Source: a virus. Taken from it: a DNA stretch of 32,765 nt. A program made the translations under genes and the position numbers. Numbering within the stretch: the stretch's first letter is position 1; each line of letters opens with the position of its first letter. A model generated the notes under the pieces. The model saw only the letters and a list, made by a program, of their open reading frames with translations, had not been told where the DNA came from and did not search any database. The stretch covers positions 1-32,765 of the IMG/VR virus record IMGVR_UViG_3300032294_000861, one strand, 5' to 3'. Shown here piece by piece: positions 1-32,765 of the stretch.

Positions 1-91
1 ATCAGCTCTTTACTAGTAATAAAGGTGATAAAAAGCAATGATTTTTAGTAGAAATAGTTTAAAATGTCAATATTAACATTATGGTGAAATT
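1..91 (+). other. gene-free left edge / leader of first virion gene
   Basis: AT-rich sequence with no convincing reading frame. Just before the first gene is a weak ribosome binding site (GGTGA) about five bases from the ATG. No clear sigma70 promoter or terminator is visible, so the first gene is probably co-transcribed with late genes lying to the left of the window. Confidence 0.4.
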
Positions 92-1675
92 ATGAGTCTA
101 GCCCTAGCAGCCAAACATTTAGAATCTCAAGGTCGTAACAAGGATACTAAGCTTGTTCATATGACCCCTGATGAGCTTAAAGCTCTTAATAAGCTATCTA
201 TAGATCATAACGGCAAACCACTATCTATTAACCCTAAAACAGGTCTTCCTGAAGCTGGATTTTTAGGTTCTATTTTACCTACTGTACTTGGTGTTGCTGG
301 TACAGCTATGGGCATTCCTATGCCTCTTCTTATTGGAGGTATTGGACTAGCTACAGCTGCTCTAACAGGAGATATTGGCCAAGGTATTATGGCTGGTCTT
401 GGTGCATGGTCAGGTACTAAATTAGGTGCAGATATTAAAGGTGCAGCAGACTTAGCACAAGTAGGTGGTAACTCGGCAGCAGCTGCATCAAATGCCGCAG
501 CAAAAGCAGCATTAGATACATCAGTCTATACTCCTATGAGCACTATGGGAGCTCCATCTATATTAGGTAAACCAGCTTTAATAGACGCTACAGGCGGATT
601 AGCTAACATTGGTTCAGTTGGAACAACAAATGCATTAGGTCAAACTATAGCTCCACAAATGGCTAAACAAGTTACTTCTGCTGGATTTAGTGCAGCACCA
701 CAAATGTCTGAATGGGATAAATTTACTACTGGATTAAAAGGTATTCAAGAAAAACCTATGGAATTTTTATCTCGTGATGGCGTTGCAATGAATACAGCTA
801 TGGCAGTTGGACCACCATTGCTTGAATTAGCTATGCAACAACCAGAATTACAAATAGGTCAAAAAGAAGAAGAAAATCCTTTTGGGTTAAAACGTATTAC
901 TAAAGACTTTAAAGGATCATTTCCAACTCAACCTAACCCATATTACACAGCGCAATATCCAGACTACACAGCAAGACCATATGGCATGAACAATGGTGGA
1001 TTGTCTGATATTGATAGATATAAATCTAAAGGCAAAGTAGACGCTGAAAAACAATTGCGCTCTATTGAAACAATGAACAGAGGTATTAATTTAATATCTC
1101 CTATGCCAGATGGTTTTGCTCCTATTATTGCTCGTGATCCAGGTGATGCTATGGGTGGTGCTGGTATTGTTCAATATGAACAAGAATATGCTGGCATGAC
1201 TCCAGATCAAAGAGCTTATGCTATGCTAAGAAACTTAAAAAAGAAAACATTAAAAGATGATCTAGCTACTGGACTACAACCTATAGGTGCATTAGGTGAA
1301 ATTAATTTAATGCCAGCAGCTCAAAGACAAGCTATGTTAGAAAATCAAGCTAAACAACAAATAGTTCAAGAAGCTAAACGTGGCGGTTTAATGGATAGCC
1401 ATTTAGGTGATTACTCAGATGGTGGTCGTTTATTAAAAGGACCAGGTGATGGTGTATCTGATTCAATACCTGCTACAATAGGCGGCAAACAAGCTGCAAG
1501 ATTAGCTGAAGGTGAATTTGTTATTCCAGCAAGAATCGTATCTGAATTAGGTAATGGCTCTACAGATGCTGGTGCTAAGCGTTTATATGCTATGATGGAT
1601 CGTATCAAAGCTAAACGTAAAAAAGCAAAAGACATAGCAGCAGATACTAAAGCATATAAATTATTACCAGCATAG
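92..1675 (+). CDS. virion structural / ejection protein
   Basis: 527-residue protein of a type I recognise from uncultured podovirus-like genomes. The N-terminus contains a TKLVHMTPDE motif and an INPKTGLPEAGFL motif. A Gly/Ala-rich hydrophobic stretch at about residues 55-110 could insert in a membrane. The C-terminus has GPGDGVSDSIPA, then ARLAEGEFVIPA, then NGSTDAGAKRLYAMMDRI and a Lys-rich end. This combination is typical of phage internal or tail-tip virion proteins, but the exact role is unknown. It heads a run of five rightward late genes and is followed after 9 bases by the next one. The glycine-rich helix may help form the DNA-ejection conduit; that part is inference. Confidence 0.65.
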   Translation: MSLALAAKHLESQGRNKDTKLVHMTPDELKALNKLSIDHNGKPLSINPKTGLPEAGFLGSILPTVLGVAGTAMGIPMPLLIGGIGLATAALTGDIGQGIMAGLGAWSGTKLGADIKGAADLAQVGGNSAAAASNAAAKAALDTSVYTPMSTMGAPSILGKPALIDATGGLANIGSVGTTNALGQTIAPQMAKQVTSAGFSAAPQMSEWDKFTTGLKGIQEKPMEFLSRDGVAMNTAMAVGPPLLELAMQQPELQIGQKEEENPFGLKRITKDFKGSFPTQPNPYYTAQYPDYTARPYGMNNGGLSDIDRYKSKGKVDAEKQLRSIETMNRGINLISPMPDGFAPIIARDPGDAMGGAGIVQYEQEYAGMTPDQRAYAMLRNLKKKTLKDDLATGLQPIGALGEINLMPAAQRQAMLENQAKQQIVQEAKRGGLMDSHLGDYSDGGRLLKGPGDGVSDSIPATIGGKQAARLAEGEFVIPARIVSELGNGSTDAGAKRLYAMMDRIKAKRKKAKDIAADTKAYKLLPA

Positions 1676-1684
1676 GACAAGATT

Positions 1685-2296
1685 ATGGGTATGGGTGCAA
1701 GTTTAGGCGGGTCAGGTAAAGGCAGGGGTCAAGCTACTAGCAATGGCCAGCCAGTATATTATGATTCATCAAGAGGTCAGTATTATACAAACAATCAAAG
1801 AAACCCTTGGGCAACTGTGTTTGGCATTACAAGTGAATCTGATAGAAATTATTTAGGAAATTCTTTAAATAATAATTTTGGCAATTTTCAACAATCTACC
1901 TCTGAGCCAAGAGTATACAATCCATCATACTCACAAACTACTGGTGAAGCATTTAATAATGGTGTAAATAGTGATAGTGGTATAGCTTCTATATTAGCTG
2001 GATTATATAGCTCTGGTGTATTTAATCAACAAACTACAAATCCATACGCACCACAAGGTACAGTAGGATCATTTAACAATATTCCTTATGGCCAACAACA
2101 AGAATCTATGTTTAGCCGTCAAGGTTTAGGTGGCAATCCATATGGCGGATATCAAGGACAAGGTTGGAATCCTTATGGAAATTACTATACACCAAGCAAT
2201 ACTAATAATAATGTGGTTCCTCCACCTAGAACTACAGGACCAGATGCATTACAACAATTATCATTTATGATGAATAGAAACAATACACAAATATAA
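1685..2296 (+). CDS. Asn/Gly/Tyr-rich virion-associated protein
   Basis: 203-residue low-complexity protein very rich in Asn, Gly, Gln, Tyr and Ser. It starts with MGMGASLGGSGKGRGQ and contains many NNN and PYG segments. No enzymatic motif or membrane segment is visible. It lies between two virion proteins, and its stop codon overlaps the next start (TAATG), indicating translational coupling. The basic Gly-rich start resembles the GGGGKGRGGGG segment of the protein two genes downstream, suggesting a shared docking or assembly element. Most likely a minor structural protein; no specific function can be assigned. Confidence 0.55.
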   Translation: MGMGASLGGSGKGRGQATSNGQPVYYDSSRGQYYTNNQRNPWATVFGITSESDRNYLGNSLNNNFGNFQQSTSEPRVYNPSYSQTTGEAFNNGVNSDSGIASILAGLYSSGVFNQQTTNPYAPQGTVGSFNNIPYGQQQESMFSRQGLGGNPYGGYQGQGWNPYGNYYTPSNTNNNVVPPPRTTGPDALQQLSFMMNRNNTQI

Positions 2297-2712
2297 TGGA
2301 CGTATCTTTAGTCCCTAAAGAACATATTGATCGTGTATGGCCTGAGATAAACACTTACGCAGAAAAGTGCGCTAAGTACACTTATGGTCGTTTTACTGCA
2401 GATGATATGCGTGAAGGTGTTATAAACAATCCAGCTCAGCAATTATGGATTGCGTTTGATGAAAGAGGTGTTGTAGGTTTCTGGATTACAGAGATTTGTG
2501 ACTATCCTCGAAAAAGAGTTTTGATGTTGCATTTTGTAGGCGGTAAAGATTTTCATAGTTGGAGAGTTGTAGGTTTTCCTATACTAGTTAGATTTTGTAA
2601 GGATCATGGTTGTGAAGTTATGGAGTCCTACGGCAGACCAGGCTGGAAGAAGTTCTGGGAAGCTGAAGGATATAAAGCAAGGTTCGTTTTTTATGAATTA
2701 CCAGTGGAATAA
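2296..2712 (+). CDS. GNAT-like internal virion protein (T7 gp13-like)
   Basis: 138-residue protein with the layout of a small GCN5-type acyltransferase fold: an N-terminal helix region, a central WIAFDERGVVGFWITEI strand pair, a RKRVLMLHFVGG strand, and a C-terminal GWKKFWEAEGYKARFVFYEL segment. Podoviruses of the T7 group carry a protein of similar size and fold (internal virion protein A, gp13) beside the ejection proteins, which matches this position. The usual acetyl-CoA P-loop (Q/RxxGxG/A) is not evident, so the fold may be structural rather than catalytic. The start overlaps the preceding stop by one base. Confidence 0.6.
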   Translation: MDVSLVPKEHIDRVWPEINTYAEKCAKYTYGRFTADDMREGVINNPAQQLWIAFDERGVVGFWITEICDYPRKRVLMLHFVGGKDFHSWRVVGFPILVRFCKDHGCEVMESYGRPGWKKFWEAEGYKARFVFYELPVE

Positions 2713-2717
2713 AAATT

Positions 2718-4928
2718 ATGTTTAAACTATTTAATCTGTTTACTTGGGTACAAGACCTAGTAGAATCATTCACTTTTTACGGTGGTGGCGGCAAAGGAAG
2801 AGGAGGCGGTGGATCACCTCAACCTACTCAATCTACTAATTACACAACTAATATTCCAGAATATGCACGCCCTTATGTAGAGAACATGCTCAATGCTACT
2901 CAGGCACAGATTTATAATCCTAGCATGGGTGGCTTTAATAAGTATGTTCCGTACTCTACTGATCCTACTAAATACATTGCTGGTTTTTCTCCGCTTCAAC
3001 AATACGCACAGTCTGGTGCAGCAAACTTAACGCTTCCATCTAATTATGGTTTAGCTACTGGCCAAACTTTAGGTACTGGTATGCAACTAGGTGCACTTGC
3101 ACCACAAATGGGCATGGCTGGTATGAATTATGCGAACATGGCTACAAGCCCATTTGCTACACAAGCATATATGAATCCATATCTATCAGCTTCATTAGCT
3201 CCTCAATTAGCTGAAGCTCGTAGACAATATGATATTACTGGCCAACAACAACAAGGCGCAGCTACTCGTGCTGGTGCTTTTGGTGGCACTCGTGAAGCTT
3301 TAATGGCTGCTGAGAATAGACGTAATATGAACCAACAAATGAATCAGCTCATTGGTCAAGGTTATAACCAAGCATTTAATCAAGCACAACAAGCTCAACA
3401 ATTTGGTGCTAACTTAGGACTTCAAGGTCAACAAGCTCAAGCTGGTGCATTAGCACAACAACTTGCTGCAGCTAACCAATTAGCAGGACTTGGTGGTCAA
3501 CAACTACAAGCACAACAAGGTATCTTTAATTTACAGAACCAACTTGGTCAACAACAACAGCAACAACAACAAAACATTATCAACCAAGCTGTTCAAAACT
3601 ACGCAACAGAACAACAATTCCCATTTATGCAATTGGGTATTCTCAACTCTATGCTTCGTGGTTTACCTATGCAACAATCTTCTACACAAATGTATCAAGC
3701 GCCTCCAAGCACTATTTCACAATTGGCAGGTCTTGGCACAGCAGGTCTTGGTGCATTAGGCATGTACAATCAAGCTATGGGATCTAAACGTGGTGGCTTG
3801 CAAGAAGTGAAAAAGATGGCAGCAGGTGGTAATGCTATTCCAATGAAGAGCTATACTGATGATCAACTACAAGGTGTGATTAGAAGCCCAGCATCATCTT
3901 TAATGGCTGACATTTATGCACAATCATTATTAAAAGATCGTGCTTACCTAAAAGCTAACCCGATGGCATCAAATGTCATGAATCAACCATTACCTACTGC
4001 ACCTATGCCAGCACCAGATCAAATGGCGATGGCACCACAAACTCGTGTAGGTTTAGATGCTATTGGTACTGGTGATACAGTACAAATGGCTGGTGGTGGT
4101 TTATTAGCTTTTGCTGAAGGCGATGTTATTCCTTCTGTTGATCATAGCGTAATCCCTAAAGATAAAAAAGGCGATTATGATTGGGATACTTATATTGCAC
4201 AAAAACTATCTCAAAAGTATACAGAAAGCCCAGCTGTTAAAGCACAAAGAGAAGCTTTAGAAGCTGGTATTGCTGAACGTAAAAAAATGATGGGTTATGA
4301 AGGTCTCACTCGATTTGGCTTAGACTTAATGGCTGGAACTTCCCAATTCCCACTTATTAACGTAGGTAAGGCTGGTACATCTGCATTAGATTACATGTCT
4401 GGTGAAAATAGAGATATTGCTAAAGAAAGAGAAAAACTCATTGAGCTTAAATCAACTGAAGAGAAAAACAGAGAAGCTCGTGAAGCTCAAATGTTGGGTT
4501 ATGCTATTCAAGCTGATACAGCTAAGAAAAATAAAGTATTGCAAATGGCTCAAATTTCAGCTACTCGTGATGCTACAAAAGCTTCTCAACTTGCTACTAA
4601 CCAACTTACTGCGGCTAAACTATATGGTGATGTTCTAACTAAAAATATATTATCATTGCGTAAACAATTTAGTGATCTTGGTTTACCAGTTGATGAGAAT
4701 GAATTACAATTAGATGCAGAAAGATTAACTTATGATGCATTTAAGGGTGCACCAAAAGGTAGCGTTATGGCTGACTATATGTCTGGCGTAACTGCACCTG
4801 AAGCAAGAAAAGCAAAAGAAGTAGAAGCTCCAAAAAAAGAAACATCAATGTTTGATGGACTAGGTAATAAAATACGTGATTTCGTTGGTGCTAATAAAAC
4901 AGTGCCGTTTGGTCAACTACCAAAGTAA
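2718..4928 (+). CDS. Gln-rich internal virion / ejection protein
   Basis: 736 residues. An N-terminal hydrophobic/aromatic segment (about 1-20) is followed by GGGGKGRGGGG. Residues about 150-290 are extremely rich in Gln, Ala and Gly, including a run of consecutive Gln codons near 3550-3570, and include REALMAAENRRNMNQQMNQ. Then come a Gly/Ala hydrophobic patch, the short motif MAGGGLLAFAEGDVIP around residue 455, and a long charged, probably coiled-coil helix at about 500-640. This resembles ejection or stopper proteins that sit before the giant internal protein in short-tailed phages. No enzymatic motif is seen. Confidence 0.55.
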   Translation: MFKLFNLFTWVQDLVESFTFYGGGGKGRGGGGSPQPTQSTNYTTNIPEYARPYVENMLNATQAQIYNPSMGGFNKYVPYSTDPTKYIAGFSPLQQYAQSGAANLTLPSNYGLATGQTLGTGMQLGALAPQMGMAGMNYANMATSPFATQAYMNPYLSASLAPQLAEARRQYDITGQQQQGAATRAGAFGGTREALMAAENRRNMNQQMNQLIGQGYNQAFNQAQQAQQFGANLGLQGQQAQAGALAQQLAAANQLAGLGGQQLQAQQGIFNLQNQLGQQQQQQQQNIINQAVQNYATEQQFPFMQLGILNSMLRGLPMQQSSTQMYQAPPSTISQLAGLGTAGLGALGMYNQAMGSKRGGLQEVKKMAAGGNAIPMKSYTDDQLQGVIRSPASSLMADIYAQSLLKDRAYLKANPMASNVMNQPLPTAPMPAPDQMAMAPQTRVGLDAIGTGDTVQMAGGGLLAFAEGDVIPSVDHSVIPKDKKGDYDWDTYIAQKLSQKYTESPAVKAQREALEAGIAERKKMMGYEGLTRFGLDLMAGTSQFPLINVGKAGTSALDYMSGENRDIAKEREKLIELKSTEEKNREAREAQMLGYAIQADTAKKNKVLQMAQISATRDATKASQLATNQLTAAKLYGDVLTKNILSLRKQFSDLGLPVDENELQLDAERLTYDAFKGAPKGSVMADYMSGVTAPEARKAKEVEAPKKETSMFDGLGNKIRDFVGANKTVPFGQLPK

Positions 4929-4934
4929 TACATT

Positions 4935-7900
4935 ATGCCTATTGACGTTAGGATGCCCGATGGGACTCTGATCACAGGTGTCCCAGATAACATAACGCAA
5001 GCTGATTTAATGGCTCGCTTTGACGCTTTTAAAGCGCAACCAGTCACGTCTACAGCTCCAGAAATTCAAGTCACACCACAAGCGCCTCAGGTTGGCCCTG
5101 AAGGTGCTCCAATTCCCTCTGTATTACAAACTCAACCTCAAGTATCAGAAGATAGACCTATCGCTGGATCTGCTAGAAAAGGCGTTGTTAATCTACAACA
5201 AACAGTTGAGAATCTAAAACTTGCTAATCTTATGGAATTACAAGATGCATACAAGAGTCAGTATGGTCAAGATTACGAGAATGCTCCCCCAGAAAAGATT
5301 GCAGACTTACAAAAATTAGAAGACGATATTAATACTTCTAGACGTATGTCTACGTCTTATGATTTACAACGTCAAACACTCACTAAAAAATATGGTATTA
5401 CGCCATTAGCTCAAAAGCTAGATGCAGTTCAATCAACGCCAGAATATGAAAAAGCTAATACTTTACAAAAGTTTCAAGCTATTGGTGAAACGCTTGTTAA
5501 AAACCCAGGCGACATCCCATCTTATATTGGTAACATTGGATTAGAAAGTTTACCTAATTCACTAGCCATGATGGCATCTGCCGTGCTTGCTAGATACATG
5601 ACTGGTAGTTCATCTGCTGCAGCTACAGCAGGCGGTGCATCATCTTCATTCATGGAGTTTGGTAATCAATATGTAAACGCTAGAGATCAAGGCAAAACTC
5701 ATCAAGATGCTATGACAGAATCTGCAGTCAAGTCTGGCGTTATTGGTTACTTTGATGCTGTGTCATTTGGATCTGCTGGTAAAGCATTAGAAGCTATTGT
5801 AAAAGACTTTCAAAAAGGTGCTATCAAAGCTACCGCTAAAGAAGTAGGAAAAGAAACAGGTAAGCAAGCAGGTTATGGCGCAGCTGGTGAAGCTGTAGGC
5901 TCTGTAATTACAGGCCAAGAAGTTGACCCACGTGCCGTAGTAGAAGAAGCATTAGGTGAAATTGCTGGTGCACCTATGGAAGCAGTCACTACTTACAAAT
6001 CTACTAAAGCTGCAGCTGAAGCACAACCAACCCCACCTCCAGTCTCTGAAAGAATAGAACCAGAAGTTACACCTATTAGACCAAGACCAGAAGTTACACC
6101 TGAGCAACCTATTGCTACAGAGCCTGCTCCAATACAAACTGTACAAGCAGAACCAACAAAAGTAGAAACATCATATGATACTCAAGCTATGCTTGATGAA
6201 TTGTCTGGTAAAGATGTTGAATATGTACCAGAAGAAGAAGTTAAAGTTGCTGAGCCAACAAAAGAAGAAGTTGTTAAAACACCTGAAACAGAATTACCAA
6301 TAGGCTCAACAGTAAGATGGAATGATGATGGTACTCAAGTTGAATCAACCATTTTAGATACAATGTCTAAAAATGGTATTACTATGTATAAGGTTACCTC
6401 TACAGATCCAGCAAGATCAAATGGAGTATGGGTTGAGTCATCTAATTTAAATCCTGTTGTAACTCCTGAAGTTAAAGAAGAGCCTACAGGCGTTATATCA
6501 GAAACAGAAAAAGAGTTTACTCCAGTAGGCGGAAGATTAATTAATAAAGCAGATGTAGCTAGACTTGGCCGTGAGTCAGCTATGGCATTACAACAAAACT
6601 TAGCTACTCAAGAAGCTGAGAAACAAAAACAACTTAAACAAGAAGCTCGTGAAGAAAAGTTTAGAGAGCCTCCCACACAAACATTATCTGCAAGATTAGT
6701 TCAAGAAGGCGGTATTAGCCGTTCTCAAAAACGAGATATGCTTGGTGAGACAGGTAAGATTGAAGGCTACGATCATGTCTTTAGAGAAAAAGGCGGTGAT
6801 CTTTTAACGCTTGTTAAAGACGGTAAGCTTGATGAGTACTTGCCTCCAGATATTAGAACTACTGCTACGCCACCAGATGGACTCTTTGATGCTAGACCAG
6901 GATACAACTACATCTCTGACCTAATCAAGACTGGTGAAAAAATCCATACATATGATTATGAAATGGCTAAGCTTCAACATGAGAACATGGTCTATGAAAA
7001 GAACTTAGCTAAACAACAAATGACACCTAATGAAGCAGCAAGAGCAGCAGCTGCAGAAGAACAAGGTAAAGTCTTTTTATCTCAAGGTCAGATTGAAGGT
7101 GGCAGCACACCAGACATCATTACTCAATCAGTTAAAAATGAACTTGGTAAGGAAGGCAGTAAGCTTCTCGACAATAAGAAGATTATTATTGTTAAAGACA
7201 TCAATGAACTTAGAGAAAAGAATTATCTTGGCGATAGGATTAATCAGCTAACAGATAACACTCGTGCCTTGTATGATCCAGTCACTGATCGTTCATACTT
7301 TATATCTGATCGTATGAAACCTAGTGAAGTTAGAGCTATGGCTATGCATGAAGTCGGAACACACTATGGCATGAAGAAAATGCTTGGTGATGCTGGATTT
7401 AAAACCGTATTAAATAATGTAAAAAGATTAAGCGCTACAGATTCTCCTGTAAGAAAAGCATACAACGAAACGCTTAAAGCTTATAGCAATCTATTAGAAA
7501 CAAATCCAGACGCTTTCTATGAAGAGGTATTAGCTTACTTAGGTGAAACTGCACCTAACCATTCTTTATGGAAACAAATACTACAAAAAGTTAAAGCATT
7601 CCTAATCAAGTACGGAATCGTTAAGGATATATCTGCCTCCGAACTGCAAGACTTAGTGATGACATCTTTAAGACGTGCATCTTATGAAAAGGCTAAACCT
7701 TTGAAGGCAGCTACTGAAACAAAGGTAATGTCTTCAGAAAAAGAACAAATCAAAAAAATAGCTGGATGGACAGATGATCGACTAGATAAATTAATGGACA
7801 ACGGTACTTATTCGCAAAATGAAAAATTTGCTAGGAAGTATGCTGTCATGATGACTCCTGATGAATTTTTAGGTTTAACCACCAATAAAGATATGATGGA

Positions 7901-10900
7901 AACCTTAGAAAAAGAAGCAGACGAAATGGGTCCTCTTGATATTAACACCATGCGTGAATATGATCTTCCTATGTTCTTAGATATAAAAGGACCTCGCACC
8001 ATAGAGATGGAAGATAAATGGGGTTCTAAAGTTGATGAGTCTGATGTTGCCTTAAAAGTAAAAGGACATGAAGGTAGACATAGAGCTATTCTTATGAAGC
8101 GAGCTGGTGTAGAAAGTTTTCCAGTTATACTAAATCCTGAAGGTGGTGGACAAGTAGAAAGAGACACAATAAGAGTATTAAAGCTTTTCCCTCAATTTAC
8201 AGAAGGACGTGCTGCTGTTGTGAGGAACGCTATACCACTCAACAGACTTTATGAAAATGAATTAAAAGGTATGCTTGATGAGTCAACGATTAAATACTCA
8301 CAAAGACCACCACGCAATATCAAAGGCCAAGAAGTTATTCCTCAATGGCATGGTCCTGAAGAATCTAAAATTGATACATGGATTTACAGACTACAAAACA
8401 AACAGATCGATACTAAGCGTGTTCAAGAGCTGATTGGTGACATAGAAGAAGACTGGAATGTATACGACAAAGAACAGCTCTATCATGGTAGAACCGCAGC
8501 TGGCATTCGTAATTTCTTACTTAAAGAACTTTTACCAGTCATCAAAGAGATTGAACGCTTAAAGATTAGTCCTGAAGATATTCGTACTTACTTGCATAAT
8601 CGTCATGCAGAAGAACGTAATAATCAAATGAATAAGATTAACCCTGATGTCTATGATGAGACTACAGGAAGAACCATACCTAATCCACTTAAAGATAAAG
8701 GATCTGGTATATCTACTGCTGACGCAAGAGCTTACCTAGCAGGTTTAGATCCAGCTAGAAAACAATTACTAGAACAGATTGCTACTAAGTTTGACCAAAT
8801 GGTTAAGGGTACACAACAGATCTTAATTAACTCTGGTGCTGAATCTGCTGATACGATTGCTAAATGGAATAGCACATATGAACACTATGTTCCTCTCTTC
8901 CGTATTGAAGATGAGATGGCTAGACCAACAGGTATGGGTGGTACAGGTCAAGGCTTTGGTGTACGTGGCGCATTCAGTAAACGTGCTATGGGTTCAGAGA
9001 AAGATGTTCAAGACATTTTAAGTAACATTATTGCTCAACGTGAGCGTGCTTTAATTCGTGCTGAGAAGATTAGAGTAGGTCGTGCTTTATACGGTCTAGC
9101 TATTCAGAATCCTAATCCAGACTTCTGGTTACCTATCAATCCTGATGCTATTAGAAACAGGAAGCAAGCTGTTGCTGAATTAAGACGCATGGGTGTACCT
9201 GATGCTGAGCAGATGATTGATAATCTCATGGCAGAACCTAAAGAGCGCTATCTTAAAAAGACGAGAGCTGCTGAAGAAGGTTTTGAACCTGATGAAGACT
9301 TTGACTTTGACTCAGGTTTACCAGTCAACGAAAGTAAAGAAGTCGTAGCATCTAAAGTTAACGTCATGGCACGTTACAAAGACTTTGTGTTCCCAGTACG
9401 CATCAATGGTAAGGATAGATATATATTCTTTAATAAGAATGATCCAAGAGCCTTACGTATGGTTCAAGCACTAAAGAACTTAGATGCAGAAAACTTAGGT
9501 TACCTTGAAAGTATCTTTGGTAGATTCACTCGCTGGTTTAAGAACGTTAACACCCAATACAACCCAGTCTTTGGTCTAGTCAACTTCCTTCGTGATATGA
9601 GTGGTACATTCCTTAATCTTACAAACACAGAGATTAAAGGCAAACAAGCACAAGTGATTGCAGGTGCTTATAAAGCCATGGGTGGTATCTTAAATGTACA
9701 TAGAGCTGAACGTAAAGGTAAACCATTACCTACTGGACCATGGGCTACATTATATCAAGAAGCTCGTGATGAAGGTTTCCAAACAGGTTATCGTGATTCA
9801 TTGATCCGTAACCAAGAAGAGATGCAGATTGTTGAACGTACACTATCACAATTTAAAGATGGCAATACTAAGAAAGCTTTCTATGCAGTATTAGGTGGCC
9901 TTACAGATTATAACGATATGATGGAAAATGCATTCCGTCTATCAGCATACAAGGTTGCTCGTGATCAAGGCTTATCTAAACAAAAAGCAGCGATCATTGC
10001 TAAGAACCTTACAGTTAACTTTGATAGAAAAGGTGCTTGGACATCTTCAGTCAATGCGCTCTATGCATTTTTTAATGCTTCCGTACAAGGTACTGAACGT
10101 ATCTATCAAACACTTAAAGGTCCTAAAGGCAGAATCATTATTGGTGGTGGTATCTTAGCTGGTATGGTACAAGCTGTTATGTTAGCTGCCGCTGGATATG
10201 GTGATGATGATCCTCCAGAGTTTGTCCGTGAAAAGAACTTTATTATTCCACTCGCTGATGGTACATATATAACCGTGCCTTATCCATTAGGCTATAACAT
10301 ACTACCTAACTCAGGCCGTATCGTAATGGACTTTATGATTCATGGTGGACGTAATCCAGGCAAACATACAACAGCACTTATGTCAGCTATCATGAATTCA
10401 TTTAACCCATTAGGTAGCTCTGGTTTTGCAATACAAACACTCATGCCTACTGCTATTGACCCATTAGTTGCACTAGCAGAAAACAAAGATGCGTTTGGTC
10501 GTCCTATCTATAGACCTGATCGTACTACAGCACCGACACCAGGTTATACAAGATCAAGAGATACATCTTCTACATTAGGTAAAGGCCTCGCTGAATTCTT
10601 AAACTGGGCATCAGGTGGAACTAAATATACAAAAGGTTCAATTAGTCCTACAGCTGATGAGATAGACTTCCTTGCTGGCCAAGTGGGCGGTGGTTTATAT
10701 CGTGAAGTATCTAAAGCAGCCAAAGCTGTTGGCGCTCAGTCTACAGGTGAAGCATTAGCGCCTTATCAAAGACCGCTTGTAAGTAGATTCTATGGTGAAA
10801 CAGGATCTCCTGCAGCTGTATCTCAAACATTCTATAACAATATTACTCGTATGACTGACCATGAGAATGAGATTAAAGGTCGTATGAAGAATAGAGAAGA

Positions 10901-11108
10901 CGTACAAAGCTACTTAGATAACAATCCAGAAGCTAGGTTATGGAAGAGAGCTAACTCTATTGAGAATAAGATTAATGAATTAAACAAGAGAAAACGTACA
11001 TTTATACAACGTGGCTATCCTAAAGAGCGTGTTCAAGCTATTGACGCACAAAAGACCATGATGATGCAGAGATTTAATGATCAGGTAAGTAAGCTTACGC
11101 CTGATTAA
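4935..11108 (+). CDS. giant polyvalent internal virion protein with metallopeptidase motif
   Basis: 2057 residues, the largest protein here. The N-terminus has the recurrent phage motif MPDGTLITGVPDNITQADL. Residues about 365-475 are a Pro/Glu/Val/Thr-rich linker. Around residue 805, MAMHEVGTHYGMKKML gives H-E-x-x-x-H, resembling the metallopeptidase domain of phage polyvalent proteins. Around residue 1055, VKGHEGRHRAILMKRAG marks another small domain. Residues about 1490-1850 resemble a large polyvalent-protein-associated domain (YNPVFGLVNFLRDMSGTFLN) and include a hydrophobic IIIGGGILAGMVQAVMLAAAG segment. Such proteins are packaged and injected with the genome, carrying cell-wall, membrane or anti-defence activities. 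The convergent rusA gene overlaps its last 14 bases. Identity as an injected multidomain protein is fairly secure; domain functions are inferred. Confidence 0.75.
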   Translation: MPIDVRMPDGTLITGVPDNITQADLMARFDAFKAQPVTSTAPEIQVTPQAPQVGPEGAPIPSVLQTQPQVSEDRPIAGSARKGVVNLQQTVENLKLANLMELQDAYKSQYGQDYENAPPEKIADLQKLEDDINTSRRMSTSYDLQRQTLTKKYGITPLAQKLDAVQSTPEYEKANTLQKFQAIGETLVKNPGDIPSYIGNIGLESLPNSLAMMASAVLARYMTGSSSAAATAGGASSSFMEFGNQYVNARDQGKTHQDAMTESAVKSGVIGYFDAVSFGSAGKALEAIVKDFQKGAIKATAKEVGKETGKQAGYGAAGEAVGSVITGQEVDPRAVVEEALGEIAGAPMEAVTTYKSTKAAAEAQPTPPPVSERIEPEVTPIRPRPEVTPEQPIATEPAPIQTVQAEPTKVETSYDTQAMLDELSGKDVEYVPEEEVKVAEPTKEEVVKTPETELPIGSTVRWNDDGTQVESTILDTMSKNGITMYKVTSTDPARSNGVWVESSNLNPVVTPEVKEEPTGVISETEKEFTPVGGRLINKADVARLGRESAMALQQNLATQEAEKQKQLKQEAREEKFREPPTQTLSARLVQEGGISRSQKRDMLGETGKIEGYDHVFREKGGDLLTLVKDGKLDEYLPPDIRTTATPPDGLFDARPGYNYISDLIKTGEKIHTYDYEMAKLQHENMVYEKNLAKQQMTPNEAARAAAAEEQGKVFLSQGQIEGGSTPDIITQSVKNELGKEGSKLLDNKKIIIVKDINELREKNYLGDRINQLTDNTRALYDPVTDRSYFISDRMKPSEVRAMAMHEVGTHYGMKKMLGDAGFKTVLNNVKRLSATDSPVRKAYNETLKAYSNLLETNPDAFYEEVLAYLGETAPNHSLWKQILQKVKAFLIKYGIVKDISASELQDLVMTSLRRASYEKAKPLKAATETKVMSSEKEQIKKIAGWTDDRLDKLMDNGTYSQNEKFARKYAVMMTPDEFLGLTTNKDMMETLEKEADEMGPLDINTMREYDLPMFLDIKGPRTIEMEDKWGSKVDESDVALKVKGHEGRHRAILMKRAGVESFPVILNPEGGGQVERDTIRVLKLFPQFTEGRAAVVRNAIPLNRLYENELKGMLDESTIKYSQRPPRNIKGQEVIPQWHGPEESKIDTWIYRLQNKQIDTKRVQELIGDIEEDWNVYDKEQLYHGRTAAGIRNFLLKELLPVIKEIERLKISPEDIRTYLHNRHAEERNNQMNKINPDVYDETTGRTIPNPLKDKGSGISTADARAYLAGLDPARKQLLEQIATKFDQMVKGTQQILINSGAESADTIAKWNSTYEHYVPLFRIEDEMARPTGMGGTGQGFGVRGAFSKRAMGSEKDVQDILSNIIAQRERALIRAEKIRVGRALYGLAIQNPNPDFWLPINPDAIRNRKQAVAELRRMGVPDAEQMIDNLMAEPKERYLKKTRAAEEGFEPDEDFDFDSGLPVNESKEVVASKVNVMARYKDFVFPVRINGKDRYIFFNKNDPRALRMVQALKNLDAENLGYLESIFGRFTRWFKNVNTQYNPVFGLVNFLRDMSGTFLNLTNTEIKGKQAQVIAGAYKAMGGILNVHRAERKGKPLPTGPWATLYQEARDEGFQTGYRDSLIRNQEEMQIVERTLSQFKDGNTKKAFYAVLGGLTDYNDMMENAFRLSAYKVARDQGLSKQKAAIIAKNLTVNFDRKGAWTSSVNALYAFFNASVQGTERIYQTLKGPKGRIIIGGGILAGMVQAVMLAAAGYGDDDPPEFVREKNFIIPLADGTYITVPYPLGYNILPNSGRIVMDFMIHGGRNPGKHTTALMSAIMNSFNPLGSSGFAIQTLMPTAIDPLVALAENKDAFGRPIYRPDRTTAPTPGYTRSRDTSSTLGKGLAEFLNWASGGTKYTKGSISPTADEIDFLAGQVGGGLYREVSKAAKAVGAQSTGEALAPYQRPLVSRFYGETGSPAAVSQTFYNNITRMTDHENEIKGRMKNREDVQSYLDNNPEARLWKRANSIENKINELNKRKRTFIQRGYPKERVQAIDAQKTMMMQRFNDQVSKLTPD

Positions 11109-11454
11109 TCTCTGATATTGTCACTTCGCAGTACCCATCCTTAGCAACTTCCATCCTTGTTACACACAACTTATCTATTTGAGAGTCATTCTCATATACA
11201 TTGGCATGTTCTAAGGCATCCAACAAAGGCTTTAAAATGTTGTCTACATCCCTCTTTCTGTTGTCGGGAGGGTACAGGTATACCTCCATGTGTAATCGTT
11301 CGTTTAAGGCCCCTTTACGTGCGTTTAAAGAGCATAAAAACACGGCTTCTCTAAACTCTTTTCCCTTCTTTCCGAGAAATTTCTTAGATCCGACTTGGCC
11401 CCAGTAATGATTTACGGTAGGAGGATAGGGTAATTTTAGTTTTATTGTTTTCAT
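11095..11454 (-). CDS. rusA: RusA-family Holliday junction resolvase
   Basis: 119-residue endonuclease that would cut four-way DNA junctions during phage recombination and resolve branched DNA before packaging. Family marks are LPYPPTVNHYW at the N-terminus and DNRKRDVDNILKPLLDAL, which holds the catalytic aspartates and the conserved RD.DN core. The frame is open further upstream, but the ATG giving MKTIKLKLPYPP is the normal RusA start and is preferred. It stands alone on the minus strand between two rightward blocks, has its own promoter, and overlaps the end of the giant virion gene tail to tail. It works with the exonuclease and ERF genes just to its right. Confidence 0.92.
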   Translation of the reverse strand: MKTIKLKLPYPPTVNHYWGQVGSKKFLGKKGKEFREAVFLCSLNARKGALNERLHMEVYLYPPDNRKRDVDNILKPLLDALEHANVYENDSQIDKLCVTRMEVAKDGYCEVTISEINQA

Positions 11455-11461
11455 ATCGTGT

Positions 11462-11491
11462 ATTATAACAGATGAATTAATATGGGTACAA
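11462..11491 (-). promoter_or_regulatory. sigma70-like promoter of rusA, almost leaderless
   Basis: On the minus strand, TTGTAC and a perfect TATAAT are separated by 18 bases. The -10 box ends 7 bases before the rusA ATG, so transcription should begin at or within a base or two of the start codon. No Shine-Dalgarno sequence lies between, which implies leaderless or very weak translation. Confidence 0.6.
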
Positions 11492-11555
11492 CCTATTGAC
11501 ATATATTTTATACTATGCCACCATTACAACTCATTTTACTTTAACGGGGGATATT

Positions 11556-11840
11556 ATGAAAAGATTTATATCAATCACAGAACATGTTATGACAGATCAA
11601 AAATACAATGATCTTGTTAGAGATGGTTTTGAACCTACAGAATTTATTACATCAATCACCGCTGATCATGCAAGAGATCGTGGATTAGAAACTAAGGTTA
11701 GATGTATAGAAGTAGATTACGATATATTAAATGATGTATGTAAAGCAGTAGATACCATTGCTACTGACAAAGCTTTTGATGAATTAGAAGAAGCTATGTT
11801 AAGAGTGAATATGTGTCCTGGTGGAAACTGCGAAGCATGA
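11556..11840 (+). CDS. hypothetical early protein
   Basis: 94-residue acidic protein beginning MKRFISITEHVMTDQKYNDL. It ends with a helix rich in Glu/Ala and the tail CPGGNCEA. The ATG is chosen because GGGGGA lies five bases upstream; the longer frame starting nearer rusA has no ribosome binding site. It is the first gene of the long rightward recombination operon and overlaps the next gene by ATGA. A TTGACA hexamer 55 bases upstream has no correctly spaced -10 box. No family recognised. Confidence 0.7.
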   Translation: MKRFISITEHVMTDQKYNDLVRDGFEPTEFITSITADHARDRGLETKVRCIEVDYDILNDVCKAVDTIATDKAFDELEEAMLRVNMCPGGNCEA

Positions 11841-12715
11841 AAATAACCAACGAGTTTAACTTACCTAAACCATTTGAGAACATAGCTAAGAATCCTAGCT
11901 ACTCAAAAGGTAAGGCTCATATCTCAGCAACAAGTCTTCTTAATAGTCCTAAGATTGTTACGCTATTAAAGAAGTATGATGACCAGTTGACACAAGATGT
12001 ATCAGATATGATTTGGTCTATCTTTGGTTCAGCAGTTCATAACGTGCTTGAAAAAGGTGCTGATGAACATAATTTAGTTGAACAAAGATTTTATGCTGAA
12101 GTAGATGGCTGGCATATCTCTGGTGCTATTGATCTTCAAGTCGTAGATCCTGATGGCATTCATATTAAAGACTATAAGACTACATCTGTTTGGGCGGTGA
12201 TGAATGATAAGCCTGAATGGGAACAACAACTTAATATCTATGCATGGTTAGTTTACAAGAATAAACAAGTGCCTATTAAATCATTACAGATTGTTGGCAT
12301 CTTAAAAGATTGGAGTAAACGTGAGGCTGAACGTAAGCCTGAGTACCCACAAAAGAATATAGCTATTGTAGATATTCCACTATGGACATTTGAAGAGCAA
12401 GAAGCTTTTATTAAAGGCCGTATTGCTAAGCATAGTGCTGCTGAGTTTGCATTAGAAACAGGCGCAGAGATGCCTGAATGTACACCTCAAGATATGTGGG
12501 AAAAGCCACCTGTATGGGCAGTCATTAAAGTAGGTAATACAAGAGCTAAGTCCTTACATGAAACAGCAGAGTTAGCTGATGCTGCGCTACAAGAGTTAGG
12601 CAACGGTTATGAAATACAAGAACGTAAAGGTGACAGAACACGTTGTAAAGATTATTGCTTAGTCAATAGATGGTGTAAACAATATAAAGAATATATGGAG
12701 GCAAAGAATGGCTAG
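11837..12715 (+). CDS. PD-(D/E)XK exonuclease, Cas4/RecB-like
   Basis: 292-residue nuclease expected to resect double-stranded DNA ends for the annealing protein two genes downstream. It has the RecB-nuclease order: HNVLEKG (H68, E72), SGAIDLQ (D99), IKDYKTT (D112, K114) and a Q-motif helix QLNIYAWLVY near 131-140. Four cysteines, one in ECTPQDMW and three in RCKDYCLVNRWC near the C-terminus, are placed as in the iron-sulfur-cluster Cas4/AddB-type relatives common in phages. The ATG within the preceding stop (ATGA) gives MKITNEF and is preferred over an upstream GTG. Pairing with ERF is the usual phage recombination arrangement. Confidence 0.85.
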   Translation: MKITNEFNLPKPFENIAKNPSYSKGKAHISATSLLNSPKIVTLLKKYDDQLTQDVSDMIWSIFGSAVHNVLEKGADEHNLVEQRFYAEVDGWHISGAIDLQVVDPDGIHIKDYKTTSVWAVMNDKPEWEQQLNIYAWLVYKNKQVPIKSLQIVGILKDWSKREAERKPEYPQKNIAIVDIPLWTFEEQEAFIKGRIAKHSAAEFALETGAEMPECTPQDMWEKPPVWAVIKVGNTRAKSLHETAELADAALQELGNGYEIQERKGDRTRCKDYCLVNRWCKQYKEYMEAKNG

Positions 12716-12995
12716 GCGATGGAATTGGAATACAGAAGAGTATGAAGAATACGAAGACAAGATACAATCCGATGGATCAACTGCACTGTATTACGAATTA
12801 CCTGAAGGTGCAAGTGAATTACAAGATTTAATTAGTGCTAAGAATATGAATGCACAGATTGGTGAGATATTTAGAGCTTGCTATAGATATGGACAAGTAG
12901 CTCATAGTCCAGAGATTAGAGATATAAAGAAGATTTTATTCTATGCGAAAGCTGAATTAGAACGATTAAATAAACTAGAGAAGGAAAATGTATGA
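12708..12995 (+). CDS. hypothetical protein between exonuclease and ERF
   Basis: 95-residue protein with a very acidic, aromatic N-terminus (RRWNWNTEEYEEYED) and a helical C-terminal half (IGEIFRACYRYGQ ... AKAELERLNKLEKE). No catalytic motif is visible. It overlaps both neighbours (8 bases upstream, ATGA downstream), so it is translated together with the exonuclease and ERF and may be an accessory to recombination; that is inference from position only. Confidence 0.7.
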   Translation: MARRWNWNTEEYEEYEDKIQSDGSTALYYELPEGASELQDLISAKNMNAQIGEIFRACYRYGQVAHSPEIRDIKKILFYAKAELERLNKLEKENV

Positions 12996-13672
12996 GTGTA
13001 TATAGAAAACTACAGGAGGCTAGGTTAGAACTTCAATCTACCTCACTAAAGAAGTCTGGCAAGAACAAGTTTGCTAACTTTGAATATTTTGAGCTAGGTG
13101 ATTTCTTACCTACCATTCAAAATATATTTATGAAACATGGGTTATGTGGAACGATTACTTTCTACACTGATATTGCCATATTGACTATTGTTGATACTGA
13201 CAAACCAGAAGATAAGATTGAGTTTAAGAGCCCTATGTCCACAGCTGAGCTAAAAGGATGTCACGCCATTCAAAATCTTGGGGCTGTGCAGACCTACTTG
13301 AGGCGGTATCTTTGGGTGGCAGCGATGGAGATAGTTGAACACGACTCTCTTGATGCTGTAACAGGAAAAGATGAGCCAAAAAAAGCTAAACCTACAGTTG
13401 AAAGTCCACGCATTGTAGGTGATAAAGGCGAGTGGCAAATAGATGCACCAGCTGACTCATTAGGTCAAGACGTTAAGGGTTGGTTGGAATTAATTAGGAA
13501 TGCAACATATATGTTTTTAGATATGTGTAACAAACCTGAGGATGTGTTAATGATATTTAAGAAAAACAAAGTATTATTTGACACTGTTAAATTAACTGAC
13601 CCATCATTCTTCGCAGATATGATGACTAAGTTTACAGAAGTAAAAACAAAACTAGAAAAGGAAGCAGTATGA
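12992..13672 (+). CDS. erf: ERF-family single-strand annealing protein
   Basis: 226-residue recombinase of the ERF superfamily, which anneals complementary single strands in phage recombination and genome circularisation. Recognised from the N-terminal LQEARLELQSTSLKKSGKN, the FANFEYFELGDFLPTIQNI segment, and the signature AIQNLGAVQTYLRRYLWVAAM followed by EIVEHDSLDA. After about residue 130 a Lys/Pro linker leads to a less conserved C-terminal helical part. It starts inside the preceding stop codon. The exonuclease upstream is its natural partner and RusA would finish the reaction. Confidence 0.9.
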   Translation: MSVYRKLQEARLELQSTSLKKSGKNKFANFEYFELGDFLPTIQNIFMKHGLCGTITFYTDIAILTIVDTDKPEDKIEFKSPMSTAELKGCHAIQNLGAVQTYLRRYLWVAAMEIVEHDSLDAVTGKDEPKKAKPTVESPRIVGDKGEWQIDAPADSLGQDVKGWLELIRNATYMFLDMCNKPEDVLMIFKKNKVLFDTVKLTDPSFFADMMTKFTEVKTKLEKEAV

Positions 13673-13833
13673 ATATAAAACTTGAATTAACTCAAGAAGA
13701 AACAGGATTCTTAATGGGAGTTTTAGCAGAACTACCTACTAAGACAGGCGCATGGACTTTAATTCAAAAAATTAAAGAACAAGCAGAACCACAAGTACCA
13801 CAAACAACTAAAGAGGAGACATTAAATGGCTGA
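13669..13833 (+). CDS. small hypothetical protein
   Basis: 54-residue protein beginning MNIKLELTQEETGFLMGVLAEL, then TKTGAWTLIQKIKEQ and a Gln/Pro-rich tail. A β strand followed by two helices of this type is common in small phage proteins placed behind recombinases. The ATG overlaps the ERF stop (ATGA), and its end overlaps the following gene by 8 bases, which supports that it is translated. Function unknown. Confidence 0.65.
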   Translation: MNIKLELTQEETGFLMGVLAELPTKTGAWTLIQKIKEQAEPQVPQTTKEETLNG

Positions 13834-14095
13834 GCAAAGACCCAATAGCGGAACGCTAGGAAAGAATAGATACAAAGAAGGTAAAGAAAATAGACCTGAT
13901 CTTACAGGAAACATTCATGTTGATCGTAATCTATTAATTGATTTACTTACTAAACATAAAGATAAGCCTCTTATTCAGTTAAGACTATCTGCATGGAACA
14001 AGCAAAACAATGACACAGGCGAAGGCTTTTTAGGTATTGCAGTATCAGAACCTACACCTCCAAAGCAAGAAGCTGGTAAGAATCCTTGGGAGTAA
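13826..14095 (+). CDS. small ssDNA-binding-like hypothetical protein
   Basis: 89 residues: a disordered polar N-terminus (PNSGTLGKNRYKEGKENRPDLTGNIHV), a β-rich core (LIQLRLSAWNKQNNDTGEGFLGIAV) and the C-terminal tail GKNPWE. Small phage proteins with a PDLTG-type start, a RLSAW-type strand and an acidic or aromatic tail often sit beside ERF or RecT genes. A nucleic-acid-binding role is plausible but unproven. An AGAGGAGA ribosome binding site precedes the ATG. It overlaps the upstream gene and ends three bases before the next start. Confidence 0.65.
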   Translation: MAEQRPNSGTLGKNRYKEGKENRPDLTGNIHVDRNLLIDLLTKHKDKPLIQLRLSAWNKQNNDTGEGFLGIAVSEPTPPKQEAGKNPWE

Positions 14096-14097
14096 CC

Positions 14098-14520
14098 ATG
14101 GAAACCATTCAGTTTGAAGGTGTTAAGGTTGCCCTTAAACAAGATAAAACTGGATACGTACTAACATTATCTATGCATCCTGACGATATCCCTGAAACAT
14201 TACTCAGGGATTTTGTTGGGGCTAGATACCAAGTTGTTATGGTAAGGTTAGATAACCATGAAACTCCGATTGATCGTCAAGAAGAGTTTGCTGCTGATCG
14301 TGCTATAAGAATATCTGGTATGTTATGTCGTGATCCAAAGTTTTGGGAATTCCTTTACTCAAGAAGTGATATCTCTACTAAAGATTATGAATCTGCAACT
14401 CAATGGTTAAGATTCTATTTAGATTTAGAATCAAGATCTCAACTTAAAACTAACATTGAAGCTCAAAATAAACTTGATGCTTTATACAGGGAATATATTG
14501 CATGGAAACCGATAAGCTAA
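14098..14520 (+). CDS. hypothetical protein in recombination operon
   Basis: 140 residues from METIQFEG. The first half is β-rich (VKVALKQDKTGYVLTLSMHPDDIPETLLRDFVGARYQVVMVRL) and the second half helical (DRAIRISGMLCRDPKFWEFLYSRSDI ... YLDLESRSQLKTNIEAQ). The ATG is preferred over an upstream in-frame TTG because it is ordinary and lies just past the preceding stop. Position beside ERF suggests a replication or recombination accessory. The last 19 bases overlap the ribbon-helix-helix gene. Confidence 0.65.
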   Translation: METIQFEGVKVALKQDKTGYVLTLSMHPDDIPETLLRDFVGARYQVVMVRLDNHETPIDRQEEFAADRAIRISGMLCRDPKFWEFLYSRSDISTKDYESATQWLRFYLDLESRSQLKTNIEAQNKLDALYREYIAWKPIS

Positions 14521-14786
14521 TACCGTATTCAGTTTACCTGCCAAGTGATTTACATAAGAAATTAAAAGCACTGGCTCGTGACCGTAAAGCTTCTGAACTT
14601 ATTCGCAATGCAATACAGATGATTATTGATGGCAATACTGCATACAATAGCGGATACAACAAAGCTCTAAAAGATACTATAAAAGTTATTAACAATAATG
14701 AAAGTGCTATCACTATATCAGTGCATGGTATTTTAATTGCTGACAACTTAATCTCTGATATTAAAACGTTGGAGGTAAGTAAATGA
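14502..14786 (+). CDS. ribbon-helix-helix DNA-binding protein
   Basis: 94 residues. Residues 6-42 (LIPYSVYLPSDLHKKLKALA followed by RKASELIRNAIQMIIDG) fit an Arc/MetJ-type ribbon-helix-helix: a short β strand, then two helices separated by a turn. The rest is a dimerisation or effector tail with NNNESAITISVHGIL. It could be a transcriptional regulator of early phage genes. The start lies inside the preceding gene and the end overlaps the next ATG. Confidence 0.7.
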   Translation: METDKLIPYSVYLPSDLHKKLKALARDRKASELIRNAIQMIIDGNTAYNSGYNKALKDTIKVINNNESAITISVHGILIADNLISDIKTLEVSK

Positions 14787-14959
14787 CAGACAAAGAACAA
14801 CTAGAGGCTGTCTATGCTGGCATGGCTATGATGGGTTATCTTATTCGTGGCACGCCCATACATAAGATCCCTGAAGAAGCTAAGGCTATGGCAAAAGCTA
14901 TGATGGAAGATGAGGTTAGCGTTGGTCTTCCTCCGATCAAACGCAGAGCCAAGAAATGA
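14783..14959 (+). CDS. small Met-rich hypothetical protein
   Basis: 58 residues with nine methionines, including GMAMMGYLI and AMAKAMMEDE, and a basic C-terminus IKRRAKK. GGAGG lies nine bases upstream of the ATG, which overlaps the preceding stop (ATGA). The first helix is mildly hydrophobic but too short and polar to be a confident membrane segment. No family recognised; accepted as real because both ends overlap genes. Confidence 0.6.
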   Translation: MTDKEQLEAVYAGMAMMGYLIRGTPIHKIPEEAKAMAKAMMEDEVSVGLPPIKRRAKK

Positions 14960-15129
14960 ATGAAAAAAGATATTGCTCGTCATGTCTTTCATTCAAACCA
15001 GCATCCACAGGTAAATTAGTCTATACTGCAAGTAAACATATTAAACGATTCAAATGTGCTGTATGTTTAAGTAAAATGGTCAAACCAAATAAGGACTTAT
15101 ATGTTTCAAGAACTCATAAAGATAGCTGA
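14956..15129 (+). CDS. small four-cysteine zinc-ribbon protein
   Basis: 57 residues with two CxxC pairs, YCSSC (C7, C10) and KCAVC (C34, C37), separated by a basic segment ASTGKLVYTASKHIKRF. The pattern predicts a zinc-binding treble clef or ribbon that touches nucleic acid or protein. It overlaps both neighbours (ATGA upstream, 29 bases downstream), which supports translation. Function unknown. Confidence 0.7.
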   Translation: MNEKRYCSSCLSFKPASTGKLVYTASKHIKRFKCAVCLSKMVKPNKDLYVSRTHKDS

Positions 15130-15304
15130 AGAAGTATACGTTTTAGATAAACAACTTGGTATTCGTTTAGGCAAATGTCTAGAATCTTTAGGTAAAAAGA
15201 TTACTGAACACAACGCAGAAACCAAAGCTACTAATGCTAAGATTCGTAAACTAGAAGGTAAAATTAAGTCTTTTGAATCTGCTATGCGTAGGAGAATGCA
15301 CTAA
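15101..15304 (+). CDS. coiled-coil hypothetical protein
   Basis: 67-residue, almost wholly helical, strongly charged protein. Heptad-like spacing in ESLGKKITEHNAETKATNAK and IRKLEGKIKSFESAM suggests a short coiled coil with a basic end RRRMH. Starts within the zinc-ribbon gene and ends one base into the next gene. No known family. Confidence 0.6.
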   Translation: MFQELIKIAEEVYVLDKQLGIRLGKCLESLGKKITEHNAETKATNAKIRKLEGKIKSFESAMRRRMH

Positions 15305-15495
15305 TGGAAAACTATAAACAATGGATGGAACAAAAGCTTACATCAGAAGATATGGATAAGCTTCCTAAAGTAGTTAAGCCGCTTACAAGAGAAAAGATTA
15401 TAGATATACTTAAAGAAAATCAATGGAATGTTGATGAGCCAGATGATCTTATTCAGTTTGCAAGATTCATAGAAGAAGCTCATGGCATTGTATAG
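15304..15495 (+). CDS. small hypothetical protein
   Basis: 63 residues, mixed helical, beginning MENYKQWMEQKLTSEDMDKL and ending with DDLIQFARFIEEAHGIV, which resembles helical tails of small phage proteins found beside nuclease genes. The ATG shares its first base with the preceding stop and the end overlaps the YbcO-like nuclease by 14 bases. No motif allows a function. Confidence 0.6.
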   Translation: MENYKQWMEQKLTSEDMDKLPKVVKPLTREKIIDILKENQWNVDEPDDLIQFARFIEEAHGIV

Positions 15496-15775
15496 GAATA
15501 AGAAGTTATTAGAAGTAGTAAGAGAATCTCCATGCCAAGTCTGCGGTATTGAAGATGGTACAGTAGTCGCAGCACACTCTAATCAATCCAGAGATGGTAA
15601 ATCGACCTCCATGAAAAGTCATGATTTCCGCATAGCCGCAATGTGTTACAAGTGCCATGCCAATCTAGATCAAGGAAGTAAGATGACTAGAGAAGAAAGA
15701 GTAGAAATGTGGGAAGATGCCCACAGAAGAACAATAGGCTGGTTATTTGAAAAAGAACACTTGGAGGTTAAATGA
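15482..15775 (+). CDS. YbcO-like (DUF1364) HNH-type nuclease
   Basis: 97 residues. CQVCG (C18, C21) and CYKCH (C55, C58, H59) would hold a zinc, with VAAHSNQS (H32) as the likely catalytic histidine of a treble-clef ββα-metal nuclease. The order CxxC, AHxN, HD, CxxCH, DQG is that of the lambdoid YbcO/DUF1364 proteins, which occur in ninR-like recombination regions and may trim or nick DNA junctions. Here it sits in the same operon as ERF and the exonuclease, which agrees with that role. Confidence 0.75.
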   Translation: MALYRNKKLLEVVRESPCQVCGIEDGTVVAAHSNQSRDGKSTSMKSHDFRIAAMCYKCHANLDQGSKMTREERVEMWEDAHRRTIGWLFEKEHLEVK

Positions 15776-15999
15776 TGGTTGACACTTTAGTATTAATTCT
15801 AGTAGGATGGGTAGCAATTCTTACCTATAAGCTTGTTCGATATGAAAAAGATATGTCGTTATATCAAGCTAGAATATTACAACTTATGGCTAGAACTAAT
15901 ATGCTTAAAAGAGAAGGCCGTCCCATGACTAGAAAAGAAGCTATTAAGATTGCCGATGAAATGTTTGATATTGTAGAAGGAAAAGATGATGAAAGCTGA
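15772..15999 (+). CDS. small single-pass membrane protein
   Basis: 75 residues. Residues 3-20 (VDTLVLILVGWVAILTYKLV) form one membrane helix, followed by a long charged cytoplasmic helix RYEKDMSLYQARILQLMARTN and a tail with MTRKEAIKIADEMFDIVEG. Two consecutive ATG codons follow GGAGG; the second has the better spacing, so the start may be three bases later. It could be a spanin-like or regulatory membrane peptide, but nothing fixes the function. Confidence 0.65.
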   Translation: MMVDTLVLILVGWVAILTYKLVRYEKDMSLYQARILQLMARTNMLKREGRPMTRKEAIKIADEMFDIVEGKDDES

Positions 16000-16225
16000 T
16001 GCATGGTTGTTACAAGAGTTCGATGAAAAAGGCAATATTGTCTGGTCATCTATTATGCCTATAAGACCCAAAGAGATGTCTTGGTTTAAAGACCTGCCTA
16101 GCAAGAAACATAATATTGTCCTGACCCCTTTGTATGCAGATCATACCCAAGCAGAAAAGTTTAGCGGTGTGAAGTCCTACAAAGAGTCCACACAGCGTTT
16201 GATAGAAGCCAATCAAGGACTATAA
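15986..16225 (+). CDS. hypothetical protein
   Basis: 79-residue protein starting with a double Met (MMKADAWLLQEF) behind AAGGAAAAG. It contains DEKGNIVWSSIMPIRP and DLPSKKHNIVLTPLYADH, a short β-rich domain. The mixture of strands and the final helix SYKESTQRLIEANQGL is typical of small phage accessory proteins. The gene overlaps its upstream neighbour by 14 bases and directly abuts the SprT-like gene. Function unknown. Confidence 0.6.
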   Translation: MMKADAWLLQEFDEKGNIVWSSIMPIRPKEMSWFKDLPSKKHNIVLTPLYADHTQAEKFSGVKSYKESTQRLIEANQGL

Positions 16226-16573
16226 ATGACCACCCGTCTTATCAACGATTATACAGTTAAGGTAACGTATGATATGTTGAGAAAGATGCCCCCATTCAAT
16301 GACTGGAAACTTCCAGCCCCACACAAAATTATTTTTGAAACAAACACTGATCCAACTATCTGCGGTGAGTTTGATGTAGAGCCAATGATTATGCGGATTA
16401 GCACGCACCACCAAGAAACCTATGTCAACATGATGAGAACCGTTGCACATGAAATGGTTCATCTAAAGCTTTACTTAGATGGCAAAACACATTATGATAA
16501 GCATGATCAAACATTCAGGAAATTGATGTTTCAATTCAATGCTTTATACGGGTTTGATAGGAAAGAATTATAA
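16226..16573 (+). CDS. SprT-like zinc metalloprotease
   Basis: 115 residues with the zincin signature VAHEMVHLKLYLDG (H75, E76, H79) and a third ligand candidate in DKHDQTFRKLM (H93). This is the spacing seen in SprT/Spartan-like domains, which cleave DNA-protein crosslinks or other DNA-bound proteins in their hosts. Small free-standing SprT-like proteins are common in phages; here it could remove host proteins from phage DNA. No C-terminal zinc ribbon is present, unlike cellular SprT. Ends 16 bases before the phosphoesterase gene. Confidence 0.75.
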   Translation: MTTRLINDYTVKVTYDMLRKMPPFNDWKLPAPHKIIFETNTDPTICGEFDVEPMIMRISTHHQETYVNMMRTVAHEMVHLKLYLDGKTHYDKHDQTFRKLMFQFNALYGFDRKEL

Positions 16574-16589
16574 ACTTACGAGGGAAACC

Positions 16590-17294
16590 ATGAAATATAA
16601 ATCAGTATTAGTTATATCAGATCTTCATATTCCGTACCACCACCCAGATGCTTTTGCTTTTCTAAAAGCCCTTAAAACAAAATACAAACCAGATCATGTA
16701 GTCAACATAGGTGATGAGCTTGATATGCACGCTATGTCCATGCATGATAGTGATCCAGACTTATACTCTGCTGGTCATGAATTGGCCGCCTCTATATCTT
16801 ACATTCAAAAGCTTGAAAAGATATTTCCTAAGATGACCATCGTTCACTCTAACCATTCATCTATGTTATTTAGACGTGCATTAAAACATGGTGTACCTAA
16901 AGGTTACCTTAAAGATTACAATGACTATCTTGGTGTAGGTAATGGGTGGCAATGGGTAGAAGACCATACGATAACTCTATCAGATGGTTCACGTTGTTTC
17001 TTTACTCACGGATTATCTGCTGACGTTCTTAAAGTAGCCATGCAGTATGGTATGAATACGGTTCAGGGCCACTATCATACTAAGTTCAGCATTGGCTACT
17101 ACTCTAATCCAGATGCACTAGTTTGGGGCATGCAGGTTGGCTGTTTAATTAACCAGAAGTCTATGGCATTTCAATATGCAAAGAACTTTAAAACTAGATT
17201 CATTGTAGGTTGTGGCATGATTATTAATGGTCAGCCCAAATTAATGCCTATGATGCTTAATGAAAATGGTAAGTGGATAGGTAAACTATTATGA
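16590..17294 (+). CDS. calcineurin-like metallophosphoesterase
   Basis: 234 residues from the ATG that follows AGGGA; an upstream in-frame ATG lies inside the previous gene and has no binding site. Metal-binding blocks are in order: ISDLHIPYHH (D11, H13), NIGDELDMH, HSNHSSMLFRRAL, THGLSA and QGHYHTKF. The usual GNH(E/D) block is SNHS here, a variation often seen in phage copies. The enzyme would hydrolyse phosphodiesters or phosphomonoesters; DNA-end processing or nucleotide hydrolysis are both possible. Followed immediately by a short gene at an ATGA overlap. Confidence 0.8.
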   Translation: MKYKSVLVISDLHIPYHHPDAFAFLKALKTKYKPDHVVNIGDELDMHAMSMHDSDPDLYSAGHELAASISYIQKLEKIFPKMTIVHSNHSSMLFRRALKHGVPKGYLKDYNDYLGVGNGWQWVEDHTITLSDGSRCFFTHGLSADVLKVAMQYGMNTVQGHYHTKFSIGYYSNPDALVWGMQVGCLINQKSMAFQYAKNFKTRFIVGCGMIINGQPKLMPMMLNENGKWIGKLL

Positions 17295-17461
17295 TCATAA
17301 GCACTTTTGAAAATGAGAATAGAGCATCAAATGTCTGTCGCCAACAAGGCAAATGGGTTGTCATGCTATATGAAGGTGATGATTACATTAAGACTGAACA
17401 TGCCGACAATGAATATTCTGCCGAAGAAATAGCAGAAAATTGGGTATTTATGGGAGATTAA
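17291..17461 (+). CDS. small hypothetical protein
   Basis: 56-residue acidic protein (MIISTFENENRASNVCRQQG, then KWVVMLYEGDDYIKTEHADN). The strand pattern resembles a family of phage mini-proteins that end in EYSAEEIAENWVF-type helices. It starts inside the phosphoesterase stop codon and ends one base before the next ATG, so it is probably translated by coupling. Confidence 0.6.
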   Translation: MIISTFENENRASNVCRQQGKWVVMLYEGDDYIKTEHADNEYSAEEIAENWVFMGD

Positions 17462-17462
17462 T

Positions 17463-17636
17463 ATGCATTACATAATGATAGTTATCATGTTTGGCAATAT
17501 GTCTGTTGAAACGTACAGTGTAGATTTTGATTCACAACTCACTTGCGAGAATGCAAAAACCGCTATAATAGAAAAATATGATAATTTTAGTAAGCGCCCA
17601 GGAGTTACTCCTGTGGTTTTATGTGTAAGGAAATAG
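17463..17636 (+). CDS. small possibly exported hypothetical protein
   Basis: 57 residues with a hydrophobic start (MHYIMIVIMFGNM) and two cysteines in LTCENAK and VVLCVRK, which could form a disulfide if the protein is exported. The start is not marked by a strong binding site, but it is tightly fitted between two genes. Function unknown; the N-terminus might be a short signal or an anchoring segment. Confidence 0.5.
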   Translation: MHYIMIVIMFGNMSVETYSVDFDSQLTCENAKTAIIEKYDNFSKRPGVTPVVLCVRK

Positions 17637-17637
17637 C

Positions 17638-17850
17638 ATGGCAAGTGAAGCAGGAAAAGGTAGTAAACAAAGACCGACTAATAAAGAAGCCTATGACGAG
17701 GCATATGATCGTATATGGGGTAAGAAGAAGAATCAATCCTATAAAGATAAACCATACAAAGATGGCGTAGCTTATGATTCAGATTCTGAAATGCTTCGTG
17801 ATATTAGATATGATGTAAAGTATATACCAGACGATCATTATGAAGAGTGA
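17638..17850 (+). CDS. small Lys/Asp/Tyr-rich hypothetical protein
   Basis: 70 residues, very polar, starting MASEAGKGSKQRPTNKEAYD, a start I recognise as recurrent among small phage proteins of unknown function. The remainder (DEAYDRIWGKKK ... DVKYIPDDHYEE) lacks hydrophobic core residues and may be disordered. AAGGAAAT precedes the ATG. It overlaps the DUF1289 gene by 11 bases. Confidence 0.65.
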   Translation: MASEAGKGSKQRPTNKEAYDEAYDRIWGKKKNQSYKDKPYKDGVAYDSDSEMLRDIRYDVKYIPDDHYEE

Positions 17851-18001
17851 GGTTCAGTCGCCTTGCATTAAAGTTTGTAAGCTAGAAAACAATCACTGCG
17901 TTGGATGCGGTAGATCCAAGCATGATATTACTCATTGGCTTGAATACAGTAATGAGAAGAAGTTCCAAATAGTAAGACAACTTAAGAAGAAAAAAAGATG
18001 A
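17840..18001 (+). CDS. DUF1289 family small cysteine protein
   Basis: 53 residues matching the DUF1289 pattern: SPCIKVCKLENNHCVGCGRS with four cysteines (C9, C13, C20, C23), then a W in DITHWLEY and a basic helix QLKKKKR. Bacterial DUF1289 proteins are predicted metal binders of unknown function. The gene overlaps both neighbours by ATGA-like junctions. Its presence in a phage operon suggests a small host-derived or regulatory zinc protein; no further claim is supported. Confidence 0.75.
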   Translation: MKSEVQSPCIKVCKLENNHCVGCGRSKHDITHWLEYSNEKKFQIVRQLKKKKR

Positions 18002-18102
18002 ATAAATTAGAACCTATCGTTCACGCTATAGTCATTGCCGCCATGATGTATGGAATGTATGGTGTAATTAAACTATTCGTCATGATGTTTAAGTACCTCT
18101 AA
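17998..18102 (+). CDS. single-pass membrane micropeptide
   Basis: 34 residues: a short polar start (MNKLEPIVH), then a Met-rich membrane helix AIVIAAMMYGMYGVIKLFVM and the end MFKYL. It begins within the preceding stop (ATGA) and its TAA directly abuts the stop codon of the convergent oxygenase gene. It could be a holin-like or regulatory membrane peptide; length and topology alone cannot decide. Confidence 0.55.
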   Translation: MNKLEPIVHAIVIAAMMYGMYGVIKLFVMMFKYL

Positions 18103-18717
18103 TTACCAAAACATAGTCAATACGCCATTCAAGCGTATCAAATGTCCTTGTAATGTAATCCTGTATTCCCCACTTACATAAGTTTTTAACCCAGCAATCC
18201 TATGTAGTATAGTGCCATGATGGCCTATAAATTCTTTCTCTTCATAGGCTAGGTGTTTCTGTTTCCCATCTTCAATATAATCCATACCAGCCCCACCGCT
18301 TGGAAGTTTAATAGCTACGGTGAATGCATAGGGATCAACTGATCCTAAGTCTAATGTAAGATGCGGGTAGTCTTGATGCCAAATACCTGCATGGCTAAGC
18401 AGGAATGGACTTGACATAAAGATATGAAAGGAAGGTACAGCTAGACGATCACTGATTGCAATAGGTTCACCGAACTGATTTGATAAGTGATCAATAATGA
18501 TAGCATATAAGCTATCAAATTCTTTTAGAAGTATTGGGTTAAGAGTCTTGATTTCCTCATGGTAAGCTGGGGTCTTTCCATCTAGGTAAGAGCACCTTCC
18601 AAGAGTGTAGAACGGGAATTCATTTGATCTTGATATCCAGTGATGTTGTAGTCTAAAGACCTTATCTGCTATCTCATCAACATCTATATCAAGTTTATGG
18701 CGTACAAAAGGGGACAT
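18103..18717 (-). CDS. 2OG-Fe(II) oxygenase
   Basis: 204 residues with the iron/2-oxoglutarate triad of the double-stranded β-helix oxygenases: GIWHQDYPH (H114, D116), LHRIAG (H172) and GEYRITLQGH (R186, binding 2-oxoglutarate). It would hydroxylate a peptide, nucleic-acid base or small molecule; the sequence does not reveal the substrate. It follows pqqA by 44 bases on the same strand and is probably co-transcribed with it. Its AGGGGA binding site and ATG lie within a perfect 7-bp hairpin. The stop abuts that of the rightward operon with no terminator between. A role in tailoring the PqqA peptide is attractive but unproven; phage genomes also carry such enzymes in other contexts. Confidence 0.8.
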   Translation of the reverse strand: MSPFVRHKLDIDVDEIADKVFRLQHHWISRSNEFPFYTLGRCSYLDGKTPAYHEEIKTLNPILLKEFDSLYAIIIDHLSNQFGEPIAISDRLAVPSFHIFMSSPFLLSHAGIWHQDYPHLTLDLGSVDPYAFTVAIKLPSGGAGMDYIEDGKQKHLAYEEKEFIGHHGTILHRIAGLKTYVSGEYRITLQGHLIRLNGVLTMFW

Positions 18718-18726
18718 AAGTCCCCT
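18709..18726 (-). promoter_or_regulatory. Shine-Dalgarno-sequestering hairpin at oxygenase start
   Basis: Reading the minus strand, AGGGGAC-TTAT-GTCCCCT is a perfect 7-bp inverted repeat with a 4-base loop. The ribosome binding site AGGGGA is the left arm; the ATG straddles loop and right arm (AT in the loop, G paired). A TATAAT hexamer ends just upstream. Folding would hide both the binding site and the start codon, so translation should depend on something that opens the hairpin. Confidence 0.7.
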
Positions 18727-18761
18727 ATTATACTACTAATAGCAATCTGTTACGATAACCA

Positions 18762-18833
18762 TTACTTGTTCATTACGTACATAGTTACTTCAAAGCCAAA
18801 ACGCATTTCAGTAGCTGCTGGAGTTGTCCACAT
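18762..18833 (-). CDS. pqqA: PqqA, precursor peptide of coenzyme PQQ
   Basis: A 23-residue peptide starting MWTTPAATEMRF with core GFEVTMYVMNK. In cellular PqqA (usually 22-24 residues, pattern MW..PA...LR.GFEVT.Y), PqqE crosslinks the Glu and Tyr of E-x-x-x-Y with PqqD; proteolysis, PqqB and PqqC complete pyrroloquinoline quinone. Here E15 and Y19 have exactly that spacing and position. AGGAG lies 7 bases upstream of the ATG, so it is translated from its own site. No other pqq gene is in the window, so the product would feed the host pathway, supporting PQQ-dependent methanol or alcohol dehydrogenases. The peptide is too short for usual gene callers. Identification from pattern is strong; benefit to the phage is inference. 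Confidence 0.9.
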   Translation of the reverse strand: MWTTPAATEMRFGFEVTMYVMNK

Positions 18834-18852
18834 AGTATTTCTCCTAAAAATT

Positions 18853-18872
18853 TATACACTTGATTGTGTATA
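18853..18872 (-). promoter_or_regulatory. inverted repeat in pqqA leader
   Basis: TATACAC and GTGTATA flank a 6-base centre, a perfect 7-bp dyad ending about 20 bases before the pqqA ATG. In the RNA it could form a hairpin just ahead of a run AAATTTTT and the AGGAG binding site, so it may be an attenuator, a stabilising 5' hairpin or a protein operator. Confidence 0.5.
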
Positions 18873-18934
18873 TGTTTATATTATTCCCATTTATATACAT
18901 ATCCATCAGTAAAACCATGAATCCAGCCTAATTC

Positions 18935-18955
18935 TATATAACATTTAGTTATATA
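18935..18955 (-). promoter_or_regulatory. AT-rich palindrome, possible operator of pqqA
   Basis: TATATAAC-ATTTA-GTTATATA is a perfect 8-bp inverted repeat in the AT-rich stretch about 100 bases upstream of pqqA and 32 bases before the divergent small-RNA -35 box. Several -10-like hexamers (TATATA, TATAGA) on the minus strand overlap it, so it may be a repressor site over the pqqA promoter. No single promoter is convincing here. Confidence 0.4.
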
Positions 18956-18986
18956 CAAGTATTTCTATATAATTTTTACAAATATG

Positions 18987-19015
18987 TTGACAGGAATAGT
19001 CAGGTTTGTTATAGT
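18987..19015 (+). promoter_or_regulatory. strong sigma70 promoter of small RNA
   Basis: TTGACA, a 17-base spacer and TATAGT: a consensus -35, ideal spacing and a near-consensus -10. Transcription should start at about 19022 (G), exactly where the first hairpin of the downstream RNA begins. It is the best housekeeping-type promoter I can find in the window. Confidence 0.85.
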
Positions 19016-19021
19016 TTCGTT

Positions 19022-19125
19022 GTGAGTCCCTTTCCTCACGTGTCTTCCCTTTATCTCTTCTCTCGATAAAGTTCGGTGTCCCTCGCACCTTAAAACCCTT
19101 AGACTGATCATCTAGGGGTTTTTTC
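19022..19125 (+). ncRNA. structured ~103-nt small RNA with pyrimidine-rich loops
   Basis: Bounded by a consensus promoter and a strong terminator, without a credible reading frame. Four consecutive hairpins can be read: GTGAG/CTCAC with loop TCCCTTTC; CTTTATC/GATAAAG (7 bp) with loop TCTTCTCTC; GGTG/CACC with loop TCCCTCG; and the 12-bp terminator. The linker TGTCTTCC is also pyrimidine-rich. C-rich UCCC loops are a known way for regulatory RNAs (for example RsaE-type RNAs) to bind Shine-Dalgarno sequences. Loop 1 matches GAAAGGG(A) binding sites in the phage leftward operon and resembles the 3' tail of 16S rRNA (CCUCCUUUC). An antisense or anti-SD regulator is the best inference. Confidence 0.75.
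19092..19124 (+). terminator. rho-independent terminator of the small RNA
   Basis: AAAACCCTTAGA pairs with TCTAGGGGTTTT (12 bp with one G-T pair) around the loop CTGATCA, followed by further T residues. The A-run on the left arm makes it potentially bidirectional, so it would also stop leftward read-through. Confidence 0.9.
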
Positions 19126-19135
19126 TTTGTAGCTA

Positions 19136-19164
19136 TTGCTTTTTTATCCAAGTAGGTGTAAATT
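19136..19164 (+). promoter_or_regulatory. candidate promoter of the replication operon
   Basis: TTGCTT, a 17-base spacer and TAAATT just after the small-RNA terminator. Both hexamers are imperfect, but the spacing is right and the location is where the rightward genes need a new promoter after a strong terminator. Confidence 0.4.
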
Positions 19165-19198
19165 AATAAATGAGAGAAGCGAATTGGGGAGATTGATG

Positions 19199-19291
19199 AT
19201 GTATTTCTACGTCATCATCTTTCTATTCCCTTTTGTCCGTACTCCAAACGATATCAGTGAACCTACATGGGTTGCTTGGAAGAATACATAG
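19199..19291 (+). CDS. possible hydrophobic micropeptide ending at an amber codon
   Basis: 30 residues beginning MYFYVIIFLFPFVRTPNDIS with GGGGAG seven bases upstream of the ATG (another ATG lies three bases earlier). The hydrophobic start could be a membrane segment. It ends at TAG, yet the same frame stays open for 31 more codons (GEP-like region ASEPRELKWVSHKMHRTG and a CLLC pair) to a TGA. Either this is a leader peptide, a decayed gene, or coincidence in a structured leader. Confidence 0.3.
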   Translation: MYFYVIIFLFPFVRTPNDISEPTWVAWKNT

Positions 19292-19470
19292 GCCTTGTTT
19301 ACACCCGCAAGCGAGCCTCGTGAACTTAAATGGGTATCACACAAGATGCATAGGACTGGGGTGACTTGCCTACTATGCACCGATTGAACATTAACTCTGT
19401 GTAGGATTGGTATTGAGTGTGCTTCTGTTGCTTGATATGGATCAAAGGTGCTACTTCTCACCCTAGGCGG
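19259..19470 (+). repeat. degenerate ~63-nt repeats in the leader
   Basis: Two clear units begin GAACCTACATGGGTTGCT and GAACTTAAATGGGTATCA 63 bases apart, each reaching a CATAGG box. A third GAAC with a TAGG box follows after 64 bases, and a weaker fourth TAGG box later. The TAGG boxes are spaced 62, 51 and 62 bases. Similarity is imperfect, so this is a decayed tandem duplication or a series of related RNA hairpins. Confidence 0.4.
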
Positions 19471-19500
19471 AGCTATCTCTAAAAACAATGAAAGGATCAT

Positions 19501-19674
19501 ATGGATTTTACCCACGCAGTTGTAGACGATGGCGATATCATCAGAAAATATCGTTGGTCAAAACGAGAAGCTAAATGGTATAAAGATTCACACCCTGATA
19601 TAGATGTGATAGAGTTACCTAAAGCACCAAAAGAAGTATTTAATTTTAACGATTACGAGGAAGCACCATACTAA
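19501..19674 (+). CDS. small hypothetical protein
   Basis: 57 residues (MDFTHAVVDDGDIIRKYRWS, then an aromatic basic middle and the acidic end NFNDYEEAPY). AAAGGA lies six bases before the ATG. First secure gene of the rightward replication block; its stop shares a base with the next ATG. No family recognised. Confidence 0.6.
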   Translation: MDFTHAVVDDGDIIRKYRWSKREAKWYKDSHPDIDVIELPKAPKEVFNFNDYEEAPY

Positions 19675-19841
19675 TGAGCGAAGTCTATCATAAAAAATAT
19701 CTAACGACTGAACAGGTCATAGCAATCAAGAAGGCATTGAAGACCATGCCTATTCCAAAGGTAGCTAAACAATTTAATCTTAAGAAACACAATGTAAGAA
19801 ACATATATCTAGGTATATCATACAGAACGGTAGGTGAATAA
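19674..19841 (+). CDS. small helix-turn-helix protein
   Basis: 55 residues. After a short start, LTTEQVIAIKKALKTMPIPK VAKQF is followed by NLKKHNVRNIYLGISYRTV: a two-helix turn typical of the HTH found in resolvases and in homing-nuclease tails (pattern ...IAKxFxVxxxxVxxIxxGxxY). A DNA-binding role is likely. Overlaps both neighbours by one base (TAATG), consistent with coupled translation. Confidence 0.65.
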   Translation: MSEVYHKKYLTTEQVIAIKKALKTMPIPKVAKQFNLKKHNVRNIYLGISYRTVGE

Positions 19842-19999
19842 TGGCTGAGACAAAGAAAACAATCATAGTTGAAAATGTTTTAGTTAAAGGGTATATTAAA
19901 CACGCTAATGGAAAAAAGACTTTGTTTGAATTTAACAAGCAAGACTTTAACCCAAAGGCATTCGAGAAAATATTTGAGGAAGTGGGGAATAAGTTTTAA
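19841..19999 (+). CDS. small hypothetical protein
   Basis: 52 residues: MAETKKTIIVENVLVKGYIK, then HANGKKTLFEFNKQDFN and a terminal helix PKAFEKIFEEVGNKF. A small β-β-α domain by appearance. It shares single bases with both adjacent genes (TAATG). Function unknown. Confidence 0.6.
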   Translation: MAETKKTIIVENVLVKGYIKHANGKKTLFEFNKQDFNPKAFEKIFEEVGNKF

Positions 20000-20226
20000 T
20001 GTATACCGCAATTGATGACAGAAAGATGGCTAATAAAATATTGTTTTATGTTGTAGGATATCCAAGTGCTACGATAGATGACATCATTAAGAATTGCCAT
20101 ACTAACTACCGCAGATTAAAGAAGTTAGAAGCAGAGGGATATATCGTATTACCAAAACCAACAGCGAGAGGACAAAGAAATAAGCAATACTATGAGGACA
20201 AAGCCATTCAATCAAGCGGTGCATGA
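19999..20226 (+). CDS. small winged-helix DNA-binding protein
   Basis: 75 residues with MANKILFYVVGYPSATIDDI as first helices, HTNYRRLKKLEAEGYIVLPK as recognition helix and wing, and a basic, Arg/Lys-rich end RGQRNKQYYEDKA. This is the pattern of a minimal winged helix like those in small phage transcription regulators. Its last 35 bases overlap the next gene. Confidence 0.65.
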   Translation: MYTAIDDRKMANKILFYVVGYPSATIDDIIKNCHTNYRRLKKLEAEGYIVLPKPTARGQRNKQYYEDKAIQSSGA

Positions 20227-20614
20227 TGCTTGTGATCCGCCAGCAAGGGAAGCAGTAAGTAAGTATATCAAAGCCACATGGGGAATGAATGCGTGGCACA
20301 ATCCTAATCAGTATGCAGTTGATCTCATTATCGAGAAAGATAAAGAGTTAATCGGCTATGCTGAAATTGAAATGAGAGATTGGGATCATTGTCCCTTCAA
20401 AACAATCCATATACCCAAGCGAAAAGATAAACTATTCAACAACGATAAGAAGACTATTTATTTTGTTGTGTCAAGAGGTATGGAACGTGCATGGTATATA
20501 GATTCACAAGTGATTAAAGATTCAGCAGTCGCTGAGATACCTAACAAAGCAGTAAGTCAAGGGGAATATTTTTACGATGTTCCTACATACCTATTCACTG
20601 AAGTAAATTTGTAG
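20192..20614 (+). CDS. putative restriction-endonuclease-fold protein
   Basis: 140 residues. NQYAVDLIIEKDKELIGYAE IEMRDW gives an aspartate in a strand followed by an E-x-E strand, and KTIHIPKRKDKLF then IYFVVSRGMERAWYID form further core strands. That order (D, then ExE/ExK-like, then a β-α tail) fits a PD-(D/E)XK fold, although the lysine of the classic motif is not obvious. It may be a phage nuclease or a catalytically dead structural relative. It overlaps the preceding regulator gene by 35 bases. Confidence 0.5.
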   Translation: MRTKPFNQAVHDACDPPAREAVSKYIKATWGMNAWHNPNQYAVDLIIEKDKELIGYAEIEMRDWDHCPFKTIHIPKRKDKLFNNDKKTIYFVVSRGMERAWYIDSQVIKDSAVAEIPNKAVSQGEYFYDVPTYLFTEVNL

Positions 20615-20627
20615 CATAGAATTATAA

Positions 20628-20924
20628 ATGAGAGACAAACCACAATATACAGATTTAGAACATAGGATATTAGAGTTATCTGATGTCATTGATATGTTAA
20701 ATGAAGAGAACATTAAGCTCAAAGATATTGTTGCCTCTCACCAATGGAATGCAACAGAGTTTGAACAAGACTATATATTGCATGAGATCACTCAACTCAG
20801 AAAAGATATAGCAGTGCTAGAGAAGAGTGAAGCAAGTGCAATAGCAAGTAGAGATATGTTTCAAAATAGAAATGCAGAATTACTAAAACAATTAGCGTAT
20901 TACAAGAGGCTTCACAAAGCCTAG
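20628..20924 (+). CDS. coiled-coil hypothetical protein
   Basis: 98 residues, nearly all helix, with heptad-like hydrophobics in LEHRILELSDVIDMLNEENI and ITQLRKDIAVLEKSEASAIA and an ending ELLKQLAYYKRLHKA. Long coiled coils of this kind often serve as oligomerisation or scaffolding parts near replication genes. No enzymatic motif. A weak start site, but codon use matches the neighbours. Confidence 0.6.
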   Translation: MRDKPQYTDLEHRILELSDVIDMLNEENIKLKDIVASHQWNATEFEQDYILHEITQLRKDIAVLEKSEASAIASRDMFQNRNAELLKQLAYYKRLHKA

Positions 20925-20930
20925 CCCACA

Positions 20931-20945
20931 CCAGAGGGAATCTGG
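20931..20945 (+). promoter_or_regulatory. hairpin with GGGAA loop in helicase leader
   Basis: CCAGA-GGGAA-TCTGG is a perfect 5-bp stem exposing a purine loop, 17 bases before the helicase ATG and upstream of its AAAGGA site. Its GAGGGA is complementary to UCCCUC in the third loop of the small RNA. It also resembles a CsrA/RsmA-type GGA-loop site. Confidence 0.4.
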
Positions 20946-20961
20946 AAGTTAAAGGATAATA

Positions 20962-22449
20962 ATGTTAGAACTACGAGAACACCAACAAGGTGTCATTGAT
21001 GCATTGCGTCAAGGATTTAAAGAGGGTCATAGAGCTCAACTACTCTACGCACCCACAGGATTTGGCAAGACAGAAGTAGCTATCTACTTAATGGAAGCTA
21101 CAAGAAAGAAAGAAAACCGATCAGGCATGATCTTAGATCGCATAGTCTTAGTAGATCAAACATCACAACGACTAGAGAAGTATAATATTTTTCATGGCGT
21201 TCACCAAGCTGACCATTGGAAATATAATACATCAGAACTCATTCAGATATGCTCTTCTCAAACATTAGAGCGCAGACAAGACTTTCCAAAGATGGACTTG
21301 TTGATTATAGATGAATGCCATATTGCAAGAAGACAGATCACAGAACTGATTAAGAAGAACCCAAAACTCAGAGTGATTGGACTTACCGCTACACCCTTCA
21401 CAAAAGGACTTGGTGATATCTATACCAATGTTGTATGCGGATCAACGACACAATCATTAGTCATTAATAAATGGTTAGCCCCTCTCAAAGTTTATATTGC
21501 CAAAGAGATTGACATGAAGGGCGCTAAAAAGATTGCAGGTGAATGGTCTCCTGATGTCGTTACAGAACGAGGCATGAGAATAACAGGGGATATTGTTCAA
21601 GAATGGATTAAAAAGACTCATGAGATATTCGGCAGACCACGCAAGACTATCGTCTTTTGCGCTGGAGTAGCACATGGTCAAGACTTGGTTAAGCAGTTTG
21701 CCGAGAAGGGATACAATTTTGTATCTATCTCATATAAAGAAACAAGTGAATTCAAGAAGGAGGTGATCGAGAACTTTAGCAAGCCCGATACAGACATTCA
21801 TGGATTAATTGCTACTGATATCTTAACTCGTGGTTTTGATGTCCCTGATGTAATGATCGGAGTATCCGCTAGGCCATTCAGTAAATCCCTATCCTCACAT
21901 ATTCAACAGATGGGTAGGGTGATGCGCCCTTCGCCTGATAAAGAGTTTGCCTTATGGTTAGACCACTCAGGTAATTATGTCCGCTTCCGTAATGAATGGG
22001 AAGAAGTCTATCAAGAAGGCGTTCAAGACTTAGACCCTAGCAAGATAGAACACGCACATAAAGAACCCACAGAACGAGAAAAGGTTGAGGCTAAGTGTCC
22101 CGCTTGCTCTGCATTATGGGAACATGGATCAGAGGAATGCTATGCTTGTGGTTATGTAAGAAAGAAAAAACAATTCGGATCAATAGCGGGTGAAATGCAC
22201 GAACTTGGTATGAATGGTCGTGATAAGCTAGAGAACCGCCAACAATTTTTCTCTGAGTTATTGTATGTTGCTAAGAATAAGAATTATAGTCCTAATTGGG
22301 CAAGCCATAAGTATAGGGAAAAGTATGGTGTATGGCCTAGAGATTTAGTATATCGAACTGATACCCCATCTATTGCTACTATGAATTGGATTAAGCATAG
22401 AATGATTGCTTATAGTAAAGCCAATAAAAAAGATAGGAAGGTAGCATGA
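20962..22449 (+). CDS. superfamily 2 DEAD/DEAH-box helicase with zinc ribbon
   Basis: 495 residues. N-terminal LREHQQGVIDAL is the Q-like motif; APTGFGKTEVA (around 30-40) is Walker A; LLIIDECHIARR (DECH 117-120) is Walker B; LTATPF (141-146) is motif III. The second RecA domain has KTIVFCAGVAHG, TDILTRGFDVPDV and QMGRVMRP (arginine finger). After the helicase core, CPACSALW and CYACGY form a zinc ribbon, followed by a basic, Trp-containing C-terminal region. This architecture (UvsW/XPB-like repair helicase) would unwind or branch-migrate replication and recombination intermediates. It overlaps the primase start by 4 bases. Confidence 0.9.
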   Translation: MLELREHQQGVIDALRQGFKEGHRAQLLYAPTGFGKTEVAIYLMEATRKKENRSGMILDRIVLVDQTSQRLEKYNIFHGVHQADHWKYNTSELIQICSSQTLERRQDFPKMDLLIIDECHIARRQITELIKKNPKLRVIGLTATPFTKGLGDIYTNVVCGSTTQSLVINKWLAPLKVYIAKEIDMKGAKKIAGEWSPDVVTERGMRITGDIVQEWIKKTHEIFGRPRKTIVFCAGVAHGQDLVKQFAEKGYNFVSISYKETSEFKKEVIENFSKPDTDIHGLIATDILTRGFDVPDVMIGVSARPFSKSLSSHIQQMGRVMRPSPDKEFALWLDHSGNYVRFRNEWEEVYQEGVQDLDPSKIEHAHKEPTEREKVEAKCPACSALWEHGSEECYACGYVRKKKQFGSIAGEMHELGMNGRDKLENRQQFFSELLYVAKNKNYSPNWASHKYREKYGVWPRDLVYRTDTPSIATMNWIKHRMIAYSKANKKDRKVA

Positions 22450-23279
22450 GATTTGAAGATTTCGCAAGAATACATGGCCTCATCATAGATCGTGTCATAC
22501 CACATAGACAAGTTAGAACACCAACAGAAGACCACCCAAGAAGTAGGAATGGATCATATAAATTTCTAGGCCACTTCGGTTTCGTTCAGAATTGGGCTAC
22601 TATGTCAGAACCAGCTATTTGGTTTGACGATAATAAAACAGCCTCATTCGAGGTAATAAAACGCAGTTCTGCTCAGGAGGATAAAGATCGGGAACGCCTA
22701 GCTAAGAAAGCAAGTGATAAGGCGGGTTGGATATTGCACCAATGTAAACAAGAAACCCACCCATATCTAGCATCTAAAGGATTTCCTAATGAGTTAGGTA
22801 ATGTATGGACTAAAGATAATGAACGCATATTAGTTATACCCATGCGGATCGACAAAAGACTTGTTGGTTGTCAACTCATCAATGACAAGGGGGTCAAGAA
22901 GTTCCTGTATGGTCAGACTACTAAGGGGGCAACCCTCACCATGAACGCAAAAGGGTATCCCATCTTCTGTGAGGGGTATGCGACTGCCCTCAGCATCAGA
23001 GAAGCCATGATCGCTAACAATGTCAAGTATTCGATCCACGTTTGCTTTAGTGCATCTAACATGAAGTTCGTAGCAGGGCAATTCCCCTATGGACTCATCG
23101 TTGCCGACAACGATCACTCCCATGTTGGTGAGACTACCGCTAGGAAAACAGGCAAGCCTTACTGGATTTCGCCCGCAATCTCCGAAGATTTTAATGATTT
23201 TCATAAACGAGTAGGCCTCTTTAAAGCCTCTCAATCCCTTAAAAAGAAGTTAATAGAGATAGGTAGCTTGGTGTTCTAA
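22446..23279 (+). CDS. Toprim-domain DNA primase
   Basis: 277 residues. THPYLASKGF (105-114) is the region that precedes Toprim in phage primases. The Toprim core is IFCEGYATALSIREAM (E176) and LIVADNDHSHVGETTARKTG (D221, D223), followed by the acidic EDFNDFHKRVG. It would lay primers for phage replication. No N-terminal four-cysteine zinc domain is visible and there is no helicase fused, so it is a minimal primase that presumably uses the neighbouring helicase. Last gene of the rightward block. Confidence 0.85.
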   Translation: MRFEDFARIHGLIIDRVIPHRQVRTPTEDHPRSRNGSYKFLGHFGFVQNWATMSEPAIWFDDNKTASFEVIKRSSAQEDKDRERLAKKASDKAGWILHQCKQETHPYLASKGFPNELGNVWTKDNERILVIPMRIDKRLVGCQLINDKGVKKFLYGQTTKGATLTMNAKGYPIFCEGYATALSIREAMIANNVKYSIHVCFSASNMKFVAGQFPYGLIVADNDHSHVGETTARKTGKPYWISPAISEDFNDFHKRVGLFKASQSLKKKLIEIGSLVF

Positions 23280-23288
23280 ACTACCTAT
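23259..23288 (+). terminator. hairpin at convergent primase/endolysin ends
   Basis: ATAGGTAG and CTACCTAT form a perfect 8-bp stem around a 14-base loop that contains the primase stop codon. There is no clear T-run on either strand, so it may be a weak or factor-assisted terminator, or just protect mRNA ends, between two converging operons. Confidence 0.4.
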
Positions 23289-23294
23289 TATAGT

Positions 23295-23675
23295 CTAATA
23301 AAAGTAAAGATTATTGACTTGCGCTAACAAAGGTTTCTTGAATACATTCTTGCTTGGGTGTATTCTATGATCGTGAAAGAACTGAGAATGCCCAACGGGA
23401 TTGTAAGTATAACCCTTTTGTTTTGTTAGAAATTTAACTGCCTGTAATTTATAAGTTAGTAATTGAATTTGAGTAGGCTCTTTGGCCTTTCCTTGTTGGA
23501 TCAAGGATATATACTCGAATTGCTTTGGCTCGTAAACTACATCACACACTCGGCTAATCGTCTTGGCTCGGTTCATAACGACATTATAAACTGCCATTTG
23601 ATTATCAAAGTTAGCACCAGCTTCACCGAATAATACAAGGGCTAAGCAAGTGCTTGCTAGTTCTAGTTCTACCAT
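23295..23675 (-). CDS. SleB/CwlJ-type cell wall hydrolase (endolysin)
   Basis: 126 residues. LALVLFGEAGANFDNQMAVY carries the presumed catalytic glutamate (E18), NVVMNRA and CDVVYEPKQFEY are the other hallmark blocks of the SleB-type (Hydrolase_2) domain, and GHSQFFHDH lies towards the end. Members cut peptidoglycan. No signal peptide or membrane anchor is evident, so release would need a holin; candidates are the tiny membrane proteins elsewhere in the window. It is the last gene of the leftward block and has an AGAGGA binding site and its own promoter. Confidence 0.85.
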   Translation of the reverse strand: MVELELASTCLALVLFGEAGANFDNQMAVYNVVMNRAKTISRVCDVVYEPKQFEYISLIQQGKAKEPTQIQLLTYKLQAVKFLTKQKGYTYNPVGHSQFFHDHRIHPSKNVFKKPLLAQVNNLYFY

Positions 23676-23706
23676 AAATAGTCCTCTTTGTTATTATGGA
23701 ACGCAC

Positions 23707-23734
23707 AGATTATCAGTATTATCAAGGCTTTCAA
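23707..23734 (-). promoter_or_regulatory. promoter of endolysin gene
   Basis: On the minus strand TTGAAA, a 16-base spacer and TAATCT, predicting a start about 25 bases before the endolysin ATG. It lies immediately after a perfect palindrome, so the endolysin can be expressed separately from the small genes upstream. Confidence 0.5.
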
Positions 23735-23760
23735 AGCATACATGGTCATCAATGTATGCT
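23735..23760 (-). promoter_or_regulatory. perfect 9-bp palindrome upstream of endolysin promoter
   Basis: AGCATACAT-GGTCATCA-ATGTATGCT: two perfect 9-base arms with an 8-base centre, directly abutting the -35 box of the endolysin promoter. No T-run follows on either strand, so an operator for a dimeric regulator or an RNA stability hairpin are the likely roles. Confidence 0.5.
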
Positions 23761-23780
23761 AAAATAAGCCTTACGGGCTA
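23761..23780 (-). terminator. weak terminator of leftward small-gene operon
   Basis: On the minus strand AGCC-CGTAA-GGCT followed by TATTTT, overlapping the stop codon of the last small gene. The stem is only 4 bp, so termination is probably partial. Confidence 0.35.
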
Positions 23781-23987
23781 TCCCTTTACCTCAACAATCC
23801 TGAAATCTTCACGATCTGGAATGTCTGGCATATAACCTTCAAGCAAGGCATATCTACAATCCTCAAAAAAATCATCTAAGGCTATCTCAGCCTCCTCTTC
23901 GGTTTCAAATAAGCTAGGCTCATCATCAACCGACCATGTATTAGTCCAACCACCAAACAAACAAAACTCTTGCACCTCATAACTCAT
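23778..23987 (-). CDS. small conserved phage protein
   Basis: 69 residues starting MSYEVQEFCLFGGWTNTWSV, then FETEEEAEIALDDFFEDCRY, and ending EDFRIVEVKG. The β strand, G(W)xNTW and the helix with EEEAExAL form a pattern seen in many small phage and plasmid proteins. Two adjacent ATGs follow AGGAGG; the second is six bases away and is preferred. Last of the leftward accessory run. Confidence 0.65.
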   Translation of the reverse strand: MSYEVQEFCLFGGWTNTWSVDDEPSLFETEEEAEIALDDFFEDCRYALLEGYMPDIPDREDFRIVEVKG

Positions 23988-24174
23988 CATCTTCCTCCTC
24001 ATTCTCTGTTATCCAACCGCTTTCAAGTAATTCATCTCTGCTCATGTTTAGATAATAATTCGACATACCTTTTATAGCCCAACTACACAGGCTATTTCTT
24101 CCCATGTCATATACTTCCTGTTCTATCCCAAACATAACCTCATCAATATCCTCTTGGCTAAGTTCTTTATTCAT
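23977..24174 (-). CDS. small acidic hypothetical protein
   Basis: 65 residues: NKELSQEDIDEVMFGIEQEV, then YDMGRNSLCSWAIKGMSNYYL and a very acidic end ENEEEDDEL. The ATG preceded by GGAGG (spacing 7) is preferred over an upstream in-frame ATG. No recognised family. Overlaps the downstream gene's leader by 11 bases. Confidence 0.6.
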   Translation of the reverse strand: MNKELSQEDIDEVMFGIEQEVYDMGRNSLCSWAIKGMSNYYLNMSRDELLESGWITENEEEDDEL

Positions 24175-24175
24175 G

Positions 24176-24337
24176 TTATTCCTCCACATCATCTATTGTA
24201 AAATTATCGCTATCACAAGGCTCTAAACTACCAAACCTCATGTCATTAAACTTCTCAATAGCTTCCTCTTTAGTTTCTGCCTCGATATCCTCTTTATAAA
24301 ACACTTGCTCACTTGCTCTAATTCTGAATGTTTTCAT
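24176..24337 (-). CDS. small βα protein, tandem paralogue family member 1
   Basis: 53 residues: MKTFRIRASEQVFYKEDIEA ETKEEAIEKF, then SLEPCDSDNFTIDDVEE. The β hairpin, EAExxEEA helix and short acidic tail recur in the adjacent genes upstream and downstream. AAGGAA precedes the start. The family resembles the small proteins often labelled DpnD/PcfM-like, whose function is unknown. Ends one base before the next start. Confidence 0.6.
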   Translation of the reverse strand: MKTFRIRASEQVFYKEDIEAETKEEAIEKFNDMRFGSLEPCDSDNFTIDDVEE

Positions 24338-24494
24338 CTTTGATTTCCTTAACCAAAATGTTATCTAAATATTCAGCATTAACAGGATCAATGCTTCCTT
24401 CGCCATCATAAAGCCTAGCAATAGCATTATCTTCTGTATCAGCATCAATCATATAATATTGATACAATGTTTCTCTCAACATAAATTTAGGCAT
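24318..24494 (-). CDS. small βα protein, tandem paralogue family member 2
   Basis: 58 residues: MPKFMLRETLYQYYMIDADT EDNAIARLYDGEGSIDP, then NAEYLDNILVKEIKDE. The order strand, Asp-Ala-Asp-Thr, helix matches neighbouring members, though more divergent. GAGGAGG lies six bases upstream. It overlaps member 1 by 20 bases. Confidence 0.55.
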   Translation of the reverse strand: MPKFMLRETLYQYYMIDADTEDNAIARLYDGEGSIDPVNAEYLDNILVKEIKDENIQN

Positions 24495-24708
24495 CTTTAA
24501 CCTCCTCTATCTCTCTTTTATCTTCATAATAATCTACTATTTCAAAGCCCCAATTGCTCGGTAAAGTTTCAATGTAATGAGCATAATTAAAAAAATCACA
24601 ATCCTCAAATAGCTTGTCTACTGCTTCCTTATTCTCTGCTTCTATTTGATAAACGACATCAACTATTTCCTCACGCTTTTCAGGCACTATTACTCTAAAT
24701 GTTTTCAT
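24487..24708 (-). CDS. small βα protein, tandem paralogue family member 3
   Basis: 73 residues: MKTFRVIVPEKREEIVDVVY QIEAENKEAVDKLFEDCDFF and a C-terminal strand GFEIVDYYEDKREIEEV. It shares MKTFR, EAExKEEAxxxF and the acidic end with member 1, indicating duplication. Overlaps its downstream neighbour by 8 bases. Function unknown; anti-host or anti-defence is a guess from position. Confidence 0.6.
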   Translation of the reverse strand: MKTFRVIVPEKREEIVDVVYQIEAENKEAVDKLFEDCDFFNYAHYIETLPSNWGFEIVDYYEDKREIEEVKDA

Positions 24709-24872
24709 TGTTGGCTCTCCCCTATAAATGTTATATCTGCATCTCTAATATCACTAGGCTCTAAATCGCTATATAACTCCCAAAATAATTCACTAGCTTC
24801 ATCACGATCTTCTGCCTCAACCATTGTTTTATACACATGAGTTTCTCTTGCTTCAATTAAAAACTTTTTCAT
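24705..24872 (-). CDS. small βα protein, tandem paralogue family member 4
   Basis: 55 residues from MKKFLIEARETHVYKTMVEA EDRDEASELFWELYSDLEP, ending DADITFIGESQQ. The EAExxDEA helix and the DLEP/SLEP turn are shared with member 1. The start behind GAGGGG is preferred over an upstream in-frame ATG lying before that site. ATGA-type overlap with member 3. Confidence 0.6.
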   Translation of the reverse strand: MKKFLIEARETHVYKTMVEAEDRDEASELFWELYSDLEPSDIRDADITFIGESQQ

Positions 24873-24874
24873 AA

Positions 24875-25050
24875 TTAACCCCTCTCTGATATATCGCAAT
24901 ATAAAATGTTATCATCAGGCACTTCATCTATATCAAGTAGCTTGCATATTTCATTATATGTTTCAATTCCGCTTGTTGACATACGATTACAATCCCAACC
25001 TAAATCGGTAATTAAACCTTTTAATACCTCTAAATCTAATTGTTTCATGC
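24875..25050 (-). CDS. small gene split by an A AAA AAG slippery site
   Basis: The frame opens at an ATG behind GGGGG with MKQLDLEVLKKV and stops at codon 13. The -1 frame continues without a stop as GLITDLGWDCNRMSTSGIET, then YNEICKLLDIDEVPDDNILY and CDISERG, filling the whole gap to the next gene. At the junction the zero frame reads TTA AAA AAG, the canonical A AAA AAG slippery heptamer of bacterial -1 frameshifting. Either the phage makes a fusion by programmed frameshift, or a base is missing in the A-run through mutation or assembly error. The downstream part has normal phage codon use. Confidence 0.55.
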
Positions 25051-25344
25051 TGAACCCCCATAAAACTTTTCAAAGTCTTCAGAGTAAAAAGTTCTAGTGC
25101 AACCCCTCGATACCCTAATCCAACCATCTTCATCATAGTCATTATTGGTCATAGAAAACTCTATTGTGATAGAAGTAATTAATGACGGATCGCCATCATC
25201 TACTTCATCAGCTTCAGTTTCATACTCATCTACTTCCGCCTTATCCACCACAAAATCATGGTGTGCAAAAAAATACTGCCCTACATTTACACCCATACAT
25301 TTTGAAAACTCATCTATATCATTTTCTTTCAGATAAATACTCAT
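25045..25344 (-). CDS. acidic hypothetical protein
   Basis: 99 residues from MSIYLKENDIDEFSKCMGVN, then VGQYFFAHHDFVVDKAEVDE, a very acidic centre, ITSITIEFSMTNNDYDEDGW and RTFYSEDFEKFYGG. The ATG five bases after GGGAGG is preferred. High negative charge is typical of phage DNA-mimic or anti-defence proteins, but that is only a possibility. Its TGA overlaps the next ATG. Confidence 0.6.
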   Translation of the reverse strand: MSIYLKENDIDEFSKCMGVNVGQYFFAHHDFVVDKAEVDEYETEADEVDDGDPSLITSITIEFSMTNNDYDEDGWIRVSRGCTRTFYSEDFEKFYGGSA

Positions 25345-25520
25345 GTTGCCTCCCATTTCTTAATTTGATCTAATAAATCCTCTGCCAATTCAAGCCTACC
25401 TTCAAAAATACCCCCTGAATTGTCTGTAAGATATTCATTTCCTAAAGCCTCTTCAGCGTCTTCTGATACATTAATACAATAATCTTTTATTAGCTTTATG
25501 ATTGCCTCATGCTTATTCAT
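25341..25520 (-). CDS. small helical hypothetical protein
   Basis: 59 residues: MNKHEAIIKLIKDYCINVSE, then an acidic middle and ELAEDLLDQIKKWEAT. Strong GAGGGGG binding site, ATGA overlaps at the end. No family recognised. Confidence 0.6.
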   Translation of the reverse strand: MNKHEAIIKLIKDYCINVSEDAEEALGNEYLTDNSGGIFEGRLELAEDLLDQIKKWEAT

Positions 25521-25672
25521 ACTGCCCCCTCTGTTTGTTTAATATCACTATGTTGTTTACGCCAAGCCTTGACCATAGAATAACGCATGGCCTCTCTTAA
25601 AGTTCTTGGTGTCTGCCATTGATAGTAATTGTATTTAAAGAATTGCTTAGCCTTTTCTTGATCTGTTTTCAT
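25517..25672 (-). CDS. small basic hypothetical protein
   Basis: 51 residues starting MKTDQEKAKQFFKYNYYQWQ, with REAMRYSMVKAWRKQHSDIK. The ATG after AGGGGG is preferred over an upstream in-frame ATG. Rich in aromatic and basic residues; possibly nucleic-acid binding. Confidence 0.6.
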   Translation of the reverse strand: MKTDQEKAKQFFKYNYYQWQTPRTLREAMRYSMVKAWRKQHSDIKQTEGAV

Positions 25673-25680
25673 AGTTCCCC

Positions 25681-26121
25681 CTACCATGATGATGAATAAT
25701 AAAAATCCCATTGATCTTTAAGACTATCGTCATTAATCAACTTGTCTAAAGCGGGTATTGTCCGTCTAATCTGTTCTAGTTCCCATTCTTTTCCGTCATC
25801 GTCATCAGCTTGAAGCGGTAATATATCCTCTGCTAATGATGGATTTTCATCTACCTTTTTCAAAGTATCTAATAATTCCTGTAATGTATCTCTAGCAACC
25901 CAATATTCCCCACAATTATCCTCGCCACCTTGAGCATTCATAACAAACCAATGATGAATAGCCCATGCCTTGCGCCAATAAAAAGCCTCTTTTCTTACTT
26001 CATTGGTATGGCCTAATGACGCACCGCCTATCATTTCATCAATCTTATCGGCCAAAGCCTTATCGTGTTCATTAAAACTAAACAAATAACGTTTAGCTGA
26101 TAAATACATATCTAAACCCAT
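25681..26121 (-). CDS. conserved phage protein (MGLDMYL family)
   Basis: 146 residues. The start MGLDMYLSAKRYLFSF and the block YWRKAWAIHHWFVMNAQGGE DNCGEYWVARDTL belong to a widespread family of unknown function carried by phages and plasmids. The conserved WRKA.AIH.WFV and DNC motifs may form a binding or catalytic site, but no activity is known to me. A GAAAGGGG binding site precedes the ATG. Confidence 0.75.
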   Translation of the reverse strand: MGLDMYLSAKRYLFSFNEHDKALADKIDEMIGGASLGHTNEVRKEAFYWRKAWAIHHWFVMNAQGGEDNCGEYWVARDTLQELLDTLKKVDENPSLAEDILPLQADDDDGKEWELEQIRRTIPALDKLINDDSLKDQWDFYYSSSW

Positions 26122-26194
26122 GATTTTCCCCTTTCAAAGTTAATAAAAACAAAACCGCCTCATGCTAAGTAATGACGCAAACTTTTCTATACGC

Positions 26195-26359
26195 CTACTT
26201 ATCCCATAAAGCGATAATTTCTCCTGATTTGATCAGATCAGCAACCCATAACCCGAAATCAGTAGAGCGATAAAAGGCATTGAAGCCCCTGTCTTGATGT
26301 CTTAGTTTATGAAACCTATCAACCAAGCTATCAAAATCAGCCATTTGTAATTTTTCCAT
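26195..26359 (-). CDS. small hypothetical protein
   Basis: 54 residues: MEKLQMADFDSLVDRFHKLR, then HQDRGFNAFYRSTDFGLWVA and a hydrophobic end. The start lies two bases from the preceding gene, with a weak GAGG site. No family recognised; the 73 bases that follow before the next start hold no other gene. Confidence 0.55.
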   Translation of the reverse strand: MEKLQMADFDSLVDRFHKLRHQDRGFNAFYRSTDFGLWVADLIKSGEIIALWDK

Positions 26360-26361
26360 GA

Positions 26362-26538
26362 TTAAGCCTCAGGGTGCTTATGTTCCCAAACACCCTTCCC
26401 TAAGTTAATTAATGTCTGCGCCTCGTTTGGATATAATCCATGATGTTCAGCAAATTTATCAATAGTCAAATAGTCATTTCTATAATCCAAATATGCGTCA
26501 ATCAGGATATCTCTTAATTCCCTATTCCATGTAATCAT
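26362..26538 (-). CDS. small hypothetical protein
   Basis: 58 residues: MITWNRELRDILIDAYLDYR, then NDYLTIDKFAEHHGLYPNEA and LINLGKGVWEHKHPEA. The middle can form a helix-turn-helix (TIDKFAEHHGLYPNEAQTLI), so DNA binding is possible. Its binding site is GAAAGGGA, an exact complement of the first small-RNA loop. Confidence 0.6.
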   Translation of the reverse strand: MITWNRELRDILIDAYLDYRNDYLTIDKFAEHHGLYPNEAQTLINLGKGVWEHKHPEA

Positions 26539-26559
26539 ATTATCCCTTTCAAATAGGCC

Positions 26560-26600
26560 AAAAATAGCCCCTTAAAGCCCCTTTAAAGAGGCTTTAAAAG
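26560..26600 (-). terminator. hairpins after the 178-codon early gene
   Basis: On the minus strand AAAGCC and GGCTTT arms flank a 10-base loop, then a second GGGGCT is followed by ATTTTT. Alternative pairings with the two GGGGCT copies make this a probable partial terminator within the leftward operon. Confidence 0.4.
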
Positions 26601-26606
26601 ATATTT

Positions 26607-27125
26607 CTAGTTATATGTATCTATCATGCCCTCAGCGTCATTAATAGCTATCTGTCTATCGCCAAGATAACCAAATTGACTGTCTATGACTTCACCCTCG
26701 CTATCTAAAATCCTAACCCCATATGTATCGCCCCTGAGATAATAGTCATATTCTTTAGTTTCAGCTTCTAATAATTTATAAGGCTCAGTTATGCCTTCTG
26801 CCTCTGCTTTTTCTTTTGTGATGTAGATAAAACCGACTTGTCCGCTATCCCAACGACATGAAAACGGGCTTGTTGATATTGTGATATTGCCATGCTCATA
26901 TAAATAGAGCGGTAAATAATAGATCGTGTCTTTATTGGCCTCAATCCAATCCAATAAATCCTGAGGCTCATTAAAATTATGCTCATCGCCCAAGTTATAG
27001 CGCTTATGAAAACAGGCCATAAAGCCTAAATTTTCATTAAACTTTCTAGGATCATCAGGATAAGTGTCATAACATAATTCTATTTGATAATCTTTATATT
27101 GCATTGTTTCGATAATGTCATTCAT
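26607..27125 (-). CDS. conserved phage protein
   Basis: 172 residues. The order YQIELCYDTYPDDPRKFNEN LGFMACFHKRYNLGDEHNF, LPLYLYEHGNITISTSPFSC and WDSGQVGFIYITKEKA, then a Tyr-rich YDYYLRGDTYGVRI, is that of a common phage, plasmid and island protein of unknown function. The ATG after GAAAGGG is preferred over the upstream in-frame double ATG. It is one of the longer genes in the leftward cluster. Confidence 0.75.
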   Translation of the reverse strand: MNDIIETMQYKDYQIELCYDTYPDDPRKFNENLGFMACFHKRYNLGDEHNFNEPQDLLDWIEANKDTIYYLPLYLYEHGNITISTSPFSCRWDSGQVGFIYITKEKAEAEGITEPYKLLEAETKEYDYYLRGDTYGVRILDSEGEVIDSQFGYLGDRQIAINDAEGMIDTYN

Positions 27126-27126
27126 G

Positions 27127-27264
27127 TTAAGCCCTTTCATCATCAGTTAATACTTCATAATTTTTACGATACTTAGGCTCAATAAAGATAATCTCGCCAT
27201 TTTCATCTCGTATTTCATGCCCAAAATCATTTAATAAAATTCCGCTTTCTGATATATAGTCCAT
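27127..27264 (-). CDS. small acidic hypothetical protein
   Basis: 45 residues: MDYISESGILLNDFGHEIRD, then GEIIFIEPKYRKNYEVLTDD. A strong AAGGGGA site; starts with MDYI like the next gene upstream, hinting at duplication of start regions. Function unknown. Confidence 0.55.
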   Translation of the reverse strand: MDYISESGILLNDFGHEIRDENGEIIFIEPKYRKNYEVLTDDERA

Positions 27265-27265
27265 G

Positions 27266-27427
27266 TTATTCCCCTTCCCTAGATTTTAAAATGTCTTTGA
27301 TTAATTCCGCCTCATGCTCGGTAATGCTAAGCCAATTCGTATTCCCGCTTTCTGCATGAATTTTCAGGCTTAAAGCCTCGCCCTTAGTGTTGAATATCTT
27401 GTTGAATTGCCGATCTATATAATCCAT
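27266..27427 (-). CDS. small hypothetical protein
   Basis: 53 residues: MDYIDRQFNKIFNTKGEALS, then LKIHAESGNTNWLSITEHEA and a helix ELIKDILKSREGE. Compact β-β-α pattern. GAAAGGGG ribosome binding site. Ends one base before the next start. Confidence 0.6.
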   Translation of the reverse strand: MDYIDRQFNKIFNTKGEALSLKIHAESGNTNWLSITEHEAELIKDILKSREGE

Positions 27428-27464
27428 TTTTAACCCCTTTCAGTTATGGCCTAATTTAAGCCCC

Positions 27465-27489
27465 TAAGCGCCCTAAGATAAGGCGCTTA
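27465..27489 (-). terminator. GC-rich hairpin between early genes
   Basis: TAAGCGCC and GGCGCTTA make a perfect 8-bp stem with a 9-base loop, 10 bases beyond the stop of the upstream gene. No T-run follows, so it may slow or protect the transcript rather than end it. Confidence 0.4.
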
Positions 27490-27498
27490 AAGATTAAA

Positions 27499-27912
27499 CT
27501 AAACCACATGGGGCGTTTGTTGTGCTAGCGTGTCGCATTCCTCTTTATTAATGAAGCCTAAGCGCTTTAGATCGTGAATTATTGAATAGTTAGTATGAAA
27601 AATCATATCCATGCCACAACCGCCAATTCTGAAGTAGTCGCTATCATTAATTTTTCTGTATCCTAAAGCGTCAAAGAATTGATAAAAATTATAAAGAAAA
27701 TGCCTATTCTCGCCCTTGCTCATCTCTAAGAATTTAATAGTGCGGGACATTCCACTTTTTGAAACCGAACCGATAGAACAGATCATTCTAGCCTCTTTAA
27801 TTGCGCTTATATATCTTTTGGCGTGATCTGTGAAAGTTTCGGAAGTCATTCCATAAGTGTTCTTTTTATTGTAATTTTTTACTATTACGTCTATTTCTGT
27901 TGTGTTTATCAT
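27499..27912 (-). CDS. conserved phage protein with SVSKSGMSR motif
   Basis: 137 residues from MINTTEIDVIVKNYNKKN. The block ICSIGSVSKSGMSRTIKFLE and the later GGCGMDMIFHTNYSIIHDL recur together in small proteins of many phages; function unknown. The start following GAAAGGGA (7-base spacing) is preferred over an upstream ATG. That binding site is an exact complement of loop 1 of the small RNA. Confidence 0.7.
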   Translation of the reverse strand: MINTTEIDVIVKNYNKKNTYGMTSETFTDHAKRYISAIKEARMICSIGSVSKSGMSRTIKFLEMSKGENRHFLYNFYQFFDALGYRKINDSDYFRIGGCGMDMIFHTNYSIIHDLKRLGFINKEECDTLAQQTPHVV

Positions 27913-28088
27913 TTTGAAGTCCCTTTCTGTTGTTTTTTCATTTTTAATACTACCTCGCAAGCCTGAAGCCTTAAATTATCATCATCAGAATTTAAGAAGC
28001 CCCCAAGCGTTTTTAATGCTTTTCTCATGTTCCGAAGTTCCCATTCAGGCCTAGCGGATAAGTTTACAATGTATTCTTGAAGCGTCAT
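27909..28088 (-). CDS. small hypothetical protein
   Basis: 59 residues: MTLQEYIVNLSARPEWELRN MRKALKTLGGFLN, an acidic turn, then a helix ACEVVLKMKKQQKGTSK. AAGGGGG precedes this ATG. Helical protein, function unknown. Confidence 0.6.
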   Translation of the reverse strand: MTLQEYIVNLSARPEWELRNMRKALKTLGGFLNSDDDNLRLQACEVVLKMKKQQKGTSK

Positions 28089-28089
28089 A

Positions 28090-28293
28090 TTATTCCCCCT
28101 TAGATGTAGAGGCCTCATATATTAAAGAGGCCAAGCGCTCTGCGAACCATTCATTAAGCAAGGTTAAAGCGTCTTTTTCCGTTATGTTAAATTCTGAAAC
28201 GATCATATCAGCGCTTACAATAAGCCCCTCATAATGCGCCTTGTCAATCGTTCTGAATATCCAATCTCTTTTAAAAATAGCCTGTTCATTCAT
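28090..28293 (-). CDS. small hypothetical protein, possible winged helix
   Basis: 67 residues: WIFRTIDKAHYEGLIVSADM followed by IVSEFNITEKDALTLLNEWF. The helix-turn-helix shape of SADMIVSEFNITEKDALTLL suggests DNA or RNA binding. AAGGGGG binding site. Confidence 0.6.
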   Translation of the reverse strand: MNEQAIFKRDWIFRTIDKAHYEGLIVSADMIVSEFNITEKDALTLLNEWFAERLASLIYEASTSKGE

Positions 28294-28438
28294 AAGAAGC
28301 CCCCTTGATAGCTAGAAAAGCATAAGCCCCCGCCAAGCTAAAGCATAATAGCGAAGCGAAAAGGCCTATAAACTCTAGCGAATATAGGCCTAAGATTGAT
28401 AAAAGCGTAGATTGTAAAGCCCTCAATAGTTCATACAT
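28286..28438 (-). CDS. small two-helix membrane protein
   Basis: 50 residues from MYELLRALQ, with about 35 consecutive mainly hydrophobic residues (LLSILGLYSLEFIGLFASLL then CFSLAGAYAFLAIKG) that could cross the membrane once or twice. GAGAGGG lies upstream. Size and topology are compatible with a holin or a membrane-targeted host-takeover peptide; neither is proven. Confidence 0.6.
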   Translation of the reverse strand: MYELLRALQSTLLSILGLYSLEFIGLFASLLCFSLAGAYAFLAIKGASYE

Positions 28439-28451
28439 GGTTAAGCCCTCT

Positions 28452-28646
28452 CTAATAGTTATTATTGACATAATCAAGCAAGGAAGCCTTGATAGATTGA
28501 CTATCAACATTTTGATAATCACTATTAATAAGATTGGTTAAAAGGCTTGTGTAGTTCTCATCATCTAATAGTAGATGACTATCTACTAAGGCCTCATTGA
28601 CTACTGCGCTATGAATTGCATTAGCTAAACTATAATTAATGTTCAT
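28452..28646 (-). CDS. small hypothetical protein
   Basis: 64 residues: MNINYSLANAIHSAVVNEAL, then LLLDDENYTSLLTNLINSDY and a Tyr/Asn end. Helical, no charged clusters. GGGGG site six bases before the ATG. Function unknown. Confidence 0.6.
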   Translation of the reverse strand: MNINYSLANAIHSAVVNEALVDSHLLLDDENYTSLLTNLINSDYQNVDSQSIKASLLDYVNNNY

Positions 28647-28852
28647 TTTGAACCCCCGAATATGAAATTAAAATCTTGTTTATTGTAATATAAATCACCA
28701 AAGGCGCTAATATCATCAAAAGCGCTGCAATTATTACATTTAAGCATTGTAGTCCCCTTTTTATGATAAATAACCGCCTCACAATTACAACAAGAGACCG
28801 CATTTAGTCCCTTGTTGTTTAATATAGCCCAGTTCTTAACAATGTTATCCAT
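28643..28852 (-). CDS. small zinc-ribbon protein
   Basis: 69 residues with VSCCNCEAVIYHKKGTTMLK and CNNCSAFDD: two CxxC pairs 17 residues apart, a classical zinc ribbon. Followed by aromatic residues and FIFGGSK. It could bind nucleic acid or host RNA polymerase, as some early phage zinc ribbons do. Starts within the preceding gene. Confidence 0.7.
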   Translation of the reverse strand: MDNIVKNWAILNNKGLNAVSCCNCEAVIYHKKGTTMLKCNNCSAFDDISAFGDLYYNKQDFNFIFGGSK

Positions 28853-29030
28853 TTATAAGATTTCCACGTCTATTGATCTCATAATTGATAATAGGTAATT
28901 CATGCAAATAAATTCTATTATCTTTTAAAGTATCAATCCTTTCTTGACATAGTTTCAGCCTTGCAAATAACTCTGAATTATTCAAAAATCTATAACCCTC
29001 ACTTAATTGATGTAATGTTTTGTTATCCAT
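28845..29030 (-). CDS. first gene of leftward early operon, hypothetical
   Basis: 61 residues: MDNKTLHQLSEGYRFLNNSE, then LFARLKLCQERIDTLKDNRI and INRRGNLING. Mostly helical. GAAAGGG binding site, seven-base spacing. It is the promoter-proximal gene, about 36 bases from the predicted transcription start. Confidence 0.6.
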   Translation of the reverse strand: MDNKTLHQLSEGYRFLNNSELFARLKLCQERIDTLKDNRIYLHELPIINYEINRRGNLING

Positions 29031-29072
29031 AATTGAACCCTTTCAAATATAAGGCAAAAGCGCCTAAAAAGT

Positions 29073-29101
29073 ATTAGATAACATAATTTAAAATAATGCA
29101 A
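29073..29101 (-). promoter_or_regulatory. promoter of leftward early operon
   Basis: On the minus strand TTGCAT, a 17-base spacer and TCTAAT (five of six consensus bases), in a very AT-rich stretch. Predicted start near 29066, just ahead of the first early gene. Likely recognised by host sigma70 RNA polymerase. Confidence 0.55.
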
Positions 29102-29149
29102 GTTATTTATACAATTTTATCAATTGACTAAAAGCCACCTGAAAACAGC

Positions 29150-29290
29150 ATGGATAGCGAAGCGAAAAAGCCCCGAATGTGTTCCAAGCGTATAGGGAAA
29201 GCATATAAGAGAGTATATGAATTGGTTAATAGGATAACATCAGAGCATAGAAGAAAATGCGTTATAGAGCGATTATGTAAGCCGAAATAG
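29150..29290 (+). CDS. possible small basic protein
   Basis: 46 residues (MDSEAKKPRMCSKRIGKAYK, then RVYELVNRITSEHRRKC and LCKPK), net charge strongly positive with three cysteines. It lies alone in the divergent promoter region, without a clear ribosome binding site. Codons and the basic helix are plausible for a small DNA-binding regulator, but it could be chance. Confidence 0.4.
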   Translation: MDSEAKKPRMCSKRIGKAYKRVYELVNRITSEHRRKCVIERLCKPK

Positions 29291-29358
29291 TAGCAACTTA
29301 TAATTAAATGCTATATAATGAGCCTTTTACATATGTTCTCGTTATATACCCATTAATT
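29291..29358 (+). promoter_or_regulatory. candidate promoter region of packaging genes
   Basis: Two TATAAT hexamers (29299 and 29314) lie upstream of terS, but no good -35 is found at the right spacing for either. No Shine-Dalgarno sequence precedes the terS ATG. Listed as a region, not a proven promoter. Confidence 0.3.
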
Positions 29359-30288
29359 ATGAAGCTAACCCGTAAACAGATAAAAGAGGGATTGGAAGCT
29401 ACCCCGATCGATACGCTACTCATCGGAAGCCCTAAGACATTGACCAAAAAACAAAAAGCATTTGCCGAAGCATTGGCCATGACAGGCAATAAAGCCGAAG
29501 CCTATCGACAAGCCTATGACACACACTCAAGCCCATCAATTCAAAGCCAAGAAGGCCAAAAGCTAGCAAAAAACCCCATTATCGCCCTTCAGGTTGAGGC
29601 CATAAAGCTATCATTAGAGGCGCAAAAATATCTTTTACCCGCTCATTTAAGAGCCTTAACCATACAAAAGCTAACAGAAAAGGCTCTCGACCCTGATGTT
29701 AATCACGCTCAGCAGATCAAGGCGCTTGAATTACTTGGTAAGATTACAGAAGTAGCCCTTTTCACAGAGCGAAAAGAGATAACCGCAACCGATACAAGCG
29801 CCAAAGCTAAAGACAGGCTTATAGATACTTTAGCTAAGGCCATAAGATCATCATCAAATATTAGCTTGGATAAGAAGCAACAGGCCGATGACTTACTAAA
29901 AGAGATAACAGGCGGTTCATTGAATAACCCTAATCCCGATATGGTTGATCAAGCGCCTGAGGATATCATTGACCAAGAACATATGACTGAAGATCATCTC
30001 TCAAACGAACCTGAGGCGGAAGAAAAGGAGGAAGGCTTGAGGCCACCCATACCCGACCCCCAAATTGTAGAAAATTTTGAGGATGACCTAAGCCATACTA
30101 TTCCAGACAAACAATCCGCATCTATATCCGCAACCACCCCTATCGAAACAGAAACCACACAGGGGGAGGGGGTATCTGATTTTTGGGAGCAGTTTGAGGC
30201 TAAGTCTACAGGAAACACCCCCCTTGTTGATTCTGGGTCCCCTACAAGCCCTATAGATATATCTAACCCAAATTGGACAGAGAAATGA
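29359..30288 (+). CDS. terS: terminase small subunit
   Basis: 309 residues from MKLTRKQIKEGLEATPI; an upstream in-frame ATG gives a less typical start. LTKKQKAFAEALAMTGNKAE AYRQAYDTHSS and KLAKNPIIALQVEAIKLSLE are the helix-turn-helix DNA-recognition part of small terminases. The middle is helical oligomerisation (HAQQIKALELLGKITEVALF). The C-terminal third is a long acidic, Pro-rich tail that likely contacts the large subunit. It would recognise phage DNA and start packaging. The gene overlaps the next by ATGA. Confidence 0.8.
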   Translation: MKLTRKQIKEGLEATPIDTLLIGSPKTLTKKQKAFAEALAMTGNKAEAYRQAYDTHSSPSIQSQEGQKLAKNPIIALQVEAIKLSLEAQKYLLPAHLRALTIQKLTEKALDPDVNHAQQIKALELLGKITEVALFTERKEITATDTSAKAKDRLIDTLAKAIRSSSNISLDKKQQADDLLKEITGGSLNNPNPDMVDQAPEDIIDQEHMTEDHLSNEPEAEEKEEGLRPPIPDPQIVENFEDDLSHTIPDKQSASISATTPIETETTQGEGVSDFWEQFEAKSTGNTPLVDSGSPTSPIDISNPNWTEK

Positions 30289-30503
30289 CCTACGAGAGGA
30301 TTGATGTATCTATGGTCTATACTCATATCATATGGTACTTTGTGTTTACTATATATCTTAATACTGTCTTATTTGCTTTATATGCAATATGGGCTGACCT
30401 ACAAGAAGATGGGGGGCGGAAAGAAGATTGGATCATGGTTGGATTGGTTGTAGCATGGATTGCTTTGGCTTTTATGGTTTATTACATAACGGAGTCTTTA
30501 TGA
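30285..30503 (+). CDS. two-pass membrane protein, possible holin
   Basis: 72 residues with two membrane helices, YTHIIWYFVFTIYLNTVLFA and WIMVGLVVAWIALAFMVYYI, joined by a charged loop DLQEDGGRKED. Size and topology suit a class II holin, but the endolysin is encoded far away, so this is only a candidate. ATG in the terS stop codon, ATGA at its own end. Confidence 0.6.
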   Translation: MTYERIDVSMVYTHIIWYFVFTIYLNTVLFALYAIWADLQEDGGRKEDWIMVGLVVAWIALAFMVYYITESL

Positions 30504-30703
30504 GCAGAATAGATATTGTGGGGCAAAACGGCAACGATGGGCTTCATTATGACAAGCTTCCCTATAGTCCAGAGTTTACTTACTGGTATGAAAGAATCTA
30601 CTTACAAAGCCCAAGCCTTTCATCTTTACAGTATGACGATGAAAAGATGTGGGAAGCATGGAAAGCAGCTAAAGAACTTGGAGTTAAAGATGTGGAACTA
30701 TAG
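30500..30703 (+). CDS. small conserved phage protein
   Basis: 67 residues: MSRIDIVGQNGNDGLHYDKL, then YSPEFTYWYERIYLQSPSLS and a helix WEAWKAAKELGVKDVEL. The start inside the upstream stop codon is preferred. The NGNDGLHYDK and EAWKAA patterns recur in small phage proteins; function unknown. Confidence 0.6.
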   Translation: MSRIDIVGQNGNDGLHYDKLPYSPEFTYWYERIYLQSPSLSSLQYDDEKMWEAWKAAKELGVKDVEL

Positions 30704-30932
30704 GATTATAAAGAAACGTGATGAAAAGATGGATGAAGATTTTTACTTCCTATCTGAAGTCTATTATAACGATGACGGCAGTCCTATGGCTTATACAGAT
30801 AATGACTTTATATCTGGAAGTACAAAAGAAGAGATTGTCTGTGTCTTAGAGATGATGTTAGATGATGCTAATAAAAGACAACCTGTATTAAGAGAAAAAG
30901 ATTTTTATAACAAAGACAAGGAAAAACCATGA
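30690..30932 (+). CDS. small conserved phage protein
   Basis: 80 residues: MWNYRIIKKRDEKMDEDFYF LSEVYYNDDGSPMAYTDND, then TKEEIVCVLEMMLDDANKR. The WNYRII start and SEVYYNDDG-P turn mark a common mini-family in phages, unknown function. It overlaps the upstream gene by 14 bases and the secreted protein by ATGA. Confidence 0.65.
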   Translation: MWNYRIIKKRDEKMDEDFYFLSEVYYNDDGSPMAYTDNDFISGSTKEEIVCVLEMMLDDANKRQPVLREKDFYNKDKEKP

Positions 30933-31069
30933 AAAAACTAGCAATAGCATTAGGTATCGTATTATCTTTAGTAGCATTAAGAGCGTATGCATGCTACACA
31001 CAGATTTACATTATAGATGGCCGTATTGTTAACTGTACGACTTGTGGTAACGTAACCAACTGCTTCTAA
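30929..31069 (+). CDS. small secreted cysteine-rich protein
   Basis: 46 residues with a clear signal peptide (MKKLAIALGIVLSLVALRAY A, predicted cut before CYTQ) and a 25-residue mature peptide with four cysteines, NCTTCGNVTNCF. Export to the periplasm is likely. AYAC is not a good lipobox, so it is more likely a signal-peptidase-I substrate. Possible role in lysis or superinfection exclusion; unproven. Confidence 0.65.
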   Translation: MKKLAIALGIVLSLVALRAYACYTQIYIIDGRIVNCTTCGNVTNCF

Positions 31070-31072
31070 TCA

Positions 31073-31297
31073 ATGACCCCAGCACAAAAAGAGATCTTTC
31101 TGATCGTTGACGAGTTCTGGAAAACCTATGGCTTTGGTCCGACTATAGATGATGTGATGCGTCTAACGGGCGAAAAGGGTAGGGGTAATGTGGCCCGTAA
31201 GATGCAAATACTTATTGAGATAGGGGTTTGCAAAGGGGTCAAAGGGCGTGCTCGTTCAATCCGTCCAGCTGGGTTAAGGGTAAGAGATCTTGAGTGA
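31073..31297 (+). CDS. winged-helix protein, LexA-DNA-binding-like
   Basis: 74 residues: MTPAQKEIFLIVDEFWKTYG FGPTIDDVMRLTGEKGRGNV ARKMQILIEIGVCKGVKGRA RSIRP. This is the LexA N-terminal winged helix order (first helix, GxxPTxxD, second helix, wing with RARSIRP) without the protease domain. A regulator or packaging-site binding protein are possible roles. Overlaps terL by 8 bases. Confidence 0.7.
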   Translation: MTPAQKEIFLIVDEFWKTYGFGPTIDDVMRLTGEKGRGNVARKMQILIEIGVCKGVKGRARSIRPAGLRVRDLE

Positions 31298-32765
31298 TAA
31301 AGTCGTAGAACTGATGAATATGCTATCGCCTGAAGAACAGGCTATGGTATTAGAACAAGTCAGAGAGTATGACAACGCTTTACTTCGTGAAGAAGGCAGT
31401 GAAGACTTTATGAAGTTTGTAACGACTATGTGGCCTGGATTTATTCATGGAAGACACCATGTTTTAATGGCGAGGAAGTTTGAACAGATCGCTAATGGTG
31501 AGATCAAACGATTAATCATTAACATGCCTCCTCGACACACAAAGTCTGAGTTTGCATCCTTTTTACTCCCTGCATGGTTCTTAGGAAGGTTTCCAGGTAA
31601 GAAGATTATTCAGTGTTCTAATACAGCTGAACTTGCAGTTGGGTTTGGACGAAAGGTGCGAAATCTGGTAGACTCTGAAGTCTATGCGAAAATATTCCCA
31701 AATGTCGCCCTTCGGTCTGACTCTAAAGCTGCTGGTCGCTGGAGTACTAATGCTAATGGTGAGTACTTTGCTATTGGTGTGGGTGGTACTGTCACAGGTA
31801 AGGGAGCTGATCTACTCATCATTGATGACCCGCATTCGGAACAGGAAGCAGCATTAGCCGCTGGAGATCCATCGGTATACGATAAAGTATTTGAGTGGTA
31901 CACCTCTGGTCCACGTCAACGTTTACAACCAGGAGGTTCGATTGTAGTCGTTATGACCCGTTGGGCTAAACGAGACCTCACAGGCAGGATTCTACAATCC
32001 ATGACGGATCGTGATGGTGATGAATGGGAAATTATAGAACTCCCAGCTATCTTACCTAGTGAGAAACCTTTATGGCCTGAGTTCTGGTCTTTTGATGAAT
32101 TAAGTAAACTAAGAATAGAGTTGCCGTTATCTAAATGGCAAGCTCAGTACCAACAAGACCCAACCTCTGAAGAAGGTGCGCTAGTTAAGCGTGAATGGTG
32201 GCAAGAGTGGGAAAACGAAAACCCACCTTATTGTCAGTTCATTATTCAGTCATGGGATACCGCTTTTACTAAGAATGAACGTTCTGACTATTCAGCTTGT
32301 ACCACTTGGGGAGTGTTTTATAAAGATGAAAACGAAAATGATCCTCATATTATTCTTCTTGATGCTCTTAAAGAGCGGATGGAATTCCCTGAGCTTAAGG
32401 CAAGAGCTTTGGAATACTACCAAGAATGGCAACCTGATGCCTTTATAATCGAAGCAAAAGCCTCTGGAGCCCCGTTAGTCTTTGAATTAAGAAGGATGGG
32501 AATACCCGTTCAAGAGTTTACACCGACCCGTGGAAACGATAAAATAAGCAGATTAAACTCTGTAACAGATTTATTCGCTTCTGGCAAGGTTTGGGCACCA
32601 CGCAAAAGGTGGGCCGAAGAAGTCATAGAAGAGATGGCAGCCTTTCCAAATTCAGACCACGATGACTTAGTGGACTCTTCAACCCAAGCTCTTATTCGGT
32701 TTAGAAAGGGAGGATTCGTTAATCTTCCAACAGACGAACCAGATGAACCAAGAGAATTTAGACGC
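31290..32765 (+). CDS. terL: terminase large subunit (partial, runs off window)
   Basis: At least 492 residues; the 3' end lies beyond the window. A TTG start overlapping the previous gene gives SDKVVELMNMLSPEEQ; an in-frame ATG lies 24 bases later. The ATPase domain has NMPPRHTKSEF (Walker A variant), GADLLIIDDPHSEQE (Walker B) and VVVMTRWAKRDLTG. The RNase H-like nuclease domain has SWDTAF, DAFIIEAKASG and HDDLVDSSTQAL, with its acidic metal ligands. It pumps and cuts phage DNA at the portal. Together with TerS it places the start of the virion module at the right edge. Confidence 0.92.
   Translation, partial: MSDKVVELMNMLSPEEQAMVLEQVREYDNALLREEGSEDFMKFVTTMWPGFIHGRHHVLMARKFEQIANGEIKRLIINMPPRHTKSEFASFLLPAWFLGRFPGKKIIQCSNTAELAVGFGRKVRNLVDSEVYAKIFPNVALRSDSKAAGRWSTNANGEYFAIGVGGTVTGKGADLLIIDDPHSEQEAALAAGDPSVYDKVFEWYTSGPRQRLQPGGSIVVVMTRWAKRDLTGRILQSMTDRDGDEWEIIELPAILPSEKPLWPEFWSFDELSKLRIELPLSKWQAQYQQDPTSEEGALVKREWWQEWENENPPYCQFIIQSWDTAFTKNERSDYSACTTWGVFYKDENENDPHIILLDALKERMEFPELKARALEYYQEWQPDAFIIEAKASGAPLVFELRRMGIPVQEFTPTRGNDKISRLNSVTDLFASGKVWAPRKRWAEEVIEEMAAFPNSDHDDLVDSSTQALIRFRKGGFVNLPTDEPDEPREFRR

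Follow-up and report, generated by a model that had tools for sequence, protein, structure and literature searches.

Members of the Methylophilaceae carry several copies of pqqA alongside a single pqqBCDEFG (PMC4109929), and two studies have placed pqqA in viruses. A T4-like viral population from Lake Baikal, VP_266, which was assigned to Methylophilaceae, encodes PqqA, and the same study reports a viral methanol dehydrogenase (Coutinho et al., 2020; PMC7678222). A 2026 reservoir survey names viral pqqA, pqqE and pqqD (PMC13188868). Phage PqqA as such is already known; what looks new here is the general spread of pqqA among methylophages and an 8-codon micro-gene that accompanies it in one lineage. 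No PqqA turned up when the papers on MEP301, MEP401/402, Venkman and Melnitz were searched as text, the sole reference to PQQ there being as a medium ingredient.

The locus described here lies in a window of 32,765 nucleotides of viral DNA, by which we mean the whole stretch that was analysed. The original prediction had proposed that a 23-codon minus-strand gene, with an AGGAG at the correct spacing, encodes the PQQ precursor peptide, and its frame, start, stop and ribosome site are all as claimed. The gene occupies positions 18762-18833 (minus strand), encodes MWTTPAATEMRFGFEVTMYVMNK and terminates at a TAA stop (18764-18762), and its Shine-Dalgarno AGGAG (18841-18845, minus strand) is 7 nt upstream of the ATG, a position held by AAGGA or AGGAG in almost all related pqqA copies. 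The identification as PqqA is borne out by both curated profiles, with scores well above the cut-offs (PF08042, 40.3 bits, E 3e-10, cut-off 21.1; TIGR02107, 38.8 bits, E 5.6e-10, cut-off 20), and the peptide contains the E-x-x-x-Y pair crosslinked by PqqE, as E15 and Y19. This was the sole PqqA match when the whole record was scanned, and no other Pfam or NCBIfam family was found near the ORF. There is no PHROGs family for the peptide, and a PDB sequence search with it as query gave no match. The window also encodes a large terminase, a helicase and RusA, and pqqA thereby satisfies one criterion for an auxiliary metabolic gene, that of a host-gene homologue inside a phage gene set. The ORF is confirmed as a genuine phage PqqA, and the first reading of it was sound. 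Elsewhere in the window, positions 4935-11108 (plus strand) encode a 2057-aa polyvalent virion-type protein with an LPD38 domain.

For the analysis of selection, phage copies of pqqA were found through the downstream micro-ORF described below, which leaves the set unconditioned for pqqA except at its stop codon. Across 47 distinct copies, dN/dS was 0.060. Furthermore, E15 and Y19 were kept in 58 of 58 copies, with synonymous codon changes at both sites; conservation of this pair in related phages had been set beforehand as a check on the prediction, and it was met in full. Phage pqqA is under purifying selection and, because of the low dN/dS and the retention of both crosslinked residues despite codon changes, is not a chance ORF.

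When 50,697 phage records were searched by tblastn with the PqqA peptide, the named phages matched were P19250A (identical), Venkman, MEP301, MEP401, MEP402, four Melnitz genomes and one uncultured spring phage. All nine of the methylophage isolate genomes retrieved (those just listed, apart from the spring phage) carry pqqA. This count refers to retrievable genomes; methylophages MEP431-434 fall outside the sample, and isolates without pqqA may exist. The carriers belong to different phage types, including the siphovirus-like P19250A and Venkman, the podovirus MEP301, MEP402 of the Zobellviridae and the T4-like Melnitz. The suggestion that length filters had missed the gene fits these genomes, as their pqqA loci are nearly always unannotated or covered by hypothetical proteins on the opposite strand. 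The rest of the pqq pathway, predicted to be absent, was not found in the window; nine phage records, among them six named phage genomes, were searched and each had one PqqA and no PqqE, and tblastn detected none of PqqB, C, D or E at 164 phage pqqA loci, compared with 18-26 matches per gene at host loci. Adjacency to pqqBCDE, which is common but not defining for PqqA (many host copies stand alone), is therefore not met by phage pqqA. The tblastn search gave no further hits except two contigs named 'Acinetobacter phage MD-2021a', which were rejected as sources of phage PqqA, the one inspected (CAKLQF020000010.1) apparently being host chromosome with ppk and pqqBCDE.

Retention of pqqA was also assessed with an anchor independent of it, the Venkman YqaJ recombinase, for which 80 contigs were recovered from IMG/VR. 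pqqA lies nearby in 31 of the 36 contigs whose YqaJ reaches 62% identity or more across most of its length, and two of the five exceptions end within or just past the YqaJ gene. None of the remaining 44 carries it, one of these having an incomplete, closely related YqaJ at the edge of its contig. Thus, the host boundary of pqqA in YqaJ-anchored phages is sharp. When the window helicase was the anchor, pqqA was present in all eight relatives that are at least 77% identical and have sufficient contig reach. A MEP402-type anchor gave pqqA in just 2 of 17 contigs, so some related lineages do not keep the gene within reach. Under the stricter of our grouping rules, pqqA phages fall into 54 groups, at least 13 of which have the micro-gene; both counts are inflated by short contigs, and clustering on a single shared gene merged nearly all phages and was rejected.

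The predicted PQQ-dependent, methylotrophic host is well supported by these comparisons. Among named phage records, PqqA without a pqq operon was seen only in Methylophilales phages and the one uncultured spring phage, and the window peptide has the same sequence as PqqA in many Methylophilaceae. A pattern made from the phage peptide and run over 84,980 species genomes returned at least 120 matches, and among the matches listed every record title either names a genus of Methylophilaceae or is less specific but consistent with this family. Of the host PqqA copies fetched, 56 are identical to the window peptide, essentially all from Methylophilaceae, and the closest host gene matches the window pqqA at 70 of 72 bases. 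As far as sequence alone can tell, a Methylophilaceae host for the window phage is well supported. The closest relatives of the window's large terminase (31290-32765, plus strand; 54-59%) are those of Pelagibacter phages HTVC023P and HTVC027P and phage 023Pt_psg01, despite the inferred methylotroph host.

In the host family, pqqA was present in 120 of 120 sampled genomes, with a median of 4 copies (range 1-12), as scattered minigenes ending in terminators. At some Methylophilaceae loci, the copies stand in tandem, separated by about 200 bases and differing in sequence (MWTQPQATEMRFGFEVTMYVCNR beside a standard copy). PqqE scored above the cut-off in 57 of 60 host-family genomes, and PqqB, C and D were also found in host loci, which satisfies a further criterion for an auxiliary metabolic gene, namely that the host holds the remainder of the pathway.

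Because the hosts carry about four pqqA copies together with that remaining pathway, an extra supply of substrate for host PqqE and PqqD is the likeliest role for the phage peptide. We consider it probable, with good though incomplete confidence, that the minigene acts as an additional substrate dose for the host PQQ pathway; its expression, the use of its product as substrate and any effect on PQQ are inferred. From a short transcript equipped with a ribosome site and a terminator of its own, the phage would make a peptide identical to host PqqA. Host PqqD and PqqE would bind this peptide and join Glu15 to Tyr19 by a crosslink, PQQ would be completed by host proteases together with PqqB and PqqC, and the cofactor would feed PQQ-dependent methanol dehydrogenase while the phage shuts off or degrades the host genome. 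As one PqqA molecule is consumed for each PQQ made, and as the hosts themselves multiply pqqA when the other genes are typically single, carrying the substrate gene alone would be the cheapest way to keep up the flux. The phage peptide is the same as that of the host, so it is very likely a PqqE/PqqD substrate if it is translated. Higher PQQ during infection, and a benefit of PqqA to the phage, remain inferences, and several hosts are so rich in pqqA that a further copy might add little if the host genes are not shut off.

Two other roles for the peptide can be weighed against this proposal. A short peptide without its own pathway could in principle occupy PqqD and PqqE as a decoy or competitive inhibitor and so lower PQQ. 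However, the phage peptide has exactly the sequence of the host substrate, and the crosslinked residues, whose loss one would expect in a decoy, persist in every copy of the selection set; we regard inhibition as highly improbable. It is also very unlikely, in our judgement, that pqqA is a neutral passenger without benefit to the phage. Host minigenes that are scattered, multi-copy and terminator-ended would be easy to acquire, but the strong constraint on the phage gene (dN/dS 0.06), its retention across phages as different as P19250A, Venkman, MEP301, MEP402 and Melnitz, and its presence in 31 of 36 contigs of one lineage speak against this reading.

In addition to pqqA, the window contains an 8-codon ORF that was not part of the original prediction. 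It lies at 18736-18762 (minus strand), encodes MVIVTDCY before a TAG stop, and overlaps the end of pqqA in the form TAATG, the final A of the pqqA stop codon doubling as the first base of its ATG. A pattern of the eight codons preceded by TA was searched in IMG/VR, and in 67 of 67 contigs with MVIVTDCY a pqqA gene ends at that same TAA; the pattern without TA returned the same 67 contigs, so no solitary copy of MVIVTDCY was found in IMG/VR. A second search avoided fixed amino acids, requiring only the pqqA end and TAATGGT and leaving codons 3-8 free. What followed was MV[I/F/T]VTDCY, except for six reads, of two sequence types, that had unrelated sequence. Each of the six third positions in codons 3-8 varies (mean minor frequency 0.29) compared with one first and one second position, and dN/dS is 0.013 (15 haplotypes). 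This coding pattern makes it very probable that MVIVTDCY is a genuine micropeptide gene, production of the peptide being inferred. A functional gene of comparable size exists in mccA of microcin C, which has 7 codons; its host and context differ. A literature search for the octapeptide found no paper.

The distribution of MVIVTDCY is narrower than that of pqqA. It was absent after about 130 host pqqA genes, from 187 host-family genomes and from behind pqqA in the isolates examined, so it is not needed for PQQ synthesis or by all methylophages. Moreover, two relatives of the window, one of them close, have pqqA alone, and the micro-gene is therefore dispensable. Mimicry of a host protein was considered and rejected, as the internal VIVTDCY is also missing from the 187 host-family genomes.

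Both ends of the cassette contain inverted repeats. On the 3' side, 9 nt past the micro-ORF stop, there is a hairpin resembling an intrinsic terminator, (A)GGGGAC-TTAT-GTCCCC(T) followed by TTTT (18706-18726, minus strand), which in the window lineage extends over the start codon of the following ORF. Its stem is kept in relatives with differing letters (GGGGAC/GTCCCC, GGGGTC/GACCCC and GGGGC/GCCCC); 12 different stem sequences were found, and in nearly all cases the stem begins 3-14 bases past the micro-ORF stop. A strong 3' hairpin follows 82-93% of phage and host pqqA genes, compared with 28% of control ORFs. On the 5' side, directly upstream of the ribosome site, lies the inverted repeat TATACAC-AATCAA-GTGTATA (18853-18872, minus strand), which is probably a 5' mRNA stem-loop or an operator. 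Relatives have 14 different 5' stem sequences at this position, above the shuffled 95th percentile, and this diversity favours a structured 5' end over a single operator sequence. The shuffles used for the 3' hairpin and for both cassette stems preserved base composition alone, for which reason the 5' result is the weaker of the two. Fold prediction gave the window transcript a greater stability than its dinucleotide shuffles (z -4.0), and the hairpin and inverted repeat are consistent with a short, self-contained and stable mRNA.

The next ORF (18103-18717, minus strand; 204 aa) belongs to phrog_24927, a family of unknown function, and is about 30% identical to proteins of the Prochlorococcus myophages P-HM1, P-HM2 and MED4-213. 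By annotation it is not found beside pqqA in P19250A, Venkman, MEP301 or MEP402, and it probably lies outside the pqqA cassette. An H-x-D motif together with a distant H gives no more than a hint of a possible Fe(II)/2-oxoglutarate oxygenase; a structure-based reading was abandoned, as the AlphaFold model was unusable (mean pLDDT 41). On the other side of pqqA, positions 18834-19998 have no convincing genes and several terminator-like hairpins (for example, at 19092-19122), and neither a tRNA nor an Rfam match was found there.

In the window and its relatives, the cassette would also make MVIVTDCY by stop-start coupling, and the peptide probably acts together with PqqA or on PqqA expression, although any role is inferred. 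It could act on the PQQ pathway or the fate of PqqA, by binding PqqD, PqqE or a protease or by being modified itself; the strict linkage to pqqA, without solo copies in IMG/VR, and the near-fixed residues encoded by variable codons speak for this. Its absence behind pqqA in the examined isolates and in the host genomes speaks against it, and we hold it to be plausible but short of probable. Alternatively, MVIVTDCY could be a ribosome-arrest or leader peptide rather than a free peptide with a target. Because the micro-ORF stop lies only 3-14 nt before the terminator, a paused ribosome would open the hairpin and permit transcription onwards or translation of the next gene. The regular spacing, the constraint at the amino-acid level (as in arrest peptides) and the overlap of the hairpin with the next start codon all suit such a function; however, the downstream sequence varies among cassettes, so there is no shared gene to regulate, and we think a leader function rather unlikely. 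Terminator spacing favours the leader peptide and strict pqqA linkage favours the pathway peptide, and the present data do not decide between them. The 27 nt are conserved at a constant position, as would be a non-coding recombination site, operator or mRNA structure, but the free codons vary chiefly at their third positions, which makes such an element very hard to sustain. That PqqA and MVIVTDCY form a two-peptide unit acting specifically on PQQ biosynthesis or PqqA processing is a tentative idea, about which we are more doubtful than convinced. If true, MVIVTDCY would be among the smallest conserved functional genes known and would represent a novel way for a phage to control the making of a cofactor.

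These observations suggest that phages of methylotrophs share a general and overlooked strategy, the supply of a cofactor precursor that is consumed, and that the gene is not a lone curiosity. Phage pqqA is a simple marker for linking uncultured phages to methylotrophic hosts. In addition, the 8-codon gene shows that strongly conserved phage genes can be much shorter than the minimum that gene callers accept, and its product is a defined peptide with which to probe PQQ synthesis or translation control.

In summary, the phage gene shares with Methylophilaceae pqqA a product of 23 residues with E15 and Y19 and, like many host copies, the form of a stand-alone minigene with a terminator; it differs in being encoded by a phage, without the remaining pathway, and in its coupling to MVIVTDCY in the window lineage. 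The reservoir survey likewise treats viral pqqA as an auxiliary metabolic gene, but it assigns pqqA, pqqE and pqqD to phosphate solubilisation and, in the part of its text available, gives neither a link to methylotrophs nor a cassette anatomy (PMC13188868). A close counterpart is the PqqA of VP_266, which is also encoded by a virus of Methylophilaceae and has the same proposed purpose. There, the gene belongs to a T4-like phage and was read jointly with a phage methanol dehydrogenase of the same population, and the available text contains no survey of other phages and reports no micro-ORF (PMC7678222). In contrast, the present analysis places pqqA in nine isolate records from several phage types, where it has nearly always gone unannotated.
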